Shown here piece by piece: positions 1 through 64,000 of a stretch of DNA of 64,000 bases. Made by a program: the position numbers and the translations under genes. Under the pieces are notes generated by a model. That model made no database searches. It was given only the letters and a program-made list of their open reading frames with translations, and was not told where the DNA came from. The stretch spans positions 1 to 64,000 of the forward strand of contig DASVOS010000007.1 of the NCBI GenBank assembly GCA_036383255.1, read 5' to 3'. The DNA comes from Gammaproteobacteria bacterium. GTDB taxonomy: Bacteria; Pseudomonadota; Gammaproteobacteria; Natronospirales; REEB76. Numbering within the stretch: position 1 is the first letter of the stretch; each line of letters starts with the position of its first letter.

Positions 1-1
1 G

Positions 2-628
2 GTGGCGGCGGACGTGGCCGCAGCGGCGGCGGCGGTTCGCGTGGCCGCCGCTGATCATTTCGCCTGGCGCTACGCTACGGTCTTCACTATCTGGCTGGTC
101 TGGGAAGTCTATTGGGGCGTCTCGGCCCGCGGCGTGAAGCGCGCCGCCTCCAAGGAATCCCTCCTCACCCGCGTCCCGGTGCTCATGGGCTTGCTGCTGG
201 GCTTCGTGCTGCTGCTGGCGCCCTGGTGGCTGGGGCCTTTCTTCGGCCGGCGCATACTGCCGGATGACAGGCTTCTGTATGCGGCCGGCGTCTTCCTGTT
301 GCTGTGCGGCGTGTGCCTGGCCTTCTGGGCGCGCCACACGCTAGGGACCAACTGGAGCGGCCGGGTCACCATCAAGGAAGACCATGAGCTGGTGACCCGC
401 GGCCCCTACCGTTTCGTACGCCATCCCATCTATACCGGTGTGCTTTTCGCCTTCACGGGTACGACCCTGGCTCTGGGGTGGATGGGCGGTCTCTTCGCCA
501 TCGCCCTGATGCTCGCCATCTTCGCGCACAAGATCCGGCTGGAAGAGAGGGTGATGGAGCAGCATTTCGGCGCGAAGTACGCCGATTACCGCAAGCAGAC
601 CAAGACGCTGATCCCCTTCTTGATCTGA
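2..628 (+). CDS. Isoprenylcysteine carboxyl methyltransferase-family membrane protein (5' end possibly cut)
   Basis: A multi-spanning membrane protein of the ICMT/PEMT-like methyltransferase family. The family signature GPYRFVRHPIYTG lies at residues 134-146, followed by a membrane segment and the C-terminal RLEERVMEQHFG..YADYRK block that closes the AdoMet pocket in this family. At least four hydrophobic segments are visible (about 25-40, 56-76, 91-110, 145-175). Bacterial members methylate unidentified small or lipid substrates, so no substrate can be given. The first visible start is a GTG at the window edge and the first 15 residues are Ala-rich, so the true start may lie upstream. It ends four bases before a remnant of a yrfG-like gene on the other strand. 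Confidence 0.8.
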   Translation: MAADVAAAAAAVRVAAADHFAWRYATVFTIWLVWEVYWGVSARGVKRAASKESLLTRVPVLMGLLLGFVLLLAPWWLGPFFGRRILPDDRLLYAAGVFLLLCGVCLAFWARHTLGTNWSGRVTIKEDHELVTRGPYRFVRHPIYTGVLFAFTGTTLALGWMGGLFAIALMLAIFAHKIRLEERVMEQHFGAKYADYRKQTKTLIPFLI

Positions 629-631
629 TGC

Positions 632-670
632 CTACGGCATCAATTCCGCAAAAGTCTCGATAGAAGGGGC
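632..670 (-). pseudogene. Detached second copy of the yrfG 3' end
   Basis: Read on the minus strand this stretch encodes PSIETFAELMP followed by a stop, exactly the last 11 residues of the intact yrfG ending about 110 bases away. The codons differ at synonymous positions (for example TTG against CTA for Leu, CCG against CCT for the last Pro), so the two copies come from diverged alleles and are not a recent tandem duplication. Upstream of these codons the similarity stops. The spacer between the copies holds a short hairpin (cccgcca/tggcggg) and other G/C-rich repeats but no gene. The likely explanation is replacement of the older yrfG by a homologous incoming copy, leaving the old tail behind. 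Confidence 0.75.
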
Positions 671-741
671 GAGCCGCACTGCGGCGAGCGACCCGCCAGG
701 GATGGCGGGGCTGGAAGGCGCGCCAGGGACGGCAGGTCCGC

Positions 742-1413
742 CTAAGGCATTAGCTCCGCAAAAGTTTCGATGGACGGAAACTCCGCGATGTCCCTGGCTG
801 GGCGCCTGGAATCAGGCTTGCGCATGGCCACGATGTGGCGGATCCCATAGCCCCGCGCCGCCCGCAACACCGCCAGGCTGTCGTCGGCGAATAGGGTGCG
901 GTTCGGGTCGAAGGGCTCGGCCTCCTGAAGGCTGTGCCAGAACTCCGCCGTCTCCTTGGGGTTGCCCAGGGAATGGGAGGAGATGATGTTGTCGAAATGC
1001 GCGTCCAGGCCCGTGCGCTCCATCTTCATCTCCAGCACCGGCGCGTGGGCGTTGGTCACCAGCACCAGGCGCTTGCCGGCGGCCCGCACCGCCCGGAGGA
1101 AATCCTCCGCATGGGGCAGCACCCGGATCAGGTGATCCACCTCGCGCTTCAGTGTCACCACGTCCATGTCCAGCTCACGGGACCAGTAATCCAGGGAATA
1201 CCAGGCCAGGGTCCCCTCCACCGCCCGGAAGCGCGGCGTGAGCGCCTCCAGCGCCGCCTCCTTGGACAGGCCCAGACGCTCGCCGTAGCGTAGCGGGATG
1301 TGCTCCAGCCAGAAGTGGTTGTCGAAGTGCAGGTCCAGGAGCGTGCCGTCCATGTCCAGGAACACGCTCTCGACTTGCGACCAATCGGGGAGGCTGTGGG
1401 TGACGGGCTGCAT
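742..1413 (-). CDS. yrfG: HAD-family GMP/IMP nucleotidase YrfG
   Basis: A cytosolic haloacid-dehalogenase phosphatase of 223 residues, matching the usual YrfG length. All four HAD motifs are visible: DMDGTLLD at 20-27 (nucleophile Asp20 and acid Asp22), Thr120 in LVLVTNAH, Lys153 in NPKE, and the acidic pair in FADDS at 175-179. The cap between motifs I and II carries the HFWLEHIP region typical of YrfG. E. coli YrfG dephosphorylates purine nucleoside monophosphates. The gene is divergent from cysQ across a 50-base spacer, an arrangement that fits the yrfG/nudE/cysQ neighbourhood of many gammaproteobacteria. A second diverged copy of its last codons lies downstream. Confidence 0.9.
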   Translation of the reverse strand: MQPVTHSLPDWSQVESVFLDMDGTLLDLHFDNHFWLEHIPLRYGERLGLSKEAALEALTPRFRAVEGTLAWYSLDYWSRELDMDVVTLKREVDHLIRVLPHAEDFLRAVRAAGKRLVLVTNAHAPVLEMKMERTGLDAHFDNIISSHSLGNPKETAEFWHSLQEAEPFDPNRTLFADDSLAVLRAARGYGIRHIVAMRKPDSRRPARDIAEFPSIETFAELMP

Positions 1414-1463
1414 GGAGCCGGTATCATATACCGCCCTCCCGCCACCTTACCCCCGAGGCCCGC
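1414..1463. promoter_or_regulatory. Divergent yrfG/cysQ promoter region
   Basis: The spacer holds the palindrome GGTATCATATACC. It supplies TATGAT toward yrfG (nine bases before its ATG) and TATCAT or TATACC toward cysQ. No convincing -35 box is visible on either side. A GAGG six bases before the GTG supports the cysQ start. Confidence 0.35.
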
Positions 1464-2261
1464 GTGAACGCCGACGAGAAGCTGCTCAGCCCCCTGCTCG
1501 ACATCGCCCGCTCCGCCGGGCAGCAGATCATGCAGGTGTACGGAACCGACTTCGGCGTGGCGACGAAGGCCGACAAATCTCCGGTCACCGACGCGGACCT
1601 CGCTGCCCACAAGGTCATCGTGGCGGACCTGAAGCGCATCACGCCGGACCTGCCGGTGCTGTCGGAGGAGTCCGCCGGCATCCCCTTCGAGGAGCGCCGC
1701 CGCTGGGGCAGCTACTGGCTGGTGGATCCCCTGGACGGCACCAAGGAGTTCATCAACCGCAACGGCGACTTCACGGTGAACATCGCGCTGATCCAGGACG
1801 GCGCACCGGTGGCGGGCGTGGTGTACGTGCCGGTGAACGGCCTCTCCTACTACGGTTGCGTGGGCGTGGGCGCGTTCCGCCGCGACAAGGACGGCCAGGC
1901 CGCGCCGATCAAGGCCAGGAAGCTCGTGCCCAATGCGCCCGTGAAGGTGGTTGCGAGCCGCTCCCACCGCGGGCCGCTGCTGGACGGTTACCTGGCGAAG
2001 CTCGGCCCCCATGAGACCCTGTCCCGCGGCAGTTCCCTGAAGTTCTGCCTGGTGGCGGAAGGTGCGGCGGACGTGTACCCGCGCCTGGGCCCCACCTCGG
2101 AGTGGGACACGGGCGCCGGCCACGCGGTGCTGCTGGCCGCCGGCGGCCAGGTGATCGGCATGGATGGGAAACCGCTGCCCTATAACAGCAAGGACTCGCT
2201 GCTCAACGAGCACTTCATCGCATATGCCGATGGCTCGCGGGACTGGCGCAGCTACCTGTAA
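1464..2261 (+). CDS. cysQ: 3'(2'),5'-bisphosphate nucleotidase CysQ
   Basis: A Li-sensitive inositol-monophosphatase-superfamily enzyme that converts 3'-phosphoadenosine 5'-phosphate to AMP and so protects sulfur assimilation and RNA turnover from PAP build-up. The metal-binding motifs are complete: LSEES (67-71), DPLDGT (88-93) and WDTGAGH (214-220). Length 265 is normal for the family. The GTG start is preferred because GAGG lies six bases upstream and the N-terminal helix aligns with family members. The gene ends at a strong bidirectional terminator. Confidence 0.93.
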   Translation: MNADEKLLSPLLDIARSAGQQIMQVYGTDFGVATKADKSPVTDADLAAHKVIVADLKRITPDLPVLSEESAGIPFEERRRWGSYWLVDPLDGTKEFINRNGDFTVNIALIQDGAPVAGVVYVPVNGLSYYGCVGVGAFRRDKDGQAAPIKARKLVPNAPVKVVASRSHRGPLLDGYLAKLGPHETLSRGSSLKFCLVAEGAADVYPRLGPTSEWDTGAGHAVLLAAGGQVIGMDGKPLPYNSKDSLLNEHFIAYADGSRDWRSYL

Positions 2262-2296
2262 AAAAAACGCCGGCCTGAGGCCGGCGTTTAATTTTG
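2261..2296. terminator. Bidirectional intrinsic terminator
   Basis: A nine-base-pair G/C stem (ACGCCGGCC / GGCCGGCGT) with a three-base loop is preceded by a run of A and followed by TTTAATTTT. It lies between the convergent cysQ and chalcone-isomerase-like genes and can serve both. Confidence 0.9.
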
Positions 2297-2311
2297 CGGC
2301 AGCCCGACCCT

Positions 2312-2866
2312 TCAGTCTTTGCCGAGCATGCCGTCCTTGAGGTCCGAGGTGGGGGGATTCGGGCCCAGGAACACCTTGAGCAGAGCCTTGTGGAAATCCT
2401 CACCGGGGACGGTGCCGCGCAGCGTCCCGTTCCAGCTCACCTGCGTGCCCTGGCCCGGGACGTAATCCATGGTGATGACATCGTCCTTCTTGCTGTCGCT
2501 GAAGAAGCCGATGAACTGCTCCACCTGGTCATGCAGGGCGGCATAGCCGTCCTTGTTGTTGCCCTTGAAGTCGTCGTGCCAGGCATCGGCGAACTGGCCC
2601 TTGTCCACCGCGTAGATCATGTGCATCAGGATGCGATCCGGGCCGGCCGCGGCGATGATGGCGTCCGCATCTGTGCTCTTCTGGGGCAGGTAAAGGCCGC
2701 CCACGTAGATCTTGATGAAGAACTTCTTGCGCAGGCCCACGCCGTTGAGCGTGAGGGCGGTGTTCGCCACCTGGGCGGTGTCGGGCACGTCCACGCCGGC
2801 GAGGGTCGCGGCTCCGGCACTGGAACAGAAGGCGAGGCCCACGAGGATGAAGGCGGTCAGGCGCAT
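2312..2866 (-). CDS. Chalcone isomerase-like secreted protein
   Basis: A 184-residue exported protein with a clear signal peptide (MRLTAFILVGLAF..., cleavage near SSAGA). Its mature part matches the bacterial chalcone-isomerase-like fold: GVDVPDTAQV near the N-terminus, LNGVGLRKKFFIKIYVGGLYLP, then YAVDKGQFADAWHDDF. Bacterial members lack a known chalcone substrate and are thought to bind fatty acids or similar ligands in the periplasm; that role is family knowledge and not visible here. An in-frame ATG exists 33 bases further upstream, but the chosen ATG has AGGAG eight bases before it and begins the signal peptide directly. Confidence 0.82.
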   Translation of the reverse strand: MRLTAFILVGLAFCSSAGAATLAGVDVPDTAQVANTALTLNGVGLRKKFFIKIYVGGLYLPQKSTDADAIIAAAGPDRILMHMIYAVDKGQFADAWHDDFKGNNKDGYAALHDQVEQFIGFFSDSKKDDVITMDYVPGQGTQVSWNGTLRGTVPGEDFHKALLKVFLGPNPPTSDLKDGMLGKD

Positions 2867-2977
2867 GGCTGGGCTCCTGGATGGGATGGTCCTGTGCACG
2901 ACAGACTAGCACTTTCGCCTGCCGAACACGGCTTTTGACTGTGCACCTGCCGGCCGGTGGCGGGTTAAAATCAGTGC

Positions 2978-4237
2978 ATGCCACGACCTTGTTCACTGCT
3001 CGCCCGGGCCCTCGCCCTGGCATCGTCCCTCCTCTGCGGCCAGGCCCTGGCCGATCCGGGCGCGGACTACGCGCGGGTGTACGCGGCCCACGACTTCTTC
3101 ACCCTGCGCGCCATGGTGGCGGCGGACAAGGGCCCGGACTCCGAGCAGAAGCGCTTCTACACCGCCGCGGTGCTCTCCGCCTTCAACCAGCCGGCGGCGG
3201 CGAACCGGCTCATCGATCCGATGCTGGCCAACAACATCGACACCGCGCTGATGCCGTTCCTGCTCAAGATGCGCATGCAGAACGACCGGCAACTGCACGA
3301 TTATGCCGGCGCGCTGGATACGGCCCGCACGCTCATCGATCTCTACGAACGCAAGGGAGACCCGCGCCTGGCGGACGCGCAGAACGACGCGCGCCTGCTG
3401 GGGGCCCTGAGCGGCACCCCCGCGCTGCAGGTGCGGCACAGCGGCGACTCCCACATCATCCTGGCGCCGGACGGCAAGCGCGGTTACTGCATCCCGGTGA
3501 CTATCGGCGTGGACCCCTGCTATGCGCTGGACAGCGGCGCGAACTTCTCGATGCTGATCCGCTCGGAAGCCGAGCGGCTCAAGCTCAAGATCATCCCCGC
3601 CGGCGTGCAGGTGGGCAGCAGCAACGGCTCGGTGGTGACAGCGGACGTGGCGGTGGCGCCTTCCATGCTGCTCGGCAACGTGCAGTACGACAACGTGGTG
3701 TTCCTGGTGATGCCGGACGCGGCCTTCACCTTCGGCGACTTCCAGATCCGGGGACTCTTGGGCTACCCCGTCTTCGCGGGGCTCGGCGCGGTCAAGGTCG
3801 GCCGCGGCCACGTCATCGACGTGCCCAAGGACGCGCCCACCCGCCGTGTCTACAACATCGCGCTGGACGGCAACGACATCCTCACCAAGATCCAGGTGGG
3901 CGACCACGAGGCGCTGTGCCGCGTGGACACCGGCGCGGACCGCACGGTGTTCTACAAGTCCTACTACGACCTGTACAAGGACGACATCGAGAAGGCGGGC
4001 AAGGCGCACTTCGCCCGCAGCGGCGGCGCCGGGGGCGTCAGGTCCCACAAGGCCTATCGCCTGCCGAGCCTGCAGTTCAAGCTGGCGGGACGGCGCGTGA
4101 ACCTGAACCGGGTGGACGTATACACCGACAAGGTGCTCCCGGAGGACTACATCCAGTGCAACATCGGGCAGGATGCGTTCCGGGATTACCGGTCCTACAC
4201 GATCAACTTACAAGCGATGGCACTCACCCTCGACTAG
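2978..4237 (+). CDS. Secreted protein with two retropepsin-like aspartic protease lobes
   Basis: A 419-residue exported protein (signal peptide ending near GQALA, residue 25). Residues 30-145 form a helical region. Two aspartyl-protease-type lobes follow: the first has LDSGANFS at 184-191 and the hydrophobic-glycine motif RGLLGYPVF at 258-266; the second has VDTGADRT at 316-323. Retropepsin-like bacterial proteases usually carry one D(T/S)G lobe and dimerise, so two lobes in one chain suggest an internally paired, pepsin-like active site. The second lobe shows a less obvious closing motif (CNIGQDAF near 396), so one lobe may be only structural. Substrate unknown. The gene converges on the dienelactone hydrolase gene with only three bases between stops. 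Confidence 0.75.
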   Translation: MPRPCSLLARALALASSLLCGQALADPGADYARVYAAHDFFTLRAMVAADKGPDSEQKRFYTAAVLSAFNQPAAANRLIDPMLANNIDTALMPFLLKMRMQNDRQLHDYAGALDTARTLIDLYERKGDPRLADAQNDARLLGALSGTPALQVRHSGDSHIILAPDGKRGYCIPVTIGVDPCYALDSGANFSMLIRSEAERLKLKIIPAGVQVGSSNGSVVTADVAVAPSMLLGNVQYDNVVFLVMPDAAFTFGDFQIRGLLGYPVFAGLGAVKVGRGHVIDVPKDAPTRRVYNIALDGNDILTKIQVGDHEALCRVDTGADRTVFYKSYYDLYKDDIEKAGKAHFARSGGAGGVRSHKAYRLPSLQFKLAGRRVNLNRVDVYTDKVLPEDYIQCNIGQDAFRDYRSYTINLQAMALTLD

Positions 4238-4240
4238 CTA

Positions 4241-5089
4241 CTACGCCTGTAAGTGCGCCTTGAAGAACTTCAGGGTCCGTTCCCACGCATCCTTCGCCGC
4301 TTCCGGCTGATAGTTGTCCCCCGAGGGGTTCGCGAAGGCGTGGCCCGCGCCCGGGTACTCGTGGATCTCGGCGTCCACCTTGGCGGTCTTGAGCGCCTTC
4401 TCGAACTCCTGCACGTCCGCCACGGTGATGCCCTGGTCCTTCTCGCCGAAGAGGCCCAAGAGCGGCATCTTGAGGGTGGCGAGCTTCGAGACATCCGTCT
4501 CCGGCTGGCCGTAGTACATCACCGCCGCGTCCAGCTTGTCCGGCAGCAGCAGCGCCGCCTGCAGCGCCCAGCCGCCGCCGAAGCACCAGCCCACCACGCC
4601 GGTGCGGGCGGTGTGCTCGTGGTCCTTCAGGTAATGGTAGGCGTAGGTGAGGTTGGCCTGGGCCCGGGTCTTGTCGTTGTACACACGGGTCACCAGCGCC
4701 CGTGCTTCTTCCGGGGTCTGCGCGCTATCGCCGCCGTACAGGTCCACCGCCAGCACCTCGTAGCCCTCGCCTGCGAAGCGGTCGGCGGTGCGGCGGATGT
4801 TGTCGTTCAAGCCCCACCACTCGTGCACCACGATGATCCCCGGCAGCGGGCCCTTGGCGCCGGCGGGGCGCGTCAGGTAGCCGTAGATGGGCCGGTCGCC
4901 GATCTGGCCGTAGGCCACGCGGCTGCTGGTCACCGGCTTCGCCGGCTTCTCCACCGCCACGGGGCTCGGTGCGGGTGTGTCATGGGCGTGCATCCCCGCC
5001 ATGGCGGCCATGTACTGCTGGTCGGTCATGGCGGCGAAGGCAGTGGGAGAGAAGAGGAAGCAGACGAGGGGCAGCAGCAGGCGACGCAT
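4241..5089 (-). CDS. Exported dienelactone hydrolase-family protein
   Basis: An alpha/beta-hydrolase of 282 residues with a signal peptide (ends near SPTAFA). The DLH triad is present: nucleophilic Cys169 in GWCFGGG, Asp218 in GEKDQGI and His in YPGAGHAF near 255. The HEWWG motif (89-93) that shapes the oxyanion region is intact. Cytosolic DLH opens dienelactones in aromatic breakdown; exported relatives have undefined ester or lactone substrates. The start is the ATG preceded by AGGAG; a longer frame reaching 63 bases upstream has no signal-like N-terminus. No aromatic-degradation genes lie nearby, so pathway membership is unlikely. Confidence 0.85.
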   Translation of the reverse strand: MRRLLLPLVCFLFSPTAFAAMTDQQYMAAMAGMHAHDTPAPSPVAVEKPAKPVTSSRVAYGQIGDRPIYGYLTRPAGAKGPLPGIIVVHEWWGLNDNIRRTADRFAGEGYEVLAVDLYGGDSAQTPEEARALVTRVYNDKTRAQANLTYAYHYLKDHEHTARTGVVGWCFGGGWALQAALLLPDKLDAAVMYYGQPETDVSKLATLKMPLLGLFGEKDQGITVADVQEFEKALKTAKVDAEIHEYPGAGHAFANPSGDNYQPEAAKDAWERTLKFFKAHLQA

Positions 5090-5108
5090 GGGACTCTCCT
5101 TGTGGGGT

Positions 5109-5465
5109 TCAGTCTCCCGTGTACACACAACCGGAAGTGCAGGTTTCCGCAATCACGACTTTCGACAGTTGCGGCAGCGTGGGCTTGAGCCTGGCCCAGA
5201 TCCAGCGGGCGAGGTTCTCGCTGGTGGGGTTGTCCAGGCCCGGCACCTCGTTGAGGTAGCGGTGATCCAGGGCCTCGAACACCGGGCCGAACGCGGCCTT
5301 CAAGTCCGCGAAGTCCATGATCCAGCCGGTGCGGGCGTCCACCGGCCCGGCCACGTGGACCTGCACCTGGAACGAGTGCCCGTGCAGCCGGCTGCACTTG
5401 TGCCCTTCCGGCACGTTGGGCAGGCGGTGGGCCGCTTCGATGTGGAAGACCTTGTATATCTCCAT
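5109..5465 (-). CDS. queD: 6-carboxytetrahydropterin synthase QueD
   Basis: A 118-residue T-fold enzyme of queuosine (7-deazaguanine) biosynthesis that converts 7,8-dihydroneopterin triphosphate to 6-carboxytetrahydropterin. Zinc ligands His13, His28 and His30 (HRLPN and LHGHSF), catalytic Cys24 (HKCSRLHGH) and the [23 protein letters not shown] blocks are all present. The reading frame is open for 75 codons upstream, but family alignment places the start at [13 protein letters not shown]; only a G-rich stretch precedes it, so the ribosome site is weak. No other queuosine genes are in the window. Confidence 0.93.
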
Positions 5466-5538
5466 GCCCCCATTATCCCCGCGGGGAGCGGCGTCCGGAA
5501 GGGGCGTGTTAAAGTTGTGGGCTGACGGTGGGGTGAGC

Positions 5539-5742
5539 ATGGCCAAGGACGCACGCAAGATCCGCGAACAGATCATCCAGCTCAAGCTGGAGCACCACGA
5601 CCTGGACACGGCCATCATGCGCCTGGCGGCGGACCCCACCAGTGACGAGCTGCAGATCTCGCGCATGAAGAAGCGCAAGCTCCAGCTCAAGGACTACATC
5701 GCCCGCCTCGAGAGCATGCTGATCCCGGACCTGGACGCGTGA
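5539..5742 (+). CDS. DUF465 (YdcH-like) small protein
   Basis: A 67-residue, strongly helical and highly charged cytosolic protein. The hallmark DUF465 features are present: an N-terminal helix ([20 protein letters not shown]) and a C-terminal basic helix ([17 protein letters not shown]). The pair probably forms a helical hairpin. Function is unknown for the family. It overlaps the next gene by four bases (GTGA), indicating translational coupling with the PHP phosphatase. Confidence 0.85.
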
Positions 5743-6566
5743 TCGACCTGCACACCCATTCGGCGCACTCCGACGGCACCCTGGTCCCGGAGGCCCTGGT
5801 GGCGCTCGCCGCCGGGCGCGGCGTGAAGACCCTGGCCCTCACGGACCACGACACCCTGGCGGGTCTGCCCGCCGCCCGCGCTGCCGCGGCCGGCACTGGC
5901 TTGAGGCTGGTGAGCGGCGTGGAGGTTTCCGTGAGTTGGCAGCACAAGGCCCTGCACGTGGTGGGCCTCGACGTGGACCCGGGCCACCCTGCGCTCACGG
6001 CAGGCCTCGCACGGCTGCAAGAGGTGCGTGACGCCCGTGCCGTGGAGATCGGCAGGAAGCTGGAGACCAAGGGCATCACCGGCGCCTACGCGGGCGCCCT
6101 TGCCCTTGCAGGCGTGGCGCGGCCCACCCGCACCCACTTCGCCCGCTTCCTGCACCAGCAAGGCCACGTGAAGGACGAGGCCCAGGCCTACCGCAAGTTC
6201 CTGGGGCGCGGGAAACCCGCTCATGTCTCCGCCACCTGGGCGAGCCTGGAAGAAGCCATCGGCTGGATCCATGCCGCCGGCGGCCAGGCGGTGCTGGCCC
6301 ATCCCTTCCGCTACGGCCTCACCCGCGCGTGGCTGGTGAAGGCGCTCACGGCGTTCAAGCAGGCGGGCGGCGATGCCATGGAAGTGGTGAGCGGCCGCGG
6401 CAACCCGGATGAGTTCCACGTGGCCCTGCATCTCGCGCAGCGCTTCGAGCTGGCGGCTTCAGTGGGTTCGGATTTTCATGCGCCGGCGCCGTATTCGCAG
6501 CCGGGCGTGAAGACAGAAGAACTGACGATGAACGTCCCTAAAATTTGGGAACGGTTCAGGAACTAA
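5739..6566 (+). CDS. PHP-domain phosphoesterase of the YciV/TrpH (RNase AM) type
   Basis: A 275-residue polymerase-and-histidinol-phosphatase domain enzyme. The metal cluster motifs are all seen: HTHSAHSDGT (5-14), TDHDT near 36-40, VSGVEVS near 58-64, VLAHPFRYGL near 186-195 and SDFHAP near 247-252. E. coli YciV (RNase AM, Rnm) removes 5' nucleotides from short RNAs and hydrolyses 3',5'-nucleoside bisphosphates. That activity connects loosely with CysQ nearby, since both act on 3',5'-bisphosphates. The GTG start is set by the GTGA overlap with the DUF465 gene. Confidence 0.88.
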   Translation: MIDLHTHSAHSDGTLVPEALVALAAGRGVKTLALTDHDTLAGLPAARAAAAGTGLRLVSGVEVSVSWQHKALHVVGLDVDPGHPALTAGLARLQEVRDARAVEIGRKLETKGITGAYAGALALAGVARPTRTHFARFLHQQGHVKDEAQAYRKFLGRGKPAHVSATWASLEEAIGWIHAAGGQAVLAHPFRYGLTRAWLVKALTAFKQAGGDAMEVVSGRGNPDEFHVALHLAQRFELAASVGSDFHAPAPYSQPGVKTEELTMNVPKIWERFRN

Positions 6567-6904
6567 GCGGCGACGTAGACCCAGGCCTCCGTGCCGGACC
6601 GCAGCTTCACCTTCACTCGCTTGTAGGCATCCGTCTCATAGCCGTCCGCAGCAGCAAGTTCTGCGGGCGTGATCTCGAACACCACACCGTCTATCTCGTC
6701 GGAAGGCTTCCCCGGCACCAGGATCTTGTGGACGCTGAGACCGCTCTCGGCCAGCACTTCCGGATCCGTGATCTGCACCGTGGAGAGACGCCAGCCCGTG
6801 AGCACGTCGGCGCGCCCTTGTAAGCGACGGCCGAAGTTGGCTAATTGGACGGACTCTTGCTGAAGAGTGCCGTACGAGAATAGCTTCTCGCTGGCAGCGC
6901 TCAT
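6563..6904 (-). CDS. Gamma-glutamylcyclotransferase-like (AIG2/YtfP) protein
   Basis: A 113-residue protein with the GGCT-fold N-terminal signature FSYGTLQQ (9-16) and the closing block [13 protein letters not shown] (near 87-99). The fold binds gamma-glutamyl amines; many bacterial members have no assigned reaction, so only the family is claimed. Its ATG overlaps the ttcA stop codon (ATGA), so the two are translationally coupled. It converges with the PHP gene and the stop codons overlap by four bases. Confidence 0.8.
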
Positions 6905-7809
6905 TCGACGGACGAATTGGAAGTTTTCTTGATGGTCTGCTTGAGCTGATCGACTGAGACCGTCGCCATGATGGCATCGGACTGATCTTCGGTGCGCTCG
7001 GAGTCCAGCCAGTCGGTTCGCGGCGCGGCCTTCGCGCCCAGGGACTGGAAGTCGAACTGCCGCGGGTCCAGGAGGTGCTCCGGCACCACGGTGGAGAGGG
7101 CCGAGAAGATGGTCTGGGTGCGGCCCGGGAACTTGCGCTCCCACTCCTGCAGCATGGCCTTCACGGCCTTCCTCTGCAGGTGCTCCTGGGAGCCGCAGAG
7201 GTTGCAGGGGATGATGGGGAACTGCTTGAGCTCCGCGTACTTGGCGATGTCCGCCTCCTCCACGTAAGCCAGGGGGCGTATCACCACGTGGCGGCCGTCA
7301 TCGGAGAGTAACTTGGGCGGCATGGCCCTGAGCTTGCCGCCGTAGAAGAGGTTCAGGAAGAACGTCTCCAGGATGTCGCCCCGGTGGTGGCCCAGCGCGA
7401 TCTTGGTGACCCCGTTCCCGGCGGCGAAACTGTAGAGCGCGCCGCGGCGCAGCCGCGAGCACAGGCCGCAGGTGGTCTTGCCTTCCGGCACCACCCGCTT
7501 CACCACGCTGTAGGTGTCCTGCTCCAGGATGCGGAACGGCACGCCCACTTCGGTCAGGTACGCGGGCAGCACGTCCTCGGGGAAGCCGGGCTGCTTCTGG
7601 TCCAGGTTCACCGCCAGGAGCTCGAACTCGACCGGCGCGCTGTCCCTGAGCTTCATCAGCATGTCGAGCAGCGTGTAGGAATCCTTGCCGCCCGACAAAC
7701 ACACCATGACCTTGTCGCCGGCCTCGATCATGTTGAAGTCCTGGATGGCCTTGCCCACGCCGTGGCGCAGGCGCTTCTCCAGCTTCTTTTGGTTCACTGA
7801 CGGCTTCAT
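6901..7809 (-). CDS. ttcA: tRNA 2-thiocytidine(32) synthetase TtcA
   Basis: An ATP- and [4Fe-4S]-dependent enzyme that thiolates C32 of certain tRNAs. The PP-loop SGGKDS lies at 39-44. The two CxxC pairs that bind the cluster are at 114/117 (TTCGLCSR) and 202/205 (PCNLCGS). The [11 protein letters not shown] block at 140-150 is typical. Length 302 is normal. The last 40 residues (after about 265) are low-complexity and polar, a variable tail seen in some family members. It is the first gene of a two-gene unit with the GGCT-like gene. Confidence 0.95.
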
Positions 7810-7841
7810 AGGGCCGCTATTCTACTCGACGCGGATGGGCC

Positions 7842-10631
7842 CTAGTCGGAACCCCCGCCGGCGCCCTTCGAGCGCAGGTCCAGGCCGCTGCGGGTCTCCG
7901 GGTAAGGGGTATCCATCAGCCCCTCCCAGACGAGCCGGTTGAAGCCCACCGCGTCCACCCGATCCTCGCTGGAGAAGTCCATGCCGGCGGTGAGCTTCGC
8001 CCAGTAGGCGCCGTCGTGGGTGGGTTTCGGCGCGGCGGCCTCGGCCTTCGTGCCTCTCGGGAACGGCAGCTTGGTGTTCTTCACCAGGAACTGGGAGGGC
8101 ACGGCCTTGAAGCTCCACTCCTTCCGGTCCAAGTCGAACACGCTGGTCATGGGACGCTCGTTGGCGTCGAAGATGCTGAGGTGGTCGATCCCGAGGATGT
8201 CCTCGATGGTGCGCAGCATGTTGACCGTGGTGTAGAACTCGCTCGCCACCGCACCCTGCTTCACGTAAGGGCCCACCACGTAGGCCGTGCTGCGGTGCGC
8301 GTCCACATGGTCCGGGCCGTCCTGGGCGTCGTCCTCGATGACGAAGATGAGGGTGTTGTCCCGGTAGCGCGGGCTCCCGGCCACCGCCTGGATGAGCAGG
8401 CCCACGGCGTAGTCGTTGTCCGCCTGCTGCAGCTCCGGCGTGTTCACCCCATCCAGCGCCCGGTCGAAGGCGCCCATGTGGTCGCCGGCGAGTCGCACCA
8501 GCGAGAGCGCCGGCAGCTTGCCGTCACGCTCGAACCCGGCGAACTCCCGCTGCCATTCCCGCTCCCGGTAGAAGTCCGGGAACGCCGCGTCGAAGCCACG
8601 GTAATAGGGGTCGGTGATGCCGATGAGGTCGGTGATCGCCGGGAACGCGAGCTTCATGTGCTTGGCGTAGGGGTTGCGCTCCGGCGGCACGAAGGCCTTG
8701 CTGTCTGGCTGGTAGCGCGCGCCGTCGTCGTCCATGCCGTAGTTGCGCACCGAGAGCCCGGCGCGCAGCGCCGCGCTCCAAAGATAACCTTGCTGCTTCC
8801 TGCCGCCGGGGCCGTCCATGCCCGCCACGTCCGCCGTCCCCGGCAGGATGTCCGGGTCCTGGGGCGTCTCGGGATCGACCTCGAGGCGCGACTTCACGTC
8901 CGGCACCGCGATGTCGATGTTGCGGTTGAGGGCGAAGGTGTCGTCCTGCATCCCGCGGCCCGCGTAGGCGGGCGCCACGGTCTTAGCCCCCTGGTCGCTC
9001 TCGCGCGCCGCCGTGCTCCAGGGCCAACCCTCGCCGCTCACCTCGCCGGAGACGTAGAAGTTATCCAGGTCCACGAAGCCCGACGCCATGGCGTGGAAGT
9101 TCGGCGTAGTGGCGGCGCCGAACTCTACCAGGGTGGGATCGCCGTTGCCCTTCCCCAGATCCCCGAGGATCTGGTCGTAGGTGCGGTTCTCCTTGATGAT
9201 GTAGATGATGTGCTTGATGCGCGCGTGCAGCGCCGCCATCATGGCCTTATCCGCCGGCGTGGGCTGGCCGCGGAAGCCGTCGTTCGCCATCACCTGTTCC
9301 GTCAGCGTGCCGAGTTTCTCGTCCGAAGGCAGCGGCAGCGTGAGGAACCCCGCCTTGGAGAGCTGCAGCACGTAGTGGTTGTTCGCCCCGGCCTTCACCG
9401 GGTTCACGCGGTGGGTCGGATTGTCCGGATTGGCTCCCGGCTTGGAGCGGCTGTTCACCACGTAGAGCCGCGGCTGCAGGCGGCCCGCCGCCACCGCCTG
9501 GGGATACCAGCCGGTGGGGATGAGCCCGATCACCTGCGGCTTCGGCCCGTCCAGCGCCACCACCGCCACCGCGTTGGTGCCGCCGTCCGTCACGTAGAGC
9601 CGCGTGCCGTCCGCCGAGAGCGCAAGGCCGTTGGGCGCCACGCCGCGGTAGTCGAAGGACGCGCTCACCACGCCCGGCGGCGCGAGCACGGGGATGGCAT
9701 CCATCTCACGGTTGGTGGCCGTGTCGATCACCGCCACCACGTCGCTGTTGTCGCAGGCCACGTAGAGGTGCTTCTGCGGCGCGTCCAGCAGCATCTGCAC
9801 CGGCGTGCCCTTCAGGGGGATGCGGCCGGTGAGCTTCGGCGCGGCGCCGATGTCCACCACGTCCACCTCGCGGTCCCGCTGGCTGCCCACGTAGGCCGTG
9901 GTGTCGCCGGCCACCGCCACCCAGAAGGGGTTCTCGCCGCCGGGAGTGCCGGACTTGCCGCCGGACTTGCCGGGGCGCAGGTCCACTTCGCCGGTCACCT
10001 TGCCGCTCGCGAGATCGACGATGGAGACGGAGTCGTTGTAGTAGTTCGCCACCACCAGGCGCCGGCCGTCGGCGGTCACGGCGAGGCCCGCCGCCACCGG
10101 CCCCGTGAACAGGCCGTTGCCTTCCTTGTGGCCGAGCGGGATAGGCGGCCGGGGTTCCGCCCAGGCGCCACCCGAGTACTCATAGGCGTGCACCACGTCG
10201 TCCCCGCCGCCGGAGACGTAGAAGTGCCGCCCGTCCGGGGCGAAGACGATGCCGGCGAAGGTGTTGGGTACCTGGATCACCTGGGTCTGCACCGCCTTCG
10301 GCTGGCTCACGTCGTAGACGAAGACGTATTCGTTCGAGCTCTTCGGGTCTGGCTTGCCGGTGGCATTGTTCAGCACGTTATAGCCGGTGGTGAGGACCAG
10401 CAGGGTGCGGCCGTCCGGGCTCAGGGCCTCGCTCATGGCCTGGCCGGCGGTGTAAGCCGGGAAGTCCTTGAGATGCGGGTTCAGGGACTCGAAGCTCGCG
10501 CCGGGCGCGGCCAGGGGCGTGATGAACTGGCCCGTGGGCAGCCGGTCGCGGTCATCATCGTCGTCCGCGTGCAGCGCCAGAGAGAAGATGGCCATGCAGC
10601 CCATGAGGACATACCCGCAGATCTTCATCAC
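7842..10631 (-). CDS. Bifunctional YncE-type beta-propeller / phosphoesterase-family protein
   Basis: A large (929-residue) exported protein. A signal peptide (MMKICGYVLMGCMAIFSLALHA) and an Asp-rich linker precede a YncE-like seven-bladed propeller (about 60-440; repeated LSPDGRTL, FAPDGRHFYV, LSADGTRLYV blade motifs). An alkaline-phosphatase-superfamily domain follows (about 470-860), with KENRTYDQILGDLGKGNG, STAARESDQGAK and IFVIEDDAQDGPDHVDAHRS. In phospholipase-C-like relatives the ENRTYDQ and EDDAQ-type segments bind metal. The substrate is unknown. The gene is divergent from the DUF1223 gene across 177 bases. A second ATG immediately after the first makes the start uncertain by one codon. 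Confidence 0.87.
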   Translation of the reverse strand: MMKICGYVLMGCMAIFSLALHADDDDDRDRLPTGQFITPLAAPGASFESLNPHLKDFPAYTAGQAMSEALSPDGRTLLVLTTGYNVLNNATGKPDPKSSNEYVFVYDVSQPKAVQTQVIQVPNTFAGIVFAPDGRHFYVSGGGDDVVHAYEYSGGAWAEPRPPIPLGHKEGNGLFTGPVAAGLAVTADGRRLVVANYYNDSVSIVDLASGKVTGEVDLRPGKSGGKSGTPGGENPFWVAVAGDTTAYVGSQRDREVDVVDIGAAPKLTGRIPLKGTPVQMLLDAPQKHLYVACDNSDVVAVIDTATNREMDAIPVLAPPGVVSASFDYRGVAPNGLALSADGTRLYVTDGGTNAVAVVALDGPKPQVIGLIPTGWYPQAVAAGRLQPRLYVVNSRSKPGANPDNPTHRVNPVKAGANNHYVLQLSKAGFLTLPLPSDEKLGTLTEQVMANDGFRGQPTPADKAMMAALHARIKHIIYIIKENRTYDQILGDLGKGNGDPTLVEFGAATTPNFHAMASGFVDLDNFYVSGEVSGEGWPWSTAARESDQGAKTVAPAYAGRGMQDDTFALNRNIDIAVPDVKSRLEVDPETPQDPDILPGTADVAGMDGPGGRKQQGYLWSAALRAGLSVRNYGMDDDGARYQPDSKAFVPPERNPYAKHMKLAFPAITDLIGITDPYYRGFDAAFPDFYREREWQREFAGFERDGKLPALSLVRLAGDHMGAFDRALDGVNTPELQQADNDYAVGLLIQAVAGSPRYRDNTLIFVIEDDAQDGPDHVDAHRSTAYVVGPYVKQGAVASEFYTTVNMLRTIEDILGIDHLSIFDANERPMTSVFDLDRKEWSFKAVPSQFLVKNTKLPFPRGTKAEAAAPKPTHDGAYWAKLTAGMDFSSEDRVDAVGFNRLVWEGLMDTPYPETRSGLDLRSKGAGGGSD

Positions 10632-10808
10632 AACACCCTCCTGGCAGCGGTCCCGGCCGATATCGGTTATAAAGATACTGCTCCTTGTGACCGTTTTGCC
10701 CGGCAGGAATTCGCCGTCCGGAGGGGTTTTTCCACCGCCCCGGCTGCACCTGCAATAACCGGACAGGAGCCTGGGTCCTCCCTTTATACGGCCACGTGGA
10801 GAACGCCT

Positions 10809-11552
10809 TTGATCCGGTCAGCCCCTGCCCTGTTGTTGCTGCTGAGCACCGGCGCCCTCGCCGCACCCCAGACCATCGTGAGTCCCGCCGCCAAGGTGAG
10901 CCTGCTGGAGCTCTACACCTCGGAAGGCTGCGACAGCTGCCCGCCGGCGGAAGCCTGGCTCTCGGACCTGCAGGGGGACGAGCGCCTGTGGAAGCGCGTG
11001 GTGCCGGTCACCTTCCACGTGGACTACTGGGATTACCTCGGCTGGCGCGACCCCTTCGATAGCCACGCCTACACCCAGCGCCAGCAGGCCATCGCCGCCG
11101 CCGCGGGCGGCAAGACCATCTACACGCCGCAGTTCGTGATGGACGGCAAGGACTGGCTGAACTTCTTCGACCACCGCCCGCTCACGCTGGACGGCGGCTG
11201 GACCGTGGGCGTGCTCTCCCTCGCCGCCGACGGGCGCAAGGTGACGGTGCACTTCGCCCCGCAGAAGGCGCGGGACGACCGGCTGGAAGTCCACGTGGTG
11301 CTGCTGGCCTTCGGCGTGGACGTGCCGGTGGGCGCCGGCGAGAACCACGGCAAGACCCTGCGGCACGACTTCCTGGTGGTCTCGGACACCCATGGGCCCC
11401 TCGCCGCCAAGGGCGGCGACTACGAGGCGGTCATGACGCTGGCGCCGCCGCTCGCGGCGGCGAAGGCCACGCACTATGCGCTGGCAGGCTGGGTCTCGCG
11501 CCAGGGCGACCCGGAGCCGATCCAGGCGGCGGGCGGGATGCTGAAGCCCTGA
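10809..11552 (+). CDS. Exported DUF1223 thioredoxin-like protein
   Basis: A 247-residue protein with a short signal peptide (IRSAPALLLLLSTGALA) and the DUF1223 core: LLELYTSEGCDSCPPAE (33-49, with a CxxC), FHVDYWDYLGWRDPF and YTPQFVMDG. The fold is thioredoxin-like and the CxxC suggests a redox role, but no substrate is known. No ATG or GTG suits the signal peptide; the TTG chosen has GGAG seven bases upstream. It ends two bases before the stop of the convergent small lipoprotein gene. Confidence 0.82.
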   Translation: MIRSAPALLLLLSTGALAAPQTIVSPAAKVSLLELYTSEGCDSCPPAEAWLSDLQGDERLWKRVVPVTFHVDYWDYLGWRDPFDSHAYTQRQQAIAAAAGGKTIYTPQFVMDGKDWLNFFDHRPLTLDGGWTVGVLSLAADGRKVTVHFAPQKARDDRLEVHVVLLAFGVDVPVGAGENHGKTLRHDFLVVSDTHGPLAAKGGDYEAVMTLAPPLAAAKATHYALAGWVSRQGDPEPIQAAGGMLKP

Positions 11553-11553
11553 G

Positions 11554-11880
11554 CTACTGCTGCTGGCAGGTGATGGACTTGCTCTCGCCGTTGCTGAGGT
11601 AGTGGCCCCGCACCGGCAGGCTGGTGTCCGACTGCAGGGTGCACACCGACATGATGTCGCCGATGGTGGCGGCATCATCCATGTCCGCTTCTATGGCGCT
11701 GCCGTGGGCGGCGCGCAGCTGCTTCAGCAAGTCGGCGTAGCTGTAGACCGTGCCGTCGTAGGAATACTGACCCTGCGCCACGAACTTCACCTGCAGCACG
11801 GGGCCGCCGGGCGTGGGGCCGGAGGCGCAGGCGGCGAGCAGCGCCAATACGGCAGCAAGAGCAAGACTGCAGATCTTCAT
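11554..11880 (-). CDS. Small lipoprotein, paralogue of the next secreted protein
   Basis: A 108-residue predicted lipoprotein: signal sequence with lipobox LLAAC (Cys near 18). The mature part aligns by eye with the secreted protein encoded 230 bases upstream: VLQVKFVAQGQYSYDGTVYSYADLL against VEVQVKYLGQGVFQFGKKAYVYDAL, then a conserved Asp and a conserved V-C-x-L. Two Cys near the C-terminus may pair. No family name is recognised. The beta-alpha-beta pattern is reminiscent of the ExbD/TolR periplasmic domain, which is only a suggestion. Confidence 0.7.
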   Translation of the reverse strand: MKICSLALAAVLALLAACASGPTPGGPVLQVKFVAQGQYSYDGTVYSYADLLKQLRAAHGSAIEADMDDAATIGDIMSVCTLQSDTSLPVRGHYLSNGESKSITCQQQ

Positions 11881-11987
11881 CTCATTCTCCTCGACGCAGG
11901 ATGCTGATCAGGCTGTCACTGCCTAAAGCATACCAGCACGTCGGCTTGACCAGGCCCGCCCTTTCAGCGGCGCCAAAAGAATTGCAC

Positions 11988-12111
11988 TAAAGCGTCGCGA
12001 GCCGAAGCAGAGCGAGGCGCACGAGGCGAGCGGGAGGGAATGCACTCTTAGTGTGCATGACCGACTGCGAATCCGAAGTGCAACGACGCTATGCGAGGCG
12101 CAGCAGCTTTA
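11988..12111. repeat. Large palindromic intergenic element (copy 1, class B)
   Basis: A 124-base element with perfect outer inverted repeats (CTAAAGC / GCTTTAG) and an internal hairpin TGCAC-TCTTA-GTGCA. It is nearly identical over most of its length to the element near 56.6 kb. Its right edge contains the TAA stop of the upstream minus-strand gene, so that gene runs straight into the structure. It probably acts as a long 3'-end hairpin or terminator. Confidence 0.85.
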
Positions 12112-12429
12112 GTTGCAGAACAGCTCGCGCTTGTCCTTATCCACGGTGATGAACATGATCACCTTGGTGAGCAGGGACTGCCGGAGCTGGCAGACCTTGG
12201 CCTTGTCGGCCTGCGAGACCACGGTGCCCATGTCCACGATCACCCAGTCTATGGGCTTGTCCTTGTAGACCGTGTGCAGGGTGTCCACCAGCGCGTCGTA
12301 GACGTAGGCTTTCTTGCCGAACTGGAACACGCCCTGGCCGAGGTACTTCACCTGCACCTCCACGTCCTTGCTGGCGTGGGCCACAGGCAGCAGGAGGGCG
12401 GCGAGGATCAGCGGGACGATGCGTCTCAT
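12109..12429 (-). CDS. Small secreted protein, paralogue of the neighbouring lipoprotein
   Basis: A 106-residue exported protein with a clean signal peptide (MRRIVPLILAALLLPVAHA) and no lipobox. The mature portion is homologous to the neighbouring lipoprotein: the shared core runs from VQVKY to VCQL, and each has a second Cys near the C-terminus. The pattern of short strand, G-x-x-x-F/Y strand, helix, hydrophobic strand ending in Asp, helix, final strand suggests a small alpha/beta domain. No function can be assigned. Its stop codon is embedded in the large palindromic element downstream. It follows the FMN protein gene on the same strand. Confidence 0.7.
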   Translation of the reverse strand: MRRIVPLILAALLLPVAHASKDVEVQVKYLGQGVFQFGKKAYVYDALVDTLHTVYKDKPIDWVIVDMGTVVSQADKAKVCQLRQSLLTKVIMFITVDKDKRELFCN

Positions 12430-12437
12430 GGGTCTTC

Positions 12438-14012
12438 CTATGCGGTGGCTTTCGCTGTCTTCCTGGGCTTCACGGCCTCAAGCTTCACCGGCGGCTTGGC
12501 GGAGGCCGGCGCGAGGTCATACATGCTGGTGAACTGCGCCTTGTCCGCCATGTAGCCCAGCACCTGGTCGAGCGGTGAGAACTTGTTGACGCCGGTGGAG
12601 AGCTCGATGTCCGAGGCGCGGAACTGGCAGGGGTGCTCGTAGCCCGCGGTGTGGGCCAGCGCCACCAGCTCCTTGCGGAAGCCCTTGAGGTAGTTCGCGC
12701 AGCGGATGGCCTTGATGTCCACGTTGAGGCCCGCCTGGCGCCACGCGCTCATGGTGGTGATGCCGGTGGGGCAATGGCCGGTGTGGCAGCTCTGGGACTG
12801 GATGCAGCCGATGGAGAGCATGGCCTCGCGCGCCACGTTCACCATGTCGCAGCCCATGGCGAAGGCCACCACGGCCCGGTCCGGGAACCCCAGCTTGCCG
12901 CTGCCGATCCACACCACGTCCTTCGAGACGCCCTGCTTCTGGAAGATCTGGTAGACCCGCGCGAAGCCGATCTTGAACGGCAGCGAGACGTGGTCCGCGT
13001 AGGTGAGCGGCGCGGCGCCGGTGCCGCCCTCGCCGCCGTCGATGGTGATGTGGTCCGGCCCTTCCTTGCGCTTCTTCATGCGCTGGGCCAGCTCCTCCCA
13101 GAAGTCCGTGAAGCCGATGGCGGACTTGATGCCCACCGGGAGTCCGGTGCGGTCCGCGATGCGCTCGATGAAGTCGATCATCTCGTCCACGGTGCCGAAC
13201 TCGGCGTGGGCGTTCGGCGAGATGCAGTCCTTAAAGGCTGACACGCCGCGGGTGGCGGCGATCTCCGGCACCACCTTCACGCCCGGCAGCACGCCGCCCT
13301 TGCCGGGCTTGGCGCCCTGGGAGAGCTTGAGCTCGATGGCCTTGATCTGCGGGTAGCGGGCGCACTTCTCCGCCAGCACGTCCATGGAGAACTTGCCGTC
13401 CTTGCCGCGCACGCCGAAGTAGCCGGTGCCGATCTCGAACACCACGTCGCCGCCCAGGAGGTGGTAGGGGCTCAAGCCCCCCTCGCCGGTGTTGTGGAAG
13501 CAGTGAGCCATCTTGGCGCCGAGGTTCAAGGCCGAGATCGCGTTCTTGCCCAGCGAGCCGAAGGACATGGCGGAAATGTTCACCACCGAGGTGGGGCGCC
13601 AGGCGTGCTTGCGCTTGTGGGTCGCGCCCAGCACCTTGAGGCAGGGCACGGCGCTGGGATCGCCGCCGATGTGCACGGCCTTGTCCTCCGGGAAGGGGAA
13701 GGCCTTGTTCTTGATGATGGGATAGCCGACGGAGTACTGCTGCTCCTCGGTGCCGAAGCCGAAGAAGTTGTTCTGGCCCTTGGAGGTGGCGTAGACCCAG
13801 GTGCGCTCGCTGCGGTTGAAGGGCAGCTCTTCCTTGTCGTCCGCCACCCAGTACTGGCGCAGCTCCGGCCCGATGAACTCCATCAGGTAGCGCAGGTGCC
13901 CGATCACGGGATAGTTGTGGGTGATGGCGTGGCGCTGCTGGCGGATGTCGTAGAGGGCCACGATCCCCAGGAAGACCAGGATGCCGCCGACGATCCAAAG
14001 GAAGATGAGCAT
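12438..14012 (-). CDS. FMN-binding glutamate synthase-family protein (membrane-anchored)
   Basis: A 524-residue protein with one N-terminal membrane helix (LIFLWIVGGILVFLGIVAL) and the FMN-binding TIM-barrel of glutamate synthase. Family blocks include NISAMSFGSLG, GEGGLSPYH, ITIDGGEGGTGAAP and the [3Fe-4S] cysteine cluster CIQSQSCHTGHCPTG near 430. The amidotransferase and C-terminal beta-helix domains of true GltB are missing, so it cannot make glutamate by the classical route. Such stand-alone proteins are widespread with unknown electron donors and substrates. It lies eight bases upstream of the small secreted protein gene and probably shares its transcript. Confidence 0.88.
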   Translation of the reverse strand: MLIFLWIVGGILVFLGIVALYDIRQQRHAITHNYPVIGHLRYLMEFIGPELRQYWVADDKEELPFNRSERTWVYATSKGQNNFFGFGTEEQQYSVGYPIIKNKAFPFPEDKAVHIGGDPSAVPCLKVLGATHKRKHAWRPTSVVNISAMSFGSLGKNAISALNLGAKMAHCFHNTGEGGLSPYHLLGGDVVFEIGTGYFGVRGKDGKFSMDVLAEKCARYPQIKAIELKLSQGAKPGKGGVLPGVKVVPEIAATRGVSAFKDCISPNAHAEFGTVDEMIDFIERIADRTGLPVGIKSAIGFTDFWEELAQRMKKRKEGPDHITIDGGEGGTGAAPLTYADHVSLPFKIGFARVYQIFQKQGVSKDVVWIGSGKLGFPDRAVVAFAMGCDMVNVAREAMLSIGCIQSQSCHTGHCPTGITTMSAWRQAGLNVDIKAIRCANYLKGFRKELVALAHTAGYEHPCQFRASDIELSTGVNKFSPLDQVLGYMADKAQFTSMYDLAPASAKPPVKLEAVKPRKTAKATA

Positions 14013-14104
14013 GACCCCTACCCCGCTTGGTTCCCTGGCCTAAGCATACCAAGCCAGCGGTCCCAGGCTTCGACCGTCCCGCCGGAGCCGATATTTCAGG
14101 GTAC

Positions 14105-14782
14105 TTAGAATTCCCTTTTGAAGACCAGTCTCACGCCGCGACGGGCACCGGTGGTCCCGATGATGGAGAACGAGCCCGTGGGGTCCACGTAGAACGTGAG
14201 GCCGACATAGGCGCCGGTGTGCCGGGCCGCCTCGAACCCTGCCTTGCGGCCGGGATTGGTATCGGTCTCGGTGCCGCCGTCGAAGCCCTGGTAATAGCCG
14301 CCGAAGCCGAGCCGCCAGCGCCCGGCCTGCAGCAGCGGGCCGAAGCTGGCCCAGGTCTCGTACCAGGTAACTTCCGACTGCGCCGAGGCGAACCCCACGC
14401 TGTCCACGTCATGCCAGGTGTAGGAGAACTCCGCCGCGAGGTTGAAGTAGTCGCCGCGGCTGCCCTGGTAGCGTCCCAGCACGCCGAGGTAACGGCCGCT
14501 GAAGTCCAGCGGCGCAGTGGGCGGCTCGCCCTGCGCGTCCCAGGTGAGATAACCGCCGTGCAGGCCGAAGGTGACGTCGTCCGCCAGGGGCTCCTCGAAC
14601 GCGACGCCGTAGCGCCCCACGTGCCCCTCGTGGTCGCCGTCGGCGTAGCGGAAGCCGGTGGTGAAGCGGCCGATGTCGAGGTAGGTATTGCCGCCGGCGT
14701 CATACAGGGAATCCGCGCGGGCGGGGGCGACGACGAGCGACGCGCACAGCGCGAGGAAGGGCAGGGATCGAAGGGGGTGCAT
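14105..14782 (-). CDS. Small outer-membrane beta-barrel protein
   Basis: A 225-residue exported protein (signal peptide ending near APARA). The mature part is made of alternating aromatic/hydrophobic strands with Gly- and Asp-rich turns (YLDIGRFTTGFRYADGDHEG, GVAFEEPLADDVTFGLHGGY). It ends in a terminal Phe (KREF), the signal the BAM machinery recognises in outer-membrane barrels. Roughly ten strands are plausible. The family is not recognised and the cargo is unknown. Its ATG is only 23 bases from the ATG of the divergent gene. Confidence 0.72.
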   Translation of the reverse strand: MHPLRSLPFLALCASLVVAPARADSLYDAGGNTYLDIGRFTTGFRYADGDHEGHVGRYGVAFEEPLADDVTFGLHGGYLTWDAQGEPPTAPLDFSGRYLGVLGRYQGSRGDYFNLAAEFSYTWHDVDSVGFASAQSEVTWYETWASFGPLLQAGRWRLGFGGYYQGFDGGTETDTNPGRKAGFEAARHTGAYVGLTFYVDPTGSFSIIGTTGARRGVRLVFKREF

Positions 14783-14805
14783 GACCCCAATGATATACTG
14801 CGGAC
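14783..14805. promoter_or_regulatory. 23-base divergent promoter region
   Basis: The two genes start back to back with only 23 bases between ATGs. ATGATATACTG provides a TATACT box six bases before the plus-strand ATG and TATCAT seven bases before the minus-strand ATG. If these are the -10 boxes, both mRNAs would be leaderless or nearly so. No clear -35 boxes are seen. Confidence 0.35.
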
Positions 14806-15522
14806 ATGCTCCGCATCGTCTTGGCCGCCTCTTTGCTGCTCGCCGGTCCTGCAGTCTTGGCCGACGATGCGCCCCGCGCCTCGCTGCATTACAGCGACCT
14901 CAAAGGCTACCTGGACCGCCTGGATGGCCTGAAGGACCTGGATCATCTGACGGCCGCCGCGAGCATCAAATCCGCGCAAGCCGCCGTGAAGCCCCAAGAC
15001 ATCAAGCTCACGGCAAAACTCAAGTCCGGCCAGGCGGTGGACATCCCCATCGACTCCGACGGCCGGTTCACCCTGCCCTCCTCGCCTGAGCTCGAGAAAG
15101 AGGACCCACTGTTCGTGAGCAACCAGCCCAAGGGCACCCTGGGGCTCAATGTGAAGTTCGATATCAAGACGCCCACCAGGCTCTCAGATACCTACGCGAG
15201 CCTCATGCTTGGTGCCACCCAGTTCAACGAGGCGATCAGGCGCCAGGGGTTCATGGCCTCCATGTTCGGGCCAAAGGTCGGGGGCCTGCTGATCGCCTTC
15301 GACTCCGGCGGTCACACGCTCACGCTGCATACGACCAAGGGAGACCGGGTGCTGAAGAGCGCCTCCCTGGCGGAGGCCCAGAAGCACCTGAAATCCATGA
15401 AGCTGACGGAGGACTCGGGCAAGCGCACGTTCATCTACGTGCCGCTGGACGACGACCTCTTGGACGAGGACCCGCCCGCCGTCCTCGATGCGCTGCCGAC
15501 GGGCGTGATACCCGCCATCTGA
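14806..15522 (+). CDS. Exported protein of unknown function
   Basis: A 238-residue protein with a signal peptide (MLRIVLAASLLLAGPAVLA). The mature part begins with HYSDLKGYLDRLDGLKDLDHLTAAASI, then a beta-rich segment with IPIDSDGRFTLPSSPELEKEDP, where a surface carbohydrate- or lipid-binding role could be imagined but is not shown. The C-terminal third is acidic (DDDLLDEDPP). I do not recognise the family. It is divergent from the small outer-membrane barrel gene, so an envelope role for both is a reasonable inference. Confidence 0.7.
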   Translation: MLRIVLAASLLLAGPAVLADDAPRASLHYSDLKGYLDRLDGLKDLDHLTAAASIKSAQAAVKPQDIKLTAKLKSGQAVDIPIDSDGRFTLPSSPELEKEDPLFVSNQPKGTLGLNVKFDIKTPTRLSDTYASLMLGATQFNEAIRRQGFMASMFGPKVGGLLIAFDSGGHTLTLHTTKGDRVLKSASLAEAQKHLKSMKLTEDSGKRTFIYVPLDDDLLDEDPPAVLDALPTGVIPAI

Positions 15523-15616
15523 GGCTTCCGCGACTTCCGCCTCCGACTGATCCAGGTCAAGGCGGTCCCCGTCCCGCCGGGCTATAAAAAGGCTGGTCCG
15601 CAAGGCGGAGGAAGCC

Positions 15617-16165
15617 ATGCCCGTGAACCCGATCAACGCCCTGCGCCAGGAGCACGGCAACATGCGCAGCGTGCTGGTGGTGGTGCGCGACCAGCTCGCC
15701 GTCCTGGAGCGCGGCGGCGTGCCGGACTTCGTGCTGCTGGCGAACGCCATGCACTACATGCGGCGCTTCCCCGGCCTGGTGCACCATCCCAAGGAGGATT
15801 TCATCTTCGCGCGCCTGGTGGCGCGCGCGCCGGACATGCGCGAGGCGGTGGAGCACGCGCGCCGCGAGCACCGGGAGATCTACGAGCAGGAAGAGTGGAT
15901 CATCGAATGCGCGCTGAACGCGCCCAAGCCGGGGACCACGGCCCGCGGCCGGCTGCTGGACATCGGGCGGGCCTACCTCGAGTCCCAGCGCAAGCACTCG
16001 GAGCGGGAGGAGCACGTGCTGTTCCCGCGGGCGGAACAGGCGCTGACCGCCGCGGACTGGGAGGACGCGGAGCGGCAGTTCGGGATGGTGGATGACCCGC
16101 TGTTCGGCCGCAACCCGGGGGAACGCTACGAGCTGCTCTATGAGCACCTCATGCAGCAGACCTGA
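15617..16165 (+). CDS. Hemerythrin HHE-domain protein
   Basis: A 182-residue cytosolic four-helix-bundle protein with the His/Glu pattern of diiron hemerythrin-like domains: EHGN (12-15), VHHPKEDFIF near 55-64, HARREHREIYEQEE near 77-90 and KHSEREEHVLFPRAE near 122-136. Such proteins bind O2, NO or iron. GGAGG lies a few bases before the ATG. It converges with the amidohydrolase gene; only six bases separate the stops. Confidence 0.88.
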   Translation: MPVNPINALRQEHGNMRSVLVVVRDQLAVLERGGVPDFVLLANAMHYMRRFPGLVHHPKEDFIFARLVARAPDMREAVEHARREHREIYEQEEWIIECALNAPKPGTTARGRLLDIGRAYLESQRKHSEREEHVLFPRAEQALTAADWEDAERQFGMVDDPLFGRNPGERYELLYEHLMQQT

Positions 16166-16171
16166 GCCGGA

Positions 16172-17929
16172 TCACGGGCGCCGGTAAGCGACCTTGCCGC
16201 CCACCAGCGTGTAGAGCACCTTCGTCGCCGGGATGTCCGCCTCGGGCACCGTCAGGATGTCCTGGGACAGCACCGTGATATCCGCATACTTGCCGGCTTT
16301 AAGCGACCCCAGCTTGCCCTCGGTGAACGTGGCGTAGGCGTTGTTCCAGGTGTAGGACTTGAGCGCCTCCTCCCGGGTCATGGCCTGCTCCGGGTAGAAC
16401 GGCGTGCCGTCGTTCTTGGCGCGGCGCGTCACGGCACAGTAGAAGTTCGGGATGGGATCCTCGTCCTCCACCGGCACGTCGGTGCCGTTCGCGATCATGC
16501 CGCCGCTGGCGATGATGGCGTGCCAAGCGTAGGCGCCCTGCTTCGCGCGTTCTGCACCCAGGCGTTTCACCACGTAGGGCGCATCCGAGCACTCGTGGAT
16601 GGACTGCATGGAGGCGATGACGCCGAGCTTGCCGAAGCGCGGGATATCGGCGGGGTCCAGGTGCTGCACGTGCTCGATGCGCCAGCGCTGGTCCTTGGCC
16701 TCCGGGTGGGCGGCGAAGAGCGCCTGGTACACGTCCAGCACCTCGCGGTTGGCCCGGTCGCCGATGGCGTGGGTGGTCACCTGGTAGCCGGCCTTGAGGG
16801 AAGCCTCGGCCCAGGCGCGGATGTCATTGGGCGCCAGCACGCTCACGCCGGTGCTGCTGGGCAGGTCGTCGTAGGGCTTCAGGAACCAGGCGGTGTGGGT
16901 GCCCAGCGCGCCGTCCGAGTACACCTCGCCCACGGCCCGCACCGTGAAGTGGTCCTGTGCGTAGCCGATGATGCGATGGTCAGGCAGGAAGCGCTGCAGC
17001 TGCTCCAGGGGCGGATACTTCTGGTACTTCGCGGCGGCCGCGAGGCCCATGTCGTCGCCGCCCGGGTCCACTTCGGCGTAGAGGCGCAGCGGCAGGCCGC
17101 CGTCATGCGCGAGCTGCTTGAGCGCGTCCAGCGCCGCGAAGCTCTCGCCCTGGTCCACGAAACTGGTGATGCCCTTGGCGAGCGCGTCCGCCGATGCGAG
17201 CTTCGCCGCCTCGCGCAGCTGCGCCACGTTCTGCTGCTCGCCGGCGCCCTGGATAGCGGCCTGGTAGGCCTGGTGAGCCGGGTTCATGGCGTTGTCCCTC
17301 AGGAAGCCCACCGGCTCGCCGGCGGCGTCCTTCACGATCTGCCCGCCCGCCGGGTCCGGCGTGCCCTTCTGCACGCCGATGAGCTTCAGGACCACGCCGT
17401 TCACGAAGATGCCGTGGCCGCTGGCGTGCGTGAGCATTACCGGATTGGCCGGCGACACCTTATCCAGGCTCGCGTGCAGCGGCAGGCCTTCCACGTTGGG
17501 CTGCGGCGGATGCGTCCACTTCTCCTGGTGCCAGCCGCGGCCCAGGATCCACTGGCCGGGCTTGGCCTTCTTCACCGCCGCCGCCACCAGCGCCACCACC
17601 CCGTCCCAATCCTTAGTCTTGGTGAGGTCGAGCTGCTGCAGGGACTGGCCGAGCTCCAGGAAGTGGCCGTGGCCCTCGATGAACCCCGGCACCGCCGTGC
17701 CGCCATGCATGTCCACGACCTGGGTGGCCTTGCCTATATAAGGCTTGATGTCCGCCTCGCTGCCGACGGCGAGGATGCGCCCGTCCTTCACCGCCAGCGC
17801 CTCGGCGCTGGGCTGTTTCGCCTCCAGCGTCACCACCTTGCCGTGGATGAGCACCAGGTCGGCTACGGGCGCGGCGCCCGCCGCTCCCGCGGCAAGAGCA
17901 GCGGACAGGAATACGGCGATGCGGCGCAT
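16172..17929 (-). CDS. Exported YtcJ-like amidohydrolase
   Basis: A 585-residue metal-dependent amidohydrolase of the amidohydrolase-3 (YtcJ) type. A signal peptide (ending near GAAGA) and the N-terminal sandwich (VLIHGKVVTLEAKQPSAEALAV) precede the barrel. The metal-binding HGH sits in GFIEGHGHFLELG, and THAIGDRANREVLD, IEHVQHLDP and NGTDVPVEDEDP are the usual later ligand blocks. The substrate is unknown. The start has AGGAG eight bases upstream. It lies ten bases after the symporter gene, so uptake and periplasmic or cytosolic hydrolysis of a carboxylate or amide are probably linked. Confidence 0.87.
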   Translation of the reverse strand: MRRIAVFLSAALAAGAAGAAPVADLVLIHGKVVTLEAKQPSAEALAVKDGRILAVGSEADIKPYIGKATQVVDMHGGTAVPGFIEGHGHFLELGQSLQQLDLTKTKDWDGVVALVAAAVKKAKPGQWILGRGWHQEKWTHPPQPNVEGLPLHASLDKVSPANPVMLTHASGHGIFVNGVVLKLIGVQKGTPDPAGGQIVKDAAGEPVGFLRDNAMNPAHQAYQAAIQGAGEQQNVAQLREAAKLASADALAKGITSFVDQGESFAALDALKQLAHDGGLPLRLYAEVDPGGDDMGLAAAAKYQKYPPLEQLQRFLPDHRIIGYAQDHFTVRAVGEVYSDGALGTHTAWFLKPYDDLPSSTGVSVLAPNDIRAWAEASLKAGYQVTTHAIGDRANREVLDVYQALFAAHPEAKDQRWRIEHVQHLDPADIPRFGKLGVIASMQSIHECSDAPYVVKRLGAERAKQGAYAWHAIIASGGMIANGTDVPVEDEDPIPNFYCAVTRRAKNDGTPFYPEQAMTREEALKSYTWNNAYATFTEGKLGSLKAGKYADITVLSQDILTVPEADIPATKVLYTLVGGKVAYRRP

Positions 17930-17939
17930 GGGCGGCTCC

Positions 17940-19484
17940 TTAGGCAGGATCGTGTTCGTAATCGGCGGGGCTAGTCTGGTCAGCCGCTTCCGCGACCTTG
18001 AGGGCACGGAACGCGAAGGTCAGCACCACGGCGATGATGAGGTTCACCAGCACCGAGTAGAAGGCGGCGTAGCCCGGCAGCGTCCAGTCGCCCAGGTGCA
18101 AGGGGAAGGTGGGCTTGAACTGCTGGGACACCACCATCCAGGTGCTGAGGACCATGCCGAAGCCCCAGCCCAACGCCAGCGCCCAGCGGTGCAGCCAGCG
18201 GGTGTAGAGGCCGATGACCACCGTGGGCAGGGTCTGGATGATCCAGGCTCCTCCCAGGAGCTGCAGGTTGATGGCGAACTGGGTGGGCACGAACAGGATG
18301 AACGCCAGCGCCCCCACCTTCACGATCAGCGAGAGGAGCTTCGCCATCTGCGCCTCATCCGCCGGGGTGGCGTCGGGGCGCAGGTACTCTTTATATATGT
18401 TGCGGGTGAAGAGGTTCGCGGCGGCGATGGACATGATCGCGGCCGGCACCAGCGCGCCGATGGCGACCGTGGCGAAGGCCACGCCCACGAACCAGTCCGG
18501 GAAGTACTCCAGCATCAGCGCCGGCACCGCGAAGTTGTTGTGGTACCTGGCGAAGTAGCCGCTGTAGGCCGGGTTGTCCTGCACGTGGGCCACCACGGCC
18601 ACGTAGCCCAGGAACGCCAGCAGCGCCAGTGCCAGGGAATAGGCCGGCAAGAGCGCCATGTTGCGCTTGATGACGCTGCGGCTGCTGGAGCTCAGCAGCG
18701 CCGTGACGCAGTGCGGATACAGGAACAGCGCCAGCACCGAGCCCAGCGCGAGGGTGGCGTAGGCGCCGTAGGCGCCAGTGTTGTGCTCCGTGGGCGGCGC
18801 GAGCAGGAGCTTCTCCGGCGCGATGCCGGCGAAGATGGCGCCGTAGCCGCCGAGCTTGGCGGGGATGACGGTGATGGCGGCGATGACCGTGATGTAGATG
18901 AGCAGGTCCTTCACCACCGAGATCAGGGCCGGCGCGCGCAGGCCGCTGGTGTAGGTGTAGGCGGCGAGGATGATGAACGCCACGATGAGCGGGATGTCCC
19001 CCGCGAAGCCCGTGTCGTTGAAGCCCATGGCGGCGATCACCACCTGGATGCCCACGAGCTGCAGCGCTATATAAGGCATGGTGGCGAGGATGCCGGTGAT
19101 GGCGACCAGGAGCGCCAGCAGCGGGCTGCCGTAGCGGCCGCGCACGAAGTCCGAGGCGGTCACGTAGCCGTGCTTGTGGGCCACAGACCAGAGCCGCGGG
19201 TACACCACGTAGACGAAGGGGTACAGCATCAGCGTGTAGGGCACGGCGAAGAAGCCGATGGCCCCGGCGCCGAACACCAGGGCCGGCACCGCGATGAAGG
19301 TGTAGGCGGTGTAGAGGTCGCCGCCCAGCAGGAACCAGGTGACGATGGTGCCGAAGCGCCGTCCGCCCAGGCCCCACTCGTTGATGTGGTTCAGGTCCGC
19401 CGCGCGCCAGCGGGCGGCCACGAAGCCCAGCACCGTGACCAGGGCGAACAGGAGGCAGAAGACCGTGAGCGCGGGCCAATTCAT
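17940..19484 (-). CDS. Sodium:solute symporter (MctP-like monocarboxylate permease)
   Basis: A 514-residue inner-membrane transporter of the SSS family with about 13 hydrophobic helices. It has the LGGRRFGTIVTWFLLGGDLYTAYTF N-terminal helix-2 region and the LGSVLALFLYPHCVTALLSSSSR block in the middle. MctP-type carriers take up lactate, pyruvate and related acids. Its ATG overlaps the stop codon of the DUF3311 gene (ATGA), the usual partner of this transporter type. The operon continues into the amidohydrolase. Confidence 0.88.
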   Translation of the reverse strand: MNWPALTVFCLLFALVTVLGFVAARWRAADLNHINEWGLGGRRFGTIVTWFLLGGDLYTAYTFIAVPALVFGAGAIGFFAVPYTLMLYPFVYVVYPRLWSVAHKHGYVTASDFVRGRYGSPLLALLVAITGILATMPYIALQLVGIQVVIAAMGFNDTGFAGDIPLIVAFIILAAYTYTSGLRAPALISVVKDLLIYITVIAAITVIPAKLGGYGAIFAGIAPEKLLLAPPTEHNTGAYGAYATLALGSVLALFLYPHCVTALLSSSSRSVIKRNMALLPAYSLALALLAFLGYVAVVAHVQDNPAYSGYFARYHNNFAVPALMLEYFPDWFVGVAFATVAIGALVPAAIMSIAAANLFTRNIYKEYLRPDATPADEAQMAKLLSLIVKVGALAFILFVPTQFAINLQLLGGAWIIQTLPTVVIGLYTRWLHRWALALGWGFGMVLSTWMVVSQQFKPTFPLHLGDWTLPGYAAFYSVLVNLIIAVVLTFAFRALKVAEAADQTSPADYEHDPA

Positions 19485-19684
19485 ATCTTGGCCTTGTAGG
19501 CGGCGCCCGTGACGGCGGCCGCCACGACGATGAGGACGAACTGGAACCAGTAGAAGAAGGGGATGCCCGCTATCGAGGGTTCGACGCGGTTGAACAGCGG
19601 CACGCAGATGGCCGCGAAGAACGGCACGAACAGGATGATGTACCAGACGATGCGCTTGCCCCGGCTGGGCTGCGGTGCGGCCAT
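19481..19684 (-). CDS. DUF3311 small membrane protein
   Basis: A 67-residue protein with two membrane helices (VWYIILFVPFFAAICVPLF and FFYWFQFVLIVVAAAVTGAAY). DUF3311 proteins are almost always encoded just upstream of SSS transporters and are thought to be accessory subunits. Here the stop overlaps the transporter start by four bases. A TCC-rich spacer with GGAG precedes the ATG. Confidence 0.85.
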   Translation of the reverse strand: MAAPQPSRGKRIVWYIILFVPFFAAICVPLFNRVEPSIAGIPFFYWFQFVLIVVAAAVTGAAYKAKI

Positions 19685-19793
19685 GGCTTGCTCCCTTCGG
19701 AAGGCTCCCCAAGGTAGCGGCCTCGACCGCGTCCTGCAAGCGCCGGGCGGCGCTTTTCGGTAGCCTAAAGGCCTGGGTCGTGGGGGTGGTCAG

Positions 19794-21566
19794 ATGGGTT
19801 TCCTACCGCAAGTCGCCGTGTTCCTTATCGCCGCCTGTCTCGCGGTGCCACTCTCCCGCAAGTCCGGCTTCGGCTCGGTGCTCGGCTACCTGGTGGCCGG
19901 CGTGGTCATCGGCCCCTGGTGCCTGCGGCTCATCACCGACGTGCCCACCATCCTGCAGTTCTCCGAGATCGGGGTGGTGCTGCTGCTCTTCATCATCGGC
20001 CTGGAACTGCAGCCCTCGCGCCTGTGGATCATGCGCCGGCTGGTGTTCGGCATGGGCGCCATGCAGGTGGTCGTCACCACCCTGCTGCTGGCGGCCGGCG
20101 CCTACTGGCTGGGCCTCGGGCTCATGCCCGCCGTGGTGGCCGGCTTCGGCCTCTCCCTCTCCTCCACCGCGTTCGTGCTGCAGATGCTGGGCGAGAAGGA
20201 GCAGCTCGCCGCGAGCCACGGCCGCGCCTCCTTCGGCATCCTGCTGTTCCAGGACGTGGCCGCTATCCCGGTGCTGGCGATCCTGGGCGTGCTCTACGGT
20301 GACGGCGACGCTTCGCATCAGCACCTGGGGATGAAGCTCCTCGTCATCGCCGTGGTGCTCACGGTGCTGGCCTTGGGCAACCGCGTGGTGCTGCGCTTCC
20401 TGTTCCGACTCGTCACCCAGTTCGGCAACCCGGAGATCTTCACCGCCTCGGCCCTGCTCATCGTGCTGAGCGCGGGCCTCGTGGCCAGTTCCATCGGCCT
20501 CTCCATGGGCTTGGGGGCGTTCCTCGCCGGCGTGCTCCTGGCGGACTCGGATTACCGCCACGAGTTCGAGGCGGACATCGAGCCCTTCAAGGGCCTCCTG
20601 CTGGGCCTCTTCTTCATGGCCGTGGGCATGTCCGTGAACCTGCGGCTCATGGTGGACGCGCCCCTCACGGTGGCGGGCGTGCTGCTGGGGCTGCTCGCCC
20701 TCAAGATGGCGGCGCTCTATGGGCTGGGGAGGCTCTTCCAGTTGCCGGAGTCCGGCGCGCGGAACCTCGCCTTCGTGCTGCCGGCGGGCGGCGAGTTCGC
20801 CTTCGTGCTGTTCAATGCCGCGGCGGACTACAGCCTCTTCGACAGGCGGCTCACGGACCTCCTGAACCTCGCGGTCACCCTCTCCATGGCGGCGACGCCC
20901 TTCCTGGTGCTCTTCAACGAGAAGGTGCTGGAGAAGTTCGTGGAGGATAGGAAGGAACCGGAGTTCGACCGCATCGACGAGGCCGGCAACCCGGTGATCA
21001 TCGCCGGGATGGGCCGCTTCGGGCAGGTGGTGGGCCGCCTGCTGCGCATGCAGCAGATCCCCTTCACCGCCCTGGAGGCGGACGTGGAGCAGGTGGAGAC
21101 CCTGCGCAAGTTCGGCAGCCGCGTGTACTACGGCGACGCCTCGCGCCTGGAGTTGCTGCGGGCCGCCAAGGCAGACCAGGCCAAGTACCTGGTGCTGGCC
21201 ATAGACGGCATCGAAGCCTCCGTGAAGGCCGCCGAGATGGTGCGCAAGCACTTCCCCAAGCTCACGGTGCTGGCCCGGGCCCGCAACCGCCACCACGTGC
21301 ACCTGCTGAAGGAACAGGGCGTGCAGGTGATCGTGCGAGAGACCTATTACTCCAGCCTCAGGATGGCCGAAGACTTGCTCGAACGGATGGGCATGGACCG
21401 GCTCGCGGTAGAGAAACTCGTCGCCACCTTCGAGAAACACGACAAGACCCTGCTCGACCGTCAGTTCGCGGTGTTCCGGGACGAGGAGAAGCTGGTGCAG
21501 ACGTCCCGGGAGGCGGCGCAGGAGTTGGAGCAGCTACTACAGGAAGACCGGCAGCAATCCGCCTAA
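19794..21566 (+). CDS. Kef-type monovalent cation:proton antiporter (CPA2)
   Basis: A 590-residue inner-membrane protein: an Na+/H+-exchanger-like domain of about 12 helices (residues 5-380) followed by a cytosolic KTN/TrkA-N domain (from about 398; the nucleotide-binding motif GMGRFGQVVG is intact) and a C-terminal coiled tail. GLSLSSTAFVLQML and FGILLFQDVAAIPVLAIL are conserved CPA2 helices. Kef systems release K+ in exchange for H+ during electrophile stress; whether glutathione gates this one is unclear. The stop codon TAA is the first base triplet of a large palindromic element. A diverged copy of the last 25 codons lies 2 kb downstream. Confidence 0.9.
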   Translation: MGFLPQVAVFLIAACLAVPLSRKSGFGSVLGYLVAGVVIGPWCLRLITDVPTILQFSEIGVVLLLFIIGLELQPSRLWIMRRLVFGMGAMQVVVTTLLLAAGAYWLGLGLMPAVVAGFGLSLSSTAFVLQMLGEKEQLAASHGRASFGILLFQDVAAIPVLAILGVLYGDGDASHQHLGMKLLVIAVVLTVLALGNRVVLRFLFRLVTQFGNPEIFTASALLIVLSAGLVASSIGLSMGLGAFLAGVLLADSDYRHEFEADIEPFKGLLLGLFFMAVGMSVNLRLMVDAPLTVAGVLLGLLALKMAALYGLGRLFQLPESGARNLAFVLPAGGEFAFVLFNAAADYSLFDRRLTDLLNLAVTLSMAATPFLVLFNEKVLEKFVEDRKEPEFDRIDEAGNPVIIAGMGRFGQVVGRLLRMQQIPFTALEADVEQVETLRKFGSRVYYGDASRLELLRAAKADQAKYLVLAIDGIEASVKAAEMVRKHFPKLTVLARARNRHHVHLLKEQGVQVIVRETYYSSLRMAEDLLERMGMDRLAVEKLVATFEKHDKTLLDRQFAVFRDEEKLVQTSREAAQELEQLLQEDRQQSA

Positions 21567-21772
21567 AGCTACTGCGCTCGGCAGGGCGTTGTCTGTAGCA
21601 GGGATGCGTACGTGCCGCGAAGCACAGGGATGTGCGAGAGCGGCGAGCGCGAGGACTCGCCTCGCCTTTTCGCTTCGCTTCCTGCTCCGCTCAAAGCCCA
21701 CGGCGAACATCCATGTTCGCCGGCTCGGCGCATGCGCCGAGCCCTAGCCCTACCTTCGCTCGCGACGCTTTA
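21564..21772. repeat. Large palindromic intergenic element (copy 2, class A, extended)
   Basis: A 209-base element that begins at the kef stop codon. The edges are CTAAAGC and GCTTTAG. The left half is nearly identical, in gene-relative orientation, to copy 3 near 26.8 kb (shared GTTGTCTGTAGCAGGGATGC and following bases). The right half carries extra palindromes: GGCGAACA..TGTTCGCC and a 22-base perfect palindrome at about 21,722-21,743. Confidence 0.85.
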
Positions 21773-21786
21773 GTATTCGAGTGATG

Positions 21787-21816
21787 AATCCGGCCGGCCT
21801 GGACGGCCGGCCGGAC
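21787..21816 (-). terminator. G/C-rich hairpin downstream of the PPC-domain gene
   Basis: A perfect arm pair TCCGGCCGGCC / GGCCGGCCGGA with a short loop lies just past the stop codon. No long T-run follows on the minus strand, so it may slow polymerase or protect the mRNA end without being a classical terminator. Confidence 0.6.
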
Positions 21817-21825
21817 TCGTCTTTC

Positions 21826-23307
21826 TTACTGCGTGTTCAGGTTCACGTCGTCCAGCACGAACGAGGTCTGGTAGCTCGAGTCCTCGGTGCCGGTGAACTT
21901 CACCACCACGGCCTGGCCCTTGTAGGCACTCACGTCGTAGCTGTGCTGCGCGTAGCCGCTGGCCGCGTTGGCGTTGGAGAAGGTCGCCAGCGTCTTCAGC
22001 AGCGTGCCGCCGGTGCTGTAGAGCGCCACGGTGAGCTTGTCATACGCGGTGCTGCCGCTCTCGTCCGTGTCCACGTGCAGCCAGAAGCTCAAGGAGGCCG
22101 TGGTGAGGGTGGACGGCAGCGTCACCTGCTGGGAGGCGGTGTCCGTGTGGGTGGCGCCATAGCCGTCCATCCAGGCATCCCAGCTCCCCGCGTGGGGCGG
22201 CTCGCTGCTGCTGTTGCTCACCACGCCGCTGCTGATGGTCCACGGCGCCACGTTGGTGGAGCCGCCCTCGAAGCCCGGGTCGCCGATGAGCTGCGAACTG
22301 CCGCCGCCCCCGCCGCCGGCGCTATAGGAGCCCGTGAGGCTCACGCCGGAGAAGGCGGTGTAGCCATAGAGCATCACGTAGTAGGTGCCCGGCTGGGCGG
22401 TGGCGATGCTGCAGGTGGCGCTGCCGCCCGAGGGATACTGCCGGCAGTCGTAGGTGGCGGTGGTGGGGGCGGAGCCGAAGCGCACGTAGAGGTCGGCCGT
22501 GCCGCTGCCGCCGCTGGTGACGAACTTGAGGCCGGTGGCGCCGCTCGGCACCGCCAGGCTGAACTGGGTCTGGCTGCCGGCCGCGCCGGCGATGCCGGTC
22601 ACCGGCACGCCGTTGCTCAGGGCCGTAGCGCCGCCGCCACCGCCTCCCCCGCCGCCGCTCGCCGAGCAGGAGGTGGGATTGAACTGGATGTCCAGCACCG
22701 GGTGGATCTCGATGCCGTTGGGCGCCACGCCGGTCTGGCCGTGAAGGAAGTCGAAGAAGCCGACGCCGTGGATGCAGACCGGCACGCTCACGGTCTTGAA
22801 GGAGCCGGTGGCGACGTACTTGTTGTCGAACTCGGCGCGGGCCACCTGCACGCCCGAGGTGAACGGGCTGCCGGAACCTACACAGGCGGGGTCCGGGATC
22901 TCCGCGATCATGGTGTTGCCGCTGGCGTCCTGGATCACCAGGTGATAGTCGGAGTCGTCCTCCAGCTTGTACTTGGTGAGCGTCGCGGAGAGTGCGTACT
23001 GGGTGGTCTCGGTGGGCGCGATGCGGTTGTTGGCGGGCAAGGTGGCGGGCTTGGCCAGCGCGCGCAGCCCGGCGATGGTCCCGGCGGTGCTGCTGTTGAC
23101 GTCCACCAGCCCCTTGTCGGCATCGGTGCCGGTCTTGACCGACCAGCGCTCCACGCCGCAGTTGCCGGTGGAGGCGTTGGTGCTGTAGGCGAGGTTCTCG
23201 TTCTCCTCGGGGTCATGGCTGAAGTGGATGGAGCGGGCGGCGACGCCCGCGGTGGCTAGCACCACCAGGAATGCGAACAGAGACAAACGGACGTGCTGCT
23301 TGCGCAT
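21826..23307 (-). CDS. Secreted protein with PPC domain and C-terminal lectin-like domain
   Basis: A 493-residue exported protein (signal peptide [24 protein letters not shown]). An N-terminal domain of unknown family (about 25-210, two Cys pairs) is followed by a nine-glycine linker. A bacterial pre-peptidase C-terminal (PPC) domain comes next (about 228-325; [18 protein letters not shown]...YYVMLYGY), then a second Gly linker and a MAM/jelly-roll-like domain (about 335-493; [10 protein letters not shown]...WTISSG...AWMDGYG). PPC domains are normally on secreted peptidases, but no protease motif is visible here. It may be an adhesin or binding protein. TAGGAGAC precedes the chosen ATG. Confidence 0.78.
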
Positions 23308-23558
23308 GGCAAGTCTCCTATGAGTTTGACGATCGGATACCCGAGGCCGCACCTTCCGTGGCGGCTGATTCCCTATTTATCCCGGGCAGGATTTAGCACA
23401 GGAACACGGCGGTCCCGCGTGTGATTTCACATGTTCAGAGACGAATTAAATTCGGAGGAATAACGAGAAGGAAAAGGCGGGATGCAGCGAATTTAATGCA
23501 GGGAAAGAGCCACGCAAGAGCCTGCCATTCTTGTCAGCAGGGCGACATTCCAGACATC
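23308..23558. other. Leader and low-GC spacer at the edge of the accessory island
   Basis: The first 100 bases form the upstream region of the PPC-domain gene. From about 23,420 the base composition drops sharply and the sequence becomes A-rich without a credible reading frame or known repeat. This marks the left boundary of foreign DNA that continues into the Hachiman genes. Confidence 0.6.
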
Positions 23559-23626
23559 GAAGCTGGTGCAGACGTCCCGGGAGGCGGCGCAGAAGTTGGG
23601 GCAACTCCCACAAGAAGACCGAGCAC
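23559..23626 (+). pseudogene. Detached second copy of the kef 3' end
   Basis: The first 34 bases are identical to the end of the intact kef gene (positions 21,488-21,521) and the match continues with scattered changes for about 30 more. In frame it reads KLVQTSREAAQ, then KLGQLPQEDRAQ, with the stop codon lost. Nothing of kef is present upstream of this point. It sits ten bases from the hamB stop codon and marks a recombination junction. Confidence 0.85.
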
Positions 23627-23636
23627 AGTTAAAAAA

Positions 23637-25805
23637 TTATCCGAGGCCTATTGCTTCCCTTACCTTAGCCTGTTCATAAGAGCTCAAACCTAATGAACCT
23701 AAATCGGCATTTCTTAGAATTCTTATCAACTCGCTCCATGAGTTGGGTGTTGGCAACCTGTCCTGCAATTTTTGGGCTGCTGATGCAGGAATATCATATT
23801 CAAGCAATACAGCAAAAATTCCATTAGCAAAAGAATTCTCGATTGCAGTCGCAAAATATTCGTAGTTCCCTCCAGTTTGATTATGCTGTTTATAAACATA
23901 AGCTTGAATTTGCGAAATTGTAACTAACCACTTAGGCAACCTAAAATCGAACCATCTCCTAGTAATCATAAGCATGCGCTGAACAGTAACCTGTATTCTT
24001 TTCATTTCATCGGGATAGTTTTTTATACTCCACTCGCTTTCCAATTGACCTCGTATTAACCTCTTAACTGATTTTAACCTCCCATATTCTCGGGCTAGCA
24101 AAGCCAACTGCTGGGGAGAACTAACGCCATCAAAGGCATCTCGCTTCCCATAAAAATGCTTCCAACCCAACTCTAGTGCCGCGACTAACTCGTGATAACT
24201 TGGCCATCCTGTCCATGTAAGGTTTCTAAGTCTTCCAAAATTCTCGTGTAATTCGTTATAGAGCGCCACTTGCCCGGCCGCGCTGATACCAGGTGATTGG
24301 CGAATCAAATTAATTAGCCCTTCGTCCTGATTGGAGCAAAATTCTTCAATTCTTTTACCACTCGCCTCCTCAAGATCATCTTTTCTCAGCTGTAATAACA
24401 ACTCGATTGGTGCATTTTTCTGATCAAATAGCGGGACATCAATGTCAAAGTCAGTCTGCGTAGGCATTGTCTGAAACTGATATACACGCCCCACATAGTA
24501 TCGTTGCATTCTTCCAGACCGGCCGGCAATGTTTCTATAATCAAAGAAATCAATCGCCTTTTTCCCCTTCTTGTTGTCGTAAAGCACAACGTTCTTTGCA
24601 GAAGTATTAACACCTTCAATAAGTGTTGACGTACAAAATAGGACTCTTGTAAAACCCGAATTGAAAAGACTAACGATTGCACTCCCAAGGTGCCGCGGGA
24701 CATTGCCATGATGAAATGCAATACCCTTTTTTAAAGTAGGTACCAAAGCCCATTGATCATGGACGTTATCAACAATCCACTCTATGACCTGCTCAGCTTC
24801 CGCGCTTTTGAGCTTTGTGTTGTCTTCCAATTCAAAACTTCTAGCGTACTCAGCCGCCAATCGCTCAGCCTTGTCAGGGGATGAACAATAAACGAGGGTT
24901 GGCTGATCCAGTGCATCTAGCAACTCAAACAGATCTTCTTCTCTCTCTGCTTGTTTTCCTCTTAATCGGCTAGGAGCGCCAACACTACTGATATCTACAG
25001 CAACGGTAGAAAACTCAGTTTTATATAATTGCGCCGTTGTTTTAGTTCTTAAATTCCCACTTACATCACTAACAGTAGGCCCGAGCATATAGAAATTATT
25101 TGTATGACCCAGCAATTTATATAGAGCCTGATTCAAAATGATTGAACGATCATCATCGCGACTTATGGAGAGTTTATAAAATTCATCGATAATGAAGAAA
25201 TCAATCTTTGGGAAATGTTGGTATTCGACTACTCTCTCTGCCGTAAATAAGAATAAATTTTGTGCGTCACTAGGGAGCTGTCGCGTACTAACTATTAGAG
25301 CGTAGTCACTATATTTTGTTAACCTCTTCCTCGTTTCATCTAAAAGCGCGAGAGTGGGCTGCACTACCACAATATTTCTGTACTGGTCTGCCGCAATGAT
25401 TTCATCAATCAATAGGCTTTTGCCAAAACTTGTAGGTGCAGCAAGAATAACGCTCTGACCACCCAACAATTTATCAATTACTTGGCGCTGCTCTTCGTGA
25501 AGAATAATTTGGGAATTACCAAATGACCTATGCGCTTCATATAACAGAGCATCTCGCAAACTTTCACCCGACTTTTTAAGATAAGGGAATAATCCCGCAG
25601 CCGCGATAACGCTAGCCCATAGTTCCTTGGTATCAGCGGGTACCAAATGATATTTATCCAAGATCCGAATCACTATTTCACGTGCAAAATGCTGATTTGC
25701 TCCGCGCAAGTTATTTGCGCATAGCCGTGCAATTTCAAAACTTGTATCGGAATTGATTTGCGCCTCGGAGAGAAGAGTTGCCTTAGCTTGCTCTAATGTT
25801 TCCAT
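23637..25805 (-). CDS. hamB: Hachiman helicase HamB (compact)
   Basis: A 722-residue superfamily-2 helicase. Walker A APTSFGKS lies at 123-130, the DEAD-box-like IIDEFY at 205-210, LIEGVN (motif V) at 395-400 and NIAGRSGRMQR (motif VI) at 425-435. A helical N-terminal region precedes it and a roughly 280-residue C-terminal region of unknown fold follows. In Hachiman, HamB surveys DNA and holds HamA inactive until phage-type DNA structures are met. The start is the ATG in TGATG, sharing one base with the hamA stop and preceded by GGAGG nine bases upstream. Base composition is clearly poorer in G/C than the flanks, consistent with horizontal transfer. Confidence 0.85.
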   Translation of the reverse strand: METLEQAKATLLSEAQINSDTSFEIARLCANNLRGANQHFAREIVIRILDKYHLVPADTKELWASVIAAAGLFPYLKKSGESLRDALLYEAHRSFGNSQIILHEEQRQVIDKLLGGQSVILAAPTSFGKSLLIDEIIAADQYRNIVVVQPTLALLDETRKRLTKYSDYALIVSTRQLPSDAQNLFLFTAERVVEYQHFPKIDFFIIDEFYKLSISRDDDRSIILNQALYKLLGHTNNFYMLGPTVSDVSGNLRTKTTAQLYKTEFSTVAVDISSVGAPSRLRGKQAEREEDLFELLDALDQPTLVYCSSPDKAERLAAEYARSFELEDNTKLKSAEAEQVIEWIVDNVHDQWALVPTLKKGIAFHHGNVPRHLGSAIVSLFNSGFTRVLFCTSTLIEGVNTSAKNVVLYDNKKGKKAIDFFDYRNIAGRSGRMQRYYVGRVYQFQTMPTQTDFDIDVPLFDQKNAPIELLLQLRKDDLEEASGKRIEEFCSNQDEGLINLIRQSPGISAAGQVALYNELHENFGRLRNLTWTGWPSYHELVAALELGWKHFYGKRDAFDGVSSPQQLALLAREYGRLKSVKRLIRGQLESEWSIKNYPDEMKRIQVTVQRMLMITRRWFDFRLPKWLVTISQIQAYVYKQHNQTGGNYEYFATAIENSFANGIFAVLLEYDIPASAAQKLQDRLPTPNSWSELIRILRNADLGSLGLSSYEQAKVREAIGLG

Positions 25806-26653
25806 CAGAGATCCCTCCAAGCTTGGACCTTATCGTGAAGTGCAGTAACTAGTTCAGCTTTATTTTTAACTGGAAATAGAATCAAAATAACATTCAACTT
25901 TGTCTCGACTTTTTCTAATTCTTCAGAAAATTTCTTTTCTAATCTTTCTACTTCTGTATTTAAATCATTAGTAAACTTTTCGCATATATCTTCATTCCCA
26001 TCGTAAGCACTGCCACTGTATGTGCATACACAAGGCACCCAAACTTCGTTGAGTATCTTGTCAAGAACTGTGTGCTGATGAAGTAGTTCTTTCCAATGTT
26101 GGATATCAGGCGTATCTTCAGCTATCCGATCTGAGAGCAGCAAGAATTCGCTTCGTAGATAGTCCGTCTTGAAATGTTCCACTATATCCTTGGCTAGTTC
26201 AGCAACGCCTGCGGCACCATCATCGTAAAGCTTCGATTCTCCAAGCCACAACTGTCGCTTCTCGCCTTTCACAAGTACATGCACGCCGTCGAACCCATGA
26301 ACAGTTGCGTTCATTGAGTCTTTGAAATAAATCTTTGAAAGAAGAGGGACAGTCCCGACGAAATCACTTAGAAGCAGATGAAGAATTACTTCACCAAACT
26401 CACCTCTACGTTGATATTTATCGGTCTCGTATAGACGTTTCGCTGACTCTCGGACTCTGTATGTAAGATCTCGGTTCGCGACCGTTGTGACATTAGACCC
26501 AAAGACGAATTCCGGGATTACTCCAGTAATAATCTCTACCAGAGCGTCAAGACGGAATTGCTTTTGTTCGAAGCCAACGTAATAGACACGAAGCTTATCG
26601 GTGCACGAATGCTCCGTAATTACGCGGCTTGCATGAAGTATGTTATCGGCCAC
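25805..26653 (-). CDS. hamA: Hachiman nuclease HamA (DUF1837)
   Basis: A 282-residue DUF1837 protein, the effector of Hachiman antiphage defence. PD-(D/E)xK nuclease residues are visible: RRGEFGE (82-88), HGFDGVHV (119-126, Asp122) and the GESK motif (Glu139 and Lys141), spaced as in characterised HamA. The C-terminal 60 residues form a charged coiled coil (LEKKFSEELEKVETK). HamA degrades DNA broadly when released by HamB, causing abortive infection. The GTG start has a strong GGGAGGG before it. It is translationally coupled to hamB. A possible -10 box TATACT is at 26,705-26,710 on the minus strand. Confidence 0.85.
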   Translation of the reverse strand: MADNILHASRVITEHSCTDKLRVYYVGFEQKQFRLDALVEIITGVIPEFVFGSNVTTVANRDLTYRVRESAKRLYETDKYQRRGEFGEVILHLLLSDFVGTVPLLSKIYFKDSMNATVHGFDGVHVLVKGEKRQLWLGESKLYDDGAAGVAELAKDIVEHFKTDYLRSEFLLLSDRIAEDTPDIQHWKELLHQHTVLDKILNEVWVPCVCTYSGSAYDGNEDICEKFTNDLNTEVERLEKKFSEELEKVETKLNVILILFPVKNKAELVTALHDKVQAWRDL

Positions 26654-26785
26654 GCCTAGCCCTCCCTGCAGCGCGTCCGTATCCCCCGATATTCCCCGAA
26701 CTTGAGTATAGAGGATGAATGCCTTTAGTTAGATCTTTTGCACACTTAATTAATACATCTCTACAGCTAATACAGGCGATGTCAC

Positions 26786-26914
26786 TGAAAAAGCGTAGCG
26801 AGCGAAGGCGGAGCTAGGCGCGGCCCGCTCGCCGCTCCCGCACATCCCTGTGCTCCGCGGCACGTACGCATCCCTGCTACAGACAACGCCCTGGCGAGCG
26901 CAGTAGCTTTTTCA
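26786..26914. repeat. Large palindromic intergenic element (copy 3, class A)
   Basis: A 129-base element with perfect outer repeats TGAAAAAGC / GCTTTTTCA. The right edge supplies the TGA stop of the minus-strand DUF899 gene. About 65 internal bases match copy 2 almost exactly in reverse complement, and most of the same block recurs in copy 4. It separates the AT-rich Hachiman cassette from host-like DNA. Confidence 0.88.
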
Positions 26915-27631
26915 ATAAGTGACCCTGGGGTACCAGTCGCGCCCCCTACCTTCAGGGGTAAGGTCCAATAGATTCCACAGCGGCCAGATGAGATCCACAT
27001 GCCGGAAGTTCTGGCCCTTCTCGGCCTTCGCGAACATGAGCTCGCTGCCCCAGAAGTGGCGGACCTTGCCGTTCCGCTTCACGAACACGTTCATCATCGG
27101 CATCTGGTCGCCGGAGGCGTCCTCGCCGTGGTAGATGCGGTTGTAGCTGTTGTCGGCGGACGAGAGGAAACGCAGGTTGCGCCAGCCGCGGTTGCGGGCG
27201 AAGGTCATGATGCGCGGCAGCGGCGACTTGGCGACGATGGCGAGGTTGGCCCGCTGGTTCACGTGGCCCGCGGCGCCCTCCAGGGAGTCGATGATGGAGG
27301 TGCACATGGGACAGGGGTGCTCCATGGCGAGGCTGTACATGTAGTTGTAGAGGATCAGGGTGTCCTTGCCCGGCGCGAAGAGCTCCGAGAGGCGCACCTT
27401 GCGCATGCCCACCACCTCCGCGGCCTCGTCGAACACGAAGTCCTCCGGCACCTCTCCCCCCAAGGGCAGCTTGCGGCGCTGCTTCGCCACCTCTTCCACC
27501 TGGCGGCGCAGGGCGATCTCGGCTTTCAGCAGCTTGTCCCGCGCCTTGCGGTAAGCGGGGGTCTCGTTGGGGAAACGGCCGGCGGGCTTGGCGGACTTCT
27601 TGGTCTTCTTCTTGCGGGATTTCTGGACCAT
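26912..27631 (-). CDS. DUF899 thioredoxin-like protein
   Basis: A 239-residue protein beginning with a Lys-rich segment (MVQKSRKKKTKKSAKPAGR), then the DUF899 core. Visible features are TPAYRKARDKLLKAEIALRRQ, LSELFAPGKDTLILYNYMY, and a CPMC motif inside MEHPCPMCTSIIDSLEG, the position of the redox Cys pair in AhpC/thioredoxin-like folds. The conserved terminus RGRDWYPRVTY is present. The reaction is unknown. GGAG lies seven bases before the selected ATG; two in-frame ATGs upstream have no ribosome site. The stop lies in palindromic element copy 3. Confidence 0.85.
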   Translation of the reverse strand: MVQKSRKKKTKKSAKPAGRFPNETPAYRKARDKLLKAEIALRRQVEEVAKQRRKLPLGGEVPEDFVFDEAAEVVGMRKVRLSELFAPGKDTLILYNYMYSLAMEHPCPMCTSIIDSLEGAAGHVNQRANLAIVAKSPLPRIMTFARNRGWRNLRFLSSADNSYNRIYHGEDASGDQMPMMNVFVKRNGKVRHFWGSELMFAKAEKGQNFRHVDLIWPLWNLLDLTPEGRGRDWYPRVTY

Positions 27632-27908
27632 GCGAGGGCTCCAGGCATTCGGCATATGCCCTAGAGGATACATCTACCTTGCTTCGTGCATGAAAAAACT
27701 AAGAGACCTGGGTGGCTACGCCACCTTCCCCGCTATGCATCCTGCTTCGCGGGCAGCTAGGGGTGGGCCCTGTCGCTACGCATCCTGCTTCGCTCCCGGT
27801 CCAGGACACGCATCCCTGCGTGCCCGCTGGAAGCTGCGCTTCCAGCCCGTGCCCACCCATTCGGCCGGATGGTCCTGCCACCGGCAGGACCATAAAACAC
27901 CGGCCTCA
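27632..27908. repeat. Repeat-rich spacer with two 19-base direct repeats
   Basis: No gene is seen. GCTATGCATCCTGCTTCGC at 27,732-27,750 recurs with one change at 27,775-27,793, and ACACGCATCCCTGCGTG follows. A ten-base-pair hairpin TGGTCCTGCC / GGCAGGACCA at 27,870-27,892 lies downstream of the aquaporin stop. The GCATCC(C)TGC words recall class A palindromic elements, so this may be a decayed relative. Confidence 0.6.
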
Positions 27909-28574
27909 CTAGTCTCCGAGTGCCCCGAAGCGCTTGCGGGCGCGGATGGCGAGCACCAGCGCCGCCAGCGCGAGGCATTGAGCCAGCAGGAAGCCCAGCG
28001 CATCCAGGGGCCGGATTCCGGCGCCGGTGTCCGTGAACATGCGCGCCACGGTCAGGGCCGGGTTCGCGACGGCGTGGGAGGGCGTGAACCAGGTGGCGGC
28101 CACGAGGTAGGCGCCCACCGCGTAGGCCACGGCCTGGGAGCGGGTCTCCCCCACCCGGTGGATGACGATGAGCAGTCCCAGGGTCGCGACCCACTCGGAC
28201 CAGGCGAGCGTGAAGCCGGGCTGCGGGTGGGCCGAGAGCTGGAACAGCGGCAGCGCGAACAGCGAGTGAGTGAGCAGCACGCCGATGAGCGCGCCTCCGA
28301 ACTGCACGGCGAGATAGGCCGGCAGGTGCTTCCACTCCAGCTCCTTCTGGCAGCACATGAGCACGCTGACCAGCGGGTTGAAGTAGGCACCCGAGACGGG
28401 ATTGAGCGACAGGATCAGCGCCGAGATGCCGAAGCCCACGGCGAGCGAATCCGCCAGCACCACCTCGAAGCCGCCGCCGGCGAGGCGCGTGGCAGCGATG
28501 TCCGCGCCCGCGCCCACCAGGAACAGCAGCAGGGTGCCGATGAACTCGGCGATGAGTGCGTCGGAGAGGCGCAT
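27909..28574 (-). CDS. Aquaporin-family (MIP) channel
   Basis: A 221-residue six-helix membrane channel. The two half-helix signatures are visible: FNPLVS near 65-70 (a Leu variant of NPA) and ANPAL near 170-174. It is homologous to the AqpS-like protein encoded 1.4 kb away and shares its start (LIAEFIGTLLLFL against LLAEFLGTAFLLA). AqpS-type channels pass arsenite or methylarsenicals, so this may be a second metalloid or small-solute channel. It is not in the ars operon itself and a histone-like gene lies immediately upstream on the same strand. Confidence 0.85.
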   Translation of the reverse strand: MRLSDALIAEFIGTLLLFLVGAGADIAATRLAGGGFEVVLADSLAVGFGISALILSLNPVSGAYFNPLVSVLMCCQKELEWKHLPAYLAVQFGGALIGVLLTHSLFALPLFQLSAHPQPGFTLAWSEWVATLGLLIVIHRVGETRSQAVAYAVGAYLVAATWFTPSHAVANPALTVARMFTDTGAGIRPLDALGFLLAQCLALAALVLAIRARKRFGALGD

Positions 28575-28635
28575 CGCCCGAGCATATCGCCACGGGCACG
28601 AAGGTCACGCCGGATTTCACCATAAGTCATAAAGA

Positions 28636-28675
28636 CAAAGCCCCCGCCGATCCACCGGCGAGGGCTTTGGAAAAA
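28636..28675 (-). terminator. Hairpin terminator after the histone-like gene
   Basis: Arms CAAAGCCC..CCGCCG and CGGCG..GGGCTTTG form a long stem 17 bases beyond the stop codon. On the minus strand the stem is followed by TCTTTA, a weak U-tract. Confidence 0.75.
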
Positions 28676-28692
28676 TGCGGAACCTGAAGCGC

Positions 28693-28932
28693 TCAACCGA
28701 CGTTCACGGGCACCATGATGCCGCCGGCGCCCATGAGGGGATCCACGGGTGTGACCTGCATGGCTGCGACCATCGAGCGGGCCTTGCGGGCGCGGGCCTT
28801 CTTGCGGCCGGTCTTCTTGCCTGCCTTCCTGCGTCCGGCTTTCTTCTTGCCGGCCTTCTTCTTCCGGGCCGGGCGCTTCTTGCGGCTGGCCTTCTTCTTC
28901 CTGGAGGCGGTCTTCTTGCGTTTCTTGGCCAT
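28693..28932 (-). CDS. Very basic histone-H1-like small protein
   Basis: A 79-residue protein. Residues 1-52 are almost entirely Lys, Arg, Ala, Gly and Ser (KKKAGKKKAGRRKAGKK), like the C-terminal tail of histone H1 and bacterial AlgP or Hc-type proteins. Residues 53-79 are hydrophobic and Met/Val/Pro-rich (MVAAMQVTPVDPLMGAGG). It should bind DNA or RNA nonspecifically. GGAG lies six bases before the ATG and a hairpin terminator follows, so it is a genuine monocistronic gene. A comparable basic tail is found on the FPASDP-repeat protein near 53 kb. Confidence 0.8.
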   Translation of the reverse strand: MAKKRKKTASRKKKASRKKRPARKKKAGKKKAGRRKAGKKTGRKKARARKARSMVAAMQVTPVDPLMGAGGIMVPVNVG

Positions 28933-29129
28933 GGGCTTCTCCTGGAAAGGTGATTCTCCCGGTCACCGTATAACAGCATAGTTGCAGCCGGGTGACGGCC
29001 TCAAGCGGCGGCGCCCAGGCCTGGGGCAGCGGGGTTAAGACGAATCGGTGCGTTAAATGGGGGCTTGAGGGTCAAGACTCAGGCCATCTTCGGGATTCTG
29101 GCGCCGCTCCTGCGACCCTGGGAGCGGCG

Positions 29130-29930
29130 GTGAGAATCGGTATCGTCTCTGACCTGTACATAGACAAGCTCGGCAGCCCCCCGCTGCCGACGGAGATGCC
29201 GGACGTCATGGTGCTGGCCGGCAACATCGGCTGCGGCACCAAGGGCGTCGAATGGGCGGCCAGGACCTACACCTGCCCCGTCATCTACGTGCTGGGAAAC
29301 TACTCTTACCGCAACCATGACCTCGCCGGCTTCGACGAGGAGCTGCGCGCAACCGCCTGGGGCTCGAACCTGCACCTGCTGCAGAACGACACGATCTTCA
29401 TCCGCGGCATGCGCTTCATAGGCGCCACCCTGTGGACGGACTTCGCGCTGTTCGGCGACGCGGTGAGCGGGATGGTGGCGGCCGATAACCTCTGCGAGGA
29501 CTACAAGTACATCCGCAACAGCGAGGGAAAGCCGGTCACGCCGGCCGATACGATGGCGCTGCATCGCCAGAGCGTGGATTACCTGTGGCGCACCGCGACG
29601 GATCCGTACGACGACGGCCACACCGTGATCGTCACCCATCACGCACCCTCGTCGCGTTCCATACCGGCCGGATACCAGGACGACCGGGCAGCCGCCTGCT
29701 TCGCCTCGAACCTAGATGAGCTCGTCATCGAGGCCGACGCCATGCTATGGGTGCATGCGGGAGTCTATGGGCCGGTGGATTACATGCTCGGGAACACCCG
29801 CGTGGTGGCGAACCCACGCGGCGTCCCCATGGGAAAGGGTCTGCGGGGAGTGGAGAATTTCAGGGCCGATTACACCCTGCAGATGCACGGCAATCCGAGG
29901 GAGGGCACGGGATGGTGGTCTTCGACGTGA
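29130..29930 (+). CDS. Metallophosphoesterase-fold protein with lost metal ligands (pseudoenzyme)
   Basis: A 266-residue protein whose overall sequence follows calcineurin-like phosphoesterases (RIGIVSD start, MPDVMVLAGNIGCG, ATLWTDFALFGD, VIVTHHAPSSRSIP, VANPRGVP). The catalytic positions are changed: SDLH becomes SDLY (residues 8-11), GD becomes GN in LAGNIG, GNHE becomes GNYS, and the final GHVHD becomes AGVYG. The first Asp, the Asn of GN and the THH histidine remain. The intact frame, GTG start with GGGAG upstream and otherwise good conservation argue for a functional non-catalytic protein. It converges on the aqpS gene with 13 bases between stops. Confidence 0.82.
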   Translation: MRIGIVSDLYIDKLGSPPLPTEMPDVMVLAGNIGCGTKGVEWAARTYTCPVIYVLGNYSYRNHDLAGFDEELRATAWGSNLHLLQNDTIFIRGMRFIGATLWTDFALFGDAVSGMVAADNLCEDYKYIRNSEGKPVTPADTMALHRQSVDYLWRTATDPYDDGHTVIVTHHAPSSRSIPAGYQDDRAAACFASNLDELVIEADAMLWVHAGVYGPVDYMLGNTRVVANPRGVPMGKGLRGVENFRADYTLQMHGNPREGTGWWSST

Positions 29931-29943
29931 GAGGGACGGGCAT

Positions 29944-30606
29944 CTAGCCCGCCGTTTGCCGCCGGCCCGCGGACAAGGCTGCCCACATGACCAGCGCCGC
30001 CGCCGATTGCCCGGCGATGAACCCGGGCACATCCGCAGGCCTGATGCCGGTGAACGTATCCGTGAGGCTGCGCGCCACCGTGACGGCGGGGTTGGCGAAG
30101 GACGTGGAGGCCGTGAACCAGTAAGCCGCGGTGATCCAGCAGCCCACGGCGGCGGCCACCGCCGCGACCCCTTGTCGCGAGACGCAGTGGATGACGAGCA
30201 GCAGGCCCAGGGTGGCGATGCACTCGGACCACATGAGCGCGAGACCGGAGCGGGGCTTGCTCGCGCTCTCCAGCAGCGGCAGCGCGAACATGCCGTGGGT
30301 GACGATGACGCCCGCCACGGCACCGGTGGACTGCGCCAGCAGGTAGCCCGGCACGCGGCTCCAAGCGAGGTCGCCACGCGCCGCCATCATGAGGGTGACC
30401 AGGGGATTGAAGTGGGCGCCCGAAACGGGCGCGAAGACGAGGATCAATGCCGCCAGCCCCAAGCCGGTAGCCACGGAGTTGGCCAGCAGCGCTATGGCCG
30501 CGTTCCCGCCCGCGAGGCGCTCGCCCATGATGCCGGAGCCCACCACGACAGCCAATAGAAATGCGGTACCGAGGAACTCGGCGAGAAGCGCTTCTTTCAG
30601 TTTCAT
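29944..30606 (-). CDS. aqpS: AqpS-like aquaporin of the arsenic operon
   Basis: A 220-residue six-helix MIP channel with HFNPLVT near 65-71 and ANPAVT near 170-175. It is the last gene of the arsR-arsI-arsC-aqpS series. In Sinorhizobium and relatives AqpS replaces ArsB as the exit route for arsenite or trivalent organoarsenicals produced by the reductase, and no ArsB or Acr3 gene is present here. It is separated from arsC by a degenerate palindromic element, which could reduce its expression relative to arsC. Confidence 0.85.
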   Translation of the reverse strand: MKLKEALLAEFLGTAFLLAVVVGSGIMGERLAGGNAAIALLANSVATGLGLAALILVFAPVSGAHFNPLVTLMMAARGDLAWSRVPGYLLAQSTGAVAGVIVTHGMFALPLLESASKPRSGLALMWSECIATLGLLLVIHCVSRQGVAAVAAAVGCWITAAYWFTASTSFANPAVTVARSLTDTFTGIRPADVPGFIAGQSAAALVMWAALSAGRRQTAG

Positions 30607-30614
30607 ATATCCCC

Positions 30615-30742
30615 ATAAAACGATGGATTTTGCTTACTGGCTAGGCGCGGGCGTCCCGAGGAGCCCGGAGCGTACTCTTCACGTACGTGAGGACTCCGAG
30701 TGGCGGCCGCAACGACGCCAGGAAGCAAAAGACGCGTTTTAT
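30615..30742. repeat. Degenerate palindromic intergenic element (copy 6)
   Basis: Outer repeats ATAAAACG / CGTTTTAT are perfect, and the right edge overlaps the arsC TAA stop. An internal CGTAC-TCTTCA-CGTACG hairpin matches the position and loop of the class B element hairpins with a different stem sequence. Otherwise it has diverged strongly from the other copies. Confidence 0.65.
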
Positions 30743-31236
30743 TGCGCGCCTATCTCGGTAATGTGCTTCTGGATCGCCATGCGGTCGAGCTTGTCGAGCG
30801 GCAGGCTGGTGAACACCTCGATGCGGCGGCGCAGCGCCAGGAGCGTGTCCCGGAAGGCCTTGCGCTTGTCCTCGTCACTGCCCTGCACCGCCGCCGGATC
30901 CGGCAGGCCCCAGTGGGCGGTCATGGGCTGGCCCGGCCAGTAGGGACAAGGCTCCTGCGCCGCCTGGTCGCAGACGGTGAACACGAAGTCCATCCGTGGG
31001 GCGCCGGGTCGAGCGAACTCATCCCAGCTCTTGCTGCGCAGGCCCTCGATGGGAAAGCGGTTGTGCTTCAGGGTCTCCAGGCTGAAGGGGTTCACCTCGC
31101 CCCTGGGCTGGCTGCCGGCGCTGAAGCCGCGGAAGCGGCCGTGGTTCAGCGCCGGATGGTTCATGAGCGCCTCGCCCAGGATGGAGCGCGCGGAGTTGCC
31201 CGTGCAGAGGAACAGCACGTTGTAGGTCTTGGACAC
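30739..31236 (-). CDS. arsC: Thioredoxin-coupled arsenate reductase ArsC
   Basis: A 165-residue low-molecular-weight-phosphatase-like arsenate reductase. The P-loop CTGNSARS starts at Cys11 and the later resolving cysteines are in FTVCDQAAQEPCPYWPG (near 88-98). It reduces As(V) to As(III), which the adjacent AqpS-like channel could release. It lies six bases after arsI on the same strand. The ArsC type differs from the glutaredoxin-linked E. coli enzyme; a TrxC is encoded elsewhere in the window. Confidence 0.92.
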   Translation of the reverse strand: MSKTYNVLFLCTGNSARSILGEALMNHPALNHGRFRGFSAGSQPRGEVNPFSLETLKHNRFPIEGLRSKSWDEFARPGAPRMDFVFTVCDQAAQEPCPYWPGQPMTAHWGLPDPAAVQGSDEDKRKAFRDTLLALRRRIEVFTSLPLDKLDRMAIQKHITEIGAQ

Positions 31237-31242
31237 GGGACC

Positions 31243-31740
31243 TCAGGCGCAGCAGCCGGGCTTGCCGGCCTCGGAGGGCTTGCAGCAACCCGCGGTGGCG
31301 GCGGTCTCGGCCGCGCGGGCGGCCTGCTCCGGGGTGCAGCAGGCGGCGTCCGCCTCCTTCTCGTGGCCGCCGTAGACGGTGACGTCGCCGAAGGTGAAGA
31401 AGCTCTCCCAGCGGATGCCTTGGGGGTCCGCGGCCCAGTACTTGTCGGAGCGGGCATAGCAACAGGCGGTGTCGTGCTCGGCGTAGGCCACCGCTTCGGC
31501 GGCCATCAGCCGCTCGCCGATGGCTTCCAGCTCCGCCTTGTCCTCGGCCTGGATGCCGAGGTGGCTCAGGCCCGGGACCTGGCCGCGCCGGGAGATGGCG
31601 AAATTCACGCGCGGGTCTTCGAGCATCCACTTGGCGTAGTCACCCTTCTCCACCGTGGGGCCGGCGCCGAAGAGCGTGGAGTAGAAGCGGATGGACTGGG
31701 CGAGGTCAGCGACGGCGACGTGCACGTGCAGGCGTTTCAT
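31243..31740 (-). CDS. arsI: ArsI/CadI-type dioxygenase (C-As lyase)
   Basis: A 165-residue vicinal-oxygen-chelate protein. The proposed iron ligands are in place: His5 (LHVHV), His60 (GLSHLG) and Glu112 (RWESF). The Cys pair at 93-94 in TACCYARSDK is the trivalent organoarsenic-binding site of ArsI. ArsI cleaves the carbon-arsenic bond of methylarsenite and trivalent aromatic arsenicals. The C-terminal 35 residues carry three more Cys pairs (ACC, GCCK, GCCA), a likely metalloid-binding tail. Its ATG lies inside the 3' end of arsR, a 35-base overlap. Confidence 0.9.
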   Translation of the reverse strand: MKRLHVHVAVADLAQSIRFYSTLFGAGPTVEKGDYAKWMLEDPRVNFAISRRGQVPGLSHLGIQAEDKAELEAIGERLMAAEAVAYAEHDTACCYARSDKYWAADPQGIRWESFFTFGDVTVYGGHEKEADAACCTPEQAARAAETAATAGCCKPSEAGKPGCCA

Positions 31741-32086
31741 GTCTCTTCTCCTTGCGGGTCTTGGCGGGTACGGGAGCGCAGCCGCCGGCCACGCCGCAGT
31801 CGGCGCCCTGGCAGCAGTTCTCCGAGAGGTAGCCGATGAGGCCGTTCATGGCGGCGAAATCGGCGGTCTGATGCAGCGTGCGGCCCTCGCGCCGCTCCAG
31901 CACGAGGCCGGCATGGCGCAGGCCCGCGAGGTGGAAGGACAGCGTGGCGGGCGCGAGGTCCAGCCGCTCGCCTATGGTGCCCACCGGCAGGCCTTGCGGC
32001 CCCGCCTGCACCAGCAAGCGGTAGATCGCGAGGCGGCTCTCGTGGGCCAGGGCCCCGAGGGCGCGGATGGCGGTAGTTGATTCCAT
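31706..32086 (-). CDS. arsR: ArsR repressor of the arsenic operon
   Basis: A 126-residue winged-helix repressor (ALAHESRLAIYRLLVQAG; recognition helix LAPATLSFHLAGLRHAGLV). The As(III) site is C-terminal: Cys91, Cys92 and Cys97 in ENCCQGADC, as in Acidithiobacillus ferrooxidans ArsR, plus Cys103. The last 20 residues are basic (KTRKEKRHETPARARRRR) and overlap the start of arsI. There is no ribosome site before the ATG, and the promoter predicts a leaderless message. Confidence 0.92.
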   Translation of the reverse strand: MESTTAIRALGALAHESRLAIYRLLVQAGPQGLPVGTIGERLDLAPATLSFHLAGLRHAGLVLERREGRTLHQTADFAAMNGLIGYLSENCCQGADCGVAGGCAPVPAKTRKEKRHETPARARRRR

Positions 32087-32121
32087 ATTTCTAATAATAT
32101 GGAAATATAACTGGAAGTCAA
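32084..32121 (-). promoter_or_regulatory. arsR promoter and operator, leaderless layout
   Basis: On the minus strand TTGACT (32,121-32,116), a 16-base spacer and TATTAT (32,099-32,094) form a near-consensus sigma-70 promoter. Seven bases separate the -10 box from the arsR ATG, so transcription should start at or next to the ATG. The inverted repeat ATATTTC-N10-GAAATAT (32,085-32,108) covers the -10 box and start codon and is the best ArsR operator candidate. Confidence 0.8.
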
Positions 32122-32147
32122 GAGCCGGAGCTGGAAGCCGCGCTCCG

Positions 32148-32594
32148 CTAGGGGATAAGGGTCTTGGCCATGAAGCTGGAGGAGCTGGGGCAGAGGCCGG
32201 CGAACTGCTCGGTGGCGGCGATGCCGGCGGGCGCCTCGCTGCGCGGGAGCTTGCGATAGTCCAGGCCGGCGAAGAACGCTTCCGCGGTGGTGGTGAGCAG
32301 GTACAGCTCCCGCACGCCCTCCTCCCGCGCATGGTCCTCCATGGCCTGCACCAGGCGCTTGCCCAGCCCCAGGCCGCGGTGCGCCTCGTCCACCGCCACG
32401 GAGCGCAGCAGGGCCGCCTCGCCCTGCACGTCCAGGCCCGCGCAGCCGACGAGCACGGGACCCAGATGCGCCACCTTGAAGTGCTCCAGCATCCCGGGGG
32501 TGATGTCCTCGGTGGAGAGATCCGCCGCTTCCAGCAGCAGGCCCATCGTGGCCTCGTCATGGGAGCTGAACGGTGCGAGGACGATCTCTGACAT
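32148..32594 (-). CDS. arsN2: ArsN2-type GNAT acetyltransferase
   Basis: A 148-residue GNAT-fold protein with the acetyl-CoA pyrophosphate loop AHRGLGLGKRLVQAM (near 71-85), ADLSTEDITPGMLEHF at the N-terminus and the ELYLLTTTAEAFFAGLDY block typical of ArsN2 proteins linked to ars operons. Related ArsN1 acetylates phosphinothricin-like arsenicals; the ArsN2 substrate is not established. It begins three bases after the ppk2 stop, so it belongs to the lhr-ppk2 transcript but lies directly before the arsR promoter. Confidence 0.88.
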   Translation of the reverse strand: MSEIVLAPFSSHDEATMGLLLEAADLSTEDITPGMLEHFKVAHLGPVLVGCAGLDVQGEAALLRSVAVDEAHRGLGLGKRLVQAMEDHAREEGVRELYLLTTTAEAFFAGLDYRKLPRSEAPAGIAATEQFAGLCPSSSSFMAKTLIP

Positions 32595-32597
32595 GGC

Positions 32598-33478
32598 TCA
32601 AGCCCCTTTCTTCGAGAGTTGCTTGCGGGCGGCCTTGAGCTCCTTGCGCCGCCCGGCATCCAATTTAGGGTAGCTCATCTTGAGTCCCGCCAGGGTGTCC
32701 ACCGCCACCTGGGAGATGAGCAGGCGCGCGTTCTCCTTGTCGTCCGCCGGGATCACGTACCAGGGCGCGTCCTTGGTGCTGGTGGCGGCGAGGCAGTCGG
32801 CATAGGCCCGCATGTAGTCCTTCCAGTGCCCGCGCTCCTCGAGGTCATCCGGGTTGAACTTCCAGTTCTTCTGGGGATCGTCCAGGCGCGCCAGGAGGCG
32901 CTTGCGCTGCTCTTCCTTCGAGAGGTGCAGGTAGAACTTCACCACGCGGGTGCCGTCCTCGTGCAGGTGGCGCTCGAACTCGCGGATGGCGTGGTAGCGC
33001 TCCGCCCAGAAGACCTGGTCCACCTTCCTGGCCTTCACGCCTTCGCCCCGCAGCAGCTGCGGGTGCACGCGGGTGACCAGCACCTCCTCGTAGTAGGAGC
33101 GGTTGAAGATGCCGAGGTACCCGCGCTCCGGCAGGTCGCGGCTGGCGCGCCACAGGAAGTCGTGCTTGAGCTCCTCTTCGCTGGGCCGCTTGAAGCTGCG
33201 GATGTGGCAGCCCTGGGGGTTCACGCCGGACATGACGTGGCTGATGGCGCCGTCCTTGCCGGCGGCGTCCATGGCCTGGAAGATGAACAGCACCGCGTAG
33301 CGCTCCGAGGCATAGAGCAGCTGCTGCAGCTCGCTCAGGCGGCTCACGTGGGACTCGAGAATCTCGCGGTAGCGCTGGGTGGAGCCGTACACGGGCTCGA
33401 TGCGGGTGGGCCAGTCCTCGAGGTCCAGCTTCCCGCCGGGTTTGACCCTGAGACCCTTGGTCTTGATCGCCGCCACGC

Positions 33479-33482
<4 letters not shown>
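32598..33482 (-). CDS. ppk2: Polyphosphate kinase 2-family nucleotide phosphotransferase
   Basis: A 294-residue single-domain PPK2. The Walker A motif AMDAAGKDG lies at 70-78, Walker B-type GYLGIFNRSYYEEVLV near 122-137 and the lid region KEEQRKRLLARLDDPQKNWKF near 190-210. PPK2 enzymes transfer phosphate between polyphosphate and nucleotides; the single-domain class I/III enzymes favour making NTPs or NDPs. Its GTG overlaps the lhr stop (GTGA), an unusual coupling of a helicase and a nucleotide regenerator. The basic tail ends KKGA. Confidence 0.9.
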
Positions 33483-37813
<4,331 letters not shown>

Positions 37814-37879
37814 GATACGCCACCCGTCAAGGGACCCCGGCACCCGGCGTCAGCCGGGGGCCGGGGCTGAGCTTAAGGC

Positions 37880-38170
37880 TCAGTGCGCAGCCTGTTCCTT
37901 CTGGACGTCCTCGTAGGTGCGGAACGTGCCGTCCAGCTGGGCGCAGGTCTCGGAGCTCACCTCTTCGATGAAGCCCTGGCCCTTGCAGCCGTTCATGCCC
38001 TTGCAGCCGCTGTGGGCGGTCTTGCAGCTGCTCTTGCCCTTGCAGGCGTTCACGCCGAAACAGGCGCCGAGCTTGCTGGAACCCGCGTCGGCCTGGGCCG
38101 CGAGCGGCGCGAGGGCGAACAGGCCGGCAGCGGCGGCGGCGAACATCAATCCACGTGCTTTGCGATCCAA
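37880..38170 (-). CDS. Orphan BufA2-like periplasmic bufferin precursor
   Basis: A 96-residue exported Cys-rich peptide. A signal peptide (ending near LAAQA) is followed by six Cys at 37, 43, 49, 56, 62 and 76 in repeats NACKG, SSCKT, SGCKG, NGCKG and the conserved GQGF and ETCAQL. This pattern defines BufA2-type precursors, whose Cys are turned into copper-binding groups by the MNIO enzyme BufB with BufC. No DUF692 or DUF2063 gene is nearby. The TTG start has GGAG seven bases upstream; an ATG 24 bases further in is an alternative. Confidence 0.8.
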   Translation of the reverse strand: MDRKARGLMFAAAAAGLFALAPLAAQADAGSSKLGACFGVNACKGKSSCKTAHSGCKGMNGCKGQGFIEEVSSETCAQLDGTFRTYEDVQKEQAAH

Positions 38171-38248
38171 GTCATGTCTCCTGGGTTGGGGGTGCGCCGG
38201 GACGCGCGCAGCGTCCCGGCGAGAGACTGGACCCGGAGCGGCGGAGGA

Positions 38249-38989
38249 TTATTTCGGCTGGGAGGGCGGCGCCGCGGCGGCGGCCTTCTTCTGCTCCGCC
38301 AGCACGGACTTCAGGCACTTGCGGTAGTAGTCCGAGAGGCGGTTCATGGCGGGGATGCTCAGGGTGCCGGAGGGCAGGCCGCGGTTCTCGCACACGGCGT
38401 CCACGCTTCGCGCGCCGATCTCGTCGCGGAAGTCCGGGTTCACCACCATGTCGTAGGCCCGGTCCAGCCAGTCGTTCATGCCTCTATAGACGGCGTTCAA
38501 CTGCTTCACCGCCTGCTGCTCGTGCAGGTTCCAGTCGCTGGCGGTCTGGTTGGCCTGGGCGTACCGGGCGTCCAGGCTGTCCTGCTCCGCCTTGAGGGCG
38601 GCCGCGTCGGCATTGAGGTCGCCGGTCTGCTGGTTCAGGCCTTGGGCGGTGTTCTTGCAATCGTTGGCATGGCCGCTGCTGTTGCTGCCGTTGGCGCAGT
38701 CCTGCTGGGCGGATTTGAGGCGCGCGGACTGCTGCTGCGCCTGCTGGTTGTGGGCCACGCCGCGCTGGTTGATCTCAGCCTGGCGCTGCAGGATCGCGTT
38801 CTGCGCCGCGTCGATCTCCTCCTTCTGCTTGAGCAGCGCCTTCTGCACACCCTCCCACTTGGCGCGCTGCTTGGCGAGGCCGTCGGATTCCTTCGCCAGG
38901 GTCTCGAGCTTGGCTTGCAGCTCCGGCGGCAGGGCCGCGTGTGCGGCGACCGGCAGCAGCAGGATGAGGGCCAACAGGATGGGGCGCAT
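38249..38989 (-). CDS. Secreted coiled-coil protein of unknown function
   Basis: A 246-residue exported protein (signal peptide MRPILLALILLLPVAAHA). Residues 20-165 are one long Gln- and Ala-rich helical/coiled-coil region (LETLAKESDGLAKQRAKWEG, AEINQRGVAHNQQAQQQSARL) with two Cys near 98 and 110. The C-terminal part (170-235) has a compact conserved-looking segment with two more Cys. No family is recognised. It lies 14 bases after a membrane protein gene, so co-expression in the envelope is likely. Confidence 0.72.
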   Translation of the reverse strand: MRPILLALILLLPVAAHAALPPELQAKLETLAKESDGLAKQRAKWEGVQKALLKQKEEIDAAQNAILQRQAEINQRGVAHNQQAQQQSARLKSAQQDCANGSNSSGHANDCKNTAQGLNQQTGDLNADAAALKAEQDSLDARYAQANQTASDWNLHEQQAVKQLNAVYRGMNDWLDRAYDMVVNPDFRDEIGARSVDAVCENRGLPSGTLSIPAMNRLSDYYRKCLKSVLAEQKKAAAAAPPSQPK

Positions 38990-39003
38990 GGCTTGTCTCC
39001 GTC

Positions 39004-40302
39004 TCAGGTGTTCTTGCGGGCGCCGCTGAGCGCCCGGTGCAGGGCCGCGATGCGCGGCGCCCAGGGATGGCCGGCGCGGGCCGTGAGCGGCGCGAGCAGC
39101 GACAGGGCCGCGGCGTCTTGCCGCTGCTGCACCAGGGCCTGGGCCTTGAGGAACTGCAGCGACACCGCCTCGTCGCTGCCGGGGCGCCCGGCCTGTACGT
39201 TGGCGTCCAGGCGAGCGAACAGCGGCAGGCGCTTGTCGCGCAACGCCTCCTCTGCCAGCGGCACCGTCAATGCCGGCGGCTGCGGGAGGTATCCCTTCGA
39301 GACATCCAGGCAGCGCTCGCAGATGTCCAGCGCCCGGCCGTAGCGCTTCTCCCGAGCCAGCAACTGGATCAGGCGCGTGCCCTGCAGCAGCGAGAGGGCG
39401 TCCTCATGGCGCTGGCGCAGCGCGTCGAAGAGGTCTTCGTGGAAGCTGCGCGGGTTCGCGAGCGCCGCGCCCTCCTCCGCCATGAGCGCGTCGCGGGCCG
39501 CCTGGGGCTCGTGGGCGGCGAGGTGCTTGTCGATGCGTGCGAGCAATCCCTTGAAGCGTTCGGCCTGGTCCAGGGCGGCCTGCAGCTCCGGCGTCATGCG
39601 CTGCACCGAGACCGCGAGGCCGATGTCGTCCTGGCGGTGGTAGGCCACGTAGCCGATGAGGTGACAGACGAAGAGCAGCATGTAGACCATGAGCATGCCG
39701 CCCACCACTCCCGCCACCTGGCCGGAGAGCACCGCCACGAGCCATGCCACCGCCGCCATGAGCAGGCTGGCGAAGAGGTACGGCAGGCCCGTGAGCCAGG
39801 CGAAGCGCAGCGTGCTCCAGGGATTCAGTGTCGAGAGCAGGTCCGGCTGCAGCGCCACGGAAGCGAGGAAGGCCGGGAAGAGGTAGACGCCCGCGATGAA
39901 GATGGCGACGCCCCAGCCGCTGCGCAGGTGCGCCAGGGTGAGCAGCAGGAGCGTGGCGAGGTAGAGCACCAGCAGGGCGAGCCTGAGCTTCTCGCCCTGG
40001 AACAGCACTTCCGTACCGAGGGGCGGCGGCGTGGCATGGCCGGTGGCGGTGCGCTCCACCACGCCCATGGCGTAGTAACCCATCCAGCCGAACAGCACGC
40101 CCGCGAGGGCGAGGCCGAATATCCCGGCGTAGCCCGCGAGCCAGATCAGGGCGCCCATGATGATGACGATGTAGAGCGCGTAGCCGCTGACGGGATAGAG
40201 GAGCAGCTTGGGCAGGTAGCGCCACAGCTCCGGCGTCGCCACCATGAGCCGGTCCGCCTCCGGATCGTAGAGGCGGAACTCGCGCGCGTCGGATTCGGTC
40301 AT
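39004..40302 (-). CDS. Membrane protein with C-terminal TPR-like region
   Basis: A 432-residue protein. The first 215 residues contain about six membrane helices (LYIVIIMGALIWLAGYAGIF, LALLVLYLATLLLLTLAHL, LLMAAVAWLVAVLSG and others). Residues 225-430 are helical and soluble, with Ala-rich repeats like TPR units (LLAREKRYGRALDICERCLD, ALSLLAPLTARAGHPWAPRI). The first 25 residues face the cytosol. The family is not recognised with certainty; a similar architecture is found in proteins that link membrane and assembly functions. It is encoded just upstream of the secreted coiled-coil protein. Confidence 0.72.
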   Translation of the reverse strand: MTESDAREFRLYDPEADRLMVATPELWRYLPKLLLYPVSGYALYIVIIMGALIWLAGYAGIFGLALAGVLFGWMGYYAMGVVERTATGHATPPPLGTEVLFQGEKLRLALLVLYLATLLLLTLAHLRSGWGVAIFIAGVYLFPAFLASVALQPDLLSTLNPWSTLRFAWLTGLPYLFASLLMAAVAWLVAVLSGQVAGVVGGMLMVYMLLFVCHLIGYVAYHRQDDIGLAVSVQRMTPELQAALDQAERFKGLLARIDKHLAAHEPQAARDALMAEEGAALANPRSFHEDLFDALRQRHEDALSLLQGTRLIQLLAREKRYGRALDICERCLDVSKGYLPQPPALTVPLAEEALRDKRLPLFARLDANVQAGRPGSDEAVSLQFLKAQALVQQRQDAAALSLLAPLTARAGHPWAPRIAALHRALSGARKNT

Positions 40303-40336
40303 GCCCCTGTCCCGCTGGTCCCCGGGACTTAAGAGT

Positions 40337-40894
40337 CTACCGGTCCGCGGGCACGAAGTTGACCGAGAACACGAGGTCCACCGGATCGCCGACCCACTGG
40401 GTATCGCCCCACTCGCCCTGGCCGATGCCGTAATCCAGGCGCTTCAGGGTGAGCTTCGCCTCCAGGCGGGCCTGCTTGCCGTCCGCCGCCGGCGCGAAGC
40501 TGAAGGGCACGGTGACGGGCCTGGTCACGCCGCGCACCGTGAGCTTGCCGGTGACGCTGTAACGGCCGGGCGAGACCTGCTTGAGGGAATCGCTGGTGAA
40601 CCTGGCCTGCGGCCAGCGGGGCTGGTCGAAGAAGTCCTCGCCCTTAAGGGCGTCGTCCATCTCCGGCAGGCCCGTGTCCACCGAGCCCACGTCCACCTGC
40701 ACTTCCAGTTTGTTCCGGGCGGCATCCTTCGGGTCCAGGCACAGGCTCGCGGTGTAGCTCTTGAACTCGCCGGGGAACGGCGCGCCGGCCTGGCTCGCGC
40801 TGAACACGAGGCTCTTGGGCGAGGGCACCGGCTTCCAGCAATCCGCGTGGGCGGCACCGGCGCAGAGGATCAGGCACAAGCACAGGTATCTCAC
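40337..40894 (-). CDS. YceI-family periplasmic lipid-binding protein
   Basis: A 185-residue exported protein with a signal peptide (ending near CAGAAHA). The YceI lipocalin-like fold shows as KSLVFSASQAGAPFPGEF, VDVGSVDTGLPEMDDALKGEDFFD and FTSDSLKQVSPGRYSVTGKLTVRGVT. YceI proteins bind polyisoprenoids such as ubiquinone precursors. Its start overlaps the cytochrome b561 stop (ATGA), the classical cyt b561-YceI pair. A second, larger YceI lipoprotein is divergent from this pair. Confidence 0.9.
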   Translation of the reverse strand: MRYLCLCLILCAGAAHADCWKPVPSPKSLVFSASQAGAPFPGEFKSYTASLCLDPKDAARNKLEVQVDVGSVDTGLPEMDDALKGEDFFDQPRWPQARFTSDSLKQVSPGRYSVTGKLTVRGVTRPVTVPFSFAPAADGKQARLEAKLTLKRLDYGIGQGEWGDTQWVGDPVDLVFSVNFVPADR

Positions 40895-41463
40895 GGTCTC
40901 TCCTCGCCGCCGAAGGGCAGCATGCGGCGCAACACGCCATCCTTCACTATCAATTCATGCCAGAACGCCGCCGCCGCGTGCAGCGAGGCCACCGCCAGCA
41001 GCGTCCAGGCCAGGGCCATGTGCAGCGCCTTGGCGGACTTCGCCAGCGCCGGGTCCGGCCCCACCAGGTCCGGCAGGTTGAACAGGAAGAACCAGCGCAC
41101 CGTGAGGTTGGAGGCGGAGGACGAGATCCAGCCGACGACCGGTATCACCAGCAACAACGCGTAGAGCAGCACGTGGCTGACATGGGCGAGGCACCGCTGC
41201 CAGGTGAGCATGTGGGCCGGCAGCGGCGGCGCGGGGGAATAGAAGCGCCAGGCGAGGCGCAGCAGCACCAGCGCGAACGCGGTGACGCCGATGGATTTAT
41301 GTAAGGTGAGGAGCTTGAGGCGCAAGAGGCTCACGGGCAGGTCGTGGGCATAGCTGCCCACCAGGAACTGCACGATCACTAGCACCACGATGAGCCAGTG
41401 GAAGCCCTGGGCCACGCTGCCGAAGCGGATCGCAGAATTGCGAAGCGGAATAATGCCTGCCAC
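40891..41463 (-). CDS. Cytochrome b561-type di-haem membrane protein
   Basis: A 190-residue four-helix protein. Axial haem-ligand His candidates lie in GFHWLIVV, LHKSIGV, CLAHVSHVLLYALL and LHAAAAFWHELIVKDG. It passes electrons between quinones and a periplasmic partner, probably with the YceI protein encoded by the coupled downstream gene. The GTG start is very close to GGAGG and may be a few codons off. It is divergent from the YceI lipoprotein gene over 45 bases. Confidence 0.88.
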   Translation of the reverse strand: MAGIIPLRNSAIRFGSVAQGFHWLIVVLVIVQFLVGSYAHDLPVSLLRLKLLTLHKSIGVTAFALVLLRLAWRFYSPAPPLPAHMLTWQRCLAHVSHVLLYALLLVIPVVGWISSSASNLTVRWFFLFNLPDLVGPDPALAKSAKALHMALAWTLLAVASLHAAAAFWHELIVKDGVLRRMLPFGGEERP

Positions 41464-41508
41464 CCTCCGGTCGGACTATGCTTAAGGATATCGCTTAAGG
41501 TGAACGCC

Positions 41509-42201
41509 ATGCGCAAGTTTCTTATTCCCCTGCTGCTCTTCGCCGTCGCGCTGGCTTCCTGCCGCACTGCGCCCACCCACCCCGGCAGCAGCGCGCCCAG
41601 CGGCGAGGTGGGGAAGGCCGCGGCGGGCGCGGCGCACTACCAGGTGGATCCCGCGCGCTCGGACGTGCGCTTCCTGGTCTACAAGGCGGGTGCCCTCTCC
41701 GCCTTCGGCTACAACCACGTGATCCTGGCCAAGGACTTCAAGGGCGACGTGTACCTGGCCAAGGACTTCGGCGATTCCTCCTTCACGCTGGTGCTGCCGG
41801 TGAAGTCCTTCGTGGTGGACGAGCCGGAGGCCCGTGCCCACGAGGGCGCCGACTTCGCCAAGCAGCCCTCGCCCCAGGCGGTGAAGGGCACCACCGAACA
41901 CATGCTGGGGCCCGAGGAGCTGGACGCGGAGCACTACTCCGAGGTGCGCGTGGAATCGGTGAAGTTCACGGGCGGGATGGCCAAGGCCGAGGCCACGGTG
42001 CGCGTGACCCTGCACGGCACGGCCCGCGACCTCAAGGTGCCGGTGACGGTGACCCAGGACGGGGACGACCTTTCCGCCAGCGGCGAGTTCAAGATCAGCC
42101 AGGCGGAGTTCGGCATCACGCCCCACAGCGCCCTGGGCGGCGCCATGGCGGTGGCGGACGTGGTTGCGATCAAGTTCCGCATCGTGGCCCGCAAGGGTTG
42201 A
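41509..42201 (+). CDS. YceI-family lipoprotein
   Basis: A 230-residue predicted lipoprotein: signal sequence with lipobox VALASC (Cys18). The YceI fold follows from about 40 (YQVDPARSDVRFLVYKAGALSAFGYNHVI). The central loops are longer than in the exported YceI nearby, with an extra acidic region (DEPEARAHEGADFAKQ). It may bind a hydrophobic ligand at the outer membrane and exchange it with the periplasmic YceI. The ATG lies 14 bases after AAGG. It starts 45 bases from the divergent cytochrome b561 gene. Confidence 0.85.
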   Translation: MRKFLIPLLLFAVALASCRTAPTHPGSSAPSGEVGKAAAGAAHYQVDPARSDVRFLVYKAGALSAFGYNHVILAKDFKGDVYLAKDFGDSSFTLVLPVKSFVVDEPEARAHEGADFAKQPSPQAVKGTTEHMLGPEELDAEHYSEVRVESVKFTGGMAKAEATVRVTLHGTARDLKVPVTVTQDGDDLSASGEFKISQAEFGITPHSALGGAMAVADVVAIKFRIVARKG

Positions 42202-42294
42202 TACATAAGCAGGAATAAACTCCGGGAATTGGGCGTTAGCTCGCAGTAGAGAGGGCCAGCCGGTCCTCATACTTTCGGCGCGAGGTATACGCCC

Positions 42295-43308
42295 ATGTCC
42301 AGGACCACCCTGTCTCCCCGTCTCGTCCTCACCAGCCTGCTCGCGTTCCTGGCCTTCGGCTGCGGCGGCAGCGGCTACGGCTCCGGGGGCGCCTACGGCG
42401 GCGGCAGCGGTGGTGGCGGCGGCGGCGGCGGCGGCATCGTCACCAACATCACCATCAGCCCCACCAACGCGGCGGTCAGCGTCGGCGGCACGCAGCAGTT
42501 CATCGCCGTGGCGAAGGACTCCGCCGGCAACACCGTCTCGAACCCGGCGCTGACCTGGAAGTCCTCCGACGCCGCGATCGCGACCGTGGACAACCATGGC
42601 CTCGCCACCGGCGTGGCGGCCGGCGCCGCCAGCATCACCGCCTCCTCCGTCTACCTCGGCACCACCTACACCAGCAACGCCGCCACTCTCACGGTGACGC
42701 TGTCCGCAGCGGTGATGGGCACCGTGGCGGTGGGCCATCCGCTCAAGGGCGCGCTGGTGACGATCGAGGACGCGCAGGGCCGCACGGCGGCGACGCTCTC
42801 GGACGATAACGGCCGCTACCAGCTCTCCACCGCGGGGCTGAAGGCGCCGTTCCTGCTCAAGGCCGAGGACGGCCGAGGCCGCGTGCTGTTCGGCGCCGCT
42901 GCCGCGGACGGCATCGCGAACCTGGATACGGTGACGGACCTCATGCTGCGCGGCTGGTACGGCGCGCACGGCACCCGCGCCGAGACCGCGTTCGACATGC
43001 ACGCGGGCGCGCCCGACGCGAAGTCCCTCGCCGCGCTGGAGGCGGGCTTCCGGCAGTTCATGCAGGCCGAGCTCGCGGCCCAGGACCTGCCGGACGATTT
43101 CGACCTCATGACCACGTCCTTCCTGGCGGACGGCACCGGCTTCGACGCGGTGCTGGACCGGATGAGCGTGAGCGCCGCCGCCGGCGGGCTGCACGTGGAG
43201 ATCGGCGGGCGCGGCACCGACGTGCGCTTCGGCCACGGCGTGCTGGAGTTCAGCTCGGTGGTGGCGGACGGCCAGGCCGTGGAGACGAAGAGGCTGGAAG
43301 TGCTCTGA
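42295..43308 (+). CDS. Gly-rich lipoprotein with bacterial Ig-like domain
   Basis: A 337-residue predicted lipoprotein with lipobox AFGC (Cys23) and a glycine-rich linker (25-47) that lifts the protein off the membrane. A BIG2-type Ig-like domain follows (about 49-137; ITISPTNAAVSVGGTQQFIAV...ATVDNHGLATGVAAGAASITA). Then comes a carboxypeptidase-regulatory-like beta-sandwich (about 140-205; GALVTIEDAQGRTAATLSDDNGRYQL). The final 130 residues are unassigned. It looks like a surface adhesin or scaffold. A strong terminator follows the gene. Confidence 0.78.
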   Translation: MSRTTLSPRLVLTSLLAFLAFGCGGSGYGSGGAYGGGSGGGGGGGGGIVTNITISPTNAAVSVGGTQQFIAVAKDSAGNTVSNPALTWKSSDAAIATVDNHGLATGVAAGAASITASSVYLGTTYTSNAATLTVTLSAAVMGTVAVGHPLKGALVTIEDAQGRTAATLSDDNGRYQLSTAGLKAPFLLKAEDGRGRVLFGAAAADGIANLDTVTDLMLRGWYGAHGTRAETAFDMHAGAPDAKSLAALEAGFRQFMQAELAAQDLPDDFDLMTTSFLADGTGFDAVLDRMSVSAAAGGLHVEIGGRGTDVRFGHGVLEFSSVVADGQAVETKRLEVL

Positions 43309-43350
43309 GGGGTGGTAGCGCTGCCGGACGTCACACCGGCACCGCCCGGG

Positions 43351-43379
43351 GAGCCGCCCGCAAGGGCGGCTCTTCTTTC
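43351..43379 (+). terminator. Intrinsic terminator
   Basis: The arms GAGCCGCCC / GGGCGGCTC with a short GCAA loop are followed by TTCTTTC. It lies 40 bases after the Ig-like lipoprotein gene. Confidence 0.85.
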
Positions 43380-43403
43380 ATGCGAAGTTGCCGGAGGGGA
43401 AGG

Positions 43404-44015
43404 CTAGCCCGGCACGGGCTCCGGCGGCGCGTCGCGCAGCAGGGGCAGGTCCGAGACCACCGGCAGGGAGGCGGGCGCGGCGCGGCGCTGGAACATGCGC
43501 TGCAGGTCCAGGACCGGCATCGGCTGCCGCCGCCAGCCGAAGCAGCAACTAGCCACCTCGCGCCAGCGCGCCGCGGGCTCCGGCAGCGGACACAGGTCCT
43601 CGTCTTCCAGGCGCACCTTGAGCGGCGGTGCCGCGAGACGCAACGCGCCATACTCCTGCGGCTGCCGCCCACATCCCCGGTAGCCCACGACCGCGGCGTA
43701 GGGCCACGCGTCGCCGGCATCGCCGTCCAGCCAGGTGCGCAGGTCCCACACCGGCAGCGGGTGCCGGCGCCACAGCAAGGTGCGGCGGCGATGGGACGGG
43801 GACTCCGGGACCTCGCAGGTCTCCGGATGATAGAAGGTGTATACCAGGTCGTGGATGCCGATGGCGGCCCGGAGGCCAGCGCCGAAGTTGAGCAGCCAGG
43901 CGTTCGCGCCGTTCACGCCGCAGCCATCCCCGCCGGTGCACGGCGTGGCCGCCCCCTGCCCCTGATCCCGGATGACGCCGTGTCCATGGCGCCCATCATG
44001 GGAACGACTTGACAC
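43404..44015 (-). CDS. Probable CheW-like domain protein
   Basis: A 203-residue protein. Residues 38-180 resemble a CheW-type SH3-like adaptor: AWLLNFGAGLRAAIGIHDLVY, then RHPLPVWDLRTWLDG (compare the G-x-x-LPV-x-DLR-x-xL motif) and a second QPMPVLDLQRMF block. The N-terminal 37 residues are polar and Cys-containing. No CheA or MCP gene is nearby, so it may serve another pathway. The GTG start is the first in frame with GGGA upstream; internal starts are possible. It follows the PAS-LytTR gene on the same strand. Confidence 0.55.
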   Translation of the reverse strand: MSSRSHDGRHGHGVIRDQGQGAATPCTGGDGCGVNGANAWLLNFGAGLRAAIGIHDLVYTFYHPETCEVPESPSHRRRTLLWRRHPLPVWDLRTWLDGDAGDAWPYAAVVGYRGCGRQPQEYGALRLAAPPLKVRLEDEDLCPLPEPAARWREVASCCFGWRRQPMPVLDLQRMFQRRAAPASLPVVSDLPLLRDAPPEPVPG

Positions 44016-44154
44016 TTCAGTTCCCGCTTTCGACGAAACGCGCCATCCGCGCGACGAACACGCACCTGGCTGCGGAGAAAAGCCGGAAGCGCGGCGCGCC
44101 CGCGCAGGCAGATGCGGTGCGCCCGGCCGAAGGGACGGGAGGCGCGGCCGAGCC

Positions 44155-44946
44155 CTAGCGGAGCTCTTCCAGCAGTTTCTTCACGGTCTCGCGGTAGGTG
44201 GGGCCGGAGGCGAGCTGCTCGCCGCCGTCCATGATGAACTCGTAGTCGCCGCGGCGGCGCGAGCGCATCTCCTTGACGTAGTTGACGTTCACCAGCGCCG
44301 ACTTGCTGATGCGCACGAACAGGGTATTGTCCATGCGCCGCGCCACGCTGCTGATGCGGTCGCGGGTCATGGTGCGCTCGCCGTTGATGGTGTGCACGTG
44401 CACGTAGTCCCCGTCGGCCCTGATGAAGGCGATCTTGGAAGTCTCCATGAACTTGACGCGGGTGCCGTCCTTGACCGGGATGCGGCGCCGGCCCCTGCCC
44501 AGGATCGCCTGCCGGAGGCCCGCCATCTCGAGGGCGAGCTGCTGGTTGGATTCGGCCTGCTCGAGCACCAGGCTCTTGTAGTAGTCGATGTCGGCGAAGG
44601 CGCCCTGGAAGCGGCTGACGCTGCCGTCGGCTGCGCGCAGCACGCGGCTGTATTCGGACACCCACAGCGGGCTGCCGTCCTTGCGGAGCAGCTGGGTCTC
44701 GAAGTTGCAGACCGCGCCGTGCTCCTGGAGCTGCTCGATGAGCTGCAGGCGCACGTCGGGCTGCGCGTAGAGCTGCGCGCCGATGTCCTTGATGTTCTCG
44801 ACCATGTCGCGGGCGGAGTGGTAACCGAGCATGTCCGCGAACAGCGGGTCCACCTCGATGAAACGCCCGCCCAAGGTGCTCTGGTACATGGCCCCTGCCA
44901 GCTGGTCCTGTTGCCGCCCGGTGGGCGGAGTCTGAACCCGAGTCAC
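44155..44946 (-). CDS. PAS-LytTR transcriptional regulator
   Basis: A 263-residue regulator. The N-terminal half (about 18-135) is a PAS domain (MYQSTLGGRFIEVDPLFADMLGY...LLRKDGSPLWVSEYSRVLR). A short coiled coil (YKSLVLEQAESNQQLALEM) connects it to a LytTR DNA-binding domain (about 155-260; FMETSKIAFIRADGDYVHVHT...RISKSALVNVNYVKEM). There is no receiver domain, so a sensed ligand or redox state probably acts directly. The start is a GTG with GGAGG five bases upstream; the longer open frame before it has no family similarity. Confidence 0.85.
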   Translation of the reverse strand: MTRVQTPPTGRQQDQLAGAMYQSTLGGRFIEVDPLFADMLGYHSARDMVENIKDIGAQLYAQPDVRLQLIEQLQEHGAVCNFETQLLRKDGSPLWVSEYSRVLRAADGSVSRFQGAFADIDYYKSLVLEQAESNQQLALEMAGLRQAILGRGRRRIPVKDGTRVKFMETSKIAFIRADGDYVHVHTINGERTMTRDRISSVARRMDNTLFVRISKSALVNVNYVKEMRSRRRGDYEFIMDGGEQLASGPTYRETVKKLLEELR

Positions 44947-45474
44947 ATCGACCTCCCTAGCACCGGTTGTGCGGCCCCTCTTCCCGCCGGCCGCCCCACC
45001 TCCACGGAGGTGCTGCCGGATGGGGCCACGCTGGCAACATAGCCCCCCGCTGTCTGGGGTGTATCGGGCGTTTTCCCTATTTTTTGGGGGCGAGGGACGC
45101 GGGGTCTGCCGCTCCACGGAGAGGTGCGCATGGGGGCTGAGGGTGGCGGGACGGGGATGCGCCGGAGCGGGCTTGGGACGGCCGGCGCTGGGGCGGCTCC
45201 GCGGCCGGCATGTTCGGCTGGAGTTTGCGCGCTTTCGACTTGAGGTTGGTCGCTTTCGTTGCTTAGTGCGCCTGCGGCCCGGAAGCGGCCTATACAATCC
45301 GGCCACTTTTGCTTCAGGGACGCGGATCACCCCTTTAAGCGGCGTGTTTGGCTGATAGCCATCGGTCCTAACGTATCCGGGGTTACACCTCCACTCGTTA
45401 AATCCCGCATACCAGACCCGAGGGGACCCGTTGCATGCCGCCGATCCGCGTCCCTTCTCTCCTGCAAGCTGACG
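44947..45474. other. 528-base spacer with a long-range inverted repeat
   Basis: No credible gene is seen. It contains the upstream region of the PAS-LytTR gene. A perfect 13-base inverted repeat, AGGGACGCGGATC (45,316-45,328) and GATCCGCGTCCCT (45,443-45,455), brackets 114 bases with a lower G/C content than the flanks. A TATACA box (45,291-45,296) lies just before the left arm. A small structured RNA or a decayed miniature element is possible. Confidence 0.5.
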
Positions 45475-46125
45475 CTAGTGCGCCTCGCCGCGCAGATGGT
45501 CCATGGGGATCAACAGCCTGAGGCCCGTGTAGCCGAACACGACTGCCAGCCCCGCTTCGAAACCCCGCCGCACGGCGAGGTAGCCCGAGCGGACGGCCGG
45601 GACGGAGAACAGGCAGGCATAGCCGCCGAAGATCACGATGCCCAGCGGCAGGCATCCCGCCACCACCCACAAGGCTTCTGCGGCGTGTGCCCCGGGCGGT
45701 ACCGCCAGGGACACGATGGACAACCATACGAAGATCGCCTTGGGGTTGGTGACATGCATGGCGGCGCCGCGCAGGTATATCCGCAGCCCGCTCTCCGCGA
45801 TGCCGCCGCCCAGCGCGGCCTCCGCGTGGGGGCCGAGCGCCGCGCGCGCGGAACGCACCGCCAGCCACAGCAGGTACAGCCCGCCCATGAGCTTCATGGC
45901 GACCAGCGCGCCCGCGTAAGCCGCGAGCAGCGCCGACAGGCCGAAGGCGGCGAGCAGCCCCCAGAACACCGAGCCCGAGACGATGCCGAGCGCCAGCAGC
46001 AGCGCCGGCCGGCGTCCCGCGCGCATGGCCATGCCCATGATGGCGAGGTTGCTGGGCCCGGGGCTCGCCACGCCGATGGCGTAGGCGGAATAGGCCAGCA
46101 GCAGGTTCGTGGCAGCGTGCGGCAT
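45475..46125 (-). CDS. LysE/RhtB-family amino-acid exporter
   Basis: A 216-residue inner-membrane protein with six hydrophobic helices. Family features are the N-terminal [17 protein letters not shown] (residues 21-37), [15 protein letters not shown] and the [15 protein letters not shown] block near 124-138. LysE/RhtB carriers export amino acids or their analogues; the substrate cannot be told. It is encoded 17 bases after msrA on the same strand, so it may be co-transcribed with it. Confidence 0.88.
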
Positions 46126-46142
46126 CGTCCGGTCTCCCCTGT

Positions 46143-46772
<630 letters not shown>

Positions 46773-46869
46773 GGGGGCTCCTGCCGGCGTTGCGCCGGGT
46801 CGGTACGGTGGGGATACGTCTTAAGACCTTAATAGAGACGCGTTTATTGCGTACCCAACCGGACGCAAC

Positions 46870-46898
46870 AGGGACGGGGCCCCGCCGGCCCCGTCCCT
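46870..46898 (-). terminator. G/C hairpin downstream of the DoxX gene
   Basis: AGGGACGGGGCC pairs with GGCCCCGTCCCT. It lies at the end of the ene-reductase/gstA/DoxX operon. No T-run follows, so termination may be incomplete and some transcripts could continue into msrA. Confidence 0.6.
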
Positions 46899-46905
46899 TC
46901 CCGTC

Positions 46906-47292
46906 TCAAGCCCATCTCAGCCGGAGCTTGGAATCCAGGCTAATGCGCCCCGCGCCGGTCACGGCCACGTAGAGGTAGCCGCCGGCGAGGCCCAGGTTCT
47001 TCATGAAGTTGATGAACTGGTTGAGGTCGGCGAAGTTGCTGTGGGCGATGCATGCCGAGATCACCGAGAACGCCGCCAGCGCCCAGGCCACGGGCCGGGT
47101 GAAGGCGCCGGCCAGGAGCAGCAGGCCGCCGCCCAGCTCCCACAGGATCAGGATCGGCATGGACCAACCCGGCAGGCCGTAGGAGACCATGTAGCCCTGC
47201 ATGGCCTCGTAGTGCACGAGCTTGTTCCAGCCGGACCAGATGAACAGCGCGGCGAGCAGGATGCGGGCCGCGACCAGGATGACGTCTCTCAT
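46906..47292 (-). CDS. DoxX-family membrane protein
   Basis: A 128-residue four-helix membrane protein (VAARILLAALFIWSGWNKL at the start; GGGLLLLAGAFTRPVAWAL). DoxX-family proteins take part in sulfur and redox metabolism or disulfide stress. It is the last gene of the three-gene operon with gstA and the ene-reductase, 38 bases after gstA. AGGAG is found before the ATG. The exact reaction is not known. Confidence 0.88.
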   Translation of the reverse strand: MRDVILVAARILLAALFIWSGWNKLVHYEAMQGYMVSYGLPGWSMPILILWELGGGLLLLAGAFTRPVAWALAAFSVISACIAHSNFADLNQFINFMKNLGLAGGYLYVAVTGAGRISLDSKLRLRWA

Positions 47293-47330
47293 GGATGGAC
47301 TCCTTTCTCTTCGTTGGTTGATCCCGTGGC

Positions 47331-47933
47331 TCAGGCCGCGGCGCGCTCGCTCTGCAGCGCCTCACGCACCTTGGGACGGTCCGCCACGCGCTGGCGGTAG
47401 TCCGAGAGGTGCTTCCAGGCGCTGAGCTCGATGCCCACGTGCGGGGCCCAGCTTACTACCGTATAGAGGTAGGCGTCCGCCACCGTGAACTGCTCGCCCA
47501 TGAGGTAGCTGTGGTCGGCGAAGTGCTTGTCCAGCATGTCGAAGCGCTTCGTGAGCTTGGCCTTCAACACTTCCTTGGCGTCGTCCTTCAGTTCCTTGTT
47601 GAACATGGGGCTGAAGCCCTTGTGGATCTCGCTGCTGACGAAGGTCAGCCACGAGTTGGCACGCAGGCGCGCCAACGTGCCGGGCTTCGGGATCAGGTTC
47701 GCCTGGGGCGCCTGGTCGGCGATGTACTGCAGCAGCGCGGCGCCCTCGGTGAACACCTCGCCGTCGTCCAGCTGCAACGCCGGCACGTAGCCATAGGGAT
47801 TGATCTTGTAGAAGTCGGTGCCGTCCTTGAGCTTATGGTCCTTCACCGCCACCAACTCCACCGGCAGGCCGGCTTCGTGGAAAGCGATGTTGGAGGCCAG
47901 GGAACAAGCGCCGGGGGAGAAGTACAGTTTCAT
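47331..47933 (-). CDS. gstA: Beta-class glutathione S-transferase GstA
   Basis: A 200-residue bacterial beta-class GST. The thioredoxin-like N-terminal domain begins MKLYFSPGACSLASNIA with the catalytic Cys10 and Ser11; NPYGYVPALQL and the DGEVFTEGAALLQYI block bind glutathione. The helical C-terminal domain contains the N-cap SYLMGEQFTVADAYLYTVV. It conjugates glutathione to electrophiles, fitting the ene-reductase encoded 19 bases upstream. Confidence 0.93.
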   Translation of the reverse strand: MKLYFSPGACSLASNIAFHEAGLPVELVAVKDHKLKDGTDFYKINPYGYVPALQLDDGEVFTEGAALLQYIADQAPQANLIPKPGTLARLRANSWLTFVSSEIHKGFSPMFNKELKDDAKEVLKAKLTKRFDMLDKHFADHSYLMGEQFTVADAYLYTVVSWAPHVGIELSAWKHLSDYRQRVADRPKVREALQSERAAA

Positions 47934-47952
47934 GGTCTTAGACTCCTTGTTG

Positions 47953-49059
47953 TTAAGCCGTCAAAGCCGCGGCTGAGAGCGGCGCATAGTCCGTGTAGCC
48001 CTTGGGGCCGGTGCTGTAGAAGGTGTTGGAATCCGCCTTCGCGAGCGGGGCACCCCGGCGGAAGCGCTCCACCAGATCCGGGTTCGAGATGAAAGGCACG
48101 CCGTAGGCCACGAGGTCGGCGCGGCCTTCCGCGACGGCGGCATTGCCCTTGTCCCGGTCGTAGCCGGTGTTGGTGATGAGCGTGCCGCGGTAGACCTTCC
48201 GGTAATGGCCGGTCACGTCCGCCACCTGCTTCGGGTCGTCCACGGGGCCCGCCGCGTCACGCAGGTGCAGGTAAGCGAGCTTGTAGTCGTTCAGCCTGCC
48301 GATCACGTAGTCGTAGAGCGCCCGGCTGTCGGAGTCCGCCGGCGAGTTCCAGGTGTTGGTGGGCGAAAGCCGGATGCCGGTCCTGCCGGCACCGACGGCC
48401 TTGACCACCGCCTCCACCACCTCGAACAGGAAGCGCGCACGGTTCTCGATGCCGCCGCCATACTGGTCGGTGCGCTTGTTGATGCTGTCCCGCAGGAACT
48501 GCTGGATGAGATAACCGTTGGCGCCGTGGATCTCCACGCCGTCGAAGCCGGCGGCGAGCGCGTTCCTGGCGCCTTGCGCGAAGTCCTGCACCACCTGCTG
48601 CACCTCGGCGGTGCTGAGCTCACGGGCGGCCACCGTGTCCTTCTCCACGCCGGCGGGCGTCCAGGCCTTGGCGCCCGGATTGAACACCGAGGGCGCCACC
48701 GGCAGCGCGCCGCCGTGGAAGTCCGGGTGCGAGACCGCGCCCACGTGCCAGAGCTGGAGGAAGATGCGGCCGCCGCGCGCGTGCACCGCCGCCGTCACCT
48801 GCTTCCAGCCCTCGACCTGTGCGGGCGAGTAGATGCCGGGCGTGTAGAGGTAGCCCATGCCCTGGGGCGAGACCTGGCTGCCTTCGGTGACGATGAGGCC
48901 GGCGCCGGCGCGCTGCGCGTAGTACTCGGCATGCAGGGCCGTGGGCGCGAGCGCCGGATTGTCGGCACGGTCGCGGGTCATGGGGGCCATCACCACGCGG
49001 TTCTTGAGTTCGTAGTCCCCGAGCTTCACGGGGGTCAACAGGGGCTGCGTCTGGTTCAT
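47953..49059 (-). CDS. Old-yellow-enzyme-family alkene reductase
   Basis: A 368-residue FMN ene-reductase of the NemA/OYE type. Visible blocks are [16 protein letters not shown] near 21-36, [35 protein letters not shown] and [11 protein letters not shown]. It reduces activated C=C bonds of quinones, enals, nitroalkenes and nitrate esters using NAD(P)H. It heads the operon with gstA and DoxX and is preceded by AAGGA. The operator upstream matches that of the adjacent ArsR-family gene. Confidence 0.92.
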
Positions 49060-49094
49060 GGTGCTTCCTTACTTTTATTTCAGGGTTGTAACTA

Positions 49095-49114
49095 AATATC
49101 TATGAATTTCGATA
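49095..49114. promoter_or_regulatory. Operator upstream of the ene-reductase operon
   Basis: ATATCTATGAATTTCGATAT has the same ATATC/GATAT ends and length as the site before the ArsR-family gene. On the minus strand it lies between TTGGAT and TAGATA, 18 bases apart, a plausible promoter. Confidence 0.7.
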
Positions 49115-49182
49115 TGCCCGATCCAAAAAATGGCCCTTGCGGGCACGCACATGTGTCGTCCAAGTCCTAGACCTGGCTCAAC

Positions 49183-49488
49183 TCAAATTTCTTCCTTCAG
49201 GAACTTGCCCAGTTCCTTCAACGCATCCTCGTTGCGCTCATAGAAGGTGTACTGCCCTTCCCGCCGCGCCACCACGAGACCCGCCTTCATGAGCATGGCC
49301 AGGTAATGGGAGGCGGTGGACTGCGAGAGGCCCAGCTTCTCCTGTATCTCGCCCACACACACCAGCTTGCCGCGCGGGCCTCCGGAGGGGCAGTCTCCGC
49401 CGAAGTGCTGCTGCGGATGCTTCATCCAGCTCAGGATCTGCAGCCGCGACTTGTTGGCCAACGCCTTGAAAACCAGCACCTGATCCAT
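49183..49488 (-). CDS. ArsR-family repressor of the electrophile operon
   Basis: A 101-residue winged-helix protein (VFKALANKSRLQILSWM; recognition helix SQSTASHYLAMLMKAGLV). Two Cys, in GGDCPSGG and LVCVGEI, lie before the DNA-recognition helix and could sense electrophiles or metals. The usual As(III) ELCVCDL motif is absent. It precedes the ene-reductase operon on the same strand and shares its operator sequence. The gene is probably autorepressed and translated from a leaderless mRNA. Confidence 0.88.
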   Translation of the reverse strand: MDQVLVFKALANKSRLQILSWMKHPQQHFGGDCPSGGPRGKLVCVGEIQEKLGLSQSTASHYLAMLMKAGLVVARREGQYTFYERNEDALKELGKFLKEEI

Positions 49489-49523
49489 GGACGGTAGTAT
49501 ATCGAGTTTTTTCGATATGTCAA
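49489..49523 (-). promoter_or_regulatory. Promoter and operator of the ArsR-family gene, leaderless layout
   Basis: On the minus strand a perfect TTGACA (49,523-49,518), a 16-base spacer and TATACT (49,501-49,496) lie seven bases before the ATG. The palindrome ATATCGAGTTTTTTCGATAT (49,499-49,518) fills the spacer, so bound repressor would block polymerase. Confidence 0.85.
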
Positions 49524-49598
49524 TGCCTTCCCCTTCCCGCCTGGCCTAGACTGCCCTCTCCATCTAAACCTGCTGCCCTCGCCGACCGTCCAAAGGGC

Positions 49599-50174
49599 AT
49601 GGAAACAGCCACGGCCATGCGCCTCACGGAACTGGAACCCAAGGCCGCAGCCGGCGACGACGCCGCGCTGGCCGGGCGCGCCCGGTCCGGGGACATGCGG
49701 GCCTTCGAGCAGCTCTACCGCAAGCACGTGGGCCGGGTGCACGCGGTGTGCCTGAGGCTCGCCGGCAACCGGACGCTGGCGGAGGAATGCACCCAGGACG
49801 CGTTCGTGAAGGCCTGGGAATCCCTAGCGGGCTTCCGCGGCGACGCGAGCTTCGGCACCTGGGTGCACCGCATCGCCGTGAACGCGGTGCTGGAACGCCA
49901 CCGCACGCAGCTGAGGCAAGCCGCCTGGGTGAGCTCCGGCGACGAGGACGCGATGGCCTCGGTCCCGGGCGCCGACGCGGATCCCGGCCACGGCCTGGAC
50001 CTGGAACAGTGCATCGCCGAGCTGCCGCCGGCGGCGCGCATGGTATTCGTACTTTTCGACGTGGAGGGCCACACCCACGAGGAGATCGCCGGCATGACCG
50101 GCCTCGCCGTGGGGACCAGCAAGGCCCATCTGCACAGGGCCCGCCAGATACTGCGGGCGAGGTTGGAGGCATGA
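49599..50174 (+). CDS. ECF-subfamily RNA polymerase sigma factor
   Basis: A 191-residue sigma-70 factor with region 2 (AFEQLYRKHVGRVHAVCLRL...ECTQDAFVKAWESL...FGTWVHRIAVN) and region 4 (LPPAARMVFVLFDVEGHTHEEIAGMTGLAVGTSKAHLHRARQIL). It heads a three-gene unit with overlapping ATGA junctions. The second protein, a membrane-anchored factor, is the likely anti-sigma. A second ATG six codons in is an alternative start. The signal sensed is unknown. Confidence 0.9.
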   Translation: METATAMRLTELEPKAAAGDDAALAGRARSGDMRAFEQLYRKHVGRVHAVCLRLAGNRTLAEECTQDAFVKAWESLAGFRGDASFGTWVHRIAVNAVLERHRTQLRQAAWVSSGDEDAMASVPGADADPGHGLDLEQCIAELPPAARMVFVLFDVEGHTHEEIAGMTGLAVGTSKAHLHRARQILRARLEA

Positions 50175-50683
50175 ACATGAACGACGACAAGCTGAAGGCG
50201 GCGCTCGGACGGCTGCCGCGCGAAGCGGCCCCGCAGGGCGACCTGTGGCCGGGCATCTCGGCCCGTATCGCGCGCAAGTCCCGGGTGCGGCCCCTATGGG
50301 CCTACGGCCTGGCCGCGAGCCTGGTGGCGGCGGTGGCCGCCGGCAGCGTGTGGAACTACCTGCACCTGCAGCACGGCGCCGCGCCGCTCGAGGTGGTGGC
50401 TTCCGGCACGAGCCACGACAGCGCCTACTTCGCCCAGCGCGCCGCCTTCGCCGAGAGCAGCGTGCAGAACGCCACGAACCTCGCGCCGGCGACGCGCGAG
50501 GTGATCCTGAAGAATCTGCGCATCATCGAGGGCTCGATGCAGGACATCCAGACCGCCCTCGACAAGGACCCCAGCAACCCGCGCCTGCGCGGCCTGCTCT
50601 ACGACCTGTACCAGAACGAAGCCCGGCTGCTGGCAGCGACCCAGCAGGCGGATGCCAAGACCAACGCGAGGAACTCACTATGA
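50171..50683 (+). CDS. Single-pass membrane protein, probable anti-sigma factor
   Basis: A 170-residue protein encoded with ATGA overlaps on both sides. The short cytosolic N-terminus contains LGRLPREAAPQGDLWPGISARI, one membrane helix follows (LWAYGLAASLVAAVAAGSVWNYL, about 42-64), and the outside part is helical with a DPSNPRLRGLLYDLYQNEARLL repeat-like segment. Position and topology match anti-sigma factors of ECF systems. No zinc-binding HxxxCxxC motif is seen, so it is not a ZAS-type protein. Confidence 0.75.
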   Translation: MNMNDDKLKAALGRLPREAAPQGDLWPGISARIARKSRVRPLWAYGLAASLVAAVAAGSVWNYLHLQHGAAPLEVVASGTSHDSAYFAQRAAFAESSVQNATNLAPATREVILKNLRIIEGSMQDIQTALDKDPSNPRLRGLLYDLYQNEARLLAATQQADAKTNARNSL

Positions 50684-51648
50684 AACGCCTAGCCATCGTC
50701 ATCGCCTACGTGCTCTTGAGCCTGACCGCCGTGGCGGGAGCCTTCTCCCTCATGGCGCTCACCTCCAGCACCGCCTACGCCCACGGGAACGACCGCGACT
50801 ACGACAGTGACGCCGACGGTGACGGCGGCCACTCGGTCAACGAGAGCCGCCCGGTCAAGCCGGACGGCGAGGTGCGGGTGGACAACCTGGCCGGCACCGT
50901 GCGGGTGGAGGGCTGGGACAAGAACGAGGTGCGCGTGAGCGGCAGCCTCGGCGGCCAGGTGGAGAGGCTCGAGATCACCGGCGATGACTCCAGCCTCAGC
51001 ATCCGCGTGATCCTGCCGCAGCACAACTGCCGCGACTGCGAGGCCGACCTGCAGATCAACGTGCCCAGAAGCAGCCGCCTGGAGGTGAGCACCGTCAGCG
51101 CCGACGTGGAGGCGAACGACGTGAACGGGTCGCAGCAGCTCGGCACCGTGAGCGGGAACATCATCCTGAGGTCAGGCTCCGGCCGCGTCGAGGTGAGGAC
51201 CGTGAGCGGCGACGTCACGGTGGTGGGCTCGGCCAAGAACGCCCAGGTCTCCGGCAACAGCGTCAGCGGCACGGTGCACATCTCCAACGTGGACGGCAGC
51301 GTGGACGCCGAGAGCGTGAGCGGCGACGTGAGGGTGAGCGCGAGCCATCTCACCGGCGTGAAGATGAGCGCCACCTCCGGCAACCTCATGTTCCAGGGCA
51401 CCCTGGCGAAGGGCGGTAACTACGACTTCCACAACGTGAGCGGCGACGTGCAGCTGGCGGTGGGGATGAATCCCTCGGCTCGCTTCGACTTGTCGAGCTT
51501 CAGCGGCGGCATCGACAACAGCTTCGGGCCCAAGCCCACCCGGGTCAGCAAGTACAGCCCCGGCATGGAGCTGCGCTTCACCAACGGCGCGGCGGATGCG
51601 GAGGTCGACGCCCAGACCATGAGTGGGGAGATCCACCTGCAGAATTGA
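50680..51648 (+). CDS. Exported DUF4097 beta-helix protein
   Basis: A 322-residue protein with a signal peptide (ending near SSTAYA), an Asp-rich linker and then a right-handed beta-helix of DUF4097 type. About ten repeats of the pattern VSGDV/VSGTV are visible (VRTVSGDVTVVG, NSVSGTVHISN, ESVSGDVRVSA, NVSGDVQLAV). A Cys pair is in NCRDCEADL. These proteins are often encoded with ECF sigma/anti-sigma pairs and may sense or shield the envelope. It is followed by a strong terminator. Confidence 0.85.
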   Translation: MKRLAIVIAYVLLSLTAVAGAFSLMALTSSTAYAHGNDRDYDSDADGDGGHSVNESRPVKPDGEVRVDNLAGTVRVEGWDKNEVRVSGSLGGQVERLEITGDDSSLSIRVILPQHNCRDCEADLQINVPRSSRLEVSTVSADVEANDVNGSQQLGTVSGNIILRSGSGRVEVRTVSGDVTVVGSAKNAQVSGNSVSGTVHISNVDGSVDAESVSGDVRVSASHLTGVKMSATSGNLMFQGTLAKGGNYDFHNVSGDVQLAVGMNPSARFDLSSFSGGIDNSFGPKPTRVSKYSPGMELRFTNGAADAEVDAQTMSGEIHLQN

Positions 51649-51671
51649 AGCCTTACCGGAACCGAGACCCT

Positions 51672-51702
51672 GAGGGGCGCCGCGAGGCGCCCCTCATCTT
51701 TT
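51672..51702. terminator. Strong terminator between convergent genes
   Basis: A perfect ten-base stem (GAGGGGCGCC / GGCGCCCCTC) with a GCGA loop is followed by ATCTTTT. It serves the DUF4097 gene and overlaps the stop codon of the opposing zincin gene. Confidence 0.9.
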
Positions 51703-52242
51703 CGGCTTGGCGGCGGGCTTGGCGCGCTTCTGCTTCTCCGCCGCCGCCTCCGGCAGCAACTGGTAGAAGAGGCTCGACTCGCGCTTGTAGAAGCCCTCGG
51801 TGTGGAAGGAATCGGCCAGCTTGAAGTGCTCGTAGTCCAGGTGGTGGCCGAGCTCGTGCAGCAGCGTGCGCAGGAAGCTCTTGAACGCCACCGGCCGCTT
51901 GATGCGGGCGGTGCGCATCCACAGGCTGATGCGCGCCGTGCGCATGCGGCCCTCCACACCCTCGTAGAGTCCATGCAGCTCGCCGGAACCGTCCGCCGGC
52001 CGTACCGCCAGCACCCGCAGCGTCACCGGCGCCACCTTGAGGCGCGCGAGGATGCCGCTGGCGAGCCCCTGGCAGACCCGCTCCACCCGGGCCCGGTCGT
52101 CCGCCTCCAGCGCCGCCTTCAGTTCAGGCAGCAGCGGCCACAGGCCCTCCGCATCCGGCAGCGGCGTGCGCTCGATGCGGTCGCTGGCGTCGTAGACCTG
52201 CTTGTCCTTCGCACTGAGGGATTTGTAGTAGTTGAATCGCAT
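51694..52242 (-). CDS. Putative zincin metallopeptidase-like protein
   Basis: A 182-residue protein with a [12 protein letters not shown] motif at 129-140 (HExxH zinc site). A possible third ligand is His147 in [11 protein letters not shown], and Tyr or Glu in that segment may take part. The rest is a small alpha/beta domain with a basic C-terminal tail ([13 protein letters not shown]). It resembles SprT-like or minimal zincins but no exact family is recognised. The substrate is unknown. The ATG chosen begins the conserved part; a longer in-frame start overlaps the greB start codon on the other strand. Confidence 0.72.
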
Positions 52243-52282
52243 CACGGCGGAGTATGGGGGTGGCCCCTCATATAATAAAGAC

Positions 52283-52780
52283 ATGAGCCGCTGGCGCCCG
52301 CCTTCCCCTGGATCTTCGCCGTACATCACCGCCGAGGGTTACGCCGTGCTGCAGGCGGAGCTGAAGGGGCTGTGGGAACGGCGCACCGGCGTGACCGCGG
52401 CGCTCAGCGCCGCCGCGGCCGAGGGCGACCGCTCCGAGAACGCGGAGTACATCTATCGCAAGAAGGAACTTAGGGAGATCGACCGGCGCATCCGCTACCT
52501 GCAGAAACGCATGCCGGACCTCAAGGTGGTGACCGAATCCCCGGGCGAGCGGAGCCGCGTGTTCTTCGGCGCCTGGGTCACGCTGGAGGACCCGGCCGGC
52601 GAGGAAGTCGAATACCGCATCGTGGGGCCGGATGAGTTCGACCCCGCCAAGCGCTATATCAGCATGGATTCCCCGCTGGCGCGGGCCCTGCTCAAGAAAG
52701 CCGTGGACGACGAGGTGGACCTCAAGACGCCCGCCGGCCAGGCGCACTACTACATCGTGAAGGTGCGCTACGCCGGCTGA
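52283..52780 (+). CDS. greB: Transcription elongation factor GreB
   Basis: A 165-residue Gre factor. The N-terminal coiled-coil hairpin ([21 protein letters not shown]...[23 protein letters not shown]) carries the acidic tip residues that stimulate RNA polymerase to cleave backtracked RNA. The C-terminal FKBP-like domain has [23 protein letters not shown] and [10 protein letters not shown]. The [17 protein letters not shown] segment and the basic start match GreB more than GreA. The gene starts 40 bases from the divergent zincin gene. Confidence 0.92.
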
Positions 52781-52857
52781 GCGCCGCGGTGCATATGTCT
52801 CCAGGGAATACGGCAAATCCGTTTGCCGCCCTCTCCGGTGCGGCGCATCATTGGCCC

Positions 52858-53343
52858 ATGGCCGACATCAAGAAGACCGCCGCCAGCGAGCATGACCTGG
52901 ACAAGGCGCTGCAGGAGACTTTCCCCGCCAGCGACCCCGTCACGGTGCACTCCACCGTGGAGGAAGAGAAGGAGCGCCGCCGCCAGGTGCTGGAGCGGGA
53001 TGCCGAAGAGAAGCGCGCAGCCCGCCCCACCCACACCGATTCCGCCCTGGACGAGGCACTGCGCGGGACATTCCCCGCCAGCGACCCCGTGAGTGTGGAA
53101 GCGGCGGTGGAGGAAGACGCGCAGCAGCGCAAGGTGTCCAAGGTCGCGCGCAAGAAGCGTGCCGCGAAGCGCCCGCGGAAGAGCCCGCGCCGCAGCACCC
53201 ACCCCACCGGCCGGCGCACCGGCCAGAAGAAGACCCACAGCAAGAAGCGCAAGAGCATGCATGGCGCGCCGGACCCGCGCCGCAAGAAAGCGCCCCGCAA
53301 GAAGAGCGCACGCCGCAAGGCGCGCGCCACGCGCGAGGCTTGA
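52858..53343 (+). CDS. Protein with two FPASDP motifs and a histone-H1-like tail
   Basis: A 161-residue protein of two unlike halves. Residues 1-95 hold two copies of an acidic motif (LDKALQETFPASDPVTVHST and LDEALRGTFPASDPVSVEAA) found in many small proteobacterial unknowns. Residues 97-161 are almost wholly basic (KKRAAKRPRKSPRRST; KKAPRKKSARRKARATR), as in H1-like proteins. The basic half should bind nucleic acid and the acidic half may recruit a partner. No defined function is known. GC-rich AAG/CGC codons dominate the tail. Confidence 0.8.
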   Translation: MADIKKTAASEHDLDKALQETFPASDPVTVHSTVEEEKERRRQVLERDAEEKRAARPTHTDSALDEALRGTFPASDPVSVEAAVEEDAQQRKVSKVARKKRAAKRPRKSPRRSTHPTGRRTGQKKTHSKKRKSMHGAPDPRRKKAPRKKSARRKARATREA

Positions 53344-53393
53344 AAACATCAGGGCCGGGACCTATCTAGCGGGTACACCGCCAGGAGTCTCCC

Positions 53394-53834
53394 ATGCCCG
53401 ACCCCACCCTCCATGTCGCCTGCCCCGCCTGCGGGGCCAGCAACCGCCTGCCCGAGGCACGCCTCGGCGAAGCGCCCAAGTGCGGCAAGTGCGGCGCGGC
53501 GCTGTTCAGCGCGCATCCCAGCACCCTGACCGATGCCAACTTCGACAAGCTGGTGGGCGGCACCGATCTGCCGGTAGTGGTGGATTGCTGGGCGAGCTGG
53601 TGCGGCCCCTGCATGCGCTTCGCGCCGGTGTTCGAGGAGGCTGCCGCCAAGCTGGAACCCAGAGTGCGCTTTGCCAAGCTCGACACGGATGCCAACCAGG
53701 CGGTCTCCGCGCGCCTCGGCATCCGCAGCATCCCCACGCTGGTGATGTTCAAGGGTGGCAAGGAAGTGGCGCGGGTCTCCGGCGCGCTGCCGCTGGGGCC
53801 GTTCCTGGAGTGGGTCAAGAAGAATGCTGCTTAA
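53394..53834 (+). CDS. trxC: Thioredoxin 2 (TrxC)
   Basis: A 146-residue cytosolic thioredoxin with an N-terminal zinc site (Cys10, Cys13, Cys30, Cys33 in CPAC..KCGKC) and the WCGPC active site at 69-73. It keeps reductases such as MsrA and thioredoxin-linked ArsC supplied with electrons and responds to oxidative stress. AGGAG precedes the ATG. The gene is followed by a large palindromic element. Confidence 0.95.
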   Translation: MPDPTLHVACPACGASNRLPEARLGEAPKCGKCGAALFSAHPSTLTDANFDKLVGGTDLPVVVDCWASWCGPCMRFAPVFEEAAAKLEPRVRFAKLDTDANQAVSARLGIRSIPTLVMFKGGKEVARVSGALPLGPFLEWVKKNAA

Positions 53835-53865
53835 ATCCGATCCTCGTACTTTAATCGGGGCTACG

Positions 53866-54007
53866 TGAAAAAGCGTCGCGAGCCGAAGCAGAGCGGTGTG
53901 CCGCATGCGGCACACCACGAGGCAAATCCACACACTCGCCGCTCTCGCACATCCCCGTGCTCCGCGGCACGTACGCATCCTGCTACAGACGAAGCCCAAC
54001 TTTTTCA
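53866..54007. repeat. Large palindromic intergenic element (copy 4, hybrid)
   Basis: A 142-base element between trxC and the convergent D-aminoacylase-like gene. Outer repeats are TGAAAAAG / CTTTTTCA, with the right edge forming the hydrolase TGA stop. The left part (GCGTCGCGAGCCGAAGCAGA) matches class B, while the right part (CACATCC.CGTGCTCCGCG and onward) matches class A. The 22-base palindrome at about 53,895-53,916 is unique to this copy. Confidence 0.88.
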
Positions 54008-55690
54008 GGGTTTGCCGTAGCCCGGGCCTAGGATGACCTGCCCCGGCAGGGCATCCGTCATCTTGCCTCCGTCCACCACCGGCACGCCGTTCACCAGCAC
54101 GTAACGCATACCCACCGAGTAACGGTTGGGGTCGTCGTAGGTGGCGACGTCGTGCAGTGCGTCCGCGTCGAATACCGCCACGTCCGCCCACATCCCGGCC
54201 TTGAGCATCCCCCGGTCCTTGAGGCCCATGCGCTGCGCCGCCAGGGAGGTGAACTTGCGCACTGCGTCCGGCAGCGTGAGCCTGCGCTCGTCGCGCACGT
54301 ACTTGGCCACGATGCGCGGGAAGGTGCCGTAGGCGCGCGGGTGCGGGTGCTCGCGGCCCATGATGCCCTCCGGGGAGGTGCCGGAGGCGTCGTTGTCGAT
54401 GGATACCCAGGGCTGCTGCAGCACCAGGGCCACGTCGGGCTCCGCCATGCCGAACACCGCCACCATGGTGGCGCCGTTGTCCTGCGCCAGGAAGTCGCAG
54501 ATGGTGTCGATGCCGTCCTCGTGCCACTCGGCGGCGATCTCGCTCACCCGCATGCCCTGGTAGCGGGCCAGCTCCGGCTTGTTGGCCGCCACGATGATGA
54601 TGTCCTGCGGCCCCTCGATGGCGAGCCACTCGTTGTCCCACTTGTCGGTGGGCGTGAGCATGTCCTGGCGGATGCGGGCCCGCAGCGCCGGGTCCTTGAG
54701 CCGTTCGATCATCTTCCGGTTGCCGCCGTCGTGGACCCAGGGCGGGATGAAGGCGGAGAAGGAATTCTCCCAGGCGGTGTAGGCGTAGGTGTCGGCTGCG
54801 ATGTCCAGGCCCGAAGCCCGCGCCGCCTCGATGCGCTTGATCACCTCCCCCGCCTTGCCCCAGTTCTGCTTGCCGGAGGCCTTGAGGTGGAATATCTCCA
54901 CCGGGATGTGCGCCTCTCGCGCGATGCGGAAGGTCTCGTCCAGGGCCGCGGACTCGGCGTTGCCCTCGCTGCGCATGTGGGTGGCATAGATGCCGCCGTA
55001 TTGCGAGGCCGTCTGGGCCAGCGCCACCAGCTCCTCGGTCCTGGCGTAGGGAGCCGGCGTGTATTGCAATGCCGTGGACAGGCCCATGGCCCCGGCCCGC
55101 ATGCCATCCGCCACGATACCCTGCATCCTCTTCAGCTCCTCCGGCGTGGGCTGGCGGTCGCCGTAACCCAGCACCATCTCCCGCACGGAGGCCGCACCTA
55201 TATAGGTGGCGAGGTTGATGCCCATGCCGCCCTTGCGCAGGCGCGCGAAGTATTCCGGCAGCGTGCGCCAGTCCACCTTGATCTGGTAGTGGTCGTAGCC
55301 GGGCTGGTTCTCCTTGATCATCTCCTCGCTCAAGGGCGCCGCCGACTCGCCCTCGCCGGTGATCTCGGTGGTGATGCCCTGGTAGATCTTGGAGGGCACC
55401 CGCGGATCCACCAGCATGGAGAGGTCCGACTGGCCCAACATGTCGATGAAGCCCGGCGCCACCGTGAGGCCATGGGCGTCGATGACGCGCTTCGCCTTCG
55501 TATCGCCGAGCTTGCCCACGGCGGCGATGTGCCCGTCGCGGATCGCCACGTCGCCCGTGTACGCCGGCGCGCCGCTGCCGTCTAAAATGTTGCCGTTCTT
55601 GATGATCAGGTCATACTGCGCCGTATCGGCGAAGCAAAATGAACTGATCTGCAACAGAAACGCCAGTATCGCCAGCCTGGTAATGTTCAT
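54005..55690 (-). CDS. Exported D-aminoacylase-like amidohydrolase, variant metal site
   Basis: A 561-residue exported protein (signal peptide ending near SSFCFA) of the N-acyl-D-amino-acid deacylase family. Conserved blocks are ATHMRSEG, EIFHLKASGKQNWGK and the terminal DDPNRYSVGMRYVLVNG. The usual metal-ligand HxH after APGFID is replaced by MLGQSD and the bridging Cys segment reads TGEGESAAP, so one metal is probably held differently or is missing. This variant occurs in other family members. The ATG has GGGGG upstream. A lower-GC small gene lies immediately before it. Confidence 0.82.
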   Translation of the reverse strand: MNITRLAILAFLLQISSFCFADTAQYDLIIKNGNILDGSGAPAYTGDVAIRDGHIAAVGKLGDTKAKRVIDAHGLTVAPGFIDMLGQSDLSMLVDPRVPSKIYQGITTEITGEGESAAPLSEEMIKENQPGYDHYQIKVDWRTLPEYFARLRKGGMGINLATYIGAASVREMVLGYGDRQPTPEELKRMQGIVADGMRAGAMGLSTALQYTPAPYARTEELVALAQTASQYGGIYATHMRSEGNAESAALDETFRIAREAHIPVEIFHLKASGKQNWGKAGEVIKRIEAARASGLDIAADTYAYTAWENSFSAFIPPWVHDGGNRKMIERLKDPALRARIRQDMLTPTDKWDNEWLAIEGPQDIIIVAANKPELARYQGMRVSEIAAEWHEDGIDTICDFLAQDNGATMVAVFGMAEPDVALVLQQPWVSIDNDASGTSPEGIMGREHPHPRAYGTFPRIVAKYVRDERRLTLPDAVRKFTSLAAQRMGLKDRGMLKAGMWADVAVFDADALHDVATYDDPNRYSVGMRYVLVNGVPVVDGGKMTDALPGQVILGPGYGKP

Positions 55691-55715
55691 TATGCCCCCG
55701 AATGTACTTGGGCCT

Positions 55716-56180
55716 TTAGTCGGTCTGCACACAGTCCTGCATGCGGAATATTTCCGGAACACCCACATCTATCCCTGAACATTGAGAAATATGAATGGCC
55801 GTCTTGTAGCTGCGACCATGCATCACGTCGTTCAGAGTCGTATAACCGTTCACGAGCCACAACTTGCCATCAATGGATCTTACGGCTACGTTACAGCCAA
55901 GAGCTATATCGTCGACAGTACAGACACCAAACCGAAATGGTCTTCCAGATCTCGTCGCCTGATCGATGCACTCCCGAATGGCAGCGACATGCCTCGGATC
56001 ATCGCCACGCAACAATCCGCAGTCCATCCCCATATTGCCGCTAAGGCGATACACGGGATCGCGCATAGCGCCATGAAGGGCCTCATTCCACGCATTCAGG
56101 TCCAGAGGCCCAGAAGCGGTCGCACATGCCGAGCAGATGGCGATTGACAAAATCGTAGCCATAATCATCGCTGGCTTCAC
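55716..56180 (-). CDS. Small lipoprotein-like protein of unknown function
   Basis: A 154-residue exported protein. The signal sequence has two possible lipobox Cys (IAICSAC, near 17-20). The mature part contains six Cys in MDCGLLRG, RECIDQA, GVCTVDD, LGCNVAV, SQCSGI and QDCVQT, which suggests disulfides. The base composition is noticeably lower in G/C than the neighbours, so it may be a recent arrival. No family is recognised. It lies 25 bases upstream of the D-aminoacylase-like gene. Confidence 0.65.
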   Translation of the reverse strand: MKPAMIMATILSIAICSACATASGPLDLNAWNEALHGAMRDPVYRLSGNMGMDCGLLRGDDPRHVAAIRECIDQATRSGRPFRFGVCTVDDIALGCNVAVRSIDGKLWLVNGYTTLNDVMHGRSYKTAIHISQCSGIDVGVPEIFRMQDCVQTD

Positions 56181-56185
56181 ACCGG

Positions 56186-56560
56186 TTACCTCTTTGGTTT
56201 ATTGCCGAAGAGTTCGTCCAGTTCCGCCCGTGACGGATCGGGCGCAGCCTGCGGTTTGACGGCGCCACCGAACAGCGCGTCCAGCTCGCCCTTGGCCTTC
56301 GCGGCGGGATCCTCGTCCCGGCTCCGGTGGGCACCAGCCCTGGGCTCGAACCACTCGCAGAAGTTCGCGCGGGCCTTCTCCTGCACGTGCTCGGCGCGCT
56401 CCTCGCGGCAGCCATCGTTGAGCTTGGGGTCGTGGAAGCGGCACATGAGGCAGGCATAGAGCTCGCTGCCGCACTTAAGGCACTGCGACAGGCGCGACAG
56501 GGGCATGGGCACGCCGTCGAGCGACACACCGCATTTCCAACAGACAAGGTCCGTGCTCAT
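56186..56560 (-). CDS. Zinc-ribbon-like protein with LDxLFG tail motifs
   Basis: A 124-residue cytosolic protein. Two CxxC pairs in VCWKCG (7-10) and QCLKCG (27-30) form a zinc ribbon, and YACLMCRFHDP with CREE and NFCEWFEP adds further Cys. The tail contains ELDALFGG and ELDELFGN, a repeated short motif that may bind a partner. I do not recognise a named family. It lies just before the small lipoprotein gene. Base use is host-like. Confidence 0.72.
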   Translation of the reverse strand: MSTDLVCWKCGVSLDGVPMPLSRLSQCLKCGSELYACLMCRFHDPKLNDGCREERAEHVQEKARANFCEWFEPRAGAHRSRDEDPAAKAKGELDALFGGAVKPQAAPDPSRAELDELFGNKPKR

Positions 56561-56588
56561 GGACCTTATTCTAGGTGGAAAATTGACC

Positions 56589-56713
56589 TAAAAGCGTCGC
56601 GAGCCGAAGCAGAGCAAGGCGCACGAGGCGAGCAGGAGGGAGCGTACTCTTAGGTACGTGACCGACTGCGAGCCCGAAGTGCAACGACGCTATGCGAGGC
56701 GCAGCAGCTTTTA
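56589..56713. repeat. Large palindromic intergenic element (copy 5, class B)
   Basis: A 125-base element with outer repeats CCTAAAAGC / GCTTTTAGG and internal hairpin CGTAC-TCTTAG-GTACG. It is very similar to copy 1 near 12 kb, but the internal stem sequence differs with pairing kept. The right edge is the TAA stop of the minus-strand upstream gene. Confidence 0.9.
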
Positions 56714-57019
56714 GGCCCAGGCTGCGTTGGAGTCCGTGGGAGAGTGGAAATAGTCACTCTCCTCCGCGGAGAGCTGCACCGCCTTGATGAGTTCCGCCTG
56801 GCGCAGCGTGGCGGTGGAGACCGGCGCGCAGTCCTCGCACATGGGATCCTCGCAGGGCTGGCGCGAGTAGAGCCAGTAATGCACGGCGCCGGCGAGGATG
56901 CCGTCGGCGATCTCCCACACGTCGAGCTCCGGGTTCTCGTCGGCTATGCGGTTGGCGAGCTCCACCACCCGGCGGGCGGCGTCATCGAAAGGCGAAAGGT
57001 CGGAAGTCTTGGGAGCCAT
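56711..57019 (-). CDS. Small cytosolic protein of unknown function
   Basis: A 102-residue acidic, mainly helical protein (FDDAARRVVELANRIADENPELDVWEIADGILAGAVHYWLYS). Two Cys pairs in QPCEDPMCEDCAP could bind metal. No family is recognised. Its stop codon lies in the class B element downstream. It is divergent from a conserved unknown gene with 140 bases between. Confidence 0.68.
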   Translation of the reverse strand: MAPKTSDLSPFDDAARRVVELANRIADENPELDVWEIADGILAGAVHYWLYSRQPCEDPMCEDCAPVSTATLRQAELIKAVQLSAEESDYFHSPTDSNAAWA

Positions 57020-57160
57020 GACGGTTTAGATCCGGTGTGCGCGGCAGGTGAGGGATAGTCTAGCAGACCAGGCCGGGCCCCCTGTGCGGCCCGTCCCGGT
57101 GTCGCCCCCGCGCCCGTGTTAGGATGCGCCCCTCGACGACATAATCCCCGCAGGCCCGCC

Positions 57161-57547
57161 ATGGCAGACGAAGAACTGAAACTCGAGCTCGACCTCGACA
57201 ACCTCTACCGCGAAGAGATCTTCACCGACCAGAAGATCGGCACCATCCGCCAGCTCACGCCGGTGAAGCGCGACGGCTCGCGCGATGACGCGCGCCCGGT
57301 GCTGTTCGTGGGCGAGACCAGCCTGATGACGCCCGCCGGCACGCTGCCGATCCACTTCAAGCTCGAGGGCGCGGACCTCGGCGCCGCCGCGGCGCAGTTC
57401 TCCGAGGCCGCGAACAAGGCGATCCATGACACCATGGAGCAGTTGCGCGAGCTGCGCCGCCAGGCGGCCTCCTCCATCGTGGTCCCCGACATGACCAAGG
57501 GCGGCATGGGCGGATTGGGCGGCGGCGGCAAGATCCAGATGCCGTGA
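57161..57547 (+). CDS. Conserved cytosolic protein of unknown function
   Basis: A 128-residue soluble protein found in this form in other proteobacteria (ELKLELDLDNLYREEIFTDQ, then GTIRQLTPVKRDGS and LMTPAGTLPIHFKLE). The C-terminal part is a helix (FSEAANKAIHDTMEQLRELRRQ) and a flexible Gly/Met tail. No enzyme motif is seen. The gene starts at ATG, the first one matching the conserved N-terminus. It is followed by corA after 73 bases. Confidence 0.75.
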   Translation: MADEELKLELDLDNLYREEIFTDQKIGTIRQLTPVKRDGSRDDARPVLFVGETSLMTPAGTLPIHFKLEGADLGAAAAQFSEAANKAIHDTMEQLRELRRQAASSIVVPDMTKGGMGGLGGGGKIQMP

Positions 57548-57620
57548 GTCCCGCCGCGCCGTAGCGCGGCCGTTTTGGGTATATTGGGCGCCACCGGAGC
57601 GCCCGGCGTGGGAGTGGACC

Positions 57621-58589
57621 ATGCTGATCAATTGCGCCGCCTACCAGGAAGGCAAGAAGCTCACCGATATCCCCCAGTCGGAGATCGGCGCCTACCTGCG
57701 CCGGCCCGACTGCTTCGTGTGGGTGGCGCTGCGCGACGCGGACGCCGCCGAGATGGCCGAGATGCAGCAGCAGTTCGGCCTGCACGAGCTCGCGGTGGAG
57801 GACACCCTGGCCGGCAGCCAGCGGCCCAAGCTCGAGGAGTACGGCGACTCCCTGTTCACGGTGCTTCAGACCATCGAGATGGTCGAGGGCGAGCTGCACG
57901 TGGGCGAGCTCTACATCTTCGTCGGCCCCAACTACGTGCTCTCCTGCCGCCGCAAGTCCGAGAAGGGCTTCATGGACGTGCGCGCGCGCTGCGAGCGCGA
58001 GCCGCACCTGCTGCGCCACGGCTCGGGCTACGTGCTGTACGCGCTCATGGACGCGGCGGTGGACCGCTACTTCCCGATGCTGGAGCGCCTGGAGGGCGAA
58101 CTGGACGTGCTGGAGGAGCGCATCTTCAGCAAGGACGCCTCGGCACGCGCGAACATCGAGTCCCTGTACGGCCTCAAGCAGCGGCTCGGCACCGTCAAGC
58201 ACGCCACCGGCCCCGAGCTCGAGGTGGTGAGCAAGCTGTTCGGCGGGCGCGTCCCCATGGTGTGCAGCAACATGGGCGACTACTTCCGCGACATCTACGA
58301 CCACCTGGTGCGGCTCAACCAGAGCATCGACACCGCCCGCGACACCATCGGCACCGCGATCTCGGTGAACCTCTCCATGATCGCGCTGCAGGAGAACGAG
58401 ACCACCAAGAAGCTCGCCTCCTACGCCGCGCTCATCGCTGTGCCGACGCTGGTGGTCGGCGTGTACGGCATGAACTTCGAGCACATGCCCGAGCTGCACT
58501 GGACCTTCGGCTACCCGCTGGCGCTGGCGCTCATGGCCGGCATCGACTTCTACCTCTACTACCGCTTCCGCAAGTCGGGCTGGCTGTGA
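57621..58589 (+). CDS. corA: CorA magnesium/cobalt transporter
   Basis: A 322-residue inner-membrane channel. The large N-terminal cytosolic domain is followed by two C-terminal membrane helices with the YGMNFEHMPE motif near 288-297 (GMN selectivity loop) and a positively charged end. CorA takes up Mg2+ and Co2+. The start has GGAG upstream. The MAPEG gene begins nine bases after its stop. Confidence 0.94.
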   Translation: MLINCAAYQEGKKLTDIPQSEIGAYLRRPDCFVWVALRDADAAEMAEMQQQFGLHELAVEDTLAGSQRPKLEEYGDSLFTVLQTIEMVEGELHVGELYIFVGPNYVLSCRRKSEKGFMDVRARCEREPHLLRHGSGYVLYALMDAAVDRYFPMLERLEGELDVLEERIFSKDASARANIESLYGLKQRLGTVKHATGPELEVVSKLFGGRVPMVCSNMGDYFRDIYDHLVRLNQSIDTARDTIGTAISVNLSMIALQENETTKKLASYAALIAVPTLVVGVYGMNFEHMPELHWTFGYPLALALMAGIDFYLYYRFRKSGWL

Positions 58590-58597
58590 GGGGCGGC

Positions 58598-58999
58598 ATG
58601 GACCTCGCCTACCTCGCCATCATGCTTATGCTGATGGAGTACTCGCTGTTCGCCGGCTTCGTGGCGCTCGCCCGTGTGCGCTACAAGGTGCCCGCCCCGG
58701 CCATCGCCGGCCATCCGGACTTCGAGCGCCGCTTCCGGGTGCAGCAGAACACCCTGGAACAGCTCATCGTCACGATCCCCTCGCTGTGGATCTTCGCCGT
58801 GACCCTGAGCCCGCTGTGGGCCGCGCTGTTCGGGCTCGTGTTCATCTTGGGCCGCGCCTGGTACGCCTGGGGGTACTACCGCAGCGCTCCCGGCCGGCAC
58901 TGGGGCTTCACCGCCGGGGCCTGGGGCACGGGCCTGCTGGCGGCCGGCGCCTTCCTCGGCATCTTCAAGGACCTGTACTTCCTCATCGTCAACGGCTGA
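58598..58999 (+). CDS. MAPEG-family membrane protein
   Basis: A 133-residue four-helix protein of the membrane-associated eicosanoid/glutathione-metabolism family. ARVRYKVPAPAIAGHPDFERRFRVQQNTLEQL is the helix-2 family signature and glutathione-site region, and GRAWYAWGYYRSAPGRHWGF follows. Bacterial members may act as microsomal-type glutathione S-transferases. A GTG at 58,586 overlaps the corA stop; the ATG with AGGGG upstream is preferred. Confidence 0.88.
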   Translation: MDLAYLAIMLMLMEYSLFAGFVALARVRYKVPAPAIAGHPDFERRFRVQQNTLEQLIVTIPSLWIFAVTLSPLWAALFGLVFILGRAWYAWGYYRSAPGRHWGFTAGAWGTGLLAAGAFLGIFKDLYFLIVNG

Positions 59000-61157
59000 A
59001 GTTCCACGACAGCTTCACGATCACCGCGTCCGCCACGTCCGGCACGCCGGGCTGTGCCAGCACCGACTCGCGCCAGTTGCGGTTCCACACCACGTAGAGG
59101 TCCTTGTCCGCGGCGATGGCCCAGTGCAGCCGCGTGTTGAACCCGAGCTGGTCCTGGCTGGTGTCGTACTGCACGAAGCTCGAGATGGAGAGGTCCGGGT
59201 CGAAGGACCAGGCCGCGTTCAGCTGCCACAGCCGCTGCACGAAGTGCCCCTGCGGCAGGTCGCCGAACACGCTCTCGTTGGTGAGGCCGAGCTCCAGCCG
59301 CCCGTCCAGCCCCGCGTAGGTGAGCTGGGCATAGCCGTCCTTGACGCGGCCGGAATAGAACTGGCCCCAGGTCGGGCGCAGCACCAGGCGGAACGTATCC
59401 ACCGGCGAATCGCACTCCATGCGCCAGCGCTGGAAGCGGTAGGTGCCGGCGGGGATGGTGACATTGTTGTCGACCGCGAACGGCGCGGACAGGTTCTCGT
59501 ACTCGCGCATCAAGGTCGGGTAGAACGCGCTGCCGTCGGTGAGGCTCACGCCCGGCGAGAGGTGCAGCTCGTAGCTCTGCAGGTGGCCCGCGAGGTCGTC
59601 CACCTGGTTGTAGAACTCGTCCAGCTGCCAGTAATTCACCGGCGTGGGCGGCGGCGGCGTGGGGAACCAGCCGAGCTCCTCCCACAGCTGCTTGGTGCCG
59701 GGGCGCGGCAGGAAGCCGAGGGAGGTGTCGAAGGCGTCCCCGTAGGTGTTCACCTTGAGGTCGCCGTACCAGACGTAGTTGGGATAGGTGAGCTCGTAGC
59801 CCCAGCCGCGGGTGAGGCCCGGCAGCTTCGCGCCGCCGGTGTTCGCGCCCCAGGCGGTGGCCTCGAACTTGTGGCCGAACAAGCGGTCGGTCTTGAACGC
59901 CGCGTCCACGCCGGTGAAGGCGGCATCGGTGGCGCCGCTGGGGTCGCCGCGGGTCAGCAGCGTGCCCACCTGCCACTCGTCGCTGAGGTTGTAGGTGAAG
60001 CGCCCCACGAACAGGTTCTGGTCCGCCACCCCGTCGAAGGCGCCGGTGTCCACGTCCAGCACGCCCATGGACAGGTCCCCGACCCGGCCGGTGAGCTTGA
60101 CGCCCTCGTCGATGGGGACGGTGTGGCCGTCCGCGAGGCCGATATCCCGCGAGTAGAACGCCACGAAGCCGCCGTTCAGGTTGCCGTAGGTGCCGCCGTT
60201 GTTGAAGGCGAACAGGCTGCTGCCGTCCAGGAAGAACTGGCGCTTCTCCGGGAAGTACAGCGAGAAACGGCTCAGGTTGATCTGCTGCGCGTCCGCCTCG
60301 GTCTGGGCGAAGTCGGTGTTGACGGTGAGCGTGCCGGAGAGCTGCGGCGTGAAGTTGTACTTCACCTCGCCCCCCACCTGGGCACGCTTGGCCCCGGTGT
60401 CGATCTGGTCGCTGCGCACCAGGAGGTACGGGCTGAACTCGAAGCCGCTGCCAGCCTTGAAGCCCTGCATGCCGTCGAGGATGCCGTACTGCTGCGGGCT
60501 GAACGCGCCATAGGCCGGGCTGATGGCCGCCCACTTGGTGACCAGGGACTTGCGCGGCACCCAGCGCGCGACGTTGAAGCCCCAGTGGCCTGAGTCGGGC
60601 CGGAACTGCAGGCTGCGGGTGCTGATGGCGATCTCCAGGTCCCAGCCGTCCGGCACCCGCCGCGCCTTCGCCTCCCAGATGCCGTCCCAGCCGAAGTCGG
60701 CGGTGTCCACGCCGTTGGCCTCCACCGCGTCGTCGCGGGCGCCGCCGGCGTTGATGCGGAAGATGTAGGCGTTGCGGTGGTCGTCGAAGGTGTTGAGCAT
60801 CAGGGTGATGTGGTCGTCCACGTCCTGGTTGCCGTCGCGGCGCAGGCCGTGGGTCTGCACCAGGTCCGGCTCCGGGTCCACCGCATGCACGCCTATATAG
60901 AGGTGGTTGTCGTCCCGCAGCAGCAGCACCCGGGTGTGGAAGGGCGTCGGCTGGCCGGTGAACGGCGTGTTCTGGATCAGGTCCTCGATCACGCCCGCCT
61001 CCTGCCAGGCGGGGTCGGAGAGGTCGCCGTCCAGCTGCAGCGGCGCGGTAGCGCGCGGCACCGTGACGTGGGGCTGGATGGCGTCCGCGGCCAGGACCGC
61101 GGATGGCAAGCCCGCGCCCGCGAGCAGGCCGGCCAGGAGGATGGATGCGGTCTTCAT
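58989..61157 (-). CDS. DUF5916 outer-membrane protein with CBM9-like domain
   Basis: A 722-residue exported protein (signal peptide ending near SAVLA). A carbohydrate-binding-module-9-like sandwich (about 30-215; APLQLDGDLSDPAWQEA...FRINAGGARDDAVEA) precedes a large DUF5916 beta-rich region with many amphipathic strands (FSLYFPEKRQFFLDGSSLFAF) and the C-terminal signal ending NFSR. Such proteins are probable outer-membrane barrels with unknown ligand. The stop converges with and overlaps the MAPEG gene end. The ATG is set by the signal peptide; it is encoded eight bases after the propeller gene. Confidence 0.85.
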   Translation of the reverse strand: MKTASILLAGLLAGAGLPSAVLAADAIQPHVTVPRATAPLQLDGDLSDPAWQEAGVIEDLIQNTPFTGQPTPFHTRVLLLRDDNHLYIGVHAVDPEPDLVQTHGLRRDGNQDVDDHITLMLNTFDDHRNAYIFRINAGGARDDAVEANGVDTADFGWDGIWEAKARRVPDGWDLEIAISTRSLQFRPDSGHWGFNVARWVPRKSLVTKWAAISPAYGAFSPQQYGILDGMQGFKAGSGFEFSPYLLVRSDQIDTGAKRAQVGGEVKYNFTPQLSGTLTVNTDFAQTEADAQQINLSRFSLYFPEKRQFFLDGSSLFAFNNGGTYGNLNGGFVAFYSRDIGLADGHTVPIDEGVKLTGRVGDLSMGVLDVDTGAFDGVADQNLFVGRFTYNLSDEWQVGTLLTRGDPSGATDAAFTGVDAAFKTDRLFGHKFEATAWGANTGGAKLPGLTRGWGYELTYPNYVWYGDLKVNTYGDAFDTSLGFLPRPGTKQLWEELGWFPTPPPPTPVNYWQLDEFYNQVDDLAGHLQSYELHLSPGVSLTDGSAFYPTLMREYENLSAPFAVDNNVTIPAGTYRFQRWRMECDSPVDTFRLVLRPTWGQFYSGRVKDGYAQLTYAGLDGRLELGLTNESVFGDLPQGHFVQRLWQLNAAWSFDPDLSISSFVQYDTSQDQLGFNTRLHWAIAADKDLYVVWNRNWRESVLAQPGVPDVADAVIVKLSWNFSR

Positions 61158-61165
61158 GCGTGCCC

Positions 61166-62149
61166 CTAGAGGTCGAGTTTGAGGATGACCGGCTGGTAGA
61201 GCCGGTCGAGCGGCGGCAGGTTGCCCTGGGCGTCGATGCTGTCGAACTGGGAATTGGCGATGTAGTAGAGCGTGCTGCCCACCACCACGCCGGTGGTGAT
61301 GTGCGCGAACAGCGGGTGGTTGAGCTCCAGCACCCTGCAGCGTTGCGCCGTGAGGCCGTCGTCGGAGAGCTCGCAGCGTGAGACCCGGTTCAGGTCCGGC
61401 TGCATGAACACCACGGCGTGGCCGTAGAGATAGAGGCCGTCGGCGCCGCTGAGCCTGAACCCCGCCGGGTCCGCCACGGGCTTGCGGCTGCGGCTCGCGA
61501 TGTCGATGACGCTGATGCCCGCCGCGTCCGCCACGTACAGTCGCTTGCCGTCGGGCGTGGCCGCGATGCCGTTGGGGTAGCGGAACGCGGCGTCGCCGGA
61601 ATAGAACGGCGCGAAGGTGCCGGTCTTGGCATCCAGCCGCCACACCTGCCCCGCTTCGAACATGTGGGTCACGTACACGTCGCCGCCGGGGGCGAGCGCG
61701 AGGTCGTTGAGGAAGTGGTCCGTCCCCGGTTCGTCCAGCAGGTACTGGCCGAGCAGGCGGCCGTCGTCCAGGTCGAACTTGAAGAGGCCCGCCGCGTTGG
61801 CGCGGCCGGAACGGTGGCCCACCAGGTTGCCGCCGTCGGAGCTCGCCACCCACAGCACCCGGTGCTTCGAGTCGGCCTTCATGCCGATCACCTGCCACAG
61901 GCCGTGGGCGCGGGCGGTGACGAGGTCCCATTCGCGGCAGCCCGGCACCACTTCCAGGATCTTGCCCTTGCGGGTGCTGCCCACCAGGAAGCGGCCGTCC
62001 TTGGCGTCGTAGGCCAGGCTCTCCGGCAGCAGGTCCTTCTCCTTCAGCGTGAAGGCGATGGTGCTGTGGTTCACGGCCGGCTCCGCGGACAGCGCGGGCG
62101 GCGCGTGCCCCAGCAGCGGGCAGAGCAGTAAGGCGGCCAGGCGGCTCAT
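61166..62149 (-). CDS. Exported SMP-30/NHL-type beta-propeller
   Basis: A 327-residue exported protein (signal peptide ending near PPALSA) with a six-bladed propeller. LPESLAYDAKDGRFLVGST, HFLNDLALAPGGDVYVT and YPNGIAATPDGKRLYVAD are repeated blade motifs, as in SMP-30/gluconolactonases. Metal-ligand-like Asn/Asp/Glu residues are present at ND and PNG positions. It may be a lactonase or binding protein. The gene is divergent from the wHTH regulator and is co-directional with the DUF5916 gene. Confidence 0.82.
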   Translation of the reverse strand: MSRLAALLLCPLLGHAPPALSAEPAVNHSTIAFTLKEKDLLPESLAYDAKDGRFLVGSTRKGKILEVVPGCREWDLVTARAHGLWQVIGMKADSKHRVLWVASSDGGNLVGHRSGRANAAGLFKFDLDDGRLLGQYLLDEPGTDHFLNDLALAPGGDVYVTHMFEAGQVWRLDAKTGTFAPFYSGDAAFRYPNGIAATPDGKRLYVADAAGISVIDIASRSRKPVADPAGFRLSGADGLYLYGHAVVFMQPDLNRVSRCELSDDGLTAQRCRVLELNHPLFAHITTGVVVGSTLYYIANSQFDSIDAQGNLPPLDRLYQPVILKLDL

Positions 62150-62319
62150 GACGACACTCCGTTTCCAGGTGCGCCCACTATGGGAGCCGTCCCCTTGGGA
62201 CCGCCTGAAGAAGGCCGGACTTTTCCTGACTAATCGCCGACTTTTCGCTGCACCACTACCGGGACGCGGTGTCTACAGGCATCATCTACGCACCGGGGAG
62301 CCCCTGACCGATACCGCCA

Positions 62320-64000
62320 TGACCGATACCGACGTGGAATACCGCCTCTGCGAGTGGCGCGTGCAGCCCGCCCTGAACCGCCTGACCCGCGGCGGCACCG
62401 AGCTCCGACTCGAGCCGCGCGTGATGCAGGTGCTGACCTGCCTGCTGGAGGCCGGCGGCGAGCCCGTCACCCGCGACGCGCTGATGCAGCGGGTATGGGG
62501 CCACGAGCACGTGACCGAGGACGCGCTCAACCGCACCGTCTCCAAGCTGCGCCGCTTCATCTCCGACGACCTGGCCTGTCCCGCCGAGATCGAGACCATC
62601 CCCAAGACCGGCTATCGCCTGGTGCAGCCCCGTGCGCAGGCCCCCGCCGCCGCGGTCCCGGCGCGGTCCGATCTCAACGGCGCGCTGCGCCGGCACTGGT
62701 GGTGGGTGGCGGCTCTGGCCGTGGCGGTCGGCATCGTGGCTTTCTTCTGGCCGCGCCGCACCCATGACTCAGTCATGAGCGTGGTGATGGACCCGCAGGC
62801 CAGGGTGGTGCCGCTCACCGCGCTCGAGGGCAAGGAGATCTATCCCACCCTCTCGCCGGACGGCAGCCATGTGACCTTCGGCTGGCGCATGAGCCCGGAT
62901 GGGAAGTACCACGTCTACGTGCGGCCGCTCTCCTCCGAGGCCTTGCTGCAGGTGACCAACGGCGATCGCGATGAGTACATCTCGCGCTGGTCGCCGGATG
63001 GCACCCGGATCGCCTACGTCAGCATCGACATGCGCACCTGCGAGGTGCTGAGCGTGTCCGCGGTGGGCGGGCCTTCGCGGCACATCGCCGACTGCGACAA
63101 GCTTGAGGGTGACAACCTGGACTGGTCGCCGGACGGCACCACCCTCGCCATGAAGGCGCCGGACTCCAAGGGCCTGGACCTGCTCACGCTGGCCGACGGC
63201 AGCATCCGGCACTTCACCGAGGTGCCGCCCGCGGACATGCTGGATACCAGCCCTACGTTCTCGCCGGACGGCACGCTGCTCGCGTTCGTGCGCTGGCATG
63301 CCCACGGCGTCGCCAACGTTTACGTGGTGCCGCTGAGCGGCGGCGAGCCCAAACGCCTCACCTTCGACAACCTCAAGATCGAGGGCCTGGCCTGGGAGCC
63401 GGATGGCCGGCACCTGGTGTTCTCCTCCAACCGCGGAGGCCCCTTCGGCCTGTGGCGGGTGGACGTGGATGGCGGTCCGGCCGAGCACGTGCCGCAGTCG
63501 GGCCGTGCCGCCTACTCGCCGGTGCTGAGCCGCGACGGGCGCCAGCTCGTCTACGAGGAATGGGCGGGCCAGACCAACCTGTTCAGCCTGGACGCGCGTG
63601 ATGGCGGCGCGCCGCAGCAGATCACCTACACCACCCGCTGGAACTGGAACCCGGCCGCCTCGCCGGACGGCAAGCATCTGGCTTTCGCCTCGGACCGCTC
63701 CGGCACCTCCGAGATCTGGGTCAGCGACCGCCTGGGCGAGCAGGCCCTGAAACTCACGGACTTCGGCGGCCCCTATACCAGCGGCCCCGCCTGGTCGCCG
63801 GACAGCCTGCACATCGTGTTCGACTCGCCGGCGGTGGACGGCAACTTCGACATCTATGAAGTGGACGCCGCCGGCGGCACGCCGCGCCGGCTCACCAACT
63901 CGCCGGCGGAGGACCGCTTCCCCCACTACTCGCCGGACGGCAAGTGGATCTACTTCACCTCGCGCCGCAGCGGCGCCTGGGAGGTGTGGCGCATGCCCGC
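62320..64000 (+). CDS. Membrane-bound wHTH regulator with TolB-like propeller (3' end cut)
   Basis: The visible 560 residues continue past the window end. A winged-helix OmpR/CadC-type DNA-binding domain (about 8-103; LTRGGTELRLEPRVMQVLTC...RVWGHEHVTEDALNRTVSKLR) is followed by a linker, one membrane helix (127-145) and at least eight WD40-like PD40 repeats (YPTLSPDGSHVTF, RWSPDGTRIAYVS, TFSPDGTLLAFVR, HYSPDGKWIYFTS). The propeller is in the periplasm and may sense a ligand. It is divergent from the propeller/DUF5916 genes and could regulate them. The ribosome site is poor, so the start is somewhat uncertain. Confidence 0.88.

Follow-up and report, generated by a model that had tools for sequence, protein, structure and literature searches.

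What becomes of a metallophosphoesterase that loses most of its metal ligands? The question is raised by a gene at positions 29130–29930 of a 64,000-nucleotide stretch of gammaproteobacterial DNA (contig DASVOS010000007.1; hereafter the window). Its product resembles a calcineurin-like metallophosphoesterase, and residues that should hold the metal ions are replaced. Such a protein could be an enzyme in decay, an enzyme with altered chemistry, or a pseudoenzyme with a binding function. A first-pass annotation of the window favored the last of these. We have compared the protein with its relatives, with a paralogue in the same genome and with solved structures, and conclude that it is likely a binding or scaffold pseudoenzyme.

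The gene and its family

The gene lies on the forward strand. Its open frame starts with GTG at 29130, encodes 266 amino acids and has a stop codon ending at 29930. From reading the sequence, GGGAG at 29120–29124, 5 nt upstream of the GTG, is the likely ribosome-binding site. Both features agree with the first-pass annotation, which had described an open frame with a good ribosome site. Codon usage in this frame matches that of most neighboring genes, and alternative frames do not match. No promoter match was found upstream of the gene. Its assignment as a putative pseudo-metallophosphoesterase gene draws on the open frame, the codon usage, full-length homology to 118 relatives and to a 54% identical paralogue, and an AlphaFold2 model.

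By its sequence the gene belongs to a widespread, uncharacterized bacterial family of calcineurin-like phosphoesterases (PF00149, about 240 aa; L017, L004 and others). The intact members are 34–45% identical to the window protein over about 230 residues, i.e. nearly full length, with the same motif spacing and predicted fold. The Pfam Metallophos profile matches 55 of 55 relatives scanned, but the window protein stays below the PF00149 cut-off, and even a threshold of E = 1 brings up no Pfam family for it. Applied to the same genome, the profile matched four other phosphoesterases and neither the window protein nor its paralogue, and we found no canonical member of this family in that genome. 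PADLOC gave no match for the gene, and a role in defense was rejected on that ground.

Loss of active-site residues

Searches of relatives, GTDB species genomes, the class and viral contigs gave 118 distinct relatives, with about 23–45% identity. Eight residues (D8, H10, D32, N57, H58, H170, H211 and H213 in the window numbering) are kept in 118 of 118. An active metallophosphoesterase requires seven of these as metal ligands (D, H, D, N, H, H, H) and H58 as the catalytic His of GNH(E/D). While the family keeps all eight, the window protein has lost five, and none of the 118 relatives carries any of these five changes.

Motif I (29148–29159) reads SDLY, in which the ligand D8 (29151–29153) is kept and the ligand H10 (29157–29159) has become Tyr. 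Motif II (29220–29225) is G-N in the context LAGN, with the bridging ligand D32 (29223–29225) replaced by Asn. Motif III (29295–29312) reads GNYSYR; the ligand N57 is kept, the catalytic H58 is Tyr, E59 is Ser and Y61 is Arg. An Arg at this last position is absent from all the intact relatives scored there. Motif IV (29634–29642) is THH within VTHHAPS, and retains the ligand H170 (29637–29639). Motif V (29754–29768) has HAGVY for HGHxH, within WVHAGVYG, where G210A accompanies the loss of two ligands (H211G and H213Y); H209 is also retained. Set against the published motif definition (PMC4436580) the protein has GNYS for GNH and AGVY for GHxH, and its motif II, GNIGC, is without Tyr. Four of the seven metal ligands have thus gone, together with the catalytic His.

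We also examined conservation along the whole protein. In 112 relatives, 25 positions show conservation of at least 98%; the window protein departs from them at eight, i.e. H10, D32, H58, E59, G210, H211, H213 and Y232, the last (Y232V) lying outside the motifs. Of ten active-site-motif positions seven are changed, vs four of 36 elsewhere that are conserved to at least 90% (Fisher p = 0.0006; here and below these p-values treat positions as independent and ignore the relatedness of the sequences). Loss has thus struck the active site more than expected by chance, as the first-pass annotation had claimed. The motifs it listed (SDLY, GN, GNYS and AGVYG) are all present, and it was correct in noting single-base transitions, since a single transition in the usual codons would give each of H10Y, D32N, H58Y and H213Y. 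Its observation of a fold stripped of metal ligands, with all changes at ligand positions, is real yet somewhat overstated. Four ligands are indeed lost, but D8, N57 and H170 are still present; moreover H58 is catalytic rather than a ligand, E59 and G210 are neighbors within the motifs, and Y232 is outside them.

The predicted fold

The AlphaFold2 model of the window protein (56 sequences) has pLDDT = 88.9 and pTM = 0.88, and only residues 236–244 fall below 50. The closest solved fold is that of Mycobacterium tuberculosis PptH (PDB 6unc; Z = 22.4, rmsd 3.1, 247 residues), although the sequences are only 13% identical, and many superfamily members match at Z = 14 to 18. When an intact relative is modeled its leading matches are the same, and PptH scores Z = 21.6. 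The four-layer alpha/beta calcineurin-like phosphoesterase fold is thus predicted to be complete in the window protein, in keeping with the earlier statement that the rest of the fold is preserved, but the alignment used for AlphaFold2 consisted of the intact relatives, so the result partly reflects homology and is supportive rather than independent.

With a complete predicted fold, and D8, N57, H170 and H209 in place, the protein might still be an active phosphoesterase that uses one metal ion or some other mechanism, drawing on the three remaining ligands and the new Arg and Tyr residues. We consider this very unlikely. PptH, an active enzyme with a Mn-Fe centre, is already inactivated by the single change H246N (PMC8557913). 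The window protein lacks the bridging Asp, the catalytic His and three of the ligand histidines, and two-metal catalysis is therefore probably abolished: the two-metal centre would not be held and the water would not be activated, leaving no phosphoesterase activity. Weak binding of one metal ion by the three remaining ligands is possible.

A paralogue with fewer changes

The same genome has a paralogue on another contig (C10:34508–35263, L002:1498–2256) that is 54% identical to the window protein. Its motifs read SDLY, GD, GNYS, VTHH and HGSQHD. The two copies have H10Y, H58Y, E59S and Y61R in common, as well as the retained N57, and both have lost H211 (Ser in the paralogue, whose motif V is HGSQH). 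The paralogue retains D32 and H213, so that three of its eight key residues are changed vs five of eight in the window copy. In a tree calculated without the active-site columns, the two copies form a clade with a support of 100/100 and a long stem. Because these changes are common to both copies, and these group with full support, the first losses predate the duplication. Since the paralogue retains D32 and H213, D32N and H213Y in the window copy followed it. The active site was thus already being lost when the gene duplicated, and the window copy has since lost more of it.

This changed lineage, comprising the window gene and its paralogue, is known from one genome only. We found no further members in searches of 76 relatives, of 19 genomes of the order, 369 of the class and 398 of the phylum, or of viral contigs; the strongest extra match in these searches (L131) is canonical. 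Plasmid searches, in which matches were assessed by identity, likewise added no member, with identities no higher than 38% among the matches listed. A contig scan with the window protein as sole query gave no match, its seed peptides being too specific, while a scan based on the paralogue succeeded; such seed-based scans can miss members.

The His to Tyr swaps raise the possibility of a re-built metal centre, with a different site such as Tyr-ligated Fe(III) and altered chemistry. Purple acid phosphatases belong to the same superfamily and use a Tyr from GDxxY (PMC4436580). One metal position would then be formed by Asp8/Tyr10/Asp32/His213 in the paralogue and by Asp8/Tyr10/Asn32/Tyr213 in the window copy. 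The paralogue set would correspond to that of the iron site in purple acid phosphatases, which is composed of two Asp, a Tyr and a His. In the window copy Tyr occupies both of the motif positions from which that site draws its His ligands, and both copies keep Tyr10 although its codon differs. Yet the Tyr of purple acid phosphatases comes from motif II, not motif I. In addition the catalytic His is Tyr and the first motif V His is lost in both copies, and the window copy is without the bridging Asp. Overall we regard a re-built centre as unlikely. A variant would have the motif I swap creating a Tyr-ligated centre independently of the GDxxY route, with the Asp/Tyr/Asp/His set of the paralogue, after which the site in the window copy would have turned into a binding site with two Tyr and a new role; this too we think improbable. 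A re-built Tyr-containing metal site would be most plausible in the paralogue, judging from its residues. In that copy D8/Y10/D32/H213 resemble the iron ligands of purple acid phosphatases, which makes it the stronger candidate of the two for a Tyr-ligated site.

Selection vs decay

A duplicated and dispensable gene heading for loss, in which the active site was hit first by chance, could also lack catalytic residues. The window copy carries more changes than its paralogue, several of these are single C:G to T:A transitions, and the lineage is seen in one genome only, all of which would fit decay. We have compared substitution in the two copies. Synonymous sites have reached saturation, with a dN of about 0.31. 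In the pairwise maximum-likelihood analysis dS is unbounded, and thus only the rejection of ω = 1 is used; this is strong (2ΔlnL = 108, p = 3 × 10⁻²⁵), but the test spans the whole time since the duplication, not the present, and compares two copies from one genome. The NG86 method gives dN/dS = 0.53, where dS is probably underestimated at this codon bias.

The changes found only in the window copy were counted at family-conserved positions where the paralogue has the consensus residue. None of the 31 conserved positions outside the active site is affected, but three of the six within its motifs are (Fisher p = 0.0026), as are 22 of 43 variable positions. The codons for Tyr10 (TAC and TAT) and for Ser59 (TCT and TCC) differ between the copies. 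Since these differences are synonymous and the residues are the same, Tyr10 and Ser59 have been held as the codons drifted.

Decay accounts poorly for these observations. Although the proteins have diverged by about 46% and synonymous sites are saturated, neither frame is interrupted and constraint is strong; the window-only changes spare the conserved fold positions, unlike the active site; the shared changes are older than the duplication; and the codon usage of the window gene is normal. We therefore think decay quite unlikely. By sequence, catalytic residues have been lost from a fold that appears to be under purifying selection, as in a pseudoenzyme, and the two genes probably represent a maintained pseudoenzyme lineage.

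Genomic context

The first-pass annotation had suggested a link with the neighboring aquaporin and ars genes, and we have considered a role in arsenic detoxification. The window gene does have an aquaporin gene on either side, with arsC, a glyoxalase-family gene and arsR close by, but it is on the opposite strand. The order arsR–glyoxalase–arsC–aquaporin is conserved in two genomes of a sister genus, without the pseudo-phosphoesterase gene; in that spot lies another frame, which from reading its sequence seems transporter-like. The paralogue is flanked by a dehydrogenase, a methyltransferase-like protein and a hybrid histidine kinase, with no ars genes adjoining. Nor did the canonical relatives have a recurring neighbor: among the immediate neighbors of about 50 relatives, no family occurred in more than two of 84 proteins. 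Conserved linkage with ars genes is thus lacking for the window gene, the suggested link is not borne out, and we give an arsenic role almost no credence.

Some further features of this region may be noted. The two aquaporin-family genes (27909–28574 and 29944–30606, reverse strand) that flank the pseudo-phosphoesterase gene are 50% identical, and only one of them has an operon position that is conserved in the sister genus. Between them, at 28693–28932 on the reverse strand, is a 79-amino-acid Lys/Ala-rich protein of the histone H1-like KKKA type, with no Pfam match. The arsR frame (31706–32659, reverse strand) has 317 amino acids with the HTH only at residues 204–254, and a lower third-position GC of 0.74; its true start is probably far downstream of the frame start. 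Further away on the reverse strand is a Hachiman defense pair (23637–26653), consisting of HamA (25805–26653) and HamB (23637–25820), both strong PADLOC matches. Their third-position GC is 0.38, vs about 0.9 in most neighboring genes, and they were therefore probably acquired.

A probable binding or scaffold protein on a phosphoesterase fold

Three results uphold the pseudoenzyme reading of the first-pass annotation: some of the losses also occur in the paralogue, purifying selection acts on the fold positions, and the predicted fold is complete. The ancestor of both copies lost the motif I His (to Tyr), the catalytic His (to Tyr) and the first motif V His. After duplication the window copy lost the bridging Asp (to Asn) and the second motif V His (to Tyr), while the remaining conserved fold was held by selection. 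The old pocket would now place Tyr10, Tyr58, Ser59, Arg61 and Tyr213 beside Asp8, Asn57 and His170. By analogy with known pseudo-phosphoesterases, it most likely binds a ligand or a protein partner. We found no ligand, partner or conserved neighbor for the window protein. An anionic or phosphate-bearing ligand, held by Arg61 and the Tyr hydroxyl groups without metal, is one possibility, offered as a suggestion only.

Related changes occur elsewhere in the superfamily. Rat MPPED2 (3rl3) is among the fold matches of the window model. In place of a ligand His it naturally has Gly252, and it has been proposed to act as a scaffold or adaptor. This parallels H211G in the window protein, although in MPPED2 it is a single ligand change with the other ligands intact. 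VPS29 of the retromer has a phosphoesterase fold in which the bridging Asp is Asn, and is a metal-independent scaffold (PMC3101248). It shares this substitution with the window protein, but is eukaryotic and of an unrelated subfamily. The B subunits of eukaryotic DNA polymerases have a calcineurin-like fold that has lost all catalytic residues, and became scaffolds (PMC4996933); that of polymerase epsilon (5vbn) is among the Foldseek matches of the model. Unlike the window protein, these are distant in sequence, with their own OB domain and a polymerase partner. A literature search for a metallophosphoesterase pseudoenzyme found none, which is weak evidence.

The pseudo-phosphoesterases compared here (VPS29 and the polymerase B subunits) are eukaryotic, whereas the present lineage is bacterial. 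Such proteins are missed by profile libraries, in that the Pfam phosphoesterase profile finds neither copy while their relatives match clearly. With two copies at two stages of loss in one bacterium, the order of the steps from enzyme to pseudoenzyme would be testable by biochemistry.
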